Shown here piece by piece: positions 1 through 64,000 of a DNA stretch of 64,000 bases (positions are counted from its first letter, which is position 1; every line of letters starts with the position of its first letter). The notes under the pieces were generated by a model. The model had not been told where the DNA came from. It saw nothing but the letters and a program-made list of their open reading frames with translations, and ran no database searches. The DNA is from Clavibacter sp. A6099. Lineage in GTDB: Bacteria > Actinomycetota > Actinomycetes > Actinomycetales > Microbacteriaceae. The DNA lies in contig NZ_CP083439.1 of the NCBI RefSeq assembly GCF_021919125.1, positions 2,542,001 to 2,606,000 of the forward strand. Direction: 5' to 3'. Made by a program: the position numbers and the translations under genes.

Positions 1-1
1 C

Positions 2-295
2 GGCGCCAACCTCGCCGCGCTGGCGTGGACCGGGACCCGCGAGGCCGGGTCCTTCCGCGCGTTCAACGTCGGCAGCGGCACCGTGCACACCATTGGCGAG
101 ATGGCGGCTGCGCTCGCGCGGGAGGCCGGCGGATCCGCGCCCGTCACCACGGGCGAGTACCGGCTCGGAGACGTGCGGCACATCACGGCGTCGTCGGAGC
201 GGCTGCGCACGGAGCTCGGCTGGGAGCCGCGGATGACCTTCGAGGAGGGCATGCGCGAGTTCGCGACGGCGCCGCTGCGCAGCGCGGTGGTCTGA
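2..295 (+). CDS. NAD-dependent epimerase/dehydratase, C-terminal fragment
   Basis: The gene runs in from the left edge, so the Rossmann domain and active site are missing. About 97 residues remain. The phrase FNVGSGTVHTIGEMA followed by DVRHITASSERLRTELGWEPRMTFEEGM is the typical end of extended-SDR nucleotide-sugar epimerases (UDP-glucose 4-epimerase / dTDP-glucose dehydratase type), where the conserved GWEP and the preceding DVRH segment belong to the substrate-binding domain. It probably supplies an activated sugar for surface glycans. The exact substrate cannot be told from the tail alone. Confidence 0.85.
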   Translation, partial: GANLAALAWTGTREAGSFRAFNVGSGTVHTIGEMAAALAREAGGSAPVTTGEYRLGDVRHITASSERLRTELGWEPRMTFEEGMREFATAPLRSAVV

Positions 296-416
296 GCCGC
301 GGGAGCCCGGCAGCGGCGGCGGATCCTCCGCGGGTCGTACCCGGGTGCCGCTCGTGCGCCGAGCCCGGCACCTCCGACGGACGAGGCCGGGGCCGTCCGC
401 TCGCCACACTGGGGGC

Positions 417-866
417 ATGACCTCCGCATCGCCTCGCCGCACGGCCGCGCGCTCCGGCATCGCCCTGGCCGTCGGCGCCGCATCGCTCGCCCTCGTCGGC
501 TGCTCGGGCATCACCGACGACATCGCCGACATCTACTCGATCACCTACGAGGTGACGACCTCCGGCCCGGCCGACAGCGGCCTGGCGGACGTCTCGTACG
601 CCGAGGCCTCCCACCGCGGGCGCCCGTCGATCGTGAAGGAGGTCGGCCAGGCCTCGCTCGCGCCCGGCGACGACTCGGCGAGCTCCGTGTGGTCGGTCGA
701 GTCCGTCGTGACCGCCGAGGACTGGGCGTTCGTGCAGGCCGCCCCGGTGGACGGCGAGGCGCTCACCTGCCGGATCCTCGTGGACGGCGTGAAGGAGATC
801 GCCACATCGACCGCGGCACCGGGTCAGCCCGTGACGTGCCAGGTCCCGACGGCGCCGTTCGACTGA
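417..866 (+). CDS. Small secreted lipoprotein, MmpS-like
   Basis: 149 residues. The N-terminus has Arg residues, a hydrophobic stretch and a lipobox ending LALVGC, so it should be exported and lipid-anchored at Cys (about residue 29). The rest, with YSITYEVTTSG, a DVSYAEA segment and two later Cys residues, resembles the single beta-sandwich of MmpS-type lipoproteins of Actinobacteria. No MmpL partner is next to it, so a transport role is not implied. The ATG at 417 is chosen because it opens the signal peptide. A longer in-frame start at 345 would put charged residues before the signal. Confidence 0.7.
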   Translation: MTSASPRRTAARSGIALAVGAASLALVGCSGITDDIADIYSITYEVTTSGPADSGLADVSYAEASHRGRPSIVKEVGQASLAPGDDSASSVWSVESVVTAEDWAFVQAAPVDGEALTCRILVDGVKEIATSTAAPGQPVTCQVPTAPFD

Positions 867-942
867 GCGCACCCGCCGCGCGCGGCCCGCCGCCCGAGCC
901 GACCGCGCCGTCCGCCCTCGCGGCCGACGCGGCCCGCGGGCA

Positions 943-1731
943 TCAGTACTTCGCGGACTGCCCGCCGTCGATCGGCAGCACGGCCGCGTTGACGTACGCC
1001 GCGTCGTCCGAGAGCAGGAACGCGACGACCGACGCGATCTCCTCGGCCTCGCCGTAGCGCTTCGTCGGGTTGCCCTGGATGAACTGCTCGGCCGCTCCGC
1101 GCGGGTCGTCGGCGCTGATCTGCTTCATGGACGCCTCGACCATCGGGGTCCAGATGGCGCCGGGCGCGATGGCGTTGATGCGGATGCCGAACTCCCCGTA
1201 CTCGACGGCCGAGTTGCGGGTGAGGCCGACGACGCCGTGCTTCGCGGCCGCGTAGCCGGACTGGTTGCCGACTCCGCGGATCCCGCCGACGCTCGCGGTG
1301 TTCACGACCATGCCGGAGCCCTGCGCGCGCATGACGGCGAGCACCTTCTCGAGACCGAGGAACACGCCGCGGAGGTTGATGGCGACGACCTTGTCGAACT
1401 CGGCGGCCGTGAAGTCCTCGGTGAGATTCTGGCGGCCCTCGATGCCCGCGTTGTTGAAGAAGCCGTCGATGCGGCCGAATCGCTCGACGGTCTGCTGCAC
1501 GTAGGCGTCGACGTCGGACTCCTGGGACACGTCGGCGATGACGGTCAGGACCTCGGCGTCGGGCGCGGCGGCGCTGACGGCCTCGACGGTCGCGGCGAGG
1601 CCCTGCTCGGAGATGTCGACGAGGGCGAGGCGGGCGCCCTCGGCGGCGAGGCGCACGGCGGCGGCGCGGCCGAGGCCGGATCCTCCGCCGGTGATGAGGA
1701 CGACCTTGTCGGTGAAGCGGGTGGTGGTCAT
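943..1731 (-). CDS. SDR family oxidoreductase (glucose 1-dehydrogenase-like)
   Basis: 262 residues, the usual length of a classical short-chain dehydrogenase. Visible motifs are TGGGSGLG at 14-21 (dinucleotide binding), FNNAG at 92-96, and the catalytic Ser...Tyr-x-x-x-Lys set in NTASVGG...GYAAAKHG near residues 145-162. A C-terminal INAIAPGAIWTPM loop and an AAYVNAAVLPIDGG end are also typical. It should oxidise or reduce a small alcohol or ketone with NAD(P)(H) in the cytosol; the substrate is unknown. The ATG at 1731 has an AGGAG ribosome-binding site. An exact 20-bp palindrome lies about 55 nt upstream and may be its operator. Confidence 0.9.
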   Translation of the reverse strand: MTTTRFTDKVVLITGGGSGLGRAAAVRLAAEGARLALVDISEQGLAATVEAVSAAAPDAEVLTVIADVSQESDVDAYVQQTVERFGRIDGFFNNAGIEGRQNLTEDFTAAEFDKVVAINLRGVFLGLEKVLAVMRAQGSGMVVNTASVGGIRGVGNQSGYAAAKHGVVGLTRNSAVEYGEFGIRINAIAPGAIWTPMVEASMKQISADDPRGAAEQFIQGNPTKRYGEAEEIASVVAFLLSDDAAYVNAAVLPIDGGQSAKY

Positions 1732-1784
1732 GGGGTCTCCTGACGAGTGGGGCGGTGGCCCGCGTCTCGTGGGCGGAGCCACTG

Positions 1785-1804
1785 GTCCATGCGATCGCAT
1801 GGAC
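1785..1804. promoter_or_regulatory. Perfect 20-bp palindrome upstream of the SDR gene
   Basis: The sequence GTCCATGCGATCGCATGGAC is fully self-complementary. It sits in the 77-bp gap between the CPBP protease stop codon (1809) and the SDR start (1731). A dimeric repressor site for the SDR gene is the simplest reading. A hairpin terminator for the protease gene is possible, but there is no U-tract. Confidence 0.5.
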
Positions 1805-1808
1805 ATGC

Positions 1809-2912
1809 CTACCGTAGGTCGGTTTCCTGGACGCGGGCTCCGCGGGTCGGCCGCAGCTCGGGCTGCCGCCGCTCCATCCGCTTCCGCACCGCGACGAAGA
1901 CGAGGCCGGCCAGGACGATGTGCACGAGCACCAGCGCGATCGCGTCCGGCTCGACGAACGCGACGTCCCAGCCCGACGACGCCCAGTCCATCCCGCCCAG
2001 CAGCATCCGCGTGACCGTCAGCTGCGTCCAGTGGAACGCCATGGCGATGAGGAGCGCGCCCTCCATCGGGATCCGCCGTGCGGCGATGAGCGCGAGGCCG
2101 AACAGCCCGAGCTGGAGCACGTACACGATCGCGTCGTTCCCGGCGGGGATCGGCGTGAAGTCGCCGGTGTCGGATCCCGCGATCGTCCGCACGATCCAGC
2201 GGCCGGACTCGATCACGACGCCGATCGCCGGGAAGAGGGCGGTGGTCACGAGCGTGGCGACGACGAGGCCGGTGCCGTCGCGGAGGTTCGTCCACATGTA
2301 CCCGCGGAGGGCGAGCTCCTCGGGGATCGCCTCGTAGAGCGCGAGGACGACGCCGTTGAGGAGGAGGAAGCCGGCGAACGCGGCGAGGTCGACGCCGTCG
2401 ACGCGGATCCAGCCGAGGAGGCCGGCCGGGACCCAGACGACCGCGCCCGTCACCGCCCCCACCCCGACGCCGAGCGCGATCGGCCGCCCGATCCGCCGCG
2501 AGAGGCCGAGGCTCGCGAGGCTCCTGCGGTCGAGCCGCCGCCGCAGGAGCACGACGGCGGGCACGACGATCGCGGACATCAGCACGGCCTGCAGCACGAC
2601 CTCCAGGAGGAGGCCGGCGCCGGTCGACTGCACCACCGCGTCCGCGAGGCCGATGGCGAGGCCGAGCCCGAGTCCGAGCACGACCCAGGCGAGGAGCGCG
2701 ACCGCGACGGCGCGGATCCAGGACTGCGGGCGTCGCGTCTGCGCGTCGAGGCGGCGATCCGGGGACTCGGCGCGCGCGGCGGTCAGCTCGGAGGACACGG
2801 CGGCAGGGCGGGCGGATGCGGGCACGGGACTCGTCTCGTAGGCGTCGGGCGGTCGATCCAGACTGGCGGGAGGGTCGATGCCGCGCGACCCCGGCGGCGG
2901 CCCGGCCCGCAT
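1809..2912 (-). CDS. CPBP family intramembrane metalloprotease
   Basis: 367 residues with at least eight hydrophobic segments after a charged N-terminus of about 66 residues. The diagnostic motif IPEELALRGYMW (Glu-Glu...Arg) followed later by MAFHWTQLTV (His) matches the CAAX/CPBP (Abi) glutamic protease family. Members cleave prenylated or other membrane substrates; the substrate here is unknown. The true start is uncertain because no clear ribosome-binding site precedes 2912 and the first 60 residues are low complexity. It follows the Dabb gene by 13 nt, so the two are probably co-transcribed. Confidence 0.8.
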   Translation of the reverse strand: MRAGPPPGSRGIDPPASLDRPPDAYETSPVPASARPAAVSSELTAARAESPDRRLDAQTRRPQSWIRAVAVALLAWVVLGLGLGLAIGLADAVVQSTGAGLLLEVVLQAVLMSAIVVPAVVLLRRRLDRRSLASLGLSRRIGRPIALGVGVGAVTGAVVWVPAGLLGWIRVDGVDLAAFAGFLLLNGVVLALYEAIPEELALRGYMWTNLRDGTGLVVATLVTTALFPAIGVVIESGRWIVRTIAGSDTGDFTPIPAGNDAIVYVLQLGLFGLALIAARRIPMEGALLIAMAFHWTQLTVTRMLLGGMDWASSGWDVAFVEPDAIALVLVHIVLAGLVFVAVRKRMERRQPELRPTRGARVQETDLR

Positions 2913-2925
2913 CTGGGGCGCGGGA

Positions 2926-3390
2926 TCAGGCCGCTGGCGCCCCCGCCTGCACGTCCGCCGACGTCGACGGCTCCGTGAAGTCGAACACCAGCACCCCGTG
3001 CGGATCCGGCGCGAGCAGCGGCCCGACGAAGTCCTTGAAGGCGGCGTGCTGGTGATCGATGCGCGCGGGATCCGCGATGAGCGGCTCCCCGAGGTAGAGG
3101 TTGCGGTCGCCCTCCGAGGAGAAGGTCAGCACGAAGCCGAGCTCGAAGCCGCGGCCGACGCCCTCGGGGCTCGACTGCCGGCCGGCGTGCAGGGAACGGA
3201 TGTACGGCCCCGACCCATCCGGGTGCGGCGAGTCGGCGAGCGCCCGGAAGCGGCGCTCGACCTCGTCGCGGTCAGCGGGCGACGCGTCGTCGCGGAGCCG
3301 GAACAGCACGACGTGGTGCACGAGGCCGGGGACGTGGTCGCGGGCGGTGAGCTGGGCGTCGGTGAGGGCGGGGCGGTCGTCGATGGTCAT
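2926..3390 (-). CDS. Dabb (stress-responsive A/B barrel) family protein
   Basis: 154 residues. The core HHVVLFRLRDDASPADRDEVERRF and the later NLYLGEPLIADPARIDHQHAAFKDFV with VFDF fit the dimeric alpha-beta barrel fold. Proteins of this family range from stress proteins to polyketide cyclases, so no reaction is assigned. A CAGGAT hexamer sits 6 nt before the ATG, a weak match to the leaderless pattern seen elsewhere in the window. Confidence 0.8.
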   Translation of the reverse strand: MTIDDRPALTDAQLTARDHVPGLVHHVVLFRLRDDASPADRDEVERRFRALADSPHPDGSGPYIRSLHAGRQSSPEGVGRGFELGFVLTFSSEGDRNLYLGEPLIADPARIDHQHAAFKDFVGPLLAPDPHGVLVFDFTEPSTSADVQAGAPAA

Positions 3391-3465
3391 GTCCGGATCC
3401 TGGCCCGATCCGGGCGCGACGGCGCGGTCACGAGGTGACGGCGCGGCCAGGATGCGGCGGCGCGG

Positions 3466-3648
3466 TCAGGAGGTGACGAGGAGCGGGACGCCGAGCGCCA
3501 GCCCGGCGGCGCCGACCGCGAGCTGCGGCCACGTGCGGCGGGCGATCCTGCGGCCGACTCGGCGCGCGACGACGATCGCGGCCAGCGCGTCGAGGGTGAC
3601 GAGGGCACCGGCGACGGTCAGGGTCCAGGCGATGACGGTGGTGGCCAC
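3466..3648 (-). CDS. Small two-helix membrane protein
   Basis: 60 residues: MATTVIAWTLTVAGALVTLD, a helix break at ARRVGRRIARRTWPQ, then a second hydrophobic segment ending VPLLVTS. No family is recognised. The GTG start is preceded by TACCCT and exactly six bases, the leaderless promoter arrangement repeated in this window, which supports it being expressed. Confidence 0.55.
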   Translation of the reverse strand: MATTVIAWTLTVAGALVTLDALAAIVVARRVGRRIARRTWPQLAVGAAGLALGVPLLVTS

Positions 3649-3654
3649 CCGCCC

Positions 3655-3660
3655 AGGGTA
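3655..3660 (-). promoter_or_regulatory. -10 box of the 3466-3648 gene (leaderless)
   Basis: TACCCT on the minus strand, six bases before the GTG start at 3648. Transcription would begin at or next to the start codon. Confidence 0.5.
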
Positions 3661-3776
3661 CGGGCCGCCCCGCCGTGACCCGGACGGGGCCTCGCCGTCC
3701 CGGATCCGCCGCCGTAGCCTGGCGGTACGCGACCACCGCCCCGGCCGCGACTCCCGGCCCTCGACGAGGAGGCCTC

Positions 3777-4856
3777 ATGACCGACCGGCTCGACGGACCC
3801 GACGACGCGCTCGCCCGGCGCCTCCGCGACGACCCCGAGGCCGCGCGCCGTCTCGAGGAGCTGCGACGCCGCGCCTACGGCCGGGACGGATCCACGGCGC
3901 CGCTCGTCGAGATCCCCGCCGACCTCCGCGCGCGCACGGGCTACGACGCGGACGAGCTGCCGGCGCCGCTCGTCGCCCTGCTCGCGGAGGAGGCGCGGCT
4001 CGTCGACGAGGGCGCCGCGCTGCTGGCGTCCGAGCGTCCGGCGGCCGATGCCGCGCGGGCCGCGCAGGCGGACGCGGGAGCGCGATCCGGAGACGCCGCC
4101 GAGGCGGCCGCTCCACGCCGGCCACGCGCCCGCGGGATCCTCGTGATGGTCGTCGCGGGCCTCGTCGTGCTCGCCGGTCTCGGCACCGCGGCGGCCGTGG
4201 GGTCGCTCGACGCCGGATCCACCACCTCGACGCCCCCGACCGCCGAGGGCGTCGGATCCGCCGTCACCTCGACCGCCACCCCGCGCGGCCAGGCGATGGG
4301 CACGCCGGACGGCCGACGCGGATCCGTCGTCCCCGACTTCACGGCGGATCCGCCCGTCCGGGTCCCGATGACCGACGCCGAGCTGGCCGAGGACCTGCAG
4401 GTCCGCGCCGACCGGGCCTGGGACATGGTGCTCGAGCAGCAGCCCGACGCGGTGCGGCCGGACGTGGGGACGGAGCGGGTGGTCGACGAGGAGGACTACG
4501 TCGATCAGCAGGTGGCCTGCCTGCGGGACGCGGGGATCACGGCGTCCGTGATCGGCCAGGACAGCTACAGCCTCACCGACGCGGATCCGGTCACCGTGTA
4601 CACCTGCCAGGTCCGGTTCCCCCAGCGCGAGGCCGGCCCGCGCACCGACGCCGAGCTCGCCTACATCCACGACTACTACGTCTCCTACCTGATCCCCTGC
4701 TACGCCGCGGAGGGGAGGCCGTACGAGGGTGACGTCCCCGCCGTCGACGACTTCATCGCCGACGTGCGCGCCGAGCGGCCCTGGACCCCCTTCCCCGACG
4801 TGATGGACGGCGGGCTGGCGGCGGCGTGCCCGGTGCTCCCCGCTGCGTACCGGTGA
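3777..4856 (+). CDS. Membrane-anchored protein, first of a tandem paralogous pair
   Basis: 359 residues, no known family. Residues 1-80 form a cytosolic segment (LARRLRDDPEAARRLEELRRRAYG, then ELPAPLVALLAEEARLVDEGAALL). One membrane helix, ILVMVVAGLVVLAGLGTAAAVG, follows at about 122-143, then a Thr/Ser/Pro-rich linker and an outer domain with three paired Cys-containing blocks (VACLRDAG, YTCQVRF, YLIPCYA) and the signature IHDYYVSYLIPCYAAEGRPYEG. A strong GAGGAGGCC site precedes the ATG. The next gene overlaps it by 4 nt and repeats the same layout. Confidence 0.75.
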   Translation: MTDRLDGPDDALARRLRDDPEAARRLEELRRRAYGRDGSTAPLVEIPADLRARTGYDADELPAPLVALLAEEARLVDEGAALLASERPAADAARAAQADAGARSGDAAEAAAPRRPRARGILVMVVAGLVVLAGLGTAAAVGSLDAGSTTSTPPTAEGVGSAVTSTATPRGQAMGTPDGRRGSVVPDFTADPPVRVPMTDAELAEDLQVRADRAWDMVLEQQPDAVRPDVGTERVVDEEDYVDQQVACLRDAGITASVIGQDSYSLTDADPVTVYTCQVRFPQREAGPRTDAELAYIHDYYVSYLIPCYAAEGRPYEGDVPAVDDFIADVRAERPWTPFPDVMDGGLAAACPVLPAAYR

Positions 4857-5917
4857 CGACTCCGGGCTCGCCCGCCGACGCCCTGGGTCGACGGCTGCGG
4901 GACGACCCGGACGCCGCTCGCGCCCTCGACGCCCTCCGGCGCGCCGCATACGGTCGCGAGGACGGAGACGCTCCGCACGTGGGGGTGCCCGAGGAGATCC
5001 GGCTGGCAGCCGGGATCGAGGTCGACGCGCTCCCGGCACCGCTCGTCGCGCTGCTGGTCGCGGAGCACCGCCTCGTCGGCGAGGGCCGGGAGCTGCTCGC
5101 CGCCGATGCGCGGACGACCCCGCGCGCGTCGGAGGACGTCCCGACCGCGGCCGCGGAGACCGCGGATCCGCGCGCGCACCCGCCCGCCCCGCGCCGCCGT
5201 CGCCTCCTCCGCCCCGGCCCGGTCGCCGCGGTGCTCGCGGGCGGGCTCCTCCTCGTCGGGCTCGGCACCGCATCCGCGGCCGGCCTCCTCTCCGACGACG
5301 ACAGCTGGCGATCGCAGGAGCCGACCTCGACGCCCGGCCCGCCGAGCACGCCGGATCCCCGCATCGGCACGCCCGTGCCCGCGTTCACGGAGGAACCGCC
5401 GGCGAGGCTGCGCGAGGACCTCACCGACGTCGAGACCGCGCAGGCGCTCCGGGAGAGCGCCGACTCCCTCTGGGACCGGGTGCTCCTCGAGCGTCCCGAC
5501 GCCGTGCGCCCGGATCTGCCCGTCGAGCGCGTCCTCGACGGCGAGGAGTGGGTCAGGCAGCAGGCCGCGTGCCTGGGCGAGTCGGGGGTGCGCGTCCAGG
5601 TCATCGGGACGGGCGAGGACACCCGGCTGGGCGCCCACTCCGCGGATGTCGCCGTGGAGTACGCCTGCTCGGTGCGCTTCCCGACCACGCCCGGCGGCCC
5701 GTTGACGGACGCCGCGCTCGGCTGGCTGCACGACTACTACGTCGACTTCCTCATCCCCTGCTACGCGTCCGAGGGCGAGCCGTTCGAGGGCGAGGTCCTG
5801 GATCGGGAGGCGTTCATCGCCTCGTCCCGCGCCGGGGATCCCTGGCAGCCGTACGTCGCGACGCGCGACGGCATGCTCGAGTCACGCTGCTCGCAGGCGC
5901 CCGCTGGCCTCCGCTGA
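4853..5917 (+). CDS. Membrane-anchored protein, second of the tandem paralogous pair
   Basis: 354 residues. The GTG start overlaps the previous stop as GTGA, so translation is coupled. It has the same architecture as its neighbour: LGRRLRDDPDAARALDALRRAAYG, ALPAPLVALLVAEHRLVGEGRELL, one membrane helix near residues 120-142, and an outer domain with AACLGESG, YACSVRF and LHDYYVDFLIPCYASEGEPFEG. The pair must have arisen by duplication. The extracellular Cys pairs suggest disulfides. No function can be assigned. Two different copies kept in one operon suggest a heterodimer. Confidence 0.75.
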   Translation: MTTPGSPADALGRRLRDDPDAARALDALRRAAYGREDGDAPHVGVPEEIRLAAGIEVDALPAPLVALLVAEHRLVGEGRELLAADARTTPRASEDVPTAAAETADPRAHPPAPRRRRLLRPGPVAAVLAGGLLLVGLGTASAAGLLSDDDSWRSQEPTSTPGPPSTPDPRIGTPVPAFTEEPPARLREDLTDVETAQALRESADSLWDRVLLERPDAVRPDLPVERVLDGEEWVRQQAACLGESGVRVQVIGTGEDTRLGAHSADVAVEYACSVRFPTTPGGPLTDAALGWLHDYYVDFLIPCYASEGEPFEGEVLDREAFIASSRAGDPWQPYVATRDGMLESRCSQAPAGLR

Positions 5918-5934
5918 CCCGCCGCCGCACCTGC

Positions 5935-5962
5935 TGAGGACGCTTCTCAGCGCGGTTAGGGT
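5935..5962 (+). promoter_or_regulatory. Zur-like operator overlapping a TANNNT promoter
   Basis: TGAGGACGCTTCTCA at 5935-5949 is an imperfect palindrome. It agrees at 10 of 15 positions with TGAAAATGATTTTCA, the type of site bound by actinobacterial Zur zinc repressors. A -10 box TAGGGT follows at 5957-5962, so the site lies in the -35/-10 spacer, where a repressor would block polymerase. Regulation by Zur is inferred from the motif and from the His-rich permease downstream. Confidence 0.5.
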
Positions 5963-5969
5963 TGAAGCC

Positions 5970-6017
5970 GTGTGCGCCCCCATCGGACCCCGGCCCCGCG
6001 CCACCGGTCCGCGATGA
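5970..6017 (+). CDS. Possible leaderless leader peptide VCAPIGPRPRATGPR
   Basis: A GTG at 5970 lies seven bases after the -10 box, where a leaderless start is expected. It opens a 15-codon frame that ends at TGA 6015-6017, overlapping the permease ATG at 6014 as ATGA. The permease ATG has no ribosome-binding site, so it could rely on reinitiation after this peptide. The alternative is that GTG 5972, in frame with the permease and nine bases from the -10 box, is the real start. Seen: the codons and spacing. Inferred: its use. Confidence 0.35.
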   Translation: MCAPIGPRPRATGPR

Positions 6018-7237
6018 CGGATCGGCACACACCGTGGGCGCCGGACGACGACGACGCGTCCCCCTTCGACCGGCGCGCGCGCCCGCGCCGCGAGCGGGCA
6101 CCCCGCGCACGACGGACCCGTGAGGACCGGACCGCGGACGGATCCCCCGCCGCGACCGCCACCGCGACGGCGACCGCCACCGCCGCCCGCACCCGCCAGG
6201 ACCACGACCACCCGCACGACCACGACGCCCCGCGCTCCACCCTCGCCGCCCCCGCCGGGATCCGCACCGGCCTCGCGACGGGCCTCGCCCTCGTCCTCCT
6301 GCTCCTCGCCCTCCGCGCCGCCTCCCCCGCGCTCGGCGACGGCATCCTGCCCGACCGGCTCCAGGACCTCGTCACCCTGAGCGTCAGCGTCATCGTGGAG
6401 TCGCTGCCGTTCGTGATCCTCGGCATCGTCCTGTCGATCGTCGTGCAGGTGTGGGTGCCGCCCGGCGTCATCGAGCGCCGCCTCCCCCGCAACCCGTTCG
6501 CGCGCCGCGCCTGCATCTCGTTCCTCGGCATGGCCCTGCCGGTGTGCGAGTGCGGCAACGTGCCGCTCGCGCGCGGCCTCGTGGTGCGCGGCTTCACGGT
6601 GCCGGAGTCGATCACGTTCCTGCTGGCGGCGCCGATCCTCAACCCGATCACCATCATCACGACGCACGCGGCCTTCGGCTGGGACGGCTGGATCCTCGTG
6701 GCCCGCCTGGTCGGCGGCTTCCTCATCGCGAACGTGGTCGGCTGGCTGTTCAGCCTGCACCCCGAGCCCGACCGCCTCCTCACCGACGAGTTCCGCGCCG
6801 AGTGCGCCCTCCCCGATCCGCATGCCCACGGCGGCGCGCGCGTCCGGAAGTCGATCTCGCTGTTCGGCCGCGAGGCGACGACGATCATGCCGGCGCTCGT
6901 CATCGGATCCCTGCTGGCCGGCCTCATCCAGGTCGCGGTGCCGCGCGAGGTGCTCGTCACGCTCGGCGGCAGCCCGATCCTCTCGGTGCTCGCGCTGATG
7001 CTGCTCGCGTTCGTCGTCTCGGTCTGCTCGAACGTGGACGCGTTCTTCGTGCTCTCGTTCGGATCCGTGTTCCTGCCCGGCGGCATCGTCGCCTTCCTGG
7101 TGTTCGGCCCGGTCATCGACGTGAAGATGCTCGCGCTCATGCGCACCACCTACTCGACCCGCACGCTCGTGATGATCACCTCGGTCGTCGCGCTGATCAG
7201 CCTCGCGCTGGGATGGGGTGTCAATGCCATCGCCTGA
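6014..7237 (+). CDS. UPF0718/YraQ-type permease with His-rich N-terminus
   Basis: 407 residues. The N-terminal 80 residues are polar, with an Ala-Thr repeat and a His/Asp cluster RQDHDHPHDHDAP that looks metal-binding. Eight to ten membrane helices follow. The motif LPVCECGNVPLARGL, with paired Cys, and the second-half SVCSNVDAFFVLSF are characteristic of the DUF318/UPF0718 permease family, which includes metal and metalloid transport candidates. The next gene encodes its usual partner. Together with the Zur-like box upstream, zinc or a similar metal is the likely substrate, but the direction of transport is unknown. Confidence 0.8.
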   Translation: MTDRHTPWAPDDDDASPFDRRARPRRERAPRARRTREDRTADGSPAATATATATATAARTRQDHDHPHDHDAPRSTLAAPAGIRTGLATGLALVLLLLALRAASPALGDGILPDRLQDLVTLSVSVIVESLPFVILGIVLSIVVQVWVPPGVIERRLPRNPFARRACISFLGMALPVCECGNVPLARGLVVRGFTVPESITFLLAAPILNPITIITTHAAFGWDGWILVARLVGGFLIANVVGWLFSLHPEPDRLLTDEFRAECALPDPHAHGGARVRKSISLFGREATTIMPALVIGSLLAGLIQVAVPREVLVTLGGSPILSVLALMLLAFVVSVCSNVDAFFVLSFGSVFLPGGIVAFLVFGPVIDVKMLALMRTTYSTRTLVMITSVVALISLALGWGVNAIA

Positions 7238-8123
7238 CGACCGGGAGCCCGCCGACCGGGAGCCCGCCGACCGGATGCCGACCGCCCTCCGCCGCGCCCG
7301 ACGCCGCCGCGCCGCGGGCGGCCGCGCCTCCTCCACGGTGGGCCTGGTGCTCCTCGCCGCGTGCATCGTCTCGACGCTGTGGCTGACGATCACCGGCCAG
7401 CTCGGCCTCTACATCCACCCGCGCTACTTCGTGTTCACCGGGATCATGGCGGTCATCGGCCTGGTCGCGACGGTCGCCGGGTTCGCGCTGCGCCCCGCCG
7501 ACGCCGCGGAGGAGCACGACCACGACCACGGATCCGCCGCGCTCGACGACCCCGCCGCCGGACCCGTCGAGTCCGCCGCCGCCCGCGCCTCGCTCCGCGC
7601 CCGCGTCTCCCGCGTGGCCGTCGCCGCCGTCGTCACGGTCACGGTCGTCGCCGTCCTCGTGCTCCCGCCGCGCACGCTCACCCAGAGCACCGTCACGCAG
7701 CGCGCGCTCAACTCGAGCACGGTCGCCTCCGACGCGGCGCCCGACCAGGAGCTCCTCGGCACGAACGACTTCTCCACCCTGGGCGTGAAGGACTGGTCGC
7801 AGCTGCTCGCGCAGACCACGGATCCGACCTTCTTCACCTCGAAGTCCGTCGACATCACGGGCTTCGTGAGCGCCGACCCGGACGATCCCGACGACGTCTT
7901 CTACGTCACGCGCTTCGTCGTCACCTGCTGCGCGGTCGACGCGCAGCCCGTCGGCGTGCCCGTGTACCAGCCCGGCTGGAAGTCGACGCTGCAGACCGAC
8001 GAGTGGGTGGAGGTGAAGGGGCCGTTCGCCTCGAACCCGAGCGCGAAGAGCCGGCAGCCGCTCGCCGTCATGCCGCAGGGCGTGTCGAAGGTCGACCAGC
8101 CCGCCGACCCCTACGTCTACTGA
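7218..8123 (+). CDS. TIGR03943/DUF1980 putative permease subunit
   Basis: 301 residues, overlapping the permease stop by 20 nt. Two membrane helices lie near residues 37-58 and 67-88, then comes a loop carrying EEHDHDHG, a third helix near 130-150, and an outer domain with VDITGFVSADP, YVTRFVVTCCAVDAQPVGVPVY and EWVEVKGPF. The CC pair and that order are typical of the DUF1980 family, found next to UPF0718 permeases. Both subunits here carry a His/Asp stretch, which strengthens the metal-transport reading. Start options are GTG 7218 and ATG 7224. Confidence 0.85.
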   Translation: MSMPSPDDREPADREPADRMPTALRRARRRRAAGGRASSTVGLVLLAACIVSTLWLTITGQLGLYIHPRYFVFTGIMAVIGLVATVAGFALRPADAAEEHDHDHGSAALDDPAAGPVESAAARASLRARVSRVAVAAVVTVTVVAVLVLPPRTLTQSTVTQRALNSSTVASDAAPDQELLGTNDFSTLGVKDWSQLLAQTTDPTFFTSKSVDITGFVSADPDDPDDVFYVTRFVVTCCAVDAQPVGVPVYQPGWKSTLQTDEWVEVKGPFASNPSAKSRQPLAVMPQGVSKVDQPADPYVY

Positions 8124-8130
8124 GCCGCCC

Positions 8131-9522
8131 GTGACCGACGCCCCCGCCTCCCCGCGCGCCTTCCGCCGGGCCTTCACCGCCGTGATCCTCGTGCTCGCCA
8201 TCGCCTGCGGCGGCCTGCTCGCGGTCGCCGGCAGCCAGGGGCCGCGGCTCGTGCGCACCGACGTGGATCCGCTCGCCGTCGTGCAGCAGTCCCGGCAGCG
8301 ACTCGTGCTCGCGGCCAACCGGCCGATCCAGCCGGTCGACGCCTCGCGCATCAGGATGGAGCCCGGGGCCGACTTCACCGTCGACACGCAGGCCGACCGC
8401 ATCATCATCGACTTCACCCGGCCGCTCGCCTACGACGCCGCGTACACGGTGTCGATCGACGGCGTGCAGGGCGTCGGCGGCGGCCCCGCGTCCGACCTCG
8501 CGACGTCGTTCCGCACGGGCGACCCCGGCATGTACGTCCTCGTCCGCGGCGGCGAGCAGCAGGCGGACCGGATCCTCCGGCAGAGCGTCGCCGGCGGCGG
8601 CCAGGGCGCGAGCGACGAGGTGTTCGAGGCCACGAAGATCCAGGAGTACGCGGTCGTCGGGCAGTCGCTCGTGGTCGCGACGCTCCAGGACGACGGCACG
8701 AACGGCCTCGTGATCGCGGGGCTGGACGGATCCGGCCAGGTCGACCTGCCGCTCCCCGGCCGCGGCACGCTCCAGGACCTCCATGCCGAGGACACCGGGA
8801 CCACGATCGGCTTCCGCTTCACGAGCACGGACGGCGGCCCGTACGACGACACCCTCATGGTCGACGACGTCGGCGCCGGGGCGACGCCGACGCCCGTGCT
8901 CGGGCTCGACGGGCAGGCGATCAGCGCGCAGGCGTGGGGCTTCGTGCCCGGGCGCCCGCAGCTCGTCGCGCACGGGCAGGACGGCGACCTCTACCTGGTC
9001 ACGGTCGACGGGTCGTCGCCCATCGTCCCGCTCGGCCGTCACGGCACGCTCGGCCCGTTCTCCGCGGACGGCACGCGGCTCGCGGTCACGGATCCCGGCT
9101 CGACGACCGAGATCGACCTGCGCACCGCCCAGCAGACGACGCTGCCCACCGAGACCGGCGGCGCCGACCTCCAGTACGACGGCGCGATCTCGTTCGTGCC
9201 CGGCGACGACGGCGCGGTGCTCCGCGTGCGCACTGCGCTCGATCCCGCGACGGGCACCGCGACGCAGCGCCTCGTCGTCGTCCGCGACGGGACGGCCAGC
9301 GACGTCTACGTGCCCGCGGACCCGGCCACCCGCATCACGGGCCTCTCCGTCACCCCGAACGGGCGCTTCGCCCTGCTCGAGACGGTGCCGGATCCGGCGC
9401 GCGGCGCCAGCGACGACTACCCGCGCAACCCGCGCGACACGTCGGTGACCACGCTCCTCGTCGAGCTCGCGACCGGCACGGTGACCCGCAGCGTCGCCGG
9501 TTTCGAGGTCACGATCGGCTGA
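8131..9522 (+). CDS. Membrane-anchored protein with Ig-like and beta-propeller-like repeats
   Basis: 463 residues, 7 nt after the previous stop and so in the same operon. One N-terminal membrane helix (AFTAVILVLAIACGGLLAVAG) is followed by a SbsA/Ig-like segment (RLVLAANRPIQPVDASRIRMEPG ... LAYDAAYTVSIDGVQG). The remaining 300 residues have recurring motifs such as LVIAGLDGSG, DLYLVTVDGSS and LGPFSADGTRLAV, like TolB/WD40-type propeller blades. It should face outward. Its place behind the two permease subunits suggests a role in metal handling at the surface, but no direct evidence exists in the sequence. Confidence 0.65.
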   Translation: MTDAPASPRAFRRAFTAVILVLAIACGGLLAVAGSQGPRLVRTDVDPLAVVQQSRQRLVLAANRPIQPVDASRIRMEPGADFTVDTQADRIIIDFTRPLAYDAAYTVSIDGVQGVGGGPASDLATSFRTGDPGMYVLVRGGEQQADRILRQSVAGGGQGASDEVFEATKIQEYAVVGQSLVVATLQDDGTNGLVIAGLDGSGQVDLPLPGRGTLQDLHAEDTGTTIGFRFTSTDGGPYDDTLMVDDVGAGATPTPVLGLDGQAISAQAWGFVPGRPQLVAHGQDGDLYLVTVDGSSPIVPLGRHGTLGPFSADGTRLAVTDPGSTTEIDLRTAQQTTLPTETGGADLQYDGAISFVPGDDGAVLRVRTALDPATGTATQRLVVVRDGTASDVYVPADPATRITGLSVTPNGRFALLETVPDPARGASDDYPRNPRDTSVTTLLVELATGTVTRSVAGFEVTIG

Positions 9523-9548
9523 CCCGCCGACCGTCGGATGATGGACCC

Positions 9549-9932
9549 ATGACGACTCCTGCCGTGACCGATCTCGCCGCCGAGCTCCGCGAGGTGACCG
9601 CCCTCTGGACGCCCCGGGTCGTGGGGCGGGTGAACGACCAGTACGTGAAGGTCGCGAAGCTGCTCGGCGAGCTGACGTGGCACGCGCACGACGCCGAGGA
9701 CGAGATGTTCCTCGTCGTCTCGGGCCGCCTCCGCATCCAGCTGCCGGACGATCAGGAGGTCGTGCTCGGTCCCGGGCAGTTCCACGTCGTGCCGCGGGGC
9801 GTGCCGCACAACCCGGTCGCGGACGAGGAGGTGGAGATCGTCCTCATCGAGACGGTCACCACCGCGCACACCGGCGACGTGGTCGTGCCGGGCACCGTGC
9901 CCGTGGAGCGGCAGGTGGGCGACTTCCGCTGA
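9549..9932 (+). CDS. Cupin domain protein
   Basis: 127 residues forming one cupin barrel. Metal-binding motif 1 is visible as WHAHDAEDEMFLVVSG (two His and a Glu) and motif 2 as GQFHVVPRGVPHNPV (His). The small size and the lack of a partner domain suggest a sugar-binding or oxygenase-like stand-alone cupin. The reaction is unknown. GATGAT sits 6 nt before the ATG, a weak leaderless-type promoter. Confidence 0.85.
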   Translation: MTTPAVTDLAAELREVTALWTPRVVGRVNDQYVKVAKLLGELTWHAHDAEDEMFLVVSGRLRIQLPDDQEVVLGPGQFHVVPRGVPHNPVADEEVEIVLIETVTTAHTGDVVVPGTVPVERQVGDFR

Positions 9933-9966
9933 CGCGACGGGCGTCGCGGCCCGACCCCGCACGCGC

Positions 9967-10004
9967 CGACGGCCCCGGCTCCCCGGAGGGAGACGAGGCC
10001 GTCG
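9967..10004. terminator. Hairpin after the cupin gene
   Basis: Eight-base arms CGACGGCC and GGCCGTCG flank a 22-nt loop that can pair further. No U-tract, as is usual at this GC content. It lies between two convergent genes and may serve both. Confidence 0.5.
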
Positions 10005-10035
10005 ATGCGTTCTGCTGTGATCGCAGGTGGTGCTG

Positions 10036-10055
10036 TCCCGGGGTCGAGCCCGGGA
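10036..10055. terminator. Hairpin just after the lipoprotein stop
   Basis: Arms TCCCGGG and CCCGGGA with a 6-nt loop, starting 7 nt beyond the stop codon of the minus-strand lipoprotein. Confidence 0.45.
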
Positions 10056-10061
10056 GAGGTG

Positions 10062-10754
10062 CTACTTGGTGTTGACGGTGATCTTGGCGATGCCGACGAC
10101 GAGCTGGTCGGTGACGGCGGTCGTGCCGAACGTGCTGTTCAGGAGCGACGCGGCGTCGGGGCTGACCTTGACCGTGGTGCCCTCGAGGACGGCGTTGTCA
10201 CCCTCCATGGCGAGGGGCTTCAGGGTCGTGCCGTCGAGGTTGAAGATGTAGACGTCGTTCATGACGGCGCCGTCGCCGACCTGGACCGAGCCGGTGAGGC
10301 GGCTGGTGCCGGGGTCGATGACGAAGTCGGTGAGCTTCACGACGGTGGAGCCGGCGGTGAGGCTGATGCCGGAGCCGGAGTGGTCGATCTCGCCCTGGAC
10401 GTAGGGGCGGTAGGACTGCTCGGGGTCGAAGTACTTCACGTTGCCGCCGGTGATGGGGAACGCGAGGGTGCCGGTGGAGCCGTCGAGGGTCGCCGTGCCG
10501 ATGACGCCGGGGGTCAGGCCCAGGGTCGTGAGGGCACCGGTGAAGCCGCTGTCGAGGGTGACCTTCGTGTCGACGCCGGTCAGGGTCGGGATCGTCGCGA
10601 GGGGCGTGGGGTTGGCCTCGGTCGTCGCGGTCGCGGCGGGCTTGGAGGAGGTCGAGGACGACGGGGTCTCGGCGGGGGTCGAGCAGGCCGCCAGGCCGAC
10701 GACGAGGAAGCCCGCGGTGGCGAGGCCGAAGACGGACTTGGTGAGATTGCGCAT
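10062..10754 (-). CDS. Secreted lipoprotein of unknown function
   Basis: 230 residues. The N-terminus MRNLTKSVFGLATAGFLVVGLAAC is a lipoprotein signal with the lipid-bearing Cys at 24, followed by a Ser/Thr/Pro linker. The mature part is beta-rich (TLTGVDTKVTLDSGFTGAL, GTATLDGSTGTLAFPITGG, VKLTDFVIDPGTSRLTGSV) and has no Cys. The repeated GxxxLxGSTGxL pattern suggests a beta-sandwich; I do not recognise the family. A GAAGGA site precedes the ATG. It is divergent from the PadR regulator across a 265-bp region, so PadR may control it. Confidence 0.75.
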   Translation of the reverse strand: MRNLTKSVFGLATAGFLVVGLAACSTPAETPSSSTSSKPAATATTEANPTPLATIPTLTGVDTKVTLDSGFTGALTTLGLTPGVIGTATLDGSTGTLAFPITGGNVKYFDPEQSYRPYVQGEIDHSGSGISLTAGSTVVKLTDFVIDPGTSRLTGSVQVGDGAVMNDVYIFNLDGTTLKPLAMEGDNAVLEGTTVKVSPDAASLLNSTFGTTAVTDQLVVGIAKITVNTK

Positions 10755-10932
10755 GGGATGTCCTTCGCTGTGTGGAACGGGGATCCGCCCGGTACCCCCG
10801 GGCGACACAGGGACTTCGGCGCGGCAGGAGAACGGGTTGGGGTTGGTTCTGCTTTCCCAGGGGAAGGCCAGGTTGACGCGCGGATCCCCTGGGATCACGC
10901 GGATCGACGAACTGCGCCATCGAATCGGACGG

Positions 10933-10977
10933 TTGACTTCCGACTGTCGCCGATATATCGTCGTTACATCGCGACAG
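10933..10977 (+). promoter_or_regulatory. padR promoter with overlapping operator
   Basis: A -35 TTGACT (10933-10938) and -10 TATCGT (10956-10961) are separated by an ideal 17 bp. The -10 lies inside the palindrome CGATATATCG (10951-10960). A wider inverted repeat, CTGTCGC at 10944-10950 and GCGACAG at 10971-10977, brackets it. This is what an autoregulatory PadR site would look like. The rest of the 265-bp region between 10755 and 11019 shows no gene. Confidence 0.55.
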
Positions 10978-11019
10978 CACGCCGCGATCCACGACATCAC
11001 CTGACCGGAAGGAGCGCTC

Positions 11020-11703
11020 ATGCGCACCCACGACCACGACGACCACCTCTCGTCCCCCTCATCCGCCGAGGCCCCCGCCGACCGCCACGAGCCCCGCATG
11101 CAGCACCACCGCGGCGGGCGCCCGCGCATCATGCCGGGTCACCCCCTCGCCCGCGGCTTCCGCCCGGGCGACGGCCCCGGCTTCCCCGGGTTCCCGGGCT
11201 TCCCCGGGATGGGCGGCTTCGGCGGCCCCGGCTTCGGACCGGGTCGCGGACGCGGCGGACGGGGTCGCGCCCGCCGCGGCGACGTCCGCCTCGCGATCCT
11301 CTCCCTGCTCGCCGACGCGCCCTCGAACGGCTACGGCCTCATCACGGGCATCGCCACGAAGACCGAGGGCGCCTGGCGGCCGAGCCCCGGATCCGTCTAC
11401 CCCACGCTCCAGCAGCTCGTCGACGAGGACCTCATCGTCGCCGACGAGACCGGCGCCAAGAGCGTCTACTCCCTCACCGACCAGGGCCGCGCCCACGTCG
11501 AGGAGCACAAGGAGGAGATCGACGCCGCCTGGGCCGCGACCACCGACAAGTCCGAGGGCGAGGACGCGTTCCAGACCAGCCTCATGAAGCTCATGGGCGT
11601 CGTGAAGCCCCTCATGCACGACGCGACCGACGCCCAGCGCCAGGCCGCGGCGGCGAAGCTCGACGAGACGCGGCGCGCGCTGTACGCGATCCTCGCCGAC
11701 TGA
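11020..11703 (+). CDS. PadR family transcriptional regulator
   Basis: 227 residues. Residues 1-85 are an unusual low-complexity arm: many His, then a Gly/Pro/Phe block with FPGFPGFPGMGGFGGPGFGPG and an RGRGGRGRARRG basic patch. The winged helix follows: VRLAILSLLADAPSNGYGLITGIATKTEGAWRPSPGSVYPTLQQL is the standard PadR signature. The C-terminal helix AKLDETRRALYAIL is for dimerisation. A GGAAGGAG site precedes the ATG. It probably represses itself and perhaps the divergent lipoprotein gene. The ligand is unknown. Confidence 0.9.
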   Translation: MRTHDHDDHLSSPSSAEAPADRHEPRMQHHRGGRPRIMPGHPLARGFRPGDGPGFPGFPGFPGMGGFGGPGFGPGRGRGGRGRARRGDVRLAILSLLADAPSNGYGLITGIATKTEGAWRPSPGSVYPTLQQLVDEDLIVADETGAKSVYSLTDQGRAHVEEHKEEIDAAWAATTDKSEGEDAFQTSLMKLMGVVKPLMHDATDAQRQAAAAKLDETRRALYAILAD

Positions 11704-11725
11704 CCCACCTGGGCCGCACGGCCCG

Positions 11726-11767
11726 GCACGACGACGGCCCCCGCTGATGCGGGGGCCGTCGTCGTGC
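11726..11767. terminator. Strong bidirectional terminator hairpin
   Basis: A perfect 19-bp stem (11726-11744 with 11749-11767) closes a TGAT loop. It sits between the convergent padR and acidic-protein genes and can serve both. Confidence 0.85.
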
Positions 11768-11779
11768 GTGCGGGGCGGA

Positions 11780-12037
11780 TCAGCGGATCGCCGCTCCTGT
11801 GTCGAGGTCGTCGCCGGCCTCGAGGTCCGGGCCGTCCGACTCGGTGATGTCGATGCCCAGGCCGCCGTCCGCGTCGTCGTCCACGACGCCGTCGTCGTCG
11901 CCGAGCGGCACGATGCGCTCGGCGTCGACGGCCTCCTGCGCCTCACGGGCGTCGGCCCCGACGAGCTCCTCCTCGTCGACGCCGGTGTCGTCCAGGTCGC
12001 GGTCGGCGGGGTCGCGCGGGTTCTCGATGTCGCTCAC
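11780..12037 (-). CDS. Small acidic protein
   Basis: 85 residues, extremely acidic (DPADRDLDDTGVDEEELV, GDDDGVVDDDADGG), with no membrane segment and no Cys. No family is recognised; such proteins are common and conserved in Microbacteriaceae. The GTG start has an AGGAG site and the gene is closed by the 19-bp terminator, which argues that it is real. The 116 bp between it and the next gene show nothing clear. Confidence 0.65.
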   Translation of the reverse strand: MSDIENPRDPADRDLDDTGVDEEELVGADAREAQEAVDAERIVPLGDDDGVVDDDADGGLGIDITESDGPDLEAGDDLDTGAAIR

Positions 12038-12153
12038 GGTGCTCTCCTTCGCTCGTCGATGCGGCGCGGACGCGCCGTACGTCGACGGTACGCGCCCCGG
12101 CTCCGTGCCCGCTGGCCCGATGCCTCCGCCGAGCGAGGGGAGGGCGGCTCGGC

Positions 12154-13773
12154 TCAGGAGACGCCGACGGTGATCCGGTGCCAGCCCGTCGCGCCGTCGG
12201 GGGCGGGCGGCGCCTCGTCGGAGGTCTGCGTCGCGCCCGTGGTGTCGGTCGCGCGCACCTCGACGCTGTGGGATCCGCTCGTCGCGTCCCACGCGTACGA
12301 CCACTGCCGCCACGTGTCGGCCCCGACGCCGTCGCCCAGGGTCGCCTCGACCCAGTCGCCCTCGTCGACGCGCACCTCCACCTTCTGGATGCCGGTGTGC
12401 TGCGCCCAGGCCATGCCGGCGATCGCGGTGCGTCCCGCGTCGACGCGCGCGCCGGAGCGCGGGGTGTCGATGCGCGAGCCCGTCTTGATGGGGCCGCGCT
12501 CGGTCCAGCCGCGGGTCGACCAGTACGCGACGTCCTCGGCGAACGTCGTGACCTTGAGCTCGGTGACCCACTTGGTCGCGGAGACGTAGCCGTAGAGGCC
12601 GGGCACCACCATCCGCACGGGGAAGCCGTGCTGCTGCGGCAGGGGCTCGCCGTTCATGCCGACCGCGAGGATCGACGCGCGGTCGGGATCCGTGAGCGCC
12701 TCCAGCGGCGTGCTCGCGGTCCAGCCGTCCTGGCTCGTGGAGAGCACCATGTCGGCGCCCGCGGTGGGCTTCGCGCGCTCGAGCAGGAGGCGGATGGGAT
12801 AGCCGAGCCAGAGCGCGTTGCCGATCAGGTTCCCGCCGACCTCGTTGGACACGCACGTGAGGGTGGTCACGTGCTCCTCGAGCGGCAGGGCGAGCAGCTC
12901 CGCGAACGTGATCTCGACCTCCTGCTCGACCATGCCGGTGATGCGCAGCTTCCACGACGCCGCGTCGACCGACGGCACCTGGAGCGCGGTGTCGATGCGG
13001 TAGAAGTCCGTCGCGGGCGTGAGGAAGGGCGCGAGGCCGGGCACGCCGAGCTCCGCCGACGCGGGGATCGCGGCGGCGGGCGTCACGGCGCGCGGGAGCA
13101 CGAGCGTGCGGCGGAAGTCGTCCACGCGGGCGGCGGCGGCGTTGAGGCCGCGGGCCACGGATCCGGCGACGACGGAGGTGACGCCCGCCACGACCGTCAT
13201 GAGTAAGAAGGCGCGGCGCTCGACGCGCGCGCCTGCGCCCGGGGTGAGCGGGGCGCGCGCGGCCGGGCGGGCGATGCCGCGCACGGGCTCGGCCACGGCC
13301 GCGGATGCGGATGCCGCGCGGTCCGCCGCGTCCCGCCAATCGCGGAGGCGCTCGGCGCCGCGGTGGAGGACGAAGACGCCGGCGATCATGCCGACGATCG
13401 TGGGGATCGCCGCGGCGCCCGTCGCCCCGGCGCGCGTGGTGGCCGCCAGCACGGCGACCCCGGCGAACAGCGCGAGGACGACCACGCCGAAGGGCGGTCG
13501 GCGCACCTGCAGGATCCCGGCGAGCGCCGCGGCGGCGAGCACCACCACACCGAGCACGACGATGAGCGCGACCTTGTCGCCCGTGCCGAACAGGGCGATC
13601 ACCGTGTCCTTGACGCCCGCGGGCACGAGGTCGATGACGAGCGCACCCACCGCGAGCACGGGGCTCGCCGCCGGGGCGACGAAGGCCGCGGCGATCTCGG
13701 CGACGGCCAGCACGGCGAGCGCCGCCACGACACCGATGCACGCGGACCACCAGCGGAGGGCCGCGCGGGTCAC
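12154..13773 (-). CDS. Membrane-anchored molybdopterin-dependent oxidoreductase (sulfite oxidase fold)
   Basis: 539 residues. About five membrane helices occupy residues 8-140, then after a basic stretch comes RRAFLLMTVVAGVTSVVAGSVARG near 185-210, a membrane or Tat-like segment. The molybdopterin domain spans about 260-440: LRITGMVEQEVEITFAELLALP, TLTCVSNEVGG (Mo ligand Cys 307), DMVLSTSQDGWTASTPLEAL, PQQHGFPVRMVVPGLYG and TKWVTELKV. A C-terminal Ig-like dimerisation domain follows (ATSGSHSVEVRATDTTG). Substrate unknown; it would act outside the membrane and pass electrons inward. Its GTG start overlaps the kinase stop as GTGA, so sensor and enzyme are co-translated. Confidence 0.85.
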   Translation of the reverse strand: MTRAALRWWSACIGVVAALAVLAVAEIAAAFVAPAASPVLAVGALVIDLVPAGVKDTVIALFGTGDKVALIVVLGVVVLAAAALAGILQVRRPPFGVVVLALFAGVAVLAATTRAGATGAAAIPTIVGMIAGVFVLHRGAERLRDWRDAADRAASASAAVAEPVRGIARPAARAPLTPGAGARVERRAFLLMTVVAGVTSVVAGSVARGLNAAAARVDDFRRTLVLPRAVTPAAAIPASAELGVPGLAPFLTPATDFYRIDTALQVPSVDAASWKLRITGMVEQEVEITFAELLALPLEEHVTTLTCVSNEVGGNLIGNALWLGYPIRLLLERAKPTAGADMVLSTSQDGWTASTPLEALTDPDRASILAVGMNGEPLPQQHGFPVRMVVPGLYGYVSATKWVTELKVTTFAEDVAYWSTRGWTERGPIKTGSRIDTPRSGARVDAGRTAIAGMAWAQHTGIQKVEVRVDEGDWVEATLGDGVGADTWRQWSYAWDATSGSHSVEVRATDTTGATQTSDEAPPAPDGATGWHRITVGVS

Positions 13774-15032
13774 GAGGCGACCGGCTTGCTGTACGGGAGG
13801 ATCACGTCGAAGCGGCAGCCGCCCTCGATGTTCTGGACGGTGACGTCGCCGTCGTGCGCGCGCACGATGCCGCGGACGATCGCGAGGCCGAGCCCGGCCC
13901 CTCCGCCGCCCGACGCGTAGCCGCCGTCGTGCGTGCCCTCGGCCTGCACCGCGGGGTCCGGCGGCGTGGCCTCGACGGGCGCGGCCGGGAAGTCGGGGCC
14001 GAGCGCGGTCCTCTCGGCGGCGCTCTTCCCGTAGGCGCGCGGCGTGCGGGACCCGGTCGACCGCCAGCCGGCGTCGAACACGCGCGGGAGGTCGGCCTCG
14101 GGGATGCCGCCCGCGGTGTCCTCGACGGAGAGGACGGCGAGGTTGCCGGAGTCGCGGTGCGCGGAGATCACGATGCGGCCGCCGGGGAGCGACTGCTGGA
14201 TGGCGTTCATCACGAGGTTGCCGACGACGCGCGAGAGCTCGCGCGGGTCGCCCTGCACCACGAGGTCGTCGTGCGCGGTCTCTCCGCGGAGCTCGACCTT
14301 GCGGGCTTGGGCGACCGGGCCGAGCTCGGCGACGGTGTCGCTGACGACGTCGTAGAGGGAGACGCGCTCGACGGCGAGCTCGAGGCTTCCCGAGTTGATG
14401 CGGGACAGCTCGAACAGGTCGTCGACCATGCCGTTGAGGCGGTTCGCCTGCACGCGGATCTGGCGGAAGTAGCGGTGCTCGTCGTCGACCATGCCGTCCT
14501 CGAGGGACTCGGCCATGGCGCGGATCCCGGCGAGCGGCGTGCGCAGGTCGTGCGACATCCACGCGATGAGCTCGCGGCGGCTGCGCTCCTGCGCCTCCAT
14601 CTTGTCGCGGGCGTCGGCGAGGCGGCGGTTGGCGGCGCTGAGCTCGCGGGCGAGCTGGGCGAACTCGGTGCTGGTGGGGCGTCCCGGCTCGACGGCGGCC
14701 TCCTCGCCCATGGACGCGGCGTAGCGGCCGAGCTCGCGGCTGCCGCGCACGAGGGTCATGCCGAGCATCGCGGCCATGACGAGCGAGACGAGCGCGGAGA
14801 CGGCGGCGACGGAGAGGAACGCGGTGAGGCCGGCGTCGTCGACGAGCATGCTCGCGGTGACGGCGACCATGCCGCCGACGACCGAGAGCACCGCGGCGAG
14901 CGCGACCACGCAGATCTGGAGCACGAGGGAGCGGCGGCGGAGGGCGCGCAGCAGGACGCTGGCGCCGAGGCCGACGACCGCGGCGCAGACGAGCGCGGTC
15001 AGGACGACGACGAGGAAGGAGTCGGCGGTCAC
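13770..15032 (-). CDS. Sensor histidine kinase
   Basis: 420 residues. Three membrane helices lie in the first 95 residues with almost no extracellular loop, so the signal is probably sensed in the membrane. A HAMP-like/coiled-coil linker follows, then the H-box MSHDLRTPLAG (phospho-His 161), N-box NLVMNAIQQS, D-box DTAGGIPE and G-box GGGGAGLGLAIV. An insertion of about 45 residues rich in Pro, Ala and Gly lies between the D- and G-boxes. It overlaps the response regulator upstream and the molybdoenzyme downstream by 4 nt each (GTGA), forming one operon. Confidence 0.93.
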   Translation of the reverse strand: MTADSFLVVVLTALVCAAVVGLGASVLLRALRRRSLVLQICVVALAAVLSVVGGMVAVTASMLVDDAGLTAFLSVAAVSALVSLVMAAMLGMTLVRGSRELGRYAASMGEEAAVEPGRPTSTEFAQLARELSAANRRLADARDKMEAQERSRRELIAWMSHDLRTPLAGIRAMAESLEDGMVDDEHRYFRQIRVQANRLNGMVDDLFELSRINSGSLELAVERVSLYDVVSDTVAELGPVAQARKVELRGETAHDDLVVQGDPRELSRVVGNLVMNAIQQSLPGGRIVISAHRDSGNLAVLSVEDTAGGIPEADLPRVFDAGWRSTGSRTPRAYGKSAAERTALGPDFPAAPVEATPPDPAVQAEGTHDGGYASGGGGAGLGLAIVRGIVRAHDGDVTVQNIEGGCRFDVILPYSKPVAS

Positions 15033-15847
15033 GCGTCGGCCTCGGCGGGCGTCGCCGGAGTGGCGGGCGTCGCGGCGTCCGGGTCGAAGCGGTAGCCCAC
15101 GCCCCAGACGGTGCCGAGGAGCACGGGGTGCGCGGGATCCGCCTCGATCTTCTCCCGCAGGCGCCGCACGTGCACGGTGACGGTGGAGAGGTCGCCGATC
15201 TCCCACCCCCACACCTGGCGCAGCAGGTCGTCGCGCCCGAAGACGCGGCGCGGGTTCCGGAGCAGGAAGGCGAGCAGGTCGAACTCGCGGGAGGTGAGCG
15301 ACAGCATGACGCCGGCCTGGTGGATCTCGCGCGCGCCGAGGTCGAGCACGAACGGTCCCGCGACGAACGGCGGCTCGGGCACGGCCTCGGGGACGGTGCG
15401 GCGGAGGACGGCGCGCACGCGGAGCACGAGCTCGCGCGGCGAGAAGGGCTTGGCGAGGTAGTCGTCCGCGCCGGCGTCGAGGCCGTTGACGCGGTCCTCG
15501 CCCTGGCCGAGCGCGGTGAGCATCACGACGGGGACGGGCGACTCGGGGTGGTGGGCGCGGATCCGGCGGCACACCTCGAGGCCGTCGAGGCCGGGGAGCA
15601 TGCGGTCGAGCACGACGAGGTCGGGCATGCGCTCGGTGGCGACGCGCACGGCCTCGAGGCCGTCGGCGACGGTCTCCACCTGGAAGCCCGACGCCTTGAG
15701 GTAGCGGCACACGACCTCGTTGACCGTGGGGTCGTCCTCGACCACGAGGATGCGGCGGCCGCGCAGCGGATCCGGCCGCGAGGGATCGGGCCGCGCGGGG
15801 TCGGGGCGCCCGGCGTCGGCGCGCGCGGGATCGTAGGTGGGGCTCAC
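15029..15847 (-). CDS. OmpR/PhoB-type response regulator
   Basis: 272 residues. A low-complexity N-terminus (PDPARPDPSRPDPL) precedes the receiver domain ILVVEDDPTVNEVV with phospho-acceptor Asp 81 in VLDRMLPG, switch Thr in MLTALG and Lys in LAKPF. The winged-helix DNA-binding domain follows (LTSREFDLLAFLLRNPRRVFGRDDLLRQVWGW ... VTVHVRRLREKIE ... VWGVGYRF). The C-terminus has an ATPATPATPA tail. The GTG start is six bases from a TAGTCT box, so the mRNA is probably leaderless. It is first gene of the RR-kinase-molybdoenzyme operon. Confidence 0.93.
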   Translation of the reverse strand: MSPTYDPARADAGRPDPARPDPSRPDPLRGRRILVVEDDPTVNEVVCRYLKASGFQVETVADGLEAVRVATERMPDLVVLDRMLPGLDGLEVCRRIRAHHPESPVPVVMLTALGQGEDRVNGLDAGADDYLAKPFSPRELVLRVRAVLRRTVPEAVPEPPFVAGPFVLDLGAREIHQAGVMLSLTSREFDLLAFLLRNPRRVFGRDDLLRQVWGWEIGDLSTVTVHVRRLREKIEADPAHPVLLGTVWGVGYRFDPDAATPATPATPAEADA

Positions 15848-15853
15848 CCGGTC

Positions 15854-15973
15854 AGACTATGCGCGGTCCCTGGGCCCGACCCCGCGGGTGTCCGGCTTGC
15901 GAGCGAGCCGTCACCCCTCATGGCGCGAGGCGGGGGCACGTGGCGGCCGGACGCAGGCGCGGCCTCCTAGGCT
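15854..15973. promoter_or_regulatory. Divergent leaderless promoters
   Basis: Minus strand: TAGTCT (15854-15859), six bases before the response-regulator GTG. Plus strand: TAGGCT (15968-15973), six bases before the glycosyltransferase ATG at 15980. The 132-bp region holds no gene. Confidence 0.55.
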
Positions 15974-15979
15974 CGACGG

Positions 15980-16687
15980 ATGACGCCAGCGCTCGTGGAC
16001 GTGGTCCTCCCCTGCCTCGACGAGGAGGAGGCCCTGCCCTGGGTCCTCTCCCGCCTGCCCGAGGGGTACCGCGCGATCGTCGTCGACAACGGATCCACCG
16101 ACCGCTCCGCCGAGGTCGCGCGTGCTCACGGCGCCCTCGTGGTGGCGGAGTCGCGCCGCGGGTTCGGCGCTGCCGCGCACGCGGGGCTCGAGGCCGCGAC
16201 CGCGCCGCTCGTGGCGTTCTGCGACGCCGACGCGTCGATGGATCCCGCGCTCCTCCCCCGCGTCGTCGACCCGGTCCGCGACGGCGAGCGCGACCTGGTG
16301 CTCGGCCGCCGCGTGCCCTCGGCCCGCGGGGCGTGGCCGCTGCACGCGCGGATCGCGAACCTCGAGCTGGCCAGGCGGCTGCGGCGGATCACGGGCGTGC
16401 CGCTGCACGACCTCGGTCCCATGCGCTGCGGGCGGCGCACGGAGCTGCTCGATCTCGGGATACTCGACCGCCGCAGCGGCTATCCGCTGGAGATGCTGCT
16501 GCGGGCATCCGCGGCGGAGTGGCGCATCCTTGAGGTGGACATGCCGTACGCGCCGCGCGTGGGGCGGTCCAAGGTGACCGGCACCGTGCGCGGGACCGTC
16601 ACGGCCGTGCGCGACATGTCGCGCGTGCTGGCCGAGGCGCGAGCGGCGGCAGCGGGAGCCGACCGCACCCCGGGAGGATCCGCGTGA
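15980..16687 (+). CDS. Family 2 glycosyltransferase
   Basis: 235 residues with a GT-A fold: VDVVLPCLDEEEALPWVL, IVVDNGSTDRSAEVA, the metal/nucleotide motif FCDADASMDP, and GRRVPSARGAWPLHARIANLELARRL near the acceptor site. No membrane segment, so it probably transfers sugar to a lipid or small acceptor in the cytosol. It starts a three-gene overlapping operon with DUF2064 and a methyltransferase, suggesting one pathway. Confidence 0.88.
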   Translation: MTPALVDVVLPCLDEEEALPWVLSRLPEGYRAIVVDNGSTDRSAEVARAHGALVVAESRRGFGAAAHAGLEAATAPLVAFCDADASMDPALLPRVVDPVRDGERDLVLGRRVPSARGAWPLHARIANLELARRLRRITGVPLHDLGPMRCGRRTELLDLGILDRRSGYPLEMLLRASAAEWRILEVDMPYAPRVGRSKVTGTVRGTVTAVRDMSRVLAEARAAAAGADRTPGGSA

Positions 16688-17367
16688 CCGCCGTCGTCGT
16701 CATCGCCAAGGAGTGCATCCCGGGCCGCGTGAAGACGCGCCTGCACCCGCCGTTCACGCTCGAGGAGGCGGCCGAGCTCGCGTCCGCCGCCCTCGCCGAC
16801 ACGCTCGCCGCGGTCGACGACGCCGCGCCCGAGCGGCGTGTCCTGCTCTTCGACGGCGCGAACCCGCCCGCGGAGGCCGCCGGCTACGACGTGATCCCGC
16901 AGGTGACGGGCGACCTCGACGAGCGGCTCGCGGCGATGTTCGACGCGCTCGACGGCCCCGTGCTCCTCGTGGGAATGGACACCCCGCAGCTCACCGCGCC
17001 CCTCCTCCGCCCCGTGCTCGACTCCTGGGCCGACGGCGCGCGCGGCCCCGACGCCTGGTTCGGCCCCGCCAACGACGGCGGCTTCTGGGCGCTCGGCCTC
17101 CGGGATCCGGACGGCGCGCTCGTGCGCGGCGTGCCCATGTCGCGGGACGACACGGGCGCCGTGCAGCTGTCGCGCCTCATCGACGCCGGGCTCGACGTGG
17201 CGATGCTGCCCGAGCTCACCGACGTGGACACGGTCGACGACGCGCGGGAGGCCGCCGAGGCCGCGCCCGCCCATCGCTTCGCCCACGTGCTCCGAACCCT
17301 GGAGACCGGCGCGAGCACCCGCGCCGCCACCACCGCACCCGCGACATCGCAGAGGGACCCCGCATGA
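16684..17367 (+). CDS. DUF2064 / TIGR04282-type glycosyltransferase-like protein
   Basis: 227 residues. VVVIAKECIPGRVKTRLHPPFTLEEAAELA, LVGMDTPQLT and WFGPANDGGFWALGL are the family signatures; the fold is that of nucleotide-sugar transferases (GT-A). Some relatives are named after arsenosugar synthesis, but that name is not proof of role. The GTG start overlaps the GT2 stop as GTGA. Confidence 0.85.
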   Translation: MTAVVVIAKECIPGRVKTRLHPPFTLEEAAELASAALADTLAAVDDAAPERRVLLFDGANPPAEAAGYDVIPQVTGDLDERLAAMFDALDGPVLLVGMDTPQLTAPLLRPVLDSWADGARGPDAWFGPANDGGFWALGLRDPDGALVRGVPMSRDDTGAVQLSRLIDAGLDVAMLPELTDVDTVDDAREAAEAAPAHRFAHVLRTLETGASTRAATTAPATSQRDPA

Positions 17368-18065
17368 GCCTGGCCGTCGAGCACCCCGAGGACCGCGCCT
17401 CCGCGCGCGTCCGAACCTTCGGATCCGGTGGCGGCGAGCCCTACGCCCGGGCCCTCCGCGACTCCGGCGAGGTCCTCTTCCTGTCGCTCGCGTCCTCCGA
17501 CGACGACAGCGCCGAGGTCATGGACCTGGGCCGCTGGAGCGCCGACGCCGACGCCGTGGACGCGAGCCTCCTCGCCGACGCCGCCGGCCCCGTGCTCGAC
17601 ATCGGCTGCGGCCCGGGCCGCATGGTCCGCGCGGCCATGGACGCCGGGCTCGGCGCGCTCGGCATCGACGTGTCCCCCACCGTGGTCGAGATGGCCGCGG
17701 GCCTCGGCCTCCCCGTCCTCCACCGCTCGGTCTTCGAGCGCCTGCCCCGCGAGGGCGGCTGGGGCACGCTCCTCCTCCTCGACGGCAACATCGGCATCGG
17801 CGGCGACGCGGCCGCGCTCCTCGCGCGCTGCGGCGACCTCCTCGACGACGAGGGCGCGCTCGTGGTGGAGACCCACCCGGATCCCGCCCGCGACCGCACC
17901 TTCGAGTGCACGGTCGAGGACGGCCAGGGCCGGGCGAGCGACCCGTTCCCGTGGGCGCAGGTCGGCCGCGACGCCGTCGCGCGCATGGCGGTCGACGCGG
18001 GCCTCGAGCTCGTTCAGTGCTGGGAGACCGAGGGCCGGTCCTTCTGCCGCCTCGTCCGCGCGTAG
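17364..18065 (+). CDS. Class I SAM-dependent methyltransferase
   Basis: 233 residues. The SAM-binding motif VLDIGCGPGRMVRAAMDAGLGALGIDVS lies near residues 73-100, with a motif-II-like GTLLLLDGNIGIGGD and LVVETHPDP. It overlaps DUF2064 by ATGA and closes the operon. The substrate is probably the product of the two transferases upstream. Its last 52 nt overlap the tail of the convergent membrane-protein gene. Confidence 0.85.
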   Translation: MSLAVEHPEDRASARVRTFGSGGGEPYARALRDSGEVLFLSLASSDDDSAEVMDLGRWSADADAVDASLLADAAGPVLDIGCGPGRMVRAAMDAGLGALGIDVSPTVVEMAAGLGLPVLHRSVFERLPREGGWGTLLLLDGNIGIGGDAAALLARCGDLLDDEGALVVETHPDPARDRTFECTVEDGQGRASDPFPWAQVGRDAVARMAVDAGLELVQCWETEGRSFCRLVRA

Positions 18066-18493
18066 AGCGCCGCGACGACGCCGGTCGCCACCGCGGTGGC
18101 GACCCACATGAGCGCGAGGCGCGGCGCGTAGTCCGCGATGAGGATCGTCGGGTTGTCGTTGCCGATGGCGCGGGCCCGGATCTCGGGGACGACCACCAGG
18201 GTCATCACCGCCATCACGACCACGCCCGCCTGGACGATCACGAGCGATCCCGGTGGGAGGCGCCGGCCGGCCTTGCGGATCAGCAGGCCCGCGACGAAGA
18301 CGACGGGCGACAGGATCGCGTCATGGACGAGGATCGCGATCAGCAGGAACACGGCGACGCCCACGACCTGGTCGGTGCGCTGCGAGTCGAGCAGCACGAG
18401 CGCGCCGACCACCAGGCCGACGATGCCGACCGCGATGAGCGCGATGCGGGCCGCGCGGACGCCGCGCGTCGCGGGGATGCGGGTGCCGGTCAT
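18014..18493 (-). CDS. Four-helix membrane protein, partner of the molybdoenzyme
   Basis: 159 residues with four hydrophobic segments (ARIALIAVGIVGLVVGALVLL, VVGVAVFLLIAILVHDAI, PPGSLVIVQAGVVVMAVMTLVVV, MWVATAVATGVVAALYA). No family is recognised. The ATG overlaps the molybdoenzyme stop as TGATG, so it is co-translated with it and may be its membrane partner. Its 3' end overlaps the methyltransferase gene on the other strand by 52 nt. Confidence 0.7.
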   Translation of the reverse strand: MTGTRIPATRGVRAARIALIAVGIVGLVVGALVLLDSQRTDQVVGVAVFLLIAILVHDAILSPVVFVAGLLIRKAGRRLPPGSLVIVQAGVVVMAVMTLVVVPEIRARAIGNDNPTILIADYAPRLALMWVATAVATGVVAALYARTRRQKDRPSVSQH

Positions 18494-19734
18494 CACATGA
18501 CCTCCAGGGTCGAGAGCCACTTGGTCTGCAGCACGCCGGGACGCCCGGGCGCGATCATGCGCGCCGGGTAGCCGTGCTGGATGTCGAGGGGCGCGCCGTC
18601 GAGCTCGAGCGCCACGAGGGTGAGCGGGTCGCGCACGTACTCGGGGCCCATCTCGGTGCGCCGGAAGCCGCCGCTCTTCTCGAGGCTCGTGACGCGGAGG
18701 CGGGCACCGGGGTCGGCGCCGACCTGGTCCATGAGGTCCATGAGGCGCACGCCGCGCCAGGTCGCCGACTGGCTCCAGCCCTCGACGCAGGAGATGGGGA
18801 GCGTCGCGGTGACCAGCCCCATGCCGCGGAGGTCGTCCATCGTGAAGGCGCGGGAGGAGGATCCGTTCGAGACGGTGAGCGTCCACCCGGCGTCCATGGC
18901 GGTCTCGGTGACCCCCGCGGCCTCGGCCGTGCGGTTGACGGGCAGCCCCTGCGGGCCGGTGCCCATGACGCGCGGGCCGAAGGCGTTGAACGGGGCGAGG
19001 ATCCGGGACGACTGGCCCGCGGTGAGGCCCACGACCGCGGCCACGGATGCGCCGACCGCCACGAGGAAGCCGCGACGGGCGACCGGGGTGGGCGTGACGG
19101 GGGTGTCGTCGATCCAGGCGAGCACGCGGCCGGTGATGCCGCGGGGCGCGCGGGCCGGAGTGCCGTCGGGCGCGTCGGCGGGCGCGTCCTCCGCCTCCAC
19201 GATGGGCGACTCGTCCGCCTGCCCGCGCCGCCAGTGCCTGGCGATCGCGGGCAGCTTGACGCCGATGTGGATCGCGAGCGACCCGATCACGACGAAGGCC
19301 AGCGCGAAGTGCGTCTGCCGGAAGTAGAAGGGGAACGGCACCCACTGGAACGTGTTGAGGAGGCCCATCGTCACCTCGAGCAGCGACGCCCCGACGAACA
19401 CGGCGATGGACGCGCGCTCCAGGAACGACACGACCCCGGTGACGGGCGGATACGTGAGCAGCTCGGGGAAGACGATCCAGAGCTTGGCGAGCAGCAGCGG
19501 CACGCAGGCGATGCCGGCCGTGATGTGGATCCCCTGCGTCAGCCGGTAGAGCGACACGGGCGCGGTCGGGAAGCGCATCCACGGCAGCGGGTCCTGGAGG
19601 AAGTGGCTGTAGAGGCCCGTCGTGAAGCACACGAGGAAGGCGAGGCCGAGGAGGCGGCCGATCACGACCGCCAGCCGGGTCGTGCGCGCGGGCGAGGCCA
19701 GGCGGCGCCTGGCCTCGTGCATCAGCGTCCGCAT
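18493..19734 (-). CDS. Molybdopterin-dependent oxidoreductase with cytochrome b-like membrane domain
   Basis: 413 residues. Residues 20-160 form four helices with several well-placed His residues (GLYSHFLQD, GIHITAGIA, RQTHFALAFV, AIHIGVKLPAIARHWRRG), consistent with a haem-b-binding membrane domain. A second anchor is RRGFLVAVGASVAAVVGLTAG. The sulfite-oxidase-type domain is shorter than in the 12154-13773 protein: FTMDDLRGMG, LPISCVEGWSQSATWRG (Mo ligand Cys 316), IQHGYPARMIAPGRPGVLQTKWLSTLEV. The fused haem domain would carry electrons to the quinone pool. Substrate unknown. A GAAGGA site precedes the ATG. Confidence 0.85.
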   Translation of the reverse strand: MRTLMHEARRRLASPARTTRLAVVIGRLLGLAFLVCFTTGLYSHFLQDPLPWMRFPTAPVSLYRLTQGIHITAGIACVPLLLAKLWIVFPELLTYPPVTGVVSFLERASIAVFVGASLLEVTMGLLNTFQWVPFPFYFRQTHFALAFVVIGSLAIHIGVKLPAIARHWRRGQADESPIVEAEDAPADAPDGTPARAPRGITGRVLAWIDDTPVTPTPVARRGFLVAVGASVAAVVGLTAGQSSRILAPFNAFGPRVMGTGPQGLPVNRTAEAAGVTETAMDAGWTLTVSNGSSSRAFTMDDLRGMGLVTATLPISCVEGWSQSATWRGVRLMDLMDQVGADPGARLRVTSLEKSGGFRRTEMGPEYVRDPLTLVALELDGAPLDIQHGYPARMIAPGRPGVLQTKWLSTLEVM

Positions 19735-19812
19735 GGGGGTCGTCCTTCGTCCGGGGAACGGCGGGTCGGGGCCGGTCGGCGGTCGTCGAGCTGCGCGCCG
19801 CCATGATGGAGT

Positions 19813-21261
19813 GTGCGCACCGCCCTCACCGCCCTCGTCCTCGCCGTCATGGCCGCGCTCACCGGGTGGTCGGTGGTCGCGTTCGATCTGTTCGGCGATG
19901 CCGACGACGAGGCGTTCTTCCGTCGCGAGGGTGCCGCGCCGTTGTTCTGGCTCGTGGTCGTCATCTGGGTGGTGTTCGGAGCGGCGGTCCTCCTGGTGCG
20001 GAAGCTGCCGGCCCGATCCGCCGCTGCGCTCATCATCCTCGGATCGGTGGGCCTCGGCGCGGTCGCGATGGCCGGACCGCCGAACACCAGCACCGACTCC
20101 GCGCGATATGCGTGGGACGGGATCGTGCAGAACGCGGGCGAGTCGCCCTACCGGTACACGCCGGCCGACCCTGAGCTGCGGGACCTCCGGCCCGACTGGC
20201 TCTATCCGAAGACCGTCGTCGGGTCGGACGGGGCCGCCACCTGCGAGGGGAAGCGGATCATGGGCGTCCGCGAGGAGGAGACGCACGAGCCGATGTGCAC
20301 GGCGCTCAACCGCCCCAAGGTCCCGACGATCTACCCGCCCATGGCCGAGCTGTTCTTCGCCGGCGTGCGCGCGGTCGTCCCGGTGACCGCCGAGTACTGG
20401 GCGTTCCAGGCCGCCGGGCTCGTGATGATGACGGCTGTGACGCTCCTGCTCGTCCGCGCGCTGCGGAAGCGCGGCAGGCCCGTGTGGTGGGCGGCGCTCT
20501 GGGCGTGGTGCCCGCTCGTGGCGAGCGAGGTGGTCACGAACTCGCACGTCGACGCGCTGGGGGCGCTGCTCGCGCTCGCGGCGTCGCTGCTCGTCGCCGG
20601 GGGGATGCGGTGGCGCGGCGGCATCGCGCTCGGCGCGGCCATCGCGACCAAGCTCATCCCGGTCATCGCGGCGCCGGCGCTGCTCCGCAAGCAGCCGTGG
20701 AAGGTGATCACCGCGGCCGTCGTCACGTTCGCCCTGCTCTACGTGCCGTACGTGCTCAGCACCGGGATCGCCGTGCTCGGATACCTGCCCGGCTACCTGC
20801 AGGAGGAGGGCTACGACGACGGCGGGCGGTTCCCCCTCGTGGAGCTCGTCGTGCCCGGGCAGTACGGGCTCATCGCGGTCGCGCTGATCCTCGTGGTCAC
20901 CGCCGGCCTCGTCTGGTGGAGGACCGACCCGGCGGATCCGTGGCTCGGCCAGCTCGTGATGATCGGCGTCACGCTCCTCGCCGTCAGCCCGCGCTACCCC
21001 TGGTACGCGCTGCTGCTCATCCCGTTCATCGCCATGACCGGCCGCGGCGAGTGGTTCGCGGTGGTGGCTGCGCTCGCGCTGCGCCTGTTCGCGCCGGACG
21101 AGTGGGCCTGGCAGATCGCGCTCGCGACGGCGCTCGTGATCGTCGTGGCCGGGTCGCTCGTGCGCCTCGGGCCGGACGGGCGCGCGCGCCTCGTGCCGGC
21201 GGCGGTGCGGCGGCGGCTCGGTCGGGGGCGCGTCTCCGCTGGCGGGCCCGACGCGGGCTGA
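19813..21261 (+). CDS. GT87-like (DUF2029) membrane glycosyltransferase
   Basis: 482 residues with about ten membrane helices. Typical features are the first-loop Asp region SARYAWDGIVQNAGESPYRYTP, then KVPTIYPPMAELFF, VTNSHVDALGALLAL, GAAIATKLIPVIAAPALLR and LAVSPRYPWYALLLIPF, as in polyprenyl-phosphate-mannose-dependent transferases. It should extend an outer glycan using a lipid-linked sugar. Its stop abuts the modC stop with no gap. Confidence 0.8.
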   Translation: MRTALTALVLAVMAALTGWSVVAFDLFGDADDEAFFRREGAAPLFWLVVVIWVVFGAAVLLVRKLPARSAAALIILGSVGLGAVAMAGPPNTSTDSARYAWDGIVQNAGESPYRYTPADPELRDLRPDWLYPKTVVGSDGAATCEGKRIMGVREEETHEPMCTALNRPKVPTIYPPMAELFFAGVRAVVPVTAEYWAFQAAGLVMMTAVTLLLVRALRKRGRPVWWAALWAWCPLVASEVVTNSHVDALGALLALAASLLVAGGMRWRGGIALGAAIATKLIPVIAAPALLRKQPWKVITAAVVTFALLYVPYVLSTGIAVLGYLPGYLQEEGYDDGGRFPLVELVVPGQYGLIAVALILVVTAGLVWWRTDPADPWLGQLVMIGVTLLAVSPRYPWYALLLIPFIAMTGRGEWFAVVAALALRLFAPDEWAWQIALATALVIVVAGSLVRLGPDGRARLVPAAVRRRLGRGRVSAGGPDAG

Positions 21262-22350
21262 TCAGGCGCCGTGCGGGATCCGCACGGCGAGGCGCTCGCC
21301 CGCGACCGGGCGGAGGGCGGCGAAGGACACGGCGTCGAGCTCGGCGGTGACGTCGCCCTCGAGCGCCGACGGGCCGTCGGGTGCGAGGCGGAGCGTGACG
21401 AGGATCCGGCCGGCGACGCCCTCGATGCGGCGGACCACGCCGGTCGCGACGTGGCAGGCGGGGGCCGAAGACGACTCGGACGCGCGGTCGCGGTCGCGGT
21501 CGCGGTCGCGGGACAGCCGCACGTCCGCCGGCGCGGCGATCAGCGCGGTCGGCCGCCCGTCGGGATCCCCACCCGTCAGCCGGTTCATGCCCACGAGTCG
21601 GGCCACGTACGCGGTCGCGGGCCGCGCGGCGACCTCGGCGGGAGAGCCCTCCTGCACCTGCCGCCCGTCCTCGAGCACGTGGATCCGGTCGGCCAGCGCG
21701 AGCGCGTCCACCGGGTCGTGGGTGACGAGGACCGCCGCGCCGCCGAACCGCAGCAGCTCCTCGGCGAGGAGGTCGCGCACGTCGAGCCGCGTGCCCGCGT
21801 CGAGGGCCGCCATCGGCTCGTCGAGGAGGAGCAGCGCCGGCTCGAGCACGAGGGCGCGGGCGAGCGCGACGCGCTGCGACTGGCCGCCCGACAGCGCGGC
21901 GGGCCGGCGGTCGGCGAGGTCCGCGATCCCGAGCCGGTCGAGCAGGGTGCGCGCCCGGTCGTCGGCGACCGCGCGCGCGACGCCCTGCGCGCGCGGGCCG
22001 AACGCGACGTTCTGGACTGCGGACAGGTGCGGGAAGAGGAGGTGGTCCTGGAAGACGACGCCGATGCCGCGGTGCTCGGCGGGGATCCGCACGTCCGCGA
22101 GCCCGCCGGACGCCGCCGAGCCGCCCGCATCCTCCAGCACGCGCCCGTCGAGCGCGACGCGGCCGTCGGTGAGCGGCGCGAGCCCGGCGAGCGCCCGGAG
22201 CAGCGTGGACTTGCCCGCGCCGTTCGGCCCGACGACCGCGGTCGTGGATCCGGCCGGCACCGCGAGCGCGACGTCGAGCCGGAACGCGGCGCGCTCCACG
22301 ACGACTCGCGCGTCCAAGCCAGCGGAGGCCGTCCGAGCGTCCCCGCTCAC
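21262..22350 (-). CDS. modC: Molybdate ABC transporter ATP-binding protein
   Basis: 362 residues. Walker A GPNGAGKST (about 40-48), Q-loop VVFQDHLLFPHL, signature LSGGQSQRVALARAL, Walker B LLLLDEPMAALD and switch His in VLVTHDP. The C-terminal regulatory domain (from about 270) carries a (SRDRDRDRDR) stretch from a 6-bp DNA repeat and a TOBE/Mop-like end (GEVTAELDAVSFAALRPVAGERLAVRIP type). It is coupled to modB by GTGA. ATP hydrolysis here drives molybdate import. Confidence 0.9.
   Translation of the reverse strand: MSGDARTASAGLDARVVVERAAFRLDVALAVPAGSTTAVVGPNGAGKSTLLRALAGLAPLTDGRVALDGRVLEDAGGSAASGGLADVRIPAEHRGIGVVFQDHLLFPHLSAVQNVAFGPRAQGVARAVADDRARTLLDRLGIADLADRRPAALSGGQSQRVALARALVLEPALLLLDEPMAALDAGTRLDVRDLLAEELLRFGGAAVLVTHDPVDALALADRIHVLEDGRQVQEGSPAEVAARPATAYVARLVGMNRLTGGDPDGRPTALIAAPADVRLSRDRDRDRDRASESSSAPACHVATGVVRRIEGVAGRILVTLRLAPDGPSALEGDVTAELDAVSFAALRPVAGERLAVRIPHGA
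21485..21510. repeat. CGGTCG hexanucleotide repeat inside modC
   Basis: Just over four copies of CGGTCG in tandem, in frame, giving Asp-Arg repeats. Such a tract can change length by slippage without breaking the frame. Confidence 0.7.
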
Positions 22351-23222
22351 GTGTGCACCCCCGACGCCCAGCGGTCGCGCAGGCTCACCAGCACGACCAC
22401 CGACACCGCGAGCAGCACGAGGCTCAGCACGACGGCGGCGTCCGGATCCGTCTGCAGCGCGAGGTAGGCCGACAGCGGCACGGTCTGCGTCACGCCCGGG
22501 AAGCTGCCCGCGAAGGTGAGCGTCGCGCCGAACTCGCCGAGCGCGCGGGCGAAGCACAGCACCGCGCCCGCGCCGATCCCGGGTGCCACGAGCGGCAGCG
22601 TCACGCGCCGCAGCACCGTCCAGCGGCTCGCGCCGAGCGTCGCGGCGGCGTCCTCGAAGCGGCGGTCCGCCCCGCGCAGCGCCCCCTCCACCGCGAGCAC
22701 GAGGAACGGCATGGCCACGAAGGTCTCGGCGATCACCACGGCGGGCGTCGTGAACGGGATGGTGATCCCCGTCAGCGCCTCGAGCGGTCCGCCGATCAGC
22801 CCGCGGCGCCCGAGCAGGAGCAGCAGCGCCACGCCGCCGATCACGGGCGGCAGCACGAGCGGCACCGTCACCAGCGCGCGGAGGATCCGCTGCACCACGG
22901 GCGGCCGGCCCGCCGAACGGGAGAGCACGAACGCGAGCGGCACCCCGAGCACGAGGCTCAGCGCGGTCGCGGCGAGCGCGCTGCCGAGCGAGAGGCCGAG
23001 GGCGCGCGCGATGCCCGGATCCGCCAGCCGCTCCCCCAGCGTCGCCCACGGCGCGCGCACCACGAGGGCCGTGAGCGGCAGCACGAGGAACGCGAGGGCG
23101 ACGCCGGCGGGGATCCAGAGGAGCGCCGGGACGCGGTCGGCGCGCTCGCCCGAGCGGACGCGGGTGCGGGTGCGGACGCGGACGCGCGCGCGGGCGCCGG
23201 TGCCCGCGCGGTCAGGGCGCAC
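22347..23222 (-). CDS. modB: Molybdate ABC transporter permease
   Basis: 291 residues with five to six helices. The EAA-type loop EDAAATLGASRWTVLRRVTLPLVAPGIGAG is clear and is followed by ALGEFGATLTFAGSFPGVTQTVPLSAYLALQ, the ModB signature. The GTG start at 23222 overlaps the end of modA by 11 nt; the first 30 residues are an Arg-rich low-complexity run, so a later GTG is possible. It works with ModA and ModC. Confidence 0.9.
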   Translation of the reverse strand: MRPDRAGTGARARVRVRTRTRVRSGERADRVPALLWIPAGVALAFLVLPLTALVVRAPWATLGERLADPGIARALGLSLGSALAATALSLVLGVPLAFVLSRSAGRPPVVQRILRALVTVPLVLPPVIGGVALLLLLGRRGLIGGPLEALTGITIPFTTPAVVIAETFVAMPFLVLAVEGALRGADRRFEDAAATLGASRWTVLRRVTLPLVAPGIGAGAVLCFARALGEFGATLTFAGSFPGVTQTVPLSAYLALQTDPDAAVVLSLVLLAVSVVVLVSLRDRWASGVHT

Positions 23223-24018
23223 GGAACCCGGCGGCCTGGAACACGGCCCGGGCGTCGTCGCCGGCCACGTAGTCGGCGAACGCGGCGGCGACGGCGGGCG
23301 ACGCGGATCCGGCGAGCGGCGCGACCACGCAGTCGGTCGTCGCATTCACCTCGTCCGGCAGCGGCACGCCCTCGACCTCATCGCCCGCGGCGCGCACGTC
23401 CGTCTCGTAGACGACCGCCGCGTCCACCTCGCCGAGCTCGACGCGGGTGAGGGCGGCGCGCACGTCCTGCTCGAGCGAGTCCGGCTGCGGCGTGATGCCC
23501 GCGGCGGCGAAGGCCTGCGCCGCCGCGGCCCCGCACGGCACCTTGGGCGCGCAGAGGGCGAGCGTGCGGGCGGGGTCGGCGAAGTCCGCGAGGCCCGCGA
23601 TGCGGCCGGGGTTCCCGGGCGGCACCGCGATCTCGAGCGCGTTGCGGGCGAACACGCGCGGATCCGCGGCCGTCTCCCCCGCGTCCACGACCGTCGTCAT
23701 CGTCGCGTCGGATGCGGACGCGAACACGTCCGCGGGCGCGCCCTGCACGATCTGCTGCGCGAGCGTCGAGCTGCCGCCGTACGACACCGTGACGGTCACG
23801 CCCGGGTGCGCGCTCTCGAAGCCGCGGGCGACCTCGTCCATGCTGCCGGTGAGCGACGCCGCGGCCTGCACGACGAGCGTGCCGGCGAGGGAGTCGGGGG
23901 CGGGATCGGGGACGCCGACTGGCGCGGATCCGGCCGCCGAGCACCCGGCGAGGAGCCCCGCGGCGATCGCGCCGACGACGGCCGCGCGCGCCACGGTCGC
24001 CCGACGTCCCCGGCGCAT
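23212..24018 (-). CDS. modA: Molybdate-binding lipoprotein
   Basis: 268 residues. The lipobox is LLAGCS. Mature-protein motifs are VVQAAASLTGSMDEVARGFE, VSYGGSSTLAQQIVQGAPADVFASA, FARNALEIAVPPGNP and VELGEVDAAVVYETDV, the usual oxyanion-binding periplasmic protein pattern of ModA. It captures molybdate outside the membrane for ModB/ModC. The ATG at 24018 overlaps the regulator stop as TGATG; GTG 24021 is an equally good start. Confidence 0.92.
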   Translation of the reverse strand: MRRGRRATVARAAVVGAIAAGLLAGCSAAGSAPVGVPDPAPDSLAGTLVVQAAASLTGSMDEVARGFESAHPGVTVTVSYGGSSTLAQQIVQGAPADVFASASDATMTTVVDAGETAADPRVFARNALEIAVPPGNPGRIAGLADFADPARTLALCAPKVPCGAAAAQAFAAAGITPQPDSLEQDVRAALTRVELGEVDAAVVYETDVRAAGDEVEGVPLPDEVNATTDCVVAPLAGSASPAVAAAFADYVAGDDARAVFQAAGFRAP

Positions 24019-24530
24019 CACGCCCGCCCGCCCGTCAGCGTCTCGGGCGCGAGCAGCTCGACGCCCACGTTCGTGGCCTTCACGGTCGCGGCGGCGGGCG
24101 CGCCCACCTCGAGCTCGAGCTCGTCGGCGGCCTCGCGGCTGATGAGCGACACCATCCGGAACGGCCCCGCCTGGATCTCGACCTGCGCCATGACCCCGTC
24201 GCGCACGACGCGCGTGACGATGCCGGGCATGCGGTTCCGCGCCGAGGTCGGCGGACGACCGGCTCCGGATGCGGCGAGCGACCCGTCCGCCGCGAGCTCG
24301 ATCGCGAGGTGCGCGAGCTGCACGCCGTCGACCTGGATCAGCCGCCCCTCGCCGCGCACGAGGTCGAGCCGGCCGGCGTCGGCCCAGCGGCGGAGGGTGT
24401 CGTCGCTCACCCCGATGAGCGCCGCGGCCTCGCTCACGCGGTAGCGGAAGGGTCCCGGGGCGTTCGCCCCGGCGATGGGCGGCTCGGCATCCGCGGCGCG
24501 GGCGGGCGTGCTGTCCCTCTTCTGCGTCAT
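24018..24530 (-). CDS. Molybdate-responsive type HTH-TOBE protein
   Basis: 170 residues. Residues 28-75 form a MerR/excisionase-like helix-turn-helix (YRVSEAAALIGVSDDTLRRWADAGRLDLVR). The C-terminal half is a single TOBE/Mop domain (RNRMPGIVTRVVRDGVMAQVEIQAGPFRMVSLISREAADELELEVGAPAAATVKATNVGVE), which binds molybdate or its pterin. It is first in the mod operon and probably the sensor that shuts it off, analogous to but not homologous throughout with ModE. The start has a TAGGAT box six bases upstream (leaderless). Confidence 0.85.
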   Translation of the reverse strand: MTQKRDSTPARAADAEPPIAGANAPGPFRYRVSEAAALIGVSDDTLRRWADAGRLDLVRGEGRLIQVDGVQLAHLAIELAADGSLAASGAGRPPTSARNRMPGIVTRVVRDGVMAQVEIQAGPFRMVSLISREAADELELEVGAPAAATVKATNVGVELLAPETLTGGRA

Positions 24531-24536
24531 GCGACG

Positions 24537-24617
24537 ATCCTAGGCACCGCAGGCGCGGCGCGCGCCCGTCGCCCTCATCCGCTCCACGTCGGCCCCGCTC
24601 CGGCGCGCGCGTAGCCT
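24537..24617. promoter_or_regulatory. Divergent leaderless promoters of the mod operon and moaA
   Basis: Minus strand TAGGAT at 24537-24542 and plus strand TAGCCT at 24612-24617, each six bases before its ATG. A regulator bound in the 70 bp between could control both Mo uptake and cofactor synthesis. I saw no clear palindrome there. Confidence 0.55.
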
Positions 24618-24623
24618 GGGGTG

Positions 24624-25709
24624 ATGAGCACCTCGCTGGGGATGCCGGCGATGCCGCGTCCCGCCGCCGCTCCGGGCCCCGCCCGGCCGGACGATCCGGC
24701 GCTCCTCGACCCCTTCGGCCGCCGCGCGACCGACCTCCGCATCTCGCTCACCGACCGCTGCAACCTGCGCTGCACGTACTGCATGCCGGCCGAGGGACTC
24801 CCGTTCACGCCCGACCGGCAGGCGCTGCAGCTCGCCGAGATCGAGCGGCTCGTGCGCATCGGGACGCGCGACCTCGGCGTACGCCAGGTGCGGTTCACGG
24901 GCGGCGAGCCACTGCTGCGCCGCGACCTCATCGAGATCGTCGCCGCGTGCGCCGCCATCCCCGACCGACCCGAGATCTCGCTCACCACCAACGCGATCGG
25001 CCTCGCGTCGCGGGCGCAGGCCCTGAAGGACGCGGGGCTCGACCGGATCAACGTCTCGCTCGACTCCGTGCACGCCGAGACGTTCCGGCTCATCACGCGC
25101 CGCCCGTTCCTCGACCGAGTGCTCGACGGGATCGACGCCGCGGCTGCTGCGGGGCTGGCGCCCATCAAGATCAACGCGGTGCTCGTGCGCGGCGTCAACG
25201 ACGACCAGGCGGCGGACCTCCTCGAGTGGGCCGTCGCGGGCGGCCACCAGCTGCGCTTCATCGAGCAGATGCCCCTCGACGCCGACCACGCGTGGGACCG
25301 CGACGAGATGATCACGGCCGCCGAGATCCGCGCGCGCCTCTCCGAGCGCTTCACGCTCGTGCCCGACGAGGAGCCGCGCGACGGATCCCCCGCCGAGCTC
25401 TGGCGCGTGCACTCGCGCGAGGGCGGGGCGGGCACCGCGATGCTCGGCCGCGTGGGCGTCATCGCGAGCGTCACCGAGCCGTTCTGCGCCGACTGCCGCC
25501 GCACGCGCCTCACCGCGACGGGCGGCGTGCGCAGCTGCCTCTTCTCTCACACCGAGACCGACCTGCTCGCTCCTCTCCGCTCCGGCGCGTCCGACCAGGA
25601 GATCGCCGACCTCTGGCGCGGCGCGATGTGGGCGAAGCCGAAGGGCCACGGCATGGACGACGCCGACTTCATCCAGCCCGCCCGCTCGATGAGCGCGATC
25701 GGGGGCTGA
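24624..25709 (+). CDS. moaA: GTP 3',8-cyclase (molybdenum cofactor step 1)
   Basis: 361 residues. Radical-SAM motif CNLRCTYC with Cys 46, 50 and 53, and C-terminal cluster ligands in FCADCRRTRLTATGGVRSCLF. The protein ends in Gly-Gly, needed in MoaA for activation by S-adenosylmethionine cleavage. It turns GTP into the cyclic precursor of molybdopterin. It is followed 1 nt later by moaD. MoaC, needed for the next step, is not in this window. Confidence 0.97.
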   Translation: MSTSLGMPAMPRPAAAPGPARPDDPALLDPFGRRATDLRISLTDRCNLRCTYCMPAEGLPFTPDRQALQLAEIERLVRIGTRDLGVRQVRFTGGEPLLRRDLIEIVAACAAIPDRPEISLTTNAIGLASRAQALKDAGLDRINVSLDSVHAETFRLITRRPFLDRVLDGIDAAAAAGLAPIKINAVLVRGVNDDQAADLLEWAVAGGHQLRFIEQMPLDADHAWDRDEMITAAEIRARLSERFTLVPDEEPRDGSPAELWRVHSREGGAGTAMLGRVGVIASVTEPFCADCRRTRLTATGGVRSCLFSHTETDLLAPLRSGASDQEIADLWRGAMWAKPKGHGMDDADFIQPARSMSAIGG

Positions 25710-25710
25710 C

Positions 25711-25977
25711 GTGATCGTGCCCGTGGAGCTCTTCGCGGCCGCAGCAGCTGCGCTCGGCCGCACCACCGACGATCTCGAGCTGCCCGACGGCGCAGTGCTC
25801 GGCGATCTGATGGACGCGCTCGGGTCCCGTGCCGCCACCTCGGCGGATCCCGCGAACGCCGCCGCCGTCCTCGCCCGCTGCACCTACCTCGTCGAGGGCG
25901 TCGCCACCACCGACCGCGACGCGCCCCTCACCGCAGGCAGCGCGGTGGATGTGCTGCCGCCGTTCTCGGGCGGCTGA
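25711..25977 (+). CDS. moaD: MoaD/ThiS family sulfur carrier
   Basis: 88 residues, a ubiquitin-like fold ending FSGG; the terminal Gly-Gly is adenylated and thiocarboxylated. It lies directly after moaA, so it is the small subunit of molybdopterin synthase. Its large subunit (MoaE) is not in this window. The likely activating enzyme is at 38379-39566. Confidence 0.92.
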   Translation: MIVPVELFAAAAAALGRTTDDLELPDGAVLGDLMDALGSRAATSADPANAAAVLARCTYLVEGVATTDRDAPLTAGSAVDVLPPFSGG

Positions 25978-26041
25978 ATCCGGGATCGCCTGCCCACGCT
26001 GCGGCCCTAGCCAGCGGCGCCCGGGAGCGGGAGGGTGGGGG

Positions 26042-26371
26042 ATGCCCGCCGAACCCGAACCCGATTCCACCCGCGTCCGCGACCAGCCCGCGATCCGCAC
26101 CGGGCGCCGGCGCCAGTGGCTCGTCCCCGCGGGTCTGATTGCGGGGGTCACCGTCGGGCTGCTCGTCGCGGCGCTCCGGCTGGAGACGGCGATCCCGCTG
26201 GCTGGCATCGCCGCGACGGCGCTCCTCTACCTCGCCATGCTCGTCGTCGCCGCGACCGTGCGCACGGCGCGCATCCGGAACCTCGCGTTCGCCTGGCTCA
26301 TGGGCCTCATCGCCGTCGTCGCGCTCGGTTCGCTGCTCCTCCTGCTGCTGTCGGAGCGCGCAGGGACCTGA
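26042..26371 (+). CDS. Small three-helix membrane protein
   Basis: 109 residues: a polar N-terminus, then three helices (LVPAGLIAGVTVGLLVAAL, AIPLAGIAATALLYLAMLVVAATV, LAFAWLMGLIAVVALGSLLLLLL). The ATG follows a GGGAGGGTGGGG stretch that can act as a ribosome-binding site. No family is recognised. Confidence 0.6.
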   Translation: MPAEPEPDSTRVRDQPAIRTGRRRQWLVPAGLIAGVTVGLLVAALRLETAIPLAGIAATALLYLAMLVVAATVRTARIRNLAFAWLMGLIAVVALGSLLLLLLSERAGT

Positions 26372-26398
26372 CGGGGAGGCGCCGCACCCGGCGGTCCC

Positions 26399-27301
26399 CT
26401 ACGCGCGGAGGTCCAGCTCGGCCACGACCGCGGCGACGCGCGCAAGGGCAGAGGCATCCAGCCCCCGCACCGGGCGCGGCAGCGAGTCAGGCGCGACGAG
26501 GCCCAGGTGCTCGGCGATCGCGGCGATCACCCGGAAGCTGCCGCCGTGCTCGGCGAACAGGTCCCACAGCGGCCGCAACCGGGCGGACTCCGCGGCAGCG
26601 GCCTCGGGATCCCCGGCCTGAGCCGCGCGGGTGATCCGCAGGGCGGGCTCCGGCAGCGTGCCGGCGATCGCCGAGTACCAGGCGTCGCAGCCCGCGACGA
26701 GGCCGGTCGCGCCGAAGCCGTCGCCGGAGACGCCGATGGTCACGTCTGCGGGGATCCGGGCGCGGATCGCCTGCACGCGCTCGGCGGCCTCGGCGGGATC
26801 CGCGGGAACGCCCGGGATCTTGATCGACGCGACGTGCGGCAGGCACGCGATGGATGCGTACAGGTCGTCCGTGAAGGTCACGTGCGTGGTGCCCGGGTTG
26901 TCGTAGACCACGAGCGGCACCGACAGCTCGGCCGTGACGTCGGCGAAGAGGCCGTGCACCTCGTCGTCCGTGAGCGCCTGGTAGGTGATGGGCGCGAGGA
27001 GCACCGCGCTCGCCCCGGCCCGCTGCGCGTCCTCCGCGAGCGCACGCACCTGCGACGTGCGCAGGGCGCCGATCCCCACGATCACCGGCACGGGACCCGC
27101 GTGGTCCACGGTCGCGGTCGCGACCCGGCGGCGCTCCTCGCGGTCCAGGTACGCGTACGAGCCGGTGGACCCGAGGGCGGTGATGGAGTCGACCCCGGCG
27201 ACGGCGAGCCGCTCGACGAGACCCGCGTACGCGGCCTCGTCGACAGTGTCGTCGCGGAGCGGGGTGAGGGGGAAGGCGCTGAGACCCGTGAGCATGGGCA
27301 T
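26399..27301 (-). CDS. Dihydrodipicolinate synthase family lyase/aldolase
   Basis: 300 residues, a full TIM barrel. The Schiff-base Lys is K161 in ASIKIPG, and the Tyr is in VVYDNPG. The first phosphate-like loop is GSTGSYAYL rather than the GTTGE of true DapA, so another 2-keto acid or hydroxyl substrate is likely. No lysine genes are near. Other in-frame Met is at 27295. Confidence 0.85.
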   Translation of the reverse strand: MPMLTGLSAFPLTPLRDDTVDEAAYAGLVERLAVAGVDSITALGSTGSYAYLDREERRRVATATVDHAGPVPVIVGIGALRTSQVRALAEDAQRAGASAVLLAPITYQALTDDEVHGLFADVTAELSVPLVVYDNPGTTHVTFTDDLYASIACLPHVASIKIPGVPADPAEAAERVQAIRARIPADVTIGVSGDGFGATGLVAGCDAWYSAIAGTLPEPALRITRAAQAGDPEAAAAESARLRPLWDLFAEHGGSFRVIAAIAEHLGLVAPDSLPRPVRGLDASALARVAAVVAELDLRA

Positions 27302-27360
27302 CCGATCCGATCGAGGGCGGCCGATCCCGCCGCGTGGGCGGGTGCGGGGATCACCCCATC

Positions 27361-27400
27361 CTGACGGGACGGGCGCCGGGACGGGCGCCGGCTCCGTCAG
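27361..27400. terminator. Hairpin at the end of the VOC gene
   Basis: CTGACGG (27361-27367) pairs with CCGTCAG (27394-27400); the loop holds two copies of GGGACGGGCGCC-like sequence that can pair internally. It overlaps the stop codon of the minus-strand gene. Confidence 0.5.
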
Positions 27401-27876
27401 CGCCCGTCGTACGCGGCCTGCAGCTCCGCCACGACGAGCCGGCCCATGCCCATCATCGCGGCCATGGCGCGCGCGGCGCCCTCGGGGTCGGAGCCGCCGA
27501 TCGTGGACGCCATCGCCTCCGGGACGACCTGCCACCAGAAGCCCCAGCGGTCGCGCACCCAGCCGCACCGGCCCTCGGTCCCGCCGTCGGCGAAGGCGTC
27601 CCAGTAGCGGTCGACCTCCTCCTGGTCCGCGGCCGAGATCGACAGCGACACCGCCTCGGTCGCCTGCATGCCGGGGCCGCCGTTCAGCAGGCGGATCCCC
27701 TGGCCGTCGAGCTCGAGGTCGACCACGAGGGCCGTGCCGCGGAGAGCCGGGTCCGGGAAGTCGTCCGGGTAGCGCGAGGTGTCGGTGATCCGCGATCCGG
27801 GGAACAGGTCGACGTAGAACCGAGCCGCCTCCTCGATCTCCTCGCCGAACCAGAGGGTGGGGGTGATGCGCGGCAT
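27397..27876 (-). CDS. VOC family protein, PhnB-like
   Basis: 159 residues. ITPTLWFGEEIEEAARFYVDLFPGSRI at the start and RCGWVRDRWGFWWQVVPEAM near residue 115 are the pattern of the PhnB/3-demethylubiquinone methyltransferase-like branch of the vicinal oxygen chelate superfamily, which often lacks enzyme activity. A GAGGAGCC site precedes the ATG. The 109 bp upstream hold nothing recognisable. Confidence 0.85.
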   Translation of the reverse strand: MPRITPTLWFGEEIEEAARFYVDLFPGSRITDTSRYPDDFPDPALRGTALVVDLELDGQGIRLLNGGPGMQATEAVSLSISAADQEEVDRYWDAFADGGTEGRCGWVRDRWGFWWQVVPEAMASTIGGSDPEGAARAMAAMMGMGRLVVAELQAAYDGR

Positions 27877-27985
27877 AGGGGCTCCTCGTGTCCGACGGCG
27901 GCCTCGTCGCGCGCCGTCGTGGCCACGCTAGCCACCGGCGAGCGCGCGGACCAGAGTCCGACCGACAGCGGATGCGGCGGGCGAC

Positions 27986-28951
27986 TCAGACCGCGCGGCG
28001 CCCCGCGAGGAGCGCCTCGAGGACGGCGGCGCCGCGATCCGCGTCCGCCACGGTGACCAGCCGCGCGCGACCGCCGCCGAGCCGCACGACGAGGCCGGGC
28101 CCGGAGCGCGTCACGTAGGCGACGCCGCGGCCCGAGACGCGCAGGCCCCATCCGCCCCACTGCCCCGGGGAGACGTCCTCCCACCCGGCCGACTCCATGC
28201 GGGCGAGGGGCACGCGCATGATCGGGATCCGCGTCCACGTCGAGACGACCCGGAGCCCGCGCCGGTCGACCGTCACGTCGACGCGCGCGAGCGCCAGCAT
28301 CGCGAGGCCGGCGACGACGAGCGGGATCCCGGAGAGAGCGGCCGTGCCGACGTCCCCCGCCGACGCGCTGGCCGCGGCGACGATCCCGAGCACCACGACG
28401 ACCGCGCCGATCCCCGCGAACCATCCGCTCCCGGTGCGACCGCGCCAGGCGACCCGGGCCGTGGCGGGGATCTCGAGCGGCGCCACGTCGTGCGCGGGGA
28501 CGGGTCCCGCCGCGCGGACCAGGACGGCCACGGGGATCCCGGCCGCCACTGCCCCCACCCCGAGGAGCACGACGCTCCACGCGACGGGGAAGGTGCCGTC
28601 GCCGACGGCGGCGGACGCCGCGATCGCGATCCATGCCGCGGCGAGGATGCCCGTCACGAGGTTCGCGACGAGGAGCACCGTGGCCGCCGTGCGCCGATCC
28701 CGCGACCGCAGGGCGGCGACGGCCAGCGCCACGGCCACGACCGCGAGGCCCAGCGCGACCGCGAGCATCACCCAGGGCGAACCCCATCCGTCTGGCGTCC
28801 CGTCGGCGGCGAAGTGGACCGCGATGCGGGCGGGCAGCTCCGGCGCGAGCAGGACGGCCGCGGCGCCGAGCGCCAGGGCGATGACCGCTGCCGGGGCGAC
28901 CACCGCCACGCGCGCGCCGGTCGGCAGCGGCAGGGGTGCTGTGGTGGTCAT
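27986..28951 (-). CDS. DUF1648 membrane protein with PH-like tail
   Basis: 321 residues, about six helices. PARIAVHFAADGTPDGWGSPW is the DUF1648 signature. The last 100 residues (VTVDRRGLRVVSTWTRIPIMRVPLARMESA) look like a bacterial PH-type domain. It overlaps the GntR regulator gene by ATGA. Such GntR-membrane-protein pairs often respond to cell-envelope or antibiotic stress, but no signal is evident here. Confidence 0.8.
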   Translation of the reverse strand: MTTTAPLPLPTGARVAVVAPAAVIALALGAAAVLLAPELPARIAVHFAADGTPDGWGSPWVMLAVALGLAVVAVALAVAALRSRDRRTAATVLLVANLVTGILAAAWIAIAASAAVGDGTFPVAWSVVLLGVGAVAAGIPVAVLVRAAGPVPAHDVAPLEIPATARVAWRGRTGSGWFAGIGAVVVVLGIVAAASASAGDVGTAALSGIPLVVAGLAMLALARVDVTVDRRGLRVVSTWTRIPIMRVPLARMESAGWEDVSPGQWGGWGLRVSGRGVAYVTRSGPGLVVRLGGGRARLVTVADADRGAAVLEALLAGRRAV

Positions 28952-29298
28952 CGTGCTCCCTTGATCATGGTGAGGAGGTCGTCGAGCGGCACCTCGAGGG
29001 TGTCCGCCTGGTCGCGCAGCTCCTCGACGAGCGTCCGCAGGCGGTCGAAGGACGCGTTGCCCGAGCGGATCACCGTCGCGCCGCGGCCTCGACGCAGCTC
29101 GATCAGCCCGTCCGCCTGGAGGCTCGCGTACGCGCGGAGCACCGTGTGCATGTTCACCTCGACGGAGGCGGCGAGGTCGCGCGCCGACGGCAGCCGCTCC
29201 CCGCTCGCGAGCTCGCCGCGCGCGATCGCGTAGCGGATCTGCGTGGCCACCTGCTCGGCGAGCGAGGCCTTCGCCGCAGGATCCACCGTGATGAGCAT
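28948..29298 (-). CDS. GntR family regulator, YtrA type
   Basis: 116 residues: a winged helix-turn-helix (SLAEQVATQIRYAIARGELASGERLPSARDLAASVEVNMHTVLRAYASLQADGLIELRRGRGATV) with only a short helical tail, as in YtrA-type regulators. It is first of a two-gene operon. A palindrome covers its promoter, so autorepression is likely. The mRNA is leaderless. Confidence 0.9.
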   Translation of the reverse strand: MLITVDPAAKASLAEQVATQIRYAIARGELASGERLPSARDLAASVEVNMHTVLRAYASLQADGLIELRRGRGATVIRSGNASFDRLRTLVEELRDQADTLEVPLDDLLTMIKGAR

Positions 29299-29317
29299 GT
29301 TCGCATTCTATGCGAAC
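29299..29317 (-). promoter_or_regulatory. GntR operator covering promoter and start site
   Basis: GTTCGCAT (29299-29306) and ATGCGAAC (29310-29317) are perfect 8-bp arms around TCT. The -10 box TAGAAT (29305-29310, minus strand) is inside, and the ATG begins the base after the palindrome, so a bound dimer would cover -10, +1 and start codon together. Confidence 0.7.
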
Positions 29318-29342
29318 AATTCCCCTCAGAGCGAGGGGCGGG

Positions 29343-30422
29343 TCACGCCGACTCGCGCACGACCAGCTGGTGCCGCACCGTGCGGATCACTCCGGGGCCG
29401 GAGCGCGGCAGGTCGCCCGCGATCATCGCGACGGCGAGGTCGAGCGCGTGGCGGGCGAGCTCGTCGAGGTCCACCGCGAGCGTCGTGAGGGTGGGCGCGA
29501 GCAGTCGGCCGAGGGACAGGCCGTCGATGCCGACCACGCGCACGTCGCCCGGAACATCGACGCCCGCGCGGCGGCAGGCGGAGAGCACGCCGAGGGCGCA
29601 CACGTCGTTGAAGGCGACGATCGCGTCGGCCGTGCGCGGGCGGGCGACGACGCGCTCGGTCGCGGCGGCGGCGGCCTCCGCGGTGGGCGCGGACGCGCGG
29701 ACGACGGACACGTCCATCGACCGCGCCTCGAACACGCGCACGAGCAGGGCGGCGCGGGGGCTGGGGCCCGCGGCGACGGCGGCGTCGAGCACGACCGGGT
29801 GCCGCACGCCGACCGCCTCGAGGTGGTCGGCGAGCGCGTCGATCGCCTCCGAGGGATCCAGCTGCACGGCGGCACGGAGGGGGTCGCCGCGCGGATCCAG
29901 CTCGACGACGGGCACCGAGCCGAGCCGGGCGATCCACTCGGCGGCGCGCGACCCGAGGGTCCCGATCACCGCGTCGGTCTGCGCGCCGAGCGCCTCGACC
30001 ATGCGGTCGGAGTCGGCGGCGAGGCCCACGTCGGCGAGCGACACGTTCCAGCCGCGGGCCGCCGCGATCCGCACCACGGCGGCCGCGAGCTCGGGCGACC
30101 ACGGGTTCCGCAGGTCGTCGACGACGAGGCCGAGCTGGTGATCCCCGCCCGTCACGAGCCCGCGGCCGAACCGCGACGGGCGGTACGCGAGCTGATCCGC
30201 AGCGTCGAGCACGCGCCGCTTCGTCTCCTCGCTGATGCCCGCCATGCCGTTCATGGCGCGGGTCACGGTCTGACGGGAGACCCCGGCGGCGGCCGCGACG
30301 TCGTGGATCGTGGCGCGGCCGGCCGGGCCATCGCCCGAGCCCGAGCCCGAGCCGGAGCCGGAGCCGGACCCCTGGCTGCGGCCGCCCGCGCCCGATCCGC
30401 TCAGCCGCGCAGGTCCAGCCAC
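29343..30422 (-). CDS. LacI family transcriptional regulator
   Basis: 359 residues from a GTG at 30422. The DNA-binding head ATIHDVAAAAGVSRQTVTRAMNG begins only at about residue 35; before it is a (Gly-Ser) run at 18-28 from a DNA hexamer repeat, unusual for LacI proteins. The hinge AYRPSRFGRGLVTG and the sugar-binding core (LGLVVDDLRNPWSPELAAAV ... AIVAFNDVCALGVL ... VRVVGIDGLSLG) are normal. It overlaps the end of the upstream oxidoreductase fusion by 22 nt, so the two form one operon. The palindromes at 32461 and 32528 are its likely targets. Confidence 0.88.
   Translation of the reverse strand: MAGPARLSGSGAGGRSQGSGSGSGSGSGSGDGPAGRATIHDVAAAAGVSRQTVTRAMNGMAGISEETKRRVLDAADQLAYRPSRFGRGLVTGGDHQLGLVVDDLRNPWSPELAAAVVRIAAARGWNVSLADVGLAADSDRMVEALGAQTDAVIGTLGSRAAEWIARLGSVPVVELDPRGDPLRAAVQLDPSEAIDALADHLEAVGVRHPVVLDAAVAAGPSPRAALLVRVFEARSMDVSVVRASAPTAEAAAAATERVVARPRTADAIVAFNDVCALGVLSACRRAGVDVPGDVRVVGIDGLSLGRLLAPTLTTLAVDLDELARHALDLAVAMIAGDLPRSGPGVIRTVRHQLVVRESA
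30334..30370. repeat. GAGCCC/GAGCCG hexanucleotide repeat in the lacI-type gene
   Basis: About six tandem 6-bp units, in frame, coding Gly-Ser repeats ahead of the DNA-binding domain. Length change would alter the spacing before the helix-turn-helix without a frameshift. Confidence 0.7.
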
Positions 30423-32434
30423 GCCACCTGCTCCGGGGTGAGCTCGACGGACAGGCCGCGCATCGAGGAGCGGACCTCCGTGATGGTGCGCGGGCCGAAC
30501 AGCGGGAACGTCGGGAACGGCTGCGCGAGCACGTAGGCGAGCGCGATCGCCGTCGCCTGCACGCCGTGCTCCGCGCCCAGCTGCTCGGCGCGACGCAGGC
30601 GCTCGAAGTTGTCGTCGCCGTAGTAGCAGCGCACGAGCTCCGGGTCGCTCAGGTCGTCGGGGCGGGCGCGGCCCGTGAAGAAGCCGCGCGCCTGCGACGA
30701 CCACGGGAGCAGCGGGATCTGCCGCTCCTCGAGCCACGCCTTGGACGCGGGATCCGTGACGTGCACGCATCCCGCCCACGGCACGTCGTACGCCTCGGCC
30801 AGGCCGAAGTGGTCGCTCAGCGCCTGGAACCCGGCGCGGCCATTGGCCTTCGCGTACGCCTGCGCCTCGTCGAAGCGCTCGGGCGTCCAGTTGGAGACGC
30901 CGTAGGAGCGGATCCGCCCGGCGCGCTGGTGCTCGTCCATCACGTCGACGAACTCCCCCACCGGCACCTCGAGGTTGTCGCGGTGCATGAGGTAGATGTC
31001 GGCGTAGTCGGTGCCCTGGCGCTCGAGGCTCTCGAGCAGCTGGCTCGTGAGCGACTCGGGGTCGCAGTGCGGGGTGTGAGCGCCCTTGGTGATGACGACC
31101 ACGTCCTCGCGGATGCCGCGGTTCCGGATCCACTTCCCCAGGCGCCCCTCGAGCACGCCGCCGCCGTAGATGTAGCCGGTGTCGAAGGCGTTGCCGCCCT
31201 GCTCGACGAAGTGGTCGAAGATCGCGGAAGCGTGCGCCAGGTCGGGCTGGTTGTCGACGCCCATGACGAGGCGCGACATGCGCTTGCCGACGCCGGGGAT
31301 CTCGCCGTAGAGCATGGGGCTGTCGTCGCGGACCGCGAGGGGTCGGCCGGAGACCGTGGGGATGTCGGCGTCCTCCGCCTCGAACGGGTAGCGCAGCTCC
31401 AGCGCGGCGCGCCAGCGGTCGAGGGTGCGGGCGGTGGCGAGCGTCTCGTCGAGCGTCATCTGCGCGGCCTCGCCGAGGCCGGCCGCGAGGGCGTCGGTCG
31501 TGGCGTCGGCCTCGATCGCGTACGGCTTCGCGCCCGCGAACGAGAGCGTGCGCGGCTCCTCGCCGACGACGGAGACCTCGATGGTGGGCGCATCACCGAG
31601 GGTCCACGGGTCGCTGAGGTGGATGCGGCCCTTCGAGCCATGGACCGTGAGCGCCTGCGGCTCGTCGAGCGCGACACCCGTGCGGAGCGTCGCGGTGATG
31701 CCCGGCTGGCCGGCGCCGGCGCGGTAGGTCGCGCGCGCGACGGACCACTCGTCGACACCGGTCGGGCCGACCGTGCCGTCGACCTCGATCGTGAGCGGCT
31801 CGGCGACGGCGATGCCGGTCGCGGCCTGCACGACGGCGGCCGCGGCGGTGACGGTGTAGCCGCCGACGTCGAGGATCCCGCCGCCCGCGGTCGCGGTGTC
31901 GTAGAGGCGGCCGGTGGGGGATCCGGTGCGGAAGGAGAAGGACGCGTCGACGTGGGCGACCTCGCCGATCACGCCGTCGCGCAGCAGCTCGAGGAGCGCC
32001 GCGGTCTGCGGGTGGAAGCGGTACATGTACGCCTCGACGAGCGGGAGGCCGGCCGCGCGGGCCGCGTCGACGAGCGCCATCGCGGTGCCGTGGTTGACGG
32101 CGAGCGGCTTCTCGCAGAGGACGGCCTTGCCTGCCTCGAGCGCGCGGATCACGAGGTCGGCGTGGCCAGTGTGCACCGTGGAGATGTAGACGGCGTCGAC
32201 GTCTGGGTCCGCGAGGACGGCGTCGTAGTCGGCGCCCGTGACGTCGGCGAAGCCGTGGTCGGCGGCCTCGGCGGCGAAGGCCCCGGCGCGCTCGGCGCTG
32301 GAGCTGCCGGCCGCCACGAGGCGCGCGTCGCGCTCGCTCGCGGGCAGCTGGGAGAGGAAGCGGCGGGCGATGCTGCCCGGGCCGAGGACCGCCCAGCCGG
32401 GGGCGGTCTGCGTGGTCGGGGTGGGGTCGGTCAT
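30401..32434 (-). CDS. Gfo/Idh/MocA oxidoreductase fused to aldo/keto reductase
   Basis: 677 residues. Residues 10-340 form a Gfo/Idh/MocA dehydrogenase (GWAVLGPGSIARRFLSQL, STVHTGHADLVIRAL, VLCEKPLAVN, GGGILDVGGY). Residues 345-677 form an aldo/keto reductase (RMSRLVMGVDNQPDLAHASAIFDHF, FDTGYIYGGGVLEGRLGKW, VVITKGAHTPH, YGVSNWTPERF, PLLPWSSQARGFF). Both halves keep their catalytic residues, so it could interconvert sugars through a keto intermediate. The ATG at 32434 has a GAAGGG site. A LacI regulator follows in the same operon. Confidence 0.9.
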   Translation of the reverse strand: MTDPTPTTQTAPGWAVLGPGSIARRFLSQLPASERDARLVAAGSSSAERAGAFAAEAADHGFADVTGADYDAVLADPDVDAVYISTVHTGHADLVIRALEAGKAVLCEKPLAVNHGTAMALVDAARAAGLPLVEAYMYRFHPQTAALLELLRDGVIGEVAHVDASFSFRTGSPTGRLYDTATAGGGILDVGGYTVTAAAAVVQAATGIAVAEPLTIEVDGTVGPTGVDEWSVARATYRAGAGQPGITATLRTGVALDEPQALTVHGSKGRIHLSDPWTLGDAPTIEVSVVGEEPRTLSFAGAKPYAIEADATTDALAAGLGEAAQMTLDETLATARTLDRWRAALELRYPFEAEDADIPTVSGRPLAVRDDSPMLYGEIPGVGKRMSRLVMGVDNQPDLAHASAIFDHFVEQGGNAFDTGYIYGGGVLEGRLGKWIRNRGIREDVVVITKGAHTPHCDPESLTSQLLESLERQGTDYADIYLMHRDNLEVPVGEFVDVMDEHQRAGRIRSYGVSNWTPERFDEAQAYAKANGRAGFQALSDHFGLAEAYDVPWAGCVHVTDPASKAWLEERQIPLLPWSSQARGFFTGRARPDDLSDPELVRCYYGDDNFERLRRAEQLGAEHGVQATAIALAYVLAQPFPTFPLFGPRTITEVRSSMRGLSVELTPEQVAWLDLRG

Positions 32435-32460
32435 GGTGGGGCCCTTCGCGGCGTCGTCGG

Positions 32461-32541
32461 CGTGAACGTTCACGACGAAGCTACGGCCAGCCGAGGCGGG
32501 TAGTCAAGAGCGCGGGCGGGGCCGGTTCGTGAACGTTCACG
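32461..32541 (-). promoter_or_regulatory. Promoter with two identical LacI-type operators
   Basis: On the minus strand, -35 TTGACT (32502-32507) and -10 TAGCTT (32478-32483) are 18 bp apart. The perfect palindrome CGTGAACGTTCACG occurs at 32461-32474, over the transcription start, and again at 32528-32541, upstream of -35. Centres are 67 bp apart. This two-site layout fits looping repression by the LacI protein. Confidence 0.8.
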
Positions 32542-32661
32542 TCCTAGCAGCCGAACCAGCGTCTGCGCGCCGACGATCCCGAGACCTGCCCGGAGGGATC
32601 CGGCATGTGCGCTGCACGCTCCCCGCGCCCGGCGCCGTCGCTAGCGTCCGCTCGCGGAGGA

Positions 32662-32695
32662 GGGCGGCCGCCAGGACATCCTGGCGCGGCCGCCC
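32662..32695. other. Long hairpin upstream of the protease gene
   Basis: GGGCGGCCG-CCAGGA and its complement TCCTGG-CGC-GGCCGCCC form a nearly perfect stem with a 2-nt bulge, ending 55 nt before the protease ATG. It has no U-tract. It may be a 5'-UTR element, or a terminator protecting the protease gene from upstream reads. Confidence 0.5.
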
Positions 32696-32749
32696 GGTGC
32701 CTCCGCTCTCTCGTCGCGCGGTCGCGCGGCGCATCCCTGAAGGAGAAGC

Positions 32750-41283: not shown

Positions 41284-42159
41284 TCAGGCCACGGGGCTCC
41301 ACTCCCCGATCGCCGCCACGACGCGGTCGAGGTGCGACTCGAGCAGGAAGTGCCCGCCGTCGACGAGCTCGATCCGCGCCTGCGGGGCGTCACGGCGGAA
41401 GGCCTCGGCGCCGGCCGCGGCGAAGATCTCGTCGTTCCGTCCCCAGATCGCGAGCAGCGGCACGCGGGACTCGCGGAGCCAGGCGTGCACCGCCGGGTAC
41501 AGCTCGCGGTTGGTGGCGTAGTCGCGGAAGAGCGCGAGCTGCACGTCGTCCTGGCCCGGGCGGTCGAGGAGCGCGAGGTCGTGCTCCCAGGCGTCGGGAT
41601 CCACGGCCGTCGGGTCCGGCACGCCGTGCGTGTACTGCCACTCGACGGCCGCGCGACCGAGGGCGGGGCGGAGGGCGTCGCGCGTGGCGTCGGTGCGCTC
41701 GGCGGCGTCGGCCCAGATCGGATCCCAGAACGACGGCACGAAGCCCTCCTCGTAGGCGTTGCCGTTCTGCGAGATGACGCCCGTGACGGCGGACGGATCC
41801 GCGAGCGCCAGCCGCCAGCCGACGGGGGCGCCGTAGTCCTGCACGTAGATCGCGTAGCGCTCGACCCCGATCGCGGCGAGGAAGCGGGCGGTCACCTCGG
41901 CGAGCGCGGCGAACGTGTAGTCGAAGTCCTCGACGGACGGCGCGGAAGAACGGCCGAACCCGACGAGGTCCGGCGCGATGACGCGGAAGCGACCCGCGAG
42001 CGCCGGGATCAGGTGCCGGAACATGTGCGAGCTCGCCGGGTAGCCGTGCAGGAGCAGGAGCACGGGCGCGTCGGCGGGCCCGGCCTCGCGCCAGAAGACG
42101 TCGAGGCCGTCGAGCCCGTCGACGGAGACCGAGACGGTGCGGTGGTGGACGGTGACCAT
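41284..42159 (-). CDS. Alpha/beta hydrolase, haloalkane dehalogenase/epoxide hydrolase type
   Basis: 291 residues. LLLLHGYPASSHMFRHLIPAL gives the oxyanion loop, Asp nucleophile near 108 in YVQDYGAPVGW, acid in the LLAIWGRNDEIF region and His in DGGHFLLESH. An Asp nucleophile fits epoxide hydrolases and haloalkane dehalogenases rather than esterases. The substrate is unknown. An AAAGGGG site precedes the ATG. Divergent from a CGNR regulator across a 7-bp inverted repeat. Confidence 0.88.
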   Translation of the reverse strand: MVTVHHRTVSVSVDGLDGLDVFWREAGPADAPVLLLLHGYPASSHMFRHLIPALAGRFRVIAPDLVGFGRSSAPSVEDFDYTFAALAEVTARFLAAIGVERYAIYVQDYGAPVGWRLALADPSAVTGVISQNGNAYEEGFVPSFWDPIWADAAERTDATRDALRPALGRAAVEWQYTHGVPDPTAVDPDAWEHDLALLDRPGQDDVQLALFRDYATNRELYPAVHAWLRESRVPLLAIWGRNDEIFAAAGAEAFRRDAPQARIELVDGGHFLLESHLDRVVAAIGEWSPVA

Positions 42160-42160
42160 G

Positions 42161-42205
42161 GCTAACCCCTTTGAGTTGTTTTGGTGGTTAGCAGGACGGT
42201 AGCAT
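42161..42205. promoter_or_regulatory. Shared control region of hydrolase and CGNR regulator
   Basis: Inverted repeat GCTAACC (42161-42167) and GGTTAGC (42186-42192). A plus-strand promoter TTGTTT (42176-42181) and TAGCAT (42200-42205), 18 bp apart, is plausible. One arm touches the hydrolase start. Confidence 0.5.
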
Positions 42206-42245
42206 GGATCCATCGCGCCACCCGGGCGCGCAGGATCGAGGAGCC

Positions 42246-42746
42246 GTGGAGCCGGACGAGGAGCTGCTGCTGGCCGTGCTGAACAGCGCGCCGGTGGTCG
42301 ACGGGCGGCGCGAGGACCGGCTCGCCGGCGCATCTGGCCGCGAGCTCGCCCGCGAGTGGGGCGGCACCGGCACCGCCGCCGAGCTCGAGCGCCTGCGCCG
42401 CGCCCGCGACGCGATCCAGGCCGTCGTCCGCGGACACGCCGCGCCCGCCGCGGTCGAGGAGCTCGCCGCCGTCGTCGACGGCGTCGTGCGCAGGCCGCGC
42501 GTCACCGCCGATGGCGTGGACTGGGAGATCCGCGTGCCGCGCGACGACCGCCTCCCGGTCGACGCCGTGCTCGCCTGGTCGAGCGTCACCGCCCGCCTGC
42601 CCGGCCGCCTCCGCCCGTGCGCCAACGCCGAGTGCGAGCTCTTCCTCGTCGACCACAGCCGCCCGGGCACCGCGAAGTGGTGCTCCATGGCGACGTGCGG
42701 CAACCGGATGAAGGCCCGCGCGCACGCGCAGCGGGTGCGCGACTGA
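42246..42746 (+). CDS. CGNR zinc-finger / ABATE-domain regulator
   Basis: 166 residues from a GTG with a GAGGAG site; ATG 42204 is an alternative. The N-terminal ABATE-type half (LLLAVLNSAPVVDGRREDRL ... LRRARDAIQAVV) precedes the zinc finger RPCANAECELFLVDHSRPGTAKWCSMATCGNRMKARAHAQR: four Cys and the CGNR motif. Such proteins are presumed DNA-binding regulators. It is divergent from the hydrolase gene it probably controls. Confidence 0.88.
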   Translation: MEPDEELLLAVLNSAPVVDGRREDRLAGASGRELAREWGGTGTAAELERLRRARDAIQAVVRGHAAPAAVEELAAVVDGVVRRPRVTADGVDWEIRVPRDDRLPVDAVLAWSSVTARLPGRLRPCANAECELFLVDHSRPGTAKWCSMATCGNRMKARAHAQRVRD

Positions 42747-42784
42747 CGCGCGGCGGTCGCGTTCCCCGCCCGTACGGTGGGCGC

Positions 42785-43489
42785 ATGGGCGACGCGCTGA
42801 TGGTGTTCTGGGACTTCGACGGCACCCTCGCCGCCCGTGACGGGATGTGGCCGAGCGTGCTCCAGGAGGCGATCCTCGCCGTCAACCCGACGCAGGCGGT
42901 GGACCTGGAGGCCCTCGACCGAGTACTTCGCACCGGCTTCCCGCGCTGGGGCCCCGGCGGCATGGGCCTCCACGCCCGCGCATCCGACTGGTGGGCGGAG
43001 GCATCCCCGGCCCTCGGGAGCGCGTGCCGGGAGGCGGGCGTCGACGGGGCGACCACGGAGCGCGTGATGGCCGAGGTCCCACGCGTCTACTACCGGCCTG
43101 ATGCGTGGCGGATCCTCCCGGGCGCGCACGAGGCCCTCGACGCCGTCTCGCGTGCGGGGCTCCCGAGCGTCATCCTCAGCAACCACGCCCCCGAGCTTCC
43201 GGACCTCGTGCGCGCGCTCGGGTTCGCACCCCCGGTCACTCGGACCATCACCAGCGCATCGCTCGGGATGGAGAAGCCGGATCCCCGCATGTTCGAGGCC
43301 GCGCTGCGGATGACGGGCGCAGCCAGGGACAGCTGGATGGTCGGCGACCACCCCGTCGCCGACGTCGCGGGCGCGCGGGCGGTCGGCATGCGGGCCATGC
43401 TCGTCCACCGCCCGTCGGGCGACGACGCAGCGCTCACGCTGGGCGACGCTGCGGCGCGTATCGTCGACGGCCTCCCTGTCTCCCGATGA
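42785..43489 (+). CDS. HAD family hydrolase
   Basis: 234 residues. Motif I is FWDFDGTL (nucleophile and acid Asp, residues 10 and 12), motif II is VILSNHAP, the Lys is in GMEKPDPRMF and motif III is MVGDHPVADVAGARAVGM. A helical cap lies between. It is a phosphatase-like enzyme of unknown substrate. TACGGT (42773-42778) lies six bases before the ATG, so the mRNA is leaderless. Confidence 0.9.
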   Translation: MGDALMVFWDFDGTLAARDGMWPSVLQEAILAVNPTQAVDLEALDRVLRTGFPRWGPGGMGLHARASDWWAEASPALGSACREAGVDGATTERVMAEVPRVYYRPDAWRILPGAHEALDAVSRAGLPSVILSNHAPELPDLVRALGFAPPVTRTITSASLGMEKPDPRMFEAALRMTGAARDSWMVGDHPVADVAGARAVGMRAMLVHRPSGDDAALTLGDAAARIVDGLPVSR

Positions 43490-43544
43490 GACAGATCGCC
43501 GCACGCCGCCGCCCCAGCCCCGTCGCCCGCAGTAACGTCACCCC

Positions 43545-43964
43545 GTGAGCACCTTCTTCGTCGCCGGCAGCTGGCGCAGTCGTCAGGCGATCGCCGATGT
43601 CCTCGACGCGCTCGACGGCGTGGGCGCGCGGTCCACCTGCTTCATCCGGGCCTCCTACGACGCCGAGGCCGCCGCCTTCGCGGTTCCGGGCGGCGCGGAC
43701 GACGCCGACCTCGACGCCCCGGGGATCCGCGGGCTGTTCGAGCAGGACCTCGCCGCGCTCCGTGCCGCCGACCGGTTCGTGCTGGTGCTCCCGGCAGGAG
43801 CTGCCGCGCACATGGAGGCCGGCATCGCGTTCGGGCTCGGGAAGCCCTGCGTCGCTGTGGGCCCGCCGGACCGCACCGAGACGCTCCACCTGGTGTTCGA
43901 GGCGATGTGCGCCGATCCCGCCGACCTGATCCACCACCTCCGCGCGACGGGCGCCGTGCGCTAG
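43545..43964 (+). CDS. Nucleoside 2-deoxyribosyltransferase-like protein
   Basis: 139 residues. STFFVAGSWRSRQAIADVLDAL and DRFVLVLPAGAAAHMEAGIAFGLGKPCVAVG resemble the nucleoside deoxyribosyltransferase fold, with the Glu in HMEAGIA as candidate catalytic residue. The substrate is unknown. TAACGT (43533-43538) is six bases before the GTG. The stop codon shares CTAG with the convergent transporter gene. Confidence 0.72.
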   Translation: MSTFFVAGSWRSRQAIADVLDALDGVGARSTCFIRASYDAEAAAFAVPGGADDADLDAPGIRGLFEQDLAALRAADRFVLVLPAGAAAHMEAGIAFGLGKPCVAVGPPDRTETLHLVFEAMCADPADLIHHLRATGAVR

Positions 43965-44848
43965 ACGGGCTCCCGCGCCGGCCGCGGCCGCAGCTCGCTG
44001 ACGACCGTCCCCGCGACGATGAGCGCCGCGCCGAGGATCGCGAGCGCGGGCAGCCGCTCCCCCGCCACGCGTCCGACCACGCCCGCCCAGACCGGCTCGC
44101 CCGCGTAGATGATCGTGGCGCGGGTCGGCGAGACGGAGCGCTGCGCCCAGTTCATCGTGAGCTGGATGAGGCAGCTGCTCGCCCCGAGCGCCACCGCCGC
44201 CACGAGCCACACCCACGAGAAGGCGGGGATCGCCTCCCCGGCCAGCGGCATGCACGCGAGCGAGAGCGCGCCGGCGACGAAGAGCTGCACGACGGTCACC
44301 CGGCCGACGTCGACGCGACCGGCGAACAGTCCGATGAGGATGATCTCGGCGGCGATCGGGAGCGTGCTGACCAGCGTCGCCAGCTCCCCCGCACCCAACG
44401 CCACGCCCTCCTGCGGACCGGCGACGAGGAGCAGCCCGACGAAGGCGAGCGCGACGCCCACGAGGGCCAGCGCGCTCGGCCGCTTCCGGAACGCCGCCCA
44501 CTGCAGCAGCGGCACCAGCGGCACGTATAGCGCGGTGATGAAGGCGGACGTGCTGCTCGGGATCGTCTGCAGCCCGTACGTCTGGAGGCCGTAGCCGAGG
44601 AAGATCATGACGCCGATCGCCGACCCGGCCGCGAGGTCGATCCGGCGCATCCCGCGGAGGGCCCGGCGGAAGAGGACCGCGCTGATCAGCCCCGCCGCGA
44701 GGAAGCGGAGCCCGACGAAGAAGAGCGGCCCGCTGTGCTCCATCGCCACGTGCACCGCGAGGAACGTGCCGCCCCAGATCGCCGTGATGCCGATGAGCGC
44801 CCACTCGGGGCGGGACGGCCGGATGGCGCGGGGCAGCATCGTGCGCAT
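43961..44848 (-). CDS. EamA/DMT family transporter
   Basis: 295 residues, ten helices in two EamA repeats (ALIGITAIWGGTFLAVHVAM in the first, AVALGASSCLIQLTMNWAQRSVSPTRATIIYAGEPVWAGVVG in the second). Probably a metabolite exporter. Substrate unknown. Its stop overlaps the neighbouring gene's stop in CTAG. Confidence 0.9.
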   Translation of the reverse strand: MRTMLPRAIRPSRPEWALIGITAIWGGTFLAVHVAMEHSGPLFFVGLRFLAAGLISAVLFRRALRGMRRIDLAAGSAIGVMIFLGYGLQTYGLQTIPSSTSAFITALYVPLVPLLQWAAFRKRPSALALVGVALAFVGLLLVAGPQEGVALGAGELATLVSTLPIAAEIILIGLFAGRVDVGRVTVVQLFVAGALSLACMPLAGEAIPAFSWVWLVAAVALGASSCLIQLTMNWAQRSVSPTRATIIYAGEPVWAGVVGRVAGERLPALAILGAALIVAGTVVSELRPRPAREPV

Positions 44849-44866
44849 GGTGCGGAGCGGGCCGGG

Positions 44867-45805
44867 TCAGCCGGTGATGATGCGCGCGCCGTGCACGGGC
44901 CCGGTGGCCCGGATGACCGTGAGGCGGGCGGCGCTCAGCGCGATCTGCAGCTCGAGCGCGCTGTCGAGGTCCGCCGCGAGGAACGCGACCGTGGGGCCGG
45001 ATCCCGAGACGATGCCCGCGAGCGCGCCGTTCTCCTCGCCGAGCTGCAGCACCTCGCCGAGGCCGGGCGCGAGGTGGAGCGCCGGCGCCTGGAGGTCGTT
45101 GTGGAGGACCTCGGCGAGCATGTGCGGATCCCCCGCCCGCAGCGCCTGCAGCACGCCCGAGTCGACCTGCGGGATCTGCTGCGCCGGGAAGATGTCCTGC
45201 GCGTGGCGCTCGCGGTGCCGGTCGAGCTCGCCGTAGACGTCGGGCGTGGAGACGCCGAACTCGGCGATGGCGAGCACCCACTGGAAGGTGCCCTTGGCGA
45301 GCGCGGGGCTCAGGCGGTCGCCGCGGCCCGTGCCGATGGCGGTGCCGCCGGCGAGCGCGAACGGCACGTCGGCGCCGAGCTCCGCGCCGAGCGCGAGCAG
45401 CTGGTCGCGCGTGCGCTCGGTGCCCCACAGGGTGTCGCAGGCGAGCAGGGTGGCCGCGGCGTCCGCGGATCCGCCGCCCATGCCGCCCGCGATCGGCACG
45501 TTCTTCTCGATGCGCAGGTGCACGCCGCCGCGGTAGCCGGTGCTCCGGGCGAGGAGCCGCGCCGCGCGCACGGCGAGGTTGTCTGCGCCGGTGGTGAGGT
45601 GCGACGTGTCGATCGATCCGCCGAACTCGACCGAGAACCCGTCGGCCTTCGTGGCCCACACGTCCTCGTAGAGGCCGACGGCCTGGTACGCGGTGGCGAC
45701 GTCGTGGTAGCCGTCCTCCTGGAGGGCGCCCACCGTGAGCGAGACGTTGATCTTGCCCGGGGCCCGCGCGTGCACCACATCTGAGGTGGTGGCCGCGGAG
45801 GTCAT
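44867..45805 (-). CDS. ispE: 4-diphosphocytidyl-2-C-methyl-D-erythritol kinase
   Basis: 312 residues, a GHMP kinase: [24 protein letters not shown] at the start, the ATP loop [20 protein letters not shown], and [13 protein letters not shown] at the end. It phosphorylates CDP-methylerythritol in the MEP isoprenoid pathway. The operon-like order metG-tatD-rsmA-ispE is conserved in Actinobacteria. TAGGTT seven bases before the ATG could also give a leaderless transcript. Confidence 0.95.
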
Positions 45806-45815
45806 GTGATCCAAC

Positions 45816-46730
45816 CTAGCGGAGGCTGGGAGGCACTCCGTCCGCGTCGCGATCCGCCCAGGCATGGGCTACGCGGAGGTAGTCGTGGACGCTCAGCTCC
45901 TCGCCCCGCGAAGTGGGGGCGACCCCTCCGGCCTCGAGGAGCGCGGACGCGGCCTCGCTCCCGCCGAGCAGCTCGGCGAGCGCCTGGCGGAGCATCTTGC
46001 GGCGCTGCTGGAAGGCCGCGTCGACGATCTTGAAGGTGCGCCTCCGCAGCTCCTCCGAGGCGAACGGCTCCGCGTGCCGCTCGAACGCGACCAGCACCGA
46101 GTCGACGTTCGGCACCGGCCAGAACACCTGGCGGCTGACCTGGCCTGCCGTGCGCCACGCGCCGTACCAAGCGGCCTTGACGCTCGGGGATCCGTACACC
46201 TTGGACCCCGGCGCCGCGGCGATGCGGTGGCCGACCTCGGCCTGCACCATGACGACGCCCGTGCGGATCGCCGGGAAGTGCTCGAGCAGGTGCAGCAGCA
46301 CGGGCACGGACACGTTGTAGGGGAGGTTCGCGACGAGCGCGGTGGGATCCCCGGGCAGCTCGGCGACGCGGAGCGCGTCCTCGTGCACCACCGTGAGCGC
46401 GGCGTCGGGCTGGTAGAGCGCCACCGTGATCGGCAGCTGCTCGGCGAGCCGGCCGTCGATCTCCACGGCGACGACGCTCGCGCCCGTCTCGAGGAGGCCG
46501 AGGGTGAGGGATCCGAGGCCCGGCCCCACCTCGACCACGTGCGTGCCCGCCTCGACGCGGGCGACCCGGACGATGCGGCGCACGGTGTTCGCGTCGATGA
46601 CGAAGTTCTGGCCGAGCTTCTTGGTGGGCGCGACGCCGAGCAGCTCGGCGAGGTCGCGGATCTCGGCGGGGCCGAGGAGGGTCGGCGCCGCGGCGGGAGC
46701 GGGAGCGCCGGGCTCCGTCTCGTCGCTCAC
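45816..46730 (-). CDS. rsmA: 16S rRNA adenine(1518/1519)-N6-dimethyltransferase
   Basis: 304 residues. [23 protein letters not shown], the SAM motif [16 protein letters not shown] and the catalytic [15 protein letters not shown] are diagnostic of KsgA/RsmA. It dimethylates two adjacent adenines near the 3' end of 16S rRNA. The GTG start overlaps tatD by GTGA, and ispE follows 10 nt later. Confidence 0.96.
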
Positions 46731-47677
46731 GCGCGGCCCGCCGGGTCGATCTCGGCGGGGTCCTTCGACGGCGACGTCACGGGCTCGTCGTCCCAGCGCC
46801 CGTAGACGAGCTCGGTGTTGGAGGAGATCTGCGCGGCGAGCATCGACACGTCGGTGCCGAGGTGCGCGGCCATGGCGCGGAGCGTGTGCGGGATCAGGTA
46901 CGGCGCGTTCGGCCGACCGCGGAACGGCACGGGCGTGAGGAACGGCGCGTCCGTCTCCACGAGCAGCAGCGAGCGCGGCGCGAAGGCGAGCGCCTCGCGG
47001 AGGTCGTGCGCGTTCTTGAAGGTGACCGTGCCGGAGAACGACATGTACCAGCCGTTCTCCGCGCAGATCCGGGCGAGGTCCTCGTCGCCGGAGAAGCAGT
47101 GGAAGACCGTGCGCTCGGGGGCGCCGACGCGCAGCAGCGTCGCCACGACCTCGTCGTGCGCGTCGCGGTCGTGGATCTGGAGGGCGATGCCGCGCTCCTT
47201 GGCGATGCGGATGTGCTCCTCGAACGAGCGCTGCTGGGCCGCGCGGCCCTCCTCGCCCGTGCGGAAGAAGTCGAGGCCGGTCTCGCCGACGGCGCGCACG
47301 CGCGGGCGTCCGGCCAGCTCGTGGATCTCCGCGAGCGCATCGTCGAGCGTGCCCGCCTCCTCGTAGACCGGGGCCTCGTTCGGGTGGATGGCCACGGCCG
47401 CGAGCATGCGCGGCTCGTGCGCCGCGGTCTCGGCGGACCAGCGGGAGGTCTCGAGGTCGCCGCCCACCTGGATCACGCCGCGGACGCCGACCGAGCTCGC
47501 CCGGTCGAGGTGCTCGGTGAAGTCGATGGGCGACTCGCCGTCCGCGATCTCGAGGTGCGTGTGGTTGTCGTAGACCGGGACCGTGAGCGCCTCGGGCAGC
47601 GGCGGGTACGTGAGGTCGCGCGTCTGGCCGTGGACCGCGGTGGTGTCGCGCTGGCGCACGTAGTTGGAGTCGGACAT
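46727..47677 (-). CDS. TatD family hydrolase
   Basis: 316 residues. Metal ligands are in [33 protein letters not shown] and [11 protein letters not shown]. TatD proteins are metal-dependent DNases, some with 3'-5' exonuclease activity. The ATG at 47677 is chosen; TAGAGT (47685-47690) lies seven bases upstream, the leaderless pattern. It is coupled to rsmA by a 4-nt overlap. Confidence 0.93.
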
Positions 47678-47725
47678 CGCGCTCACTCTACCGAGGGGCG
47701 GGTGCCGCGCCGGGCGGGCGCGGCG

Positions 47726-49303
47726 TCAGGCGACGGGCGTCGCCGGCTCCTGCTCGATGCGCGGGAACAGCGGCGCCTCGAGCGGGGTGACGGTGCCGGA
47801 TCCGGTCCACTCGTCGGCGAGGTCGATGCGCTGCTGGCCGACCGTGCCGGTGCCGCCGAGCGCGGTCCAGAGCTTCGCGGTGGCGCCGGGCAGCACGGGC
47901 GCGAGAAGCACGGCGAGCGTGCCGAGGCCGCGGACCGCCGTGTGCAGCACGGTCTCGAGGCGCTCGCGGCCGTCCTCCTTCTTGGCGAGGGCCCACGGCT
48001 CCTGGCTCGTGATGTAGCCGTTGAGCTCGTCGACCAGGGTCCACACGGCGGCGAGCGCCTCGTGGATCGCGAGCCGCTCGATGGCCTCGTCCGCGGTGGA
48101 CGCCGCGGTGCGCGCGACGCTCTGCACGCGGAGATCGGCCTCGGTGAGCTCGTTCGCCTCGGGGACCCGGCCGTCGAAGTAGCGGCCGACCATGGCGATC
48201 ACGCGGGAGGAGAGGTTGCCGAAGCCGTTCGCGAGCTCGGCCTGGTAGCGCGCCGACAGGTCCTCCCAGCTGAACGAGCCGTCCTGCCCGAAGGCGAAGG
48301 CGCGCATGAAGTGGTAGCGGAACGCGTCGATGCCGAAGGTGTCGGTGATGGTCTGCGGCACGATGCCGGTGAGCTTCGACTTCGACATCTTCTCGCCGCC
48401 GACGAGCAGCCAGCCGTGGCCGAAGACGCGCCGGGGCGGCTCCTCACCGAGCGCCATCAGCATGGCCGGCCAGATGACCGCGTGGAAGCGGAGGATGTCC
48501 TTGCCCACCAGGTGCGTTGCGGGCCAGCGGCGGCGGAACTGCTCGTCGTCGACGCCGTAGCCGATGGCGGTGACGTAGTTCATCAGCGCCTCGAACCACA
48601 CGTAGACGACGTGGCTCTCGTCCCACGGGATGGGGATGCCCCAGTCGAAGCTGGAGCGCGAGATCGACAGGTCCTCGAGGCCCCGGCGGACGAACGACAG
48701 GATCTCGTTGCGCGCGCTCTCCGGCTGGATGAAGTCGGGGCGCTCCTCGTAGAACGCGAGGAGCCGCTCGCCGAAGTCGCTCATGCGGAAGAAGTAGTTC
48801 TTCTCCTCCAGCAGCTCGACGGGCTTGGAGTGGATGGCGCAGACGAGCTGGCCCTCGAACGGACCCGTGCCCTCGAGGAGGTCGGAGGGCTGCTTGTACT
48901 CCTCGCAGCCGACGCAGTAGTAGCCCTTGTACTCGCCCGTGTAGATGTACCCGGCGTCGTGGAGGCGCTGCAGGAAGACCTTGACGGACTCCTCGTGGCG
49001 GGCGTCGGTGGTGCGGATGAAGTCGTCGTTGGAGATGTCGACGGCCTCGAGCAGCGGCTGCCAGCTCTCGGTGACGAGGCGGTCGGCCCAGGCCTGCGGG
49101 GTCGTGTCGTGCGCCGTGGCGGTACGGAGGATCTTCTGCCCGTGCTCGTCCGTGCCCGTGAGGAACCAGGTGTCGTCGCCGCGCTGGCGGTGCCAGCGAG
49201 CGAGCACGTCGGCGGCGACCTCCGTGTACGCGTGCCCGATGTGCGGGACGTCGTTCACGTAGAAGATCGGCGTGGTGATGTAGAAGGGCTCGCCGCGGGA
49301 CAT
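47726..49303 (-). CDS. metG: Methionine-tRNA ligase
   Basis: 525 residues. HIGH-type motif HIGHAYTEVAADVLARW, zinc knuckle region YYCVGCEEYKQ, and KMSKSK with Lys for activation. The C-terminal tRNA-binding extension of longer MetRS forms is absent. It charges tRNA-Met. TAGGAT (49311-49316) lies seven bases before the ATG, so the transcript is probably leaderless, although GGATGGAG can also act as a ribosome-binding site. Confidence 0.97.
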   Translation of the reverse strand: MSRGEPFYITTPIFYVNDVPHIGHAYTEVAADVLARWHRQRGDDTWFLTGTDEHGQKILRTATAHDTTPQAWADRLVTESWQPLLEAVDISNDDFIRTTDARHEESVKVFLQRLHDAGYIYTGEYKGYYCVGCEEYKQPSDLLEGTGPFEGQLVCAIHSKPVELLEEKNYFFRMSDFGERLLAFYEERPDFIQPESARNEILSFVRRGLEDLSISRSSFDWGIPIPWDESHVVYVWFEALMNYVTAIGYGVDDEQFRRRWPATHLVGKDILRFHAVIWPAMLMALGEEPPRRVFGHGWLLVGGEKMSKSKLTGIVPQTITDTFGIDAFRYHFMRAFAFGQDGSFSWEDLSARYQAELANGFGNLSSRVIAMVGRYFDGRVPEANELTEADLRVQSVARTAASTADEAIERLAIHEALAAVWTLVDELNGYITSQEPWALAKKEDGRERLETVLHTAVRGLGTLAVLLAPVLPGATAKLWTALGGTGTVGQQRIDLADEWTGSGTVTPLEAPLFPRIEQEPATPVA

Positions 49304-49375
49304 GGGCTCCATCCTAACGATCGGCGGGAGCGCTCCCGGCCGTGTGACGCGGGCCCCGGGCGGCTGCGGCGGCGG

Positions 49376-50509
49376 TCAGGACAGGTGGCGCTCGGCGGGT
49401 CCGTCGTACTCGGAGAGCGGCCGGATCAGCGAGTTGGCCGCCCGCTGCTCCACGATGTGCGCGGTCCAGCCGACCACGCGCGCGGCGACGAACAGCGGCG
49501 TGAAGGCGCGGGTCTCGAAGCCGAGGAGCGCGTACGCGGGGCCGGACGGGTAGTCGAGGTTCGGCAGGATCCCCGTGCGCTCGGCCATGCCGCGCTCGAG
49601 CGCGTCGTACAGGTCCATGGTGCGCCGGGCGGACTCCCCCGCCTCGCCGCCCGCCTCGACCCGCACCGCGACGAGGTCGTCGAGCGCCGCCTTCATGGTG
49701 GGAACGCGCGAGTCGCCCGCGCGGTAGACGCGGTGGCCGAAGCCCATGACCTTGCGCTTCGCGGCGAGTGCCTCGTCGAGCCACGACTCGACGCGCGACG
49801 CGTCGCCGATCTCGTCGAGCGTCTCGAGCACGGCCTCGTTGGCGCCGCCGTGCAGCGGGCCCTTGAGCGCCCCGATCGCGCCCGTGACCGCCGAGTGCAG
49901 GTCGGCGAGGGTCGAGGTGATGACGCGGGCCGTGAACGTGGAGGCGTTGAAGGAGTGCTCGGCGTAGAGGATCAGCGAGACCTCCATGGCCTTAGCGTCG
50001 GCCTCGGTGGGGCGCTCGCCGTGGACCATGAGGAGCAGGTTCTCGGCGAGGCCGAGGTCGTCGCGCGGCTCGACGGGCGCGAGGCCCCGGCGGCGGCGCT
50101 GGTCGTACGCGATGAGCACCGGGATCTGCGCGAGCAGCCGCACGGACCGCTCGAGGTCGGCGTCGGCCGAGTGGTCGTCGGGCGCGGGATCCGCGGCGCC
50201 GATCGCGCTCACCGCGGTACGGAGGACGTCCATCGGGTGGGCGTCGACGGGCAGCGCGTCGACGATCCGCAGCACGGCGTCGGACGGCCGCCGCTCGGAC
50301 CGCTCCTGGTTCTCGAAGTGCGCGAGCTCCTCGTCGGTGGGCAGCTCGCCGTGCCAGAGGAGGTACGCGACCTGCTCGAAGGAGCAGTGCGCCGCGAGCT
50401 CCTGCACGGGGTACCCGCGGTAGAGGAGGGAGTTGGTGGCCGGCTCGACCTTGCTGATGCGCGTCGTGTCGACGACGACCCCGGCGAGGCCCTTGCGAAT
50501 GTCGGCCAT
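49376..50509 (-). CDS. prpC: Citrate synthase / 2-methylcitrate synthase
   Basis: 377 residues, the length of the small prokaryotic type. LAAHCSFEQVAYLLWHGELPT, EHSFNASTFTARVITSTLADLHSAVTGAIGALKGPLHGGANEAV, FGHRVYRAGDSRVP and LDYPSGPAYALLGF contain the catalytic His and Asp. The short RISKVEPATNSLLYRGYPV start favours the methylcitrate group. prpB and prpD lie 10 kb downstream in this window, so methylcitrate is the likely product. GAAGGAG precedes the ATG. Confidence 0.88.
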   Translation of the reverse strand: MADIRKGLAGVVVDTTRISKVEPATNSLLYRGYPVQELAAHCSFEQVAYLLWHGELPTDEELAHFENQERSERRPSDAVLRIVDALPVDAHPMDVLRTAVSAIGAADPAPDDHSADADLERSVRLLAQIPVLIAYDQRRRRGLAPVEPRDDLGLAENLLLMVHGERPTEADAKAMEVSLILYAEHSFNASTFTARVITSTLADLHSAVTGAIGALKGPLHGGANEAVLETLDEIGDASRVESWLDEALAAKRKVMGFGHRVYRAGDSRVPTMKAALDDLVAVRVEAGGEAGESARRTMDLYDALERGMAERTGILPNLDYPSGPAYALLGFETRAFTPLFVAARVVGWTAHIVEQRAANSLIRPLSEYDGPAERHLS

Positions 50510-50578
50510 GGTGCTCCTTCGCGTCATGCCGCACCCGCGTTGGTCGGGCGGATCGGGTCGCCTCGGGGTGCGTTCGTC

Positions 50579-50726
50579 ACTGTATCGGGGCGGGTGGCGC
50601 GGGGGCGAGGGGCGCCGACGTCGATGCGGTGGACGCGCGGCGGCGGGCTGCGGAGGAGGCGCGGGGCGACCGCGCGATGACCGGCGCCTCCGCACCCGGG
50701 CCGCCGCGGGATCCGCTCGGTAGCCT
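50579..50726. promoter_or_regulatory. Divergent promoters of prpC and the FAD oxidoreductase
   Basis: Minus strand TACAGT at 50579-50584, about 70 bp before prpC. Plus strand TAGCCT at 50721-50726, about 58 bp before the ATG at 50784. The 274-bp region has no gene. Confidence 0.4.
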
Positions 50727-50783
50727 CTCGATCAGGCGCGCCCGAGGCGCCGCCCGCGCAGCAGCGCCGACCCGGAGGACGCC

Positions 50784-52283
50784 ATGCCCGAGAGCACCGA
50801 CCACGCCGATCCCGCCGCCGAGACCGCCGAGCGCGCGGCCGGCGAGCAGCGCGACCACGCGCAGCCCGACGCCGCGACCGAGCCCGACCACTACGACGTC
50901 GCCGTAATCGGCGCCGGACCCGCGGGCACCGCCGCTGCCCTCCGCGCCGCCGAGCTCGGCGCGAGCGTCGTGGTGCTGGAGGCCGGCCGCGTGGGCGGCA
51001 CGTGCGTCAACACCGGATGCGTGCCCACGCGCGTGCTCGCGAAGACCGCGCGGCTCGTGCGCGAGGTGCGCTCCGCGGGCGAGAACGGGATCGGCGTGGG
51101 CGAGCCCGCGCCGCACTGGCCGTCGATCGTCGCGCGCGTGCACGCGCAGGTCGACCGGGTGCGCTCCCTCAAGGACGAGGCCGCCCGGTTCGAGGCGGCG
51201 GGCGTGACGCTGATCCACGAGGGCCGCGCGCGCTTCGTCGACGACCGCACGCTCCGGCTCGACAGCGGCAGGCGCATCACCGCGGGCTCGATCATCGTCT
51301 GCGTCGGCGGCCACTCGCGCCGCCTGCCCGTGCCCGGCGCCGAGCTCGCGACCGTGCCCGAGGACGTGCTCGCGCTGCCGGGGATCCCCCGCCGCCTCGC
51401 CGTCATCGGCGCCGGCAACACGGGCGCGCAGCTCGTCACCGTCTTCCGCTCGTTCGGCTCCGAGGTCACGCTGCTGGACGTCGCGCCGCGCGTGCTCACC
51501 GCATCCGACGAGGCGATCTCGGAGGCTGTCGCCGAGGCCTTCACCGCGCAGGGCGTGCGCGTCCACACCGGCATCGACACCGTGACGGGCCTCACGAAGA
51601 CGGGCGACGGATCCATCACCCTGCTCTGGCGTGACGGCGACCGCCCGCAGTCCTCCAGCTTCGACGCGGTGATCATGGCCACCGGCTGGCCCGCCGACGT
51701 CGACGACCTCGGGCTCGAGCACGCCGGCGTGGAGGTGGAGCGCTCGGCGATCCCGGTCGACCGCTACCTCCGCACGCGCGTGCCGCACATCCTCGCGGTG
51801 GGCGACGCCAACGGCAAGGACATGCTCGTGCAGGCGGCGCAGTCCGAGGGCGAGGCGGCGGCCGAGAACGCGGTGCTCGGGGTCAACCGGCGGATCCCGC
51901 TGCAGCTCCTCCCGGCCGGCGGCTTCACCGACCCCGATTACGCGGGCGTCGGCCTCACCCAGGCGGAGGCGCGCGAGCGCGACGGCGCGTGCGTGATCGC
52001 GCGGGTGCCGTTCGCCGAGGTCGACCGCGCTGTGATCGACGACCGCGAGGCCGGCTTCCTCCTCCTCATCGCCGACCGCCGCCGCGAGCTGATCCTCGGC
52101 GCGCACGCCGTGGGCGAGAACGCGGTCGAGGTGATCCAGTCGGTCACCACCGCGATGGCCGCGGGCGTCGACGTCGCCACACTCGCGCACGTGCGGTTCG
52201 CGTACCCGACGTACAGCGCGATCATCGGGATCGCCGCCCGGCGCCTGCTGCAGGAGGACGACCGGGAGGGCGAGCTCGACTGA
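50784..52283 (+). CDS. FAD-dependent pyridine nucleotide-disulfide oxidoreductase
   Basis: 499 residues after a 35-residue acidic leader. The FAD motif is VAVIGAGPAGTAAALRAAELGASVVVLEAG, the redox disulfide GGTCVNTGCVPTRVL, the NAD motif LAVIGAGNTGAQLVTVF, and the second FAD motif ILAVGDANGKDMLVQAA. The usual C-terminal HPT catalytic His is replaced: FAYPTYSAIIGIAARRL. So it is not a normal lipoamide dehydrogenase; a transhydrogenase- or quinone-type reaction is possible. A GGAGGAC site precedes the ATG. Confidence 0.85.
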   Translation: MPESTDHADPAAETAERAAGEQRDHAQPDAATEPDHYDVAVIGAGPAGTAAALRAAELGASVVVLEAGRVGGTCVNTGCVPTRVLAKTARLVREVRSAGENGIGVGEPAPHWPSIVARVHAQVDRVRSLKDEAARFEAAGVTLIHEGRARFVDDRTLRLDSGRRITAGSIIVCVGGHSRRLPVPGAELATVPEDVLALPGIPRRLAVIGAGNTGAQLVTVFRSFGSEVTLLDVAPRVLTASDEAISEAVAEAFTAQGVRVHTGIDTVTGLTKTGDGSITLLWRDGDRPQSSSFDAVIMATGWPADVDDLGLEHAGVEVERSAIPVDRYLRTRVPHILAVGDANGKDMLVQAAQSEGEAAAENAVLGVNRRIPLQLLPAGGFTDPDYAGVGLTQAEARERDGACVIARVPFAEVDRAVIDDREAGFLLLIADRRRELILGAHAVGENAVEVIQSVTTAMAAGVDVATLAHVRFAYPTYSAIIGIAARRLLQEDDREGELD

Positions 52284-52317
52284 GGCGCTGCCCGGGCGGG
52301 CGTGATCGGATGGAGGC

Positions 52318-52899
52318 ATGACCGCGCTCATCGTCACGGCCCATCCCGATCCCGACTCCCTCACCCACCACGTCGCCCGCCGGCTCGTCGCCCAGCTCGG
52401 GGCCGACCGGACGGAGGTCGCGCACCTCGCCCAGGAGGGCTTCGACCCGGTGTTCGGCATGGCCGACCGGGCCGCCTACGCCGGCGGCCCCGCGCCCGCG
52501 GACGTCCTCGCCGAGCAGGCGCGCCTTGACGTCGTGGACCACGTCGTGCTCGTCTTCCCCGTGTGGTGGTGGTCGATGCCGGCGCTCCTCAAGGGCTGGA
52601 TCGACCGCGTCTTCATCGGCGGCTGGGCGTTCGACATCGACGATGACGGCCGCGTCCACACGCACCTGGAGCGCCTCACCGTGCACCTCCTGCCCGTGGC
52701 CGGCTTCGGTCGCGCGTCCTTCGCCCGGCACGGCTACCTGTCCGCGTTCCAGACGCAGATCGGCCACGGGATCCTCGACTACTGCGGCGCCCGCCACGGC
52801 GCCCTGGCGTTCGTGCACGACTCCGAGTCGGGTGACCGCGACGCCGTGGGCGCCGAGGTGGAGCGGGCCGTCGCGGAGGTGGCGGCGGCGGTCGGCTGA
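52318..52899 (+). CDS. NAD(P)H oxidoreductase, NQO1/KefF flavodoxin type
   Basis: 193 residues. ALIVTAHPDPDSLTHHVARRLVAQL, VVDHVVLVFPVWWWSMPALLKGWIDRVFIGGWAF and ARHGYLSAFQTQIGHGILDYCGA are the flavodoxin-like NAD(P)H dehydrogenase pattern; FMN or FAD is expected. It reduces quinones or electrophiles. It follows the disulfide oxidoreductase by 34 nt on the same strand. Confidence 0.9.
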   Translation: MTALIVTAHPDPDSLTHHVARRLVAQLGADRTEVAHLAQEGFDPVFGMADRAAYAGGPAPADVLAEQARLDVVDHVVLVFPVWWWSMPALLKGWIDRVFIGGWAFDIDDDGRVHTHLERLTVHLLPVAGFGRASFARHGYLSAFQTQIGHGILDYCGARHGALAFVHDSESGDRDAVGAEVERAVAEVAAAVG

Positions 52900-52995
52900 T
52901 CCCGCGGGCCTCCCCGGACCCGCAGCCGCCGCCCGTGCGCGGATCCCATCGGCCGGCAGCCCGTCGTCGTCCGCGGCCGTCGGTACAGTGCCGAC

Positions 52996-53379
52996 ATGGC
53001 CTCCCGCACCGCCAACTTCTGCATCGACACCCTCGACCCCCGCGCCCAGGCGCTCTGGTGGGCGCAGGTTCTCGACGACTTCGCGATCGTGCCCGGGGGG
53101 ACGATGGAGGACGACGAGGCCGAGCTCCGCGGCCCGGGCGGCCGGTGGCTGGAGTTCATCCGGGTCCCGGAGCCGAAGGCGGTGAAGAACCGCATGCACA
53201 TGTGCCTCCGCCCGGCCGGCACGACGCGCGACGCCGAGGTGGAACGGATCCTGGCGCTCGGCGCGAGCATGGTGGACGACCGCCGCGAGACCGACGGCTG
53301 GGCGGTGCTGGGCGATCCGGAGGGCAACGAGTTCTGCGTCCTTGCCACGTCCGCGGAGGACGCCGGGATCGGCGCTTGA
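52996..53379 (+). CDS. VOC family protein
   Basis: 127 residues, one vicinal oxygen chelate unit: NFCIDTLDPRAQALWWAQVL, RMHMCLRPAGTTRDAEVERILALGASMV and WAVLGDPEGNEFCVL. Possibly a glyoxalase or bleomycin-resistance-like fold; no activity assigned. TACAGT (52984-52989) is six bases before the ATG. Confidence 0.88.
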   Translation: MASRTANFCIDTLDPRAQALWWAQVLDDFAIVPGGTMEDDEAELRGPGGRWLEFIRVPEPKAVKNRMHMCLRPAGTTRDAEVERILALGASMVDDRRETDGWAVLGDPEGNEFCVLATSAEDAGIGA

Positions 53380-53485
53380 TGCGGAGCGCGACGCGACGCT
53401 GACGACCGGGAGCCGCCTCGCCATTCCGTGCCGAGGACGAGACGGTCTCCGCGGCGCGCGGCCGGCATCGCCTACCTTCGGGCGC

Positions 53486-54025
53486 ATGACGACCTCCGAT
53501 CCCCTCCCCGGCCGGCCGCACGTCGCCGGCCGGCCGCACGTCGCCGGCCGCTCCCGTCCCGATCCCGGCGAGGTCGTCATCCGCGCCGCAGAGCCCGCGG
53601 ACATGACGTCGGTCGCGGAGCTGCGCTGGCGGTGGTCGGTGGACGAGGAGGGCGACGCGCCTGTGACGGACATCGCGGGCTACGTCGCCGCCACCGCGGC
53701 CTTCGCGACCGCGCATCCGCGCACGCACGGGTGCGTCGTAGCCGAACGGGACGGCGTCGTGGTGGGACTGGCCTGGCTCGCCCTCACGGATCGGCCGCCC
53801 ACCCCCGACGACCTGAGCCGCGTCGCGGGCGACATCCAGTCCGTCTACGTCGTCCCGGAACTGCGCGGGTCCGGGACCGGGCCCCGGCTGGTGGCCGCGC
53901 TCCTCGACGAAGCCCGCGCCGCCGGCTGCCGGTACGTCCGCGTGCACTCGAGCCCTCGCGCGGTCCCCGTCTACGCCCGTGCCGGATTCGCCGTTGACGA
54001 GGAATATCGCGTCGTCCGCCTCTGA
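53486..54025 (+). CDS. GNAT family N-acetyltransferase with a 6-residue repeat
   Basis: 179 residues. After an N-terminal GRPHVAGRPHVAGR repeat comes the acetyltransferase domain: VIRAAEPADMTSVAELRWRW, VVGLAWLAL, SVYVVPELRGSGTGPRLVAALLDEARAAG and YARAGFAV. Substrate unknown. TACCTT (53473-53478) is seven bases before the ATG. Confidence 0.85.
   Translation: MTTSDPLPGRPHVAGRPHVAGRSRPDPGEVVIRAAEPADMTSVAELRWRWSVDEEGDAPVTDIAGYVAATAAFATAHPRTHGCVVAERDGVVVGLAWLALTDRPPTPDDLSRVAGDIQSVYVVPELRGSGTGPRLVAALLDEARAAGCRYVRVHSSPRAVPVYARAGFAVDEEYRVVRL
53510..53550 (+). repeat. 18-bp perfect tandem repeat in the GNAT gene
   Basis: GGCCGGCCGCACGTCGCC occurs twice exactly, plus the first five bases of a third copy. 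It codes two copies of GRPHVA. Confidence 0.85.
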
Positions 54026-54032
54026 GGCCTGC

Positions 54033-55076
54033 TCAGACGCCGTCGTCGATCCCCGTCATGTCGAGCACGAAGCGGTAGCGCACGTCGTTGCGGCGGAGCC
54101 GGTCGATCGCGGTCGCGACCTCGGCCGCGGGCAGCACCTCCACCTCCGCTGTGATGTCGTGCTCGCCGCAGAAGTCGAGCAGGTCCTGCGTCGCGGGTCG
54201 TCCGGCACTGCCCGAGGAGGCGAGCCGACGCCGGCCGCCGAGCAGGTCCATCGCCTGGACCCCAAGCGGGCCGAGGAAGCCGAGGACGCACAGCGTGCCG
54301 TCGAGGTCGAGCACGCGCAGGTAGGGGCCGAGGTCGTGGGTGGCCGAGACGGTGTCGAGCACGAGGTCGAGGCTTGAGGCGGCGGCCGCCATCGCGGCGG
54401 GGTCGGTTGAGACGACCACGCGGCTCGCGCCGAGCCGCTCGGCGTCCGCCGCCTTGGCCGCGCTCGTGGTGAACACCGTCACCTCCGCGCCGAGGGCGCT
54501 CCCCAACCGCACCGCGAGGTGGCCGAGGCCGCCGAGGCCGACGACCCCGAGGCGCGTGCCCGGGCCGACGCCCGCGGCCCGCAGCGGCTCCCAGACCGTG
54601 ACGCCCGCGCACATGAGCGGGGCGACGGCGGCGGGATCCAGCGACGCCGGCCGGCGGTAGACGAAGGACTCGCGGACCACGTAGCGGCCGGACCAGCCGC
54701 CGCGGGTCGTGGATCCGTCGACGCGGTCGCGGCCGCCGTAGGTGAGCGTCGGGAACTCGACGCACATGTTCTCGTGGCCGCCGCGGCACATGGCGCAGAC
54801 GCCGCACGAGTCGACGATGTTGCCGACCGCGACCGGGTCGCCGGGCGCGAAGGCCGTGACGGCGGATCCGACGGCCACCACCTCCCCGACGAACTCGTGG
54901 CCGGGGACGAGCGCGTCGTCGCGGCCGTGCTGGTCGAGCGCGTGCAGGTCGGAGAAGCAGACGCCGCAGTGGGTGACGCGGACGTCGACATCGTCGGGAC
55001 GGAGGTCGCGGCGCGCGATCTCGGTGGGGCGGAGCGGCAGGCCGGACGCGGGAGACAGAAGGGCTGTGGTTCTCAT
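54033..55076 (-). CDS. Zinc-dependent alcohol dehydrogenase, CAD-like
   Basis: 347 residues. The catalytic zinc is set by HCGVCFSDLH and GHEFVGEV, the structural zinc by CGVCAMCRGGHENMC, and the cofactor loop is VVGLGGLGHLAV with NADP-favouring surroundings. It resembles YahK/cinnamyl-alcohol-type dehydrogenases, which reduce aldehydes. Divergent from a TetR gene with an operator in between, so probably induced by an aldehyde or aromatic compound. Confidence 0.92.
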   Translation of the reverse strand: MRTTALLSPASGLPLRPTEIARRDLRPDDVDVRVTHCGVCFSDLHALDQHGRDDALVPGHEFVGEVVAVGSAVTAFAPGDPVAVGNIVDSCGVCAMCRGGHENMCVEFPTLTYGGRDRVDGSTTRGGWSGRYVVRESFVYRRPASLDPAAVAPLMCAGVTVWEPLRAAGVGPGTRLGVVGLGGLGHLAVRLGSALGAEVTVFTTSAAKAADAERLGASRVVVSTDPAAMAAAASSLDLVLDTVSATHDLGPYLRVLDLDGTLCVLGFLGPLGVQAMDLLGGRRRLASSGSAGRPATQDLLDFCGEHDITAEVEVLPAAEVATAIDRLRRNDVRYRFVLDMTGIDDGV

Positions 55077-55085
55077 GCCCTTACT

Positions 55086-55114
55086 CTACCTACTAGTTGG
55101 TAGCTACGTATGCT
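55086..55114 (+). promoter_or_regulatory. TetR-type operator and leaderless promoter
   Basis: CTACCTACTAGTTGGTAG (55086-55103) is palindromic at 16 of 18 positions and lies 10 bp from the dehydrogenase start. TATGCT (55109-55114) is six bases before the tetR-like ATG at 55121. Confidence 0.65.
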
Positions 55115-55120
55115 CGATGC

Positions 55121-55696
55121 ATGACCTCGACCGCCGACCGCACGCGCCAGCGCATCCTCGACGCCGCGACGGAGGAGTTTGCCGCCCGCGGCATCGCCGG
55201 GGCGCGCGTCGACCGGATAGCCCAGGCGTCCGGCATGAGCAAGCCGATGCTGTACTCGCACTTCGGCGGCAAGGACCGGCTGTTCGACGCGGTGTTCGCC
55301 GAGCACGTGATCGCGAACGGCGACCGCGTCCCCTTCACGGGCGACGACCTGCCCGGCTACGCGGCCAGCCTCTACGACGACTATCTCGAGGATCCCGCGC
55401 TCGCCCGCCTCGTGATGTGGAAGCGGCTCGAGCGCGACGGCACCGGGTACCTCTACCCCGGCCTCGAGGAGCACGACGCGGCGCACCGGCGCGACATCGT
55501 CGCGGCCCAGGCGTCCGGCCGGATCCGCGCGGACCTCCACCCCGACGACGTGTGGACCCTGCTCATCGCCACCGCCGCGAGCTGGGCGCAGATCTCGATC
55601 ACGACGGTCGCGGCGGCAGACGACCCGGCGGCCCTCCATGCGCGGCGCCGCGCGGCCCTCGCGGCGCACGTGCGCGACGGGCTCTGCGGAGGCTGA
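55121..55696 (+). CDS. TetR family transcriptional regulator
   Basis: 191 residues. The N-terminal helix-turn-helix is RTRQRILDAATEEFAARGIAGARVDRIAQASGMSKPMLYSHFGGKDRLF. The C-terminal ligand-binding helices end ARRRAALAAHVRDGL. It probably represses itself and the divergent alcohol dehydrogenase by binding 55086-55103. Confidence 0.93.
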   Translation: MTSTADRTRQRILDAATEEFAARGIAGARVDRIAQASGMSKPMLYSHFGGKDRLFDAVFAEHVIANGDRVPFTGDDLPGYAASLYDDYLEDPALARLVMWKRLERDGTGYLYPGLEEHDAAHRRDIVAAQASGRIRADLHPDDVWTLLIATAASWAQISITTVAAADDPAALHARRRAALAAHVRDGLCGG

Positions 55697-55699
55697 TCC

Positions 55700-56119
55700 C
55701 TACGGCGCGAGGCGCAGCGCCTCGTCGCCCTCCGGCAGCTCGACGACCACGTCGAGCGCATCCCGGTCGCGCAGCCCGTCGGGCACGTCGAGCGCGTAGC
55801 TGGTGGGCGAGAGGTCGGCGGAGCAGGCCGCGCCGCCGGTCTGCCCGGTGAGGACCGTCGAGATGCGCAGGACGTCGTCGTCGACCCGCATCCCCATGGG
55901 CGCCGTCGGGCAGCCCGATGAGCCGAACGTCGTGAGCGAGAACCGCTCGCCGGGCTCGATCCATAGGATCACCGCGTCCCCGTCGCGCCCGCCCATGCCC
56001 GTGCGCAGGTCGTCCAGCGGCACCTCGTAGGGGTCGCCGATCGGCGTGCGCGAGCACCCGGCGAGCAGGCTGAGCGCGACGAGAGCCGCCGCCACCGCTC
56101 GGACACCCGGATGCCTCAC
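55700..56119 (-). CDS. Small secreted lipoprotein
   Basis: 139 residues. The signal is RAVAAALVALSLLAGCS, with lipid Cys at about residue 22. The mature part has PYEVPLDDLRTGMGGRDGDAVILWIEPGERFSLTTFGSSGCPTAP and a second Cys pair candidate (GGAACSADL), so one disulfide is likely. No family recognised. The GTG start overlaps the DUF3021-type gene by GTGA. Confidence 0.75.
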   Translation of the reverse strand: MRHPGVRAVAAALVALSLLAGCSRTPIGDPYEVPLDDLRTGMGGRDGDAVILWIEPGERFSLTTFGSSGCPTAPMGMRVDDDVLRISTVLTGQTGGAACSADLSPTSYALDVPDGLRDRDALDVVVELPEGDEALRLAP

Positions 56120-56589
56120 CCGCGGGCCTGCGCCCGGGTCGCCCGGCCACGTTCGACCGCCGTCATCACGAGGTACAGCGTCGTCCAGAGCACGAGGCCC
56201 GTGGCGAGGAAGATCCCGACGACCGCGACCACGCCTCCCGCGGTGTCCGTCGGGAACCAGCCGCTGAGCAGGAGCGCCGGGAGCACGGTGACGAGCATGA
56301 GCGCGAAGTGCGTGACGGATGCCCGGGTGACGCTCCAGCGGTCCACCTGGTAGAGGAGCGAGCCGGCGGCGGTCGCCGCGGCGATGACGCCGACCGCGAG
56401 GGTGGAGCGGCCGTCCGCGATCTGGCCGGCGGCGAGCAGGGACGCGCCGATCGCCGACATGACCACGAGCGGGATCCCGCCGAGGAGCGCGGCGCGGAGG
56501 AGCAGGCGCGGTCGGCGGCGCGCGGCGGGCGCGCCCGCGGGGCTCTCGGCCGGCGCTGATGCCGGTGCCGGTCTCGGTGCTGGTCGCAT
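56116..56589 (-). CDS. DUF3021-like four-helix membrane protein
   Basis: 157 residues with four helices; LLYQVDRWSVTRASVTHFALMLVTVLPALLLSGWFP is the DUF3021 pattern. Elsewhere such proteins sit beside LytTR regulators; none is here. A GAGGAG site precedes the ATG. It is first in a two-gene unit with the lipoprotein, and the 154 bp to the next gene hold no gene. Confidence 0.75.
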   Translation of the reverse strand: MRPAPRPAPASAPAESPAGAPAARRRPRLLLRAALLGGIPLVVMSAIGASLLAAGQIADGRSTLAVGVIAAATAAGSLLYQVDRWSVTRASVTHFALMLVTVLPALLLSGWFPTDTAGGVVAVVGIFLATGLVLWTTLYLVMTAVERGRATRAQARG

Positions 56590-56743
56590 GGCTCCTCGTC
56601 CCGCCCAGTCGACCACGCGCGCGACGCCGGACGGAACCCCCGATGAGGGGGCCGTGTCGCGCGCCCCCGCGGGGACCCCCCCGATCGCTACGGTGGGTCT
56701 CGGCCTCCGCACCGGGTCGCATCCGCCCACCAGGGAGTCCGCC

Positions 56744-58141
56744 GTGCTCATGACCCTCACCTCGACCGCGCCCTCGGCGTCGGACCTCAGCCACCTGCTC
56801 CGCAAGCACCCGGCGAAGGCGCAGTCCTTCGACCTCGCGGTCGGCACCGCGCACGTCCTCTACCCGGAGGCGACCGACGAGCGGTGCACGGTGGCGCTGC
56901 TGCTGGAGGTGGATCCGATCGCGCTCGTCCGCTCCTCGCGCTTCCGGAGCTCAGGTGCGTCGAGCATCGCGCACTACGTGAACGACCGGCCCTACGCGTC
57001 GTCGTCGATGCTCGCGGTCGCGCTCGGGCACGTCTTCCGCACGGCGATGGGCGGCCGCAGCGAGACCTTCCCCGAGCTCGCGGCGAACGCACTCCCGCTC
57101 CGCATCACGGTCGCCGCCCTGCCCGCGCGCGGCGGCGCCGACCTCGTGCACGCGCTGTTCGCGCCCCTCGGCTGGCAGGTGGAGGCGACGCCCGTGCCGC
57201 TGGATCCCGCGTTCCCCGCCTGGGGCGACTCCCGCTACGTCGACCTCGTGCTCACGGGCGAGGTCCGCCTCGCCGACGCGCTCCGCCACCTCTACGTGCT
57301 GCTGCCCGTGCTCGACGACGGCAAGCACTACTGGGTCTCCGAGGACGAGGTGGGCAAGCTCCTGCGCGCCGGCGAGGGGTGGCTCGCCGAGCACCCGTCG
57401 CGCGACCTCATCACCCGCCGCTACCTCGCGCACCAGCGCGACCTCGTGGGCGAGGCGGACGAGCTGCTCGACGCGGGATCCGATGCGCCCGCGGACGCCG
57501 CTCCCGCCACGGAACCGCCCGCGCCGCGCTCCCCCTCGCTCGCCCGCCGGCGCGCGGAGACGGTCCACGCCGTGCTCACGGAGCTCCGTGCCCGCACGGT
57601 CGCGGACGTGGGCTGCGGATCCGGCGCGCTGCTGCGGCACCTGGTGGCCGATCCCGCGTTCACGACGATCATCGGCACCGACGTCTCCGCGTCCGACCTC
57701 GAGGCCGCGGCCCGTCGCCTCGACCTCCGGGAGGCGGGCGACCGGGTGCGCGAGCGGATCCGGTTGCTGCAGTCCTCCGCGACCTACGAGGATCCGCGCA
57801 TCGCCGGCCTCGACGCGATCGTGCTCATGGAGGTCATCGAGCACGTGGATCCCGACCGGCACGCGGCCCTCGAGGCGAGCGTGTTCGGATCCGCGTCGCC
57901 GGCCGCCGTGATCGTCACGACCCCGAACGCCGAGCACAACGCGCTCTACCCGGGCCTCTCCGCGGGCGCCCTGCGCCACCCCGACCACCGCTTCGAGTGG
58001 ACCCGCGCCGAGTTCGCCGCCTGGGCGCACCGCGTCGCCGGCCGCTTCGGCTACCGCGTGGAGATCCGGCCCGTCGGCGACGCGGATCCCGTCCACGGCT
58101 CCCCCACCCAGCTCGCGCTCTTCCGGAAGGCCACGCGATGA
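56744..58141 (+). CDS. hen1: 3'-terminal RNA ribose 2'-O-methyltransferase Hen1
   Basis: 465 residues. The N-terminal bacterial-specific domain (VGTAHVLYPEATDERCTVALLLEVDPIALVR, YVNDRPYASSSMLAVALGHVFRTAMGG) is needed in this family to stimulate the partner ligase. The C-terminal methyltransferase has VADVGCGSGALLRHL (about 287-301) and the metal site VLMEVIEHVDPDRH (Glu/Glu/His near 361-368). It methylates the 2'-OH at the 3' end of cleaved RNA so the repaired joint resists re-cutting. The GTG at 56744 has a GGGAG site; ATG 56750 is an alternative. Coupled to pnkp by ATGA. Confidence 0.95.
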   Translation: MLMTLTSTAPSASDLSHLLRKHPAKAQSFDLAVGTAHVLYPEATDERCTVALLLEVDPIALVRSSRFRSSGASSIAHYVNDRPYASSSMLAVALGHVFRTAMGGRSETFPELAANALPLRITVAALPARGGADLVHALFAPLGWQVEATPVPLDPAFPAWGDSRYVDLVLTGEVRLADALRHLYVLLPVLDDGKHYWVSEDEVGKLLRAGEGWLAEHPSRDLITRRYLAHQRDLVGEADELLDAGSDAPADAAPATEPPAPRSPSLARRRAETVHAVLTELRARTVADVGCGSGALLRHLVADPAFTTIIGTDVSASDLEAAARRLDLREAGDRVRERIRLLQSSATYEDPRIAGLDAIVLMEVIEHVDPDRHAALEASVFGSASPAAVIVTTPNAEHNALYPGLSAGALRHPDHRFEWTRAEFAAWAHRVAGRFGYRVEIRPVGDADPVHGSPTQLALFRKATR

Positions 58142-60741
58142 CCGACGTCACCGATGCCGCTCCCGCGGCGCTCCCCATCCCCCGCATGTCGCTCGTGCTG
58201 CTCGTCGGCGCGAGCGGATCCGGCAAGTCCACCTTCGCCCGCACCCACTTCGGCCCGTACGAGGTGCTGTCGAGCGACGTGTTCCGCGGCCTCGTCTCGA
58301 ACGACGAGAACGACCAGTCGGCGACGTCGGCCGCCTTCGAGGCGCTCCGGCACGTCGCCGCGCACCGCCTCCGCCGGGGTCTGATGACCGTGATCGACGC
58401 CACGAACGTGCAGCCCGAGTCACGCCGATCCCTCGTGCAGCTCGCCCGCGACCACGACGTGCTGCCCGTGGCGATCGTGCTCGACGTGCCGGTCGGCGTG
58501 TGCGTGGAGCGGAACGCCGCCCGCACGGATCGCACGTTCGGCGCCTCCGTCGTGAAGCGCCAGCACGACCAGCTCCAGCGGTCGCTGAAGGGCCTCGGCC
58601 GCGAGGGCTTCCGGAAGGTGCACGTGCTCCGCGGCGTGGACGAGATCGCCGCGGCGCGCTTCACGGTCGCTCCGCTCCTCAACGACCTCCGCCACGAGCG
58701 CGGTCCCTTCGACGCGATCGGCGACGTGCACGGCTGCCGCGCGGAGCTCGAGACGCTGCTCGGGGAGCTGGGCTACGAGATCCAGCGCGACGAGCGGGGC
58801 CGACCCGTCGACGCCGCGCACCCGGAGGGCCGGCGGGCGGTGTTCCTCGGCGACCTCGTGGACCGCGGACCCGACACCCCGGGCGTGCTCCGCCTCGTGA
58901 TGGGGATGGTGCGCGCCGGCCACGCCTTCGCGGTGCCGGGCAACCACGAGGACAAGCTCGTGAAGGCGCTGCAGGGGAAGAAGGTGCGGGTCGCGTACGG
59001 CCTGGCCGAGTCGCTGGCGCAGCTCGCCGAGGAGGACGACGCGTTCCGCGTCGGCGTCGAGCGCTTCTGCCGCGAGCTCGTCTCGCACCTGGTGCTCGAC
59101 GGCGGCGACCTCGTCGTCGCGCACGCCGGCCTCATCGAGGCGTACCAGGGCCGAGCGTCCGGCCGCGTGCGCGCGTTCGCGCTCTGGGGCGACGCCACGA
59201 TCGGCGAGACCGACGAGCACGGCCTGCCCGTGCGCCGCGACTGGGCGCTCGACTACCGCGGATCCGCGACGGTCCTCTACGGGCACGTCGCCGGCGTCGG
59301 CACCGAGTGGGTCAACGGCACCATGTGCCTCGACACCGGATGCGTCTTCGGCGGCGAGCTCACCGCCCTCCGCTGGCCCGAGCGCGAGGTCGTCGCCGTG
59401 CCCGCGGAGCGCGTCTGGTCGGAGCCGGCCGTGCCGCTGGGGCGCCGGTACGCCTCGTCCTCCGCCGCCGCCGCATCCGGTTCGGGATCCGCCGGGGACG
59501 ACGAGCGCGCCCCCGGCCTGCTCCGCATCGACGACGTGCTCGGGAAGCAGGTGGTGGAGACGCGCGCCTTCGGCCGGGTCGGGATCCGGGAGGACGCCGC
59601 CGCCGGCGCCCTCGAGACCATGAGCCGCTTCGCCGTCGACCCGCGGCACCTCCTCTACCTGCCGCCGACGATGAGCCCGCCCGCGACCTCGTCCCGCGAC
59701 GACGTGCTCGAGCACCCGGCCGAGGCATTCGAGGCGTACCGCCGCGACGGCCTGGAGCGGGTGATCTGCGAGGAGAAGCACATGGGATCCCGCGCGGTCG
59801 TGCTCCTCACCCGCGACCCGGCCCGCTTCGGCGCCCCCGCGGGCTGGCGCGGCGTCGTGCACACGCGCACGGGCCGCCCGTTCTTCGACGCAGCCGACAC
59901 GGACGCCCTGCTCGCTCGGCTCGACGCCGCCGTGGAGACCGCCGGCCTCTGGGCGGAGCTCGACACGTCGTGGCTGCTCCTCGACGCGGAGCTGCTGCCG
60001 TGGTCGGTGAAGGCGGGGCCGCTGATCCGCGACCAGTACGCCTCCGTCGGCGCCGCCGCGACGGCCGCGCTGCCCGCCGCGGTCCGCACGCTCGAGCAGG
60101 CAGCCGCCGCCGGGATCGACGTGGCCGGCCTCCTCGACCGCACGCGCGCTCGGGCCGCCGACGCGGAGGCGTACGTGGCCGCGTACCGCCGGCACGCCGC
60201 GCCCTCCACCGGCCTCGACGACGTCCGGCTCGCCCCGTTCCAGCTCCTCGCCACCGAGGGCGCGACCCACCTGGCGCGCGAGCACTCCTGGCACCTGGCG
60301 CTCGCGGACCGGCTGGCGGTCGCGGATCCGGGCCTCGTGATCCCCACCCGCTCCGTCGCCGTCGACCTCGCGTCGCCGGAGTCCGAGGACGCCGCCACGC
60401 GCTGGTGGCAGGAGCTCACGGACGCGGGCGGCGAGGGCATGGTCGTCAAGCCCGTCGCGGGTCTCGTCCGCGGGCGGAAGGCCCTCGCGCAGCCGGGCAT
60501 CAAGGTGCGCGGCCGCGAGTACCTGCGCATCGTCTACGGGCCCGACTACACGGAGCCCGCGAACCTGCATCGCCTGCGCGACCGCGACGTGGGCCACAAG
60601 CGGTCGATGGCGCTCCGCGAGTACGCCCTCGGCGTCGAGGCGGTCGAGCGGTTCGTCGCGGGCGAGCCGACGTGGCGCGTGCACCAGGCGGTCTTCGGCG
60701 TGCTCGCGATGGAGTCCGAGGCGGTGGATCCGCGGCTGTGA
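58138..60741 (+). CDS. pnkp: Polynucleotide kinase-phosphatase-ligase Pnkp
   Basis: 867 residues in three modules. 5'-kinase: P-loop GASGSGKS at 24-31. 2',3'-phosphatase of the calcineurin type: GDVHGC at 195-200, GDLVDRGPD and GNHED at 268-272. Adenylyltransferase/ligase: nucleophile Lys 547 in EEKHMGSR, with GEGMVVKP and KVRGREYLRI later. It heals both RNA ends and, activated by Hen1, seals them. Known systems repair tRNAs cut by ribotoxins. All catalytic motifs are intact. Confidence 0.96.
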   Translation: MTDVTDAAPAALPIPRMSLVLLVGASGSGKSTFARTHFGPYEVLSSDVFRGLVSNDENDQSATSAAFEALRHVAAHRLRRGLMTVIDATNVQPESRRSLVQLARDHDVLPVAIVLDVPVGVCVERNAARTDRTFGASVVKRQHDQLQRSLKGLGREGFRKVHVLRGVDEIAAARFTVAPLLNDLRHERGPFDAIGDVHGCRAELETLLGELGYEIQRDERGRPVDAAHPEGRRAVFLGDLVDRGPDTPGVLRLVMGMVRAGHAFAVPGNHEDKLVKALQGKKVRVAYGLAESLAQLAEEDDAFRVGVERFCRELVSHLVLDGGDLVVAHAGLIEAYQGRASGRVRAFALWGDATIGETDEHGLPVRRDWALDYRGSATVLYGHVAGVGTEWVNGTMCLDTGCVFGGELTALRWPEREVVAVPAERVWSEPAVPLGRRYASSSAAAASGSGSAGDDERAPGLLRIDDVLGKQVVETRAFGRVGIREDAAAGALETMSRFAVDPRHLLYLPPTMSPPATSSRDDVLEHPAEAFEAYRRDGLERVICEEKHMGSRAVVLLTRDPARFGAPAGWRGVVHTRTGRPFFDAADTDALLARLDAAVETAGLWAELDTSWLLLDAELLPWSVKAGPLIRDQYASVGAAATAALPAAVRTLEQAAAAGIDVAGLLDRTRARAADAEAYVAAYRRHAAPSTGLDDVRLAPFQLLATEGATHLAREHSWHLALADRLAVADPGLVIPTRSVAVDLASPESEDAATRWWQELTDAGGEGMVVKPVAGLVRGRKALAQPGIKVRGREYLRIVYGPDYTEPANLHRLRDRDVGHKRSMALREYALGVEAVERFVAGEPTWRVHQAVFGVLAMESEAVDPRL

Positions 60742-60788
60742 TCCCGGCTGCGTGTGGACGCTCCGGCGCCGCGCGGGACGCCCACGGC

Positions 60789-60794
60789 TAGCCT
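60789..60794 (+). promoter_or_regulatory. -10 box of the 60801 small gene
   Basis: TAGCCT followed by exactly six bases and the ATG at 60801. Confidence 0.5.
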
Positions 60795-60800
60795 CGCCGG

Positions 60801-60956
60801 ATGCCCGCCGCCCCCGCCGCCCGATCCGGCGGGGTGCGCGCGGTCACCCGCGCGGGGCACGTCCTGACGTCGCTCGCGATGGGGATCCTGCTGGCCGTCA
60901 TGATGCTGGGCCTCGCGCTCGACGGGTCCCTCCGGCGCCTCGACGAGCGCGACTAG
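60801..60956 (+). CDS. Small single-helix membrane protein
   Basis: 51 residues: MPAAPAARSGGVRAVTRAGH, then one membrane helix VLTSLAMGILLAVMMLGLAL and a charged tail. No family recognised. It has its own leaderless promoter box, lies 60 bp after pnkp and 6 bp before the prpB stop on the other strand. It may be unrelated to RNA repair. Confidence 0.55.
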   Translation: MPAAPAARSGGVRAVTRAGHVLTSLAMGILLAVMMLGLALDGSLRRLDERD

Positions 60957-60962
60957 CGGGCC

Positions 60963-61877
60963 TCACGCCCCGCCGCGGTTCCCCTCCAGCGTGAAGGTGA
61001 AGACGTCCTCGTCGAACGCGCTGTACCCGGCGTAGTCGAGGAGCTCGTAGAGGCGGGCGCGGGTCTGCATCTCCGGCACCTTCGAGGCGAGCGTGCCCTC
61101 CTCGAGGATCGCGTCGAGGCCGCGCTCGGCGGCGCCCATCGCGAGGCGCAGGAGCGACACCGGGTAGATGACGATGTCGACGCCCACGTCGGCGAGCTGC
61201 TGCGTCGTGAAGAGCTCGCTCTTCCCGAACTCGGTCATGTTGGCCAGGATCGGCACGTCCACCGCGGCGCGCATCGCCTCGAACTCGGCGAGGTCCGCCA
61301 TCGCCTCGGGGAAGATCGCGTCGGCGCCGGCGTCCACGAGCGCGCGCGCCCGGTCGACGGCCGCGGCCATGCCGTCGACGCCGCGCACGTCGGTGCGGGC
61401 CATGACCAGCAGGTCGGGGTCGCGGCGGGCGTCGACGGCCGCGCGGATCCGCTTCAGCGCCGTCGACTCGTCCACCACCTGCTTGCCGTCGAGGTGGCCG
61501 CAGCGCTTGGGGTTCACCTGGTCCTCGATGTGGAGGCCCGCGACGCCCGCGTCCTCGAGCATCTGCACGGTCCGCGCGACGTTCATCGGCTCGCCGAAGC
61601 CCGTGTCGGCGTCCACGAGGCACGGCAGGTCGGTGACGCGCGCGATCTGCTGCGAGCGCCCGGCCACCTCGGTGAGCGTGGTGAGGCCGATGTCCGGCAG
61701 GCCGAGATCCGCCGAGAGCACGGCGCCCGAGATGTAGACGCCGTCCATGCCCTTGTCCTGGATGAGGCGGGCCGACAGCGGGTTGAACGCACCGGGCATC
61801 CGGAGCAGCTCCCCGCTCGCGAGCCGCTCGCGGAACGCGCGGCGCTTGGCGGCGGAGGTGAGGTTCGAGTGCAGCAC
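60963..61877 (-). CDS. prpB: Methylisocitrate lyase
   Basis: 304 residues, a PEP mutase/isocitrate-lyase-type barrel. The catalytic Cys is near 126 in PKRCGHLDGK. VDADTGFGEP and the metal ligands, EDQ and ARTD, are present. It splits methylisocitrate into pyruvate and succinate, the last step of propionate use. The GTG start overlaps the prpD stop as TAGTG, so the two are co-translated. Confidence 0.95.
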   Translation of the reverse strand: MLHSNLTSAAKRRAFRERLASGELLRMPGAFNPLSARLIQDKGMDGVYISGAVLSADLGLPDIGLTTLTEVAGRSQQIARVTDLPCLVDADTGFGEPMNVARTVQMLEDAGVAGLHIEDQVNPKRCGHLDGKQVVDESTALKRIRAAVDARRDPDLLVMARTDVRGVDGMAAAVDRARALVDAGADAIFPEAMADLAEFEAMRAAVDVPILANMTEFGKSELFTTQQLADVGVDIVIYPVSLLRLAMGAAERGLDAILEEGTLASKVPEMQTRARLYELLDYAGYSAFDEDVFTFTLEGNRGGA

Positions 61878-63427
61878 TAGAGGAGTCCCTTCGGGGAGCC
61901 GGCGCCGTCGAGGAGGCCGGGCCTGGCGGTCACGGTGAGGCCGGCGAGCTCGTCGGCGCCGAGCTCGGGCAGGCGCTCGACGAGCGCGAGGAAGCGGTCG
62001 ACCTCGCTGTCCTCCAGCACTCCGTCGGCGAGCGTGCGGAGCTTGGCGACGTAGTCGGCGCGCGCGAACGGCCGGGCACCGAGCGGGTGCGCGTCGGCCA
62101 CGGCGATCTCGTCGACGATGGTCGAGCCGTCCGTCAGGCGGATCTCCACCCGGCCGCCGAACGCCTTCTCGGCCGGGTCCATGGAGTGGTACCTGCGGGT
62201 CCACTCCGGGTCCTCGGTCGTGGTGACGCGGCGCCACAGGTCCACCGTGTCGGGGCGGCCGGCGCGCTCGGGCGCGTACGAGTCGACGTGGTGCCAGGCG
62301 CCGTCCTGCAGCGCGACGGTGAAGATGTACGGGATCGAGTGGTCGAGCGTCTCGCGGCTGGCGCGCGGGTCGTACTTCTGCGGGTCGTTCGCGCCGGATC
62401 CGATGACCACGTGCGTGTGGTGCGAGGAGTGGATGAGCACGCGGTCGATCGCGTCCGCGTCGGCGAGCACCGGGTGCGCGTGGTGCAGCCGGCGCGCGAG
62501 GTCGATCCACGCCTGCGCCTGGTACTCGGCCGAGTGCTCCTTCGTGTACGTGTCGAGGATCGCCCGCTTGGCCTCGCCCGGCGCGGGCAGCGGCACCTCG
62601 TAGGAGGCGTCGGGGCCGTCGAGCAGCCACGCGATCACGCCGTCCTCGCCCTCGTAGATCGGGGTCGGGCTCGTCTGGCCGCGCATCGCCCGGTCGATCG
62701 CCTCGACGGCCATCTTCCCCGCGAACGCGGGCGCGTGCGCCTTCCACGTGCTGATCGCGCCCTTGCGCGACTGGCGCGTGGCGGTCGTGGTGTGCAGGGC
62801 CTGGCCGACGGCCTGGAAGACGGTCTCCTGATCCAGCCCGAGGAGCGTGCCGATGCCGGCGGCCGCCGACGGGCCGAGGTGCGCGACGTGGTCGATCTTG
62901 TGCGCGTGCAGGCTGATGGCCTTCACGAGGTCCACCTGGATCTCGTAGCCGGTCGCGATGCCGCGGATCACGTCGGCGCCCGTGAGCGCACGCCCGTCGG
63001 GGCGGCCGGCCGCGGCGGCGTGCTGCGCGGCCGCGAGGATCGGCGGGATGTTGTCGCCCGGGTGCGAGTACTCGGCGGCGAGGAACGTGTCGTGGTAGTC
63101 GAGCTCGCGCACGGCCACGCCGTTCGCCCAGGCCGCCCACTCGGCGCTGACGCGGGTGGCGGGATCCGCGCCCACGACGGTCGCGCCCGCGCCGCCCGTG
63201 GACGGCCCGTGCGCCAGGGCCTGCGCGCGCGCCGCGACGACGGGCGCGCGGGTGAGCGATGCGGTCGCGACGGCCGCGTTGTCGATGATGCGGTTGACGA
63301 TCATCTCGGTGACCTCGGCGTCGACCTCGACCGGGTCCGCGGCGACGGCGGCGATGCGCCCCGCCAGCTGCTCCCCGGGAGGCAGGGCCTCGTCGCTGCG
63401 GTGGACGCGGACGCGGTGGATCTGCAT
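61877..63427 (-). CDS. prpD: 2-methylcitrate dehydratase
   Basis: 516 residues, MmgE/PrpD family: [51 protein letters not shown] and [24 protein letters not shown]. It dehydrates methylcitrate. A GAGGAAG site precedes the ATG. First of the prpDB operon; a TACGCT box at 63493-63498 on the minus strand is a likely -10. No regulator gene is beside it within the window. Confidence 0.95.
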
Positions 63428-63492
63428 GCTCTTCCTCACGGTCGGGCGCCTGTCGCGGAGGGCTCGTGGCCTCGTCCGCGCGGCACCGGTCC

Positions 63493-63522
63493 AGCGTATC
63501 CACCGCCGGACGCTCCTACGCT
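63493..63522. promoter_or_regulatory. Divergent promoters of prpD and the last GNAT gene
   Basis: Minus strand TACGCT (63493-63498) serves prpD with a leader of about 60 nt. Plus strand TACGCT (63517-63522) is five bases before the GTG at 63528. Confidence 0.45.
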
Positions 63523-63527
63523 GGGGC

Positions 63528-64000
63528 GTGCCCACCGTCGCCCCGGAGTCCCCGCGCCAGGACGACGTGCTGCCGCTGCTGCGGCAGGCCGACGAGTTCG
63601 CGCTCGCCCTCTACCCGGCCGAGAACTACCACGCGCTCGACGTCACCGATCTCGAGCGGCCCGGCGTCACGTTCCTCGTGGCGCGCGAGGACGGCCGCGC
63701 GCTCGGCACGGCGGCGGTCGTCGACGCGGGCGACGGATCCGCGGAGCTGAAGCGCGTGTTCGTCACGGACGCGGCGCGCGGCCTCGGCGTCGGACGCGCG
63801 CTCCTGGTCGCCGCGGAGGAGCGCGCCCGCGCGCTCGGCGCGACGACCATGCGGCTCGAGACCGGCCTGCCGCAGACCGCCGCCATCGCCATGTACGAGC
63901 GCGGCGGCTACCGGCACGTGCCGCGCTTCGGGCCGTACGCCGAGGATCCGACCAGCGTCTGCATGGAGCGGGACCTGCACGCGGATCCCGGGCTGCTCCC
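63528..64000 (+). CDS. GNAT family N-acetyltransferase, cut by the window end
   Basis: The open frame continues past the right edge; 157 residues are visible. The acetyl-CoA loop is [25 protein letters not shown] and the substrate helix [15 protein letters not shown]. Substrate unknown. Its GTG is five bases after a TACGCT box, close to the leaderless pattern. Confidence 0.85.

What the first reader, a model, noticed from the sequence alone, without database searches (positions are those of the whole stretch)
5935..8123. Zur-like box, leaderless Cys-containing leader ORF and two His-rich permease subunits
TGAGGACGCTTCTCA overlaps the promoter of an operon whose first two membrane proteins both carry His/Asp clusters (DHDHPHDHD and EEHDHDHG). 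Between promoter and permease is a possible 15-codon leader peptide starting exactly where leaderless starts fall, and ending ATGA on a permease ATG that has no ribosome-binding site. This suggests a zinc-responsive operon with translational coupling through a leader peptide. The third gene, a propeller-like surface protein, may be a new component.
Basis: partly seen in the sequence, partly recalled or inferred. Interest (0 to 1): 0.75.

Follow-up and report, generated by a model that had tools for sequence, protein, structure and literature searches.

The report
Zinc-switched operon with leaderless start ORF
In a plant-associated bacterium, three membrane proteins of unknown job appear to be made only when zinc runs short, and the first of them seems to be translated by a ribosome that begins on a tiny reading frame at the very front of the message.

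Summary
The window is from Clavibacter. TGAGGACGCTTCTCA (5935-5949) is the operator type found in that genome upstream of znuA, a COG0523-like gene and likely metallophore genes. A matrix from 27 sites of other genes scores it 19.3; the runner-up in 464 kb scores 9.0. It is kept in 15 of 17 congeners; two lost it but kept the promoter. The 15-codon leader ORF looks real: RTG start 7 nt behind the -10, 44 nt to the permease ATG, 17 of 17. Its amino acids show no purifying selection and the Cys at codon 2 is private to this genome, so it looks like a translation-coupling device, not a sensing peptide. The permease is ArsP_1, the second gene TIGR03943 (a pair called ycgRQ/scfAB elsewhere, function unknown). 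The third encodes a membrane-anchored beta-propeller with no family; it follows the pair in 52 of 52 fetched loci from 47 other genera. Some relatives hold the trio behind znu-zur or beside znuA, but most loci outside Clavibacter lack the box. Zinc control in Clavibacter is well supported by sequence; coupling and zinc transport are inferred. Nothing was measured.

The parts
5933..5951 (.). Zur-type operator, 19-bp dyad; 15-bp core 5935-5949 covers the -35 region
   Evidence: core conserved in 15 of 17 congeners
5934..5939 (+). -35-like hexamer CTGAGG, 17 nt before the -10 (inferred)
   Evidence: sequence; not reported by the consensus scan
5957..5962 (+). -10 element TAGGGT (TANNNT type, recalled as usual in actinobacteria); transcript start inferred at G5970
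   Evidence: TTAGGGT in 16 of 17, TTATGGT in 1; 7-nt spacer to RTG in 17 of 17
5970..6017 (+). leaderless 15-codon leader ORF, TGA overlapping the permease ATG (ATGA)
   Evidence: start, length and overlap in 17 of 17; GTG 16, ATG 1
6014..7237 (+). ArsP_1 permease (407 aa), no Shine-Dalgarno
   Evidence: PF03773 183.6 bits
6200..6226 (+). His/Asp cluster DHDHPHDHD in the permease N-terminal segment
   Evidence: a His cluster in 17 of 17 Clavibacter, sequence varies
7218..8123 (+). TIGR03943 putative permease subunit (start GTG 7218 or ATG 7224)
   Evidence: TIGR03943 175.9 bits, DUF1980 N and C domains
7509..7532 (+). EEHDHDHG cluster in the TIGR03943 protein
   Evidence: 2-6 His in this loop in 17 of 17 Clavibacter
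8131..9522 (+). third gene: one N-terminal membrane helix, a beta-rich segment and a beta-propeller; no Pfam or NCBIfam family
   Evidence: no hits; synteny; pLDDT 92.5; propeller matches

Best explanation
A Zur-repressed three-gene membrane operon. With enough zinc, Zur sits on the dyad at 5933-5951 and covers the -35 region. When zinc falls Zur leaves, and transcription starts at or next to G5970, so the message begins with the GTG of the leader ORF. A ribosome starts there without a Shine-Dalgarno sequence, reads 15 codons, stops at TGA 6015-6017 and restarts on the overlapping ATG 6014 of the permease, which has no Shine-Dalgarno of its own. The permease (ArsP_1), its TIGR03943 partner and an anchored, probably extracytoplasmic beta-propeller then form one membrane complex that serves zinc acquisition or salvage. 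Shown by sequence: operator, its regulon, conservation, the fixed trio. Inferred: Zur as the binder, start of transcription, coupling, complex, and substrate.
For: Matrix from 27 non-permease sites scores the box 19.3, next best 9.0 in 464 kb. Same motif in this genome at znuA, a CobW_C (COG0523-like) gene, an NRPS/AMP-ligase pair and a secreted protein. A FUR-family gene lies beside znuB. Box in 15 of 17 congeners. Trio downstream of znuB-zur in L127 and of znuA, znuB and zur in L174, L239, L240; next to znuA in L213, L233, L238: 6 of 80 named loci, plus L127. Leader: 17 of 17 for spacer 7, 44 nt and RTG; no in-frame ATG, GTG or TTG between 5972 and the permease ATG in 16 of 17, the exception being GTG 5972 of this genome. 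Trio order in 52 of 52.
Against: No binding, expression or ribosome data. 44 of 52 other loci have no box at 8 of 10; 11 of 31 neighbour proteins scanned are RNase E/G, a place without zinc link. Named ArsP_1 relatives are exporters, though the matches are far below cut-off. A second FUR-family protein could bind instead. The box scores below every training site (22.8-30.0). The leader layout is not enriched: 4 against 3 control in 464 kb. The propeller has 3 His in residues 36-463 and no conserved His or Cys.
Confidence: 0.62

Rival explanations
1. Zinc control is real but the leader ORF is only a fixed-length 5' segment: ribosomes bind the short leader and reach ATG 6014 directly, with no coupling.
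For: No amino-acid level selection in the leader; all three codon positions are similarly constrained (12, 12 and 16 minor cells, about 6% of 663) against 57 of 320 (18%) at permease third positions (L018 left out of the permease count).
Against: RTG exactly where a leaderless start falls in 17 of 17, no indel in 44 nt although a 5-nt insertion lies just upstream in one genome and permease lengths vary, and a stop-start overlap; no RNA structure found to explain the constraint (z 0.23; covariation term +0.4).
Confidence: 0.25
2. The leader is a sensing peptide (Cys-responsive or stalling), like polycysteine leaderless ORFs of mycobacteria.
For: Cys at codon 2 here; Pro/Arg-rich sequence.
Against: Cys at that codon in 1 of 17; Pro and Arg are expected at this GC content (inference); synonymous fraction within the chance range.
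Confidence: 0.05
3. The dyad is bound by another regulator, such as the catalase-linked FUR-family protein, or an iron regulator.
For: Two FUR-family proteins in the genome; NRPS, AMP-ligase and FecCD neighbours of some sites could be iron genes.
Against: The same motif precedes znuA and a COG0523-like gene; the other FUR-family protein is nearest PerR models, below their cut-offs.
Confidence: 0.12
4. The trio is an exporter (ArsP-like) or an envelope-stress system recruited by Zur in Clavibacter and a few other lineages, not a zinc importer.
For: ArsP_1 relatives with names are efflux proteins; B. subtilis ycgRQ is under envelope-stress sigma factors according to PMC5584981 (passages); box absent in 44 of 52 loci.
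Against: Repeated placement with znu or zur genes in three named genera, Plantibacter, Microbacterium and Homoserinibacter; His clusters in both subunits.
Confidence: 0.4

Closest known systems
Actinobacterial Zur regulons (PMC6103462, passages)
   Same: Zur control of znuABC, COG0523 and metallophore genes through a palindromic box
   Different: The passages seen, not the whole table, name no ArsP_1/TIGR03943/propeller trio
YcgR-YcgQ / ScfA-ScfB pair (PMC5584981, passages)
   Same: Linked eight-helix and two-helix membrane proteins of unknown function; that they are ArsP_1 and TIGR03943 rests on recall and on TIGR03943 ringing in B. subtilis
   Different: Described there as a two-gene operon; no zinc link in the passages; here a third propeller gene is fixed
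AztD zinc metallochaperone (PMC6689063, passages)
   Same: Extracytoplasmic beta-propeller in a zinc-starvation setting
   Different: AztD has conserved zinc-binding residues and eight blades; the third protein has no conserved His or Cys and a membrane helix plus a further N-terminal segment
Leaderless polycysteine short ORFs of mycobacteria (Canestrari 2020; seen only as a reference in PMC9031893; text not held)
   Same: Leaderless short ORF heading an operon
   Different: No conserved Cys; overlaps the next start; peptide not conserved

Membership tests
Zur regulon | Operator matches sites of zinc genes in the same genome | tested here: met
Zur regulon | Operator overlaps the promoter and is conserved | tested here: met
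   15 of 17; the promoter itself is inferred
Zur regulon | Zinc-dependent Zur binding and zinc response | not testable with these tools
   no bench data
Leaderless mRNA | Start codon at the transcript 5' end | tested here: inconclusive
   spacing 7 nt in 17 of 17; 5' end not mapped
Leaderless mRNA | No Shine-Dalgarno before the permease | tested here: met
   window: longest anti-SD run 3; the 18 nt of all 17 printed and read by eye
Cys-responsive leader attenuator | Conserved Cys codons in the leader | tested here: not met
   1 of 17 at codon 2
ArsP_1 (PF03773) | Score over Pfam cut-off | tested here: met
   183.6 against 32.3
SaoE or SO_0444 exporters | Score over NCBIfam cut-off | tested here: not met
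   78.1 against 325; 66.5 against 300
TIGR03943 | Score over NCBIfam cut-off | tested here: met
   175.9 against 88.8
AztD | Conserved zinc-ligand His residues | tested here: not met
   no column with His or Cys at 60% among 53 sequences; no AztD sequence was aligned

The most novel reading that the evidence does not exclude
The permease, TIGR03943 protein and anchored propeller form a new class of three-part zinc-starvation transporter, which would give the widespread but unexplained YcgRQ/ScfAB pair its function, and in Clavibacter it is switched on through a leaderless uORF that serves purely as a ribosome loading ramp.
Probability: 0.3. Interest if true: 0.72.

Novelty: new variant of a known kind. 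Interest (0 to 1): 0.5.

Why it matters
The ArsP_1/TIGR03943 pair is found linked in Streptococcus, Enterococcus and Bacillus and matters for Streptococcus fitness in tissue (PMC5584981, passages), yet has no assigned function. A zinc operator over it, its place beside znu and zur genes, and a fixed propeller partner make a direct, cheap test possible. The leader is a clean natural case of a leaderless uORF kept for its position and not its peptide, with a built-in contrast: two genomes that lost the operator but kept promoter and leader.

Tried and rejected
RNA structure in the leader: single-sequence fold no better than shuffles (z 0.23); consensus fold has a covariation term of +0.4, and 1 of 18 pairs has a two-sided change. 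Cys or peptide sensing: not supported. GTG 5972 as a leaderless permease start: present in 1 of 17, so rejected as the general start. AztD identity of the secreted protein at L033: no Pfam, NCBIfam or PDB sequence match; the script label 'AztDlike' was mine from reading the sequence. Solved structures for TIGR03943 and the permease: none by sequence up to E 1. TIGR03943 model: pLDDT 79.3, C-terminal part resembles OB folds weakly; nothing functional follows. PDB profile search of the third protein: 9 matches up to E 1, best 0.022, some of them propellers, two 'Tencon'. Literature, open-licence papers only: no paper holds TIGR03943; DUF1980 with zinc, one S. aureus lipoprotein table; COG3689 or COG0701, four, judged by listing only; YcgQ/YcgR, nine listed, one opened; DUF318/predicted permease/zinc/Zur, three, judged by listing; Clavibacter/Zur, ten listed of 295, none of the ten holds 'Clavibacter' and the rest were not seen; leaderless uORF coupling, four listed, none opened; propeller/zinc, ten listed of 87, two opened; Cys-responsive leaderless, seven listed, one opened. 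PMC2770081 (passages) has no 'permease' in its text but notes WD40 propeller proteins beside znuABC and COG0523.

Full report
Where it is. The window is base 2,542,001-2,606,000 of contig 1 of a 3.33-Mb genome. Three genes lie head to tail: 6014-7237, 7218-8123 and 8131-9522. The first is an ArsP_1 permease (183.6 bits), the second TIGR03943 (175.9 bits), the third matches no Pfam or NCBIfam model at E 0.001.

The operator. TGAGGACGCTTCTCA is modest evidence alone. Four further tests decide. (1) Of 17 Clavibacter genomes with upstream DNA (the window's included), 15 keep the core with at most one change; L014 (G003, whose contig length fits a record titled C. michiganensis subsp. tessellarius) and L015 (G006) lack it but keep TTAGGGT and the leader. 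(2) In 18 Clavibacter genomes TGAGNANNNTTNTCA gives 99 strand matches, the reversed control 3. In the window's genome alone a looser search, one mismatch allowed, gives 15 strand matches against 4 control, and several of the 15 lie inside frames without any sign of function. (3) Of 24 loci around such sites, 8 have the secreted protein of L033, 3 the CobW_C gene, 5 the NRPS/AMP-ligase pair and 2 the permease; L069, L079, L080, L083 and L085 matched none of my queries and L082 only a 45%-identical COG0523-like stretch 0.7 kb away. L082 proved to lie between an ABC-3 permease and an ABC ATPase, L069 near FecCD, L083 near a subtilase. The znuA gene of this genome has TGAGACTGGTTATCA upstream. (4) A matrix from 27 sites not next to the permease gives 19.3 for the permease box (training range 22.8-30.0) and 9.0 for the runner-up in 464 kb. 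Most training sites are hits of a pattern that the box also fits, and the box scores below every training site, so it may be a weaker operator.

The regulator. Two FUR-family proteins exist. One lies beside znuB and is followed by L28, L33 and S14 (read from the ORF list), with znuA further upstream; the other lies beside a catalase-like frame (by eye) and is nearest PerR models though under their cut-offs. I take the first as Zur.

The leader. In 17 of 17 genomes the -10 is followed after exactly 7 nt by RTG (GTG 16, ATG 1), and 44 nt from that start comes the permease ATG, with TGA overlapping as ATGA; the 18 nt before that ATG show no Shine-Dalgarno by eye. One genome (L018) has a 5-nt insertion between box and -10 and permease lengths vary from 399 to 425 aa, so the lack of indels is not for want of them. 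The peptide is not conserved as a peptide: 16 synonymous and 24 non-synonymous changes, fraction 0.40 against 0.34 expected (0.20-0.50), while permease codons 2-21 show 50 and 54, 0.48 against 0.26 (0.17-0.34; 16 genomes, L018 left out). Relatedness of the genomes was not modelled. No RNA structure is supported. A mechanical scan of 464 kb finds 4 such arrangements against 3 with a reversed -10, so the layout alone means little; conservation is the evidence.

The trio. TIGR03943 is found in 143 of 299 genomes of the family. I fetched 52 loci from 47 of the 48 other genera with a match (one genus had no listed place): all 52 have permease and TIGR03943, 50 have the third gene downstream by tblastn, and L118 and L152 have it on reading the translation. 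Of 80 named loci, 79 hold a third-gene match (L246 does not); in 74 of the 79 it begins within 160 nt of the TIGR03943 match end, in five (L206, L216, L217, L226, L249) the start I computed does not. The 80 are the best of at least 577, so they are close relatives. The third protein, predicted with 53 sequences in all, has mean pLDDT 92.5: one N-terminal helix (8-35), a beta-rich segment and a propeller-like set of strands. Foldseek returns many propellers, TolB third, with query TM-scores of 0.18-0.47 in the 50 rows listed. Asp146 and Asp428 are conserved in 90% or more; no His or Cys column reaches 60%.

Zinc link outside Clavibacter. L127 (G062) has znuB, zur and the permease in one row. 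L174 (Plantibacter) and L239, L240 (Microbacterium) have znuA, znuB and zur upstream on the same strand; L213, L233 (both Homoserinibacter) and L238 have znuA on the other strand just upstream: 6 of 80; weak hits in L175, L244 and L247 (22-27% identity) were not counted. Among 31 neighbour proteins scanned, 11 are RNase E/G, 3 ZnuA and 1 FUR. A Zur-type box at 8 of 10 or better stands within 400 nt of the permease match in 8 of 52 loci, control 0 of 52; five of the eight (L118, L123, L126, L147, L148) look convincing to me. L169 has a perfect TGATAATGATTATCA further up, before a frame that reads like an ABC ATPase, and is not among the eight. So zinc control has been joined to the trio in several lineages but is not general.

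Mechanism and limits. Zur repression over the -35 and leaderless start with stop-start coupling is the simplest reading. What the complex carries is open: family members with names export metals or metalloids, while Zur control points to acquisition. None of the papers found gives a function (listings or passages only).

Noticed in passing
L270:4046-4351 (G006) and L271:6108-6332 (G013): A Zur-type box stands 24 nt before an ORF of 89 or 62 aa made of 3 or 2 tandem repeats (IAGDDVLSAPQGPGTNALVHNPFA...); in L271 a YcaO cyclodehydratase gene lies about 4 kb downstream on the same strand. Looks like a zinc-controlled multi-core RiPP cluster.
   Followed up: partly
L037 (G000:C1:306989): Zur-type box between an NRPS-like frame (by eye) and a dihydroxybenzoate-AMP-ligase-like gene, a likely zinc-controlled metallophore cluster.
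   Followed up: partly
L033:1529-2839: Secreted-looking protein with no family, 13 nt behind the Zur-type box TGAGAACCATTCTCA.
   Followed up: partly
window 63486-61879, - strand: MmgE/PrpD gene preceded by a 16-codon ORF 6 nt behind TACGCT, ending GTGA on the gene's GTG; conservation not checked.
   Followed up: partly
L014 and L015: Two congeners lost the operator but kept -10 and leader; their TIGR03943 His loops are identical in the stretch printed, which fits a single loss.
   Followed up: partly
window 3675-4856 and 4826-5917: Two adjacent similar-looking proteins upstream of the operon; no Pfam match for the second, the first not scanned.
   Followed up: no
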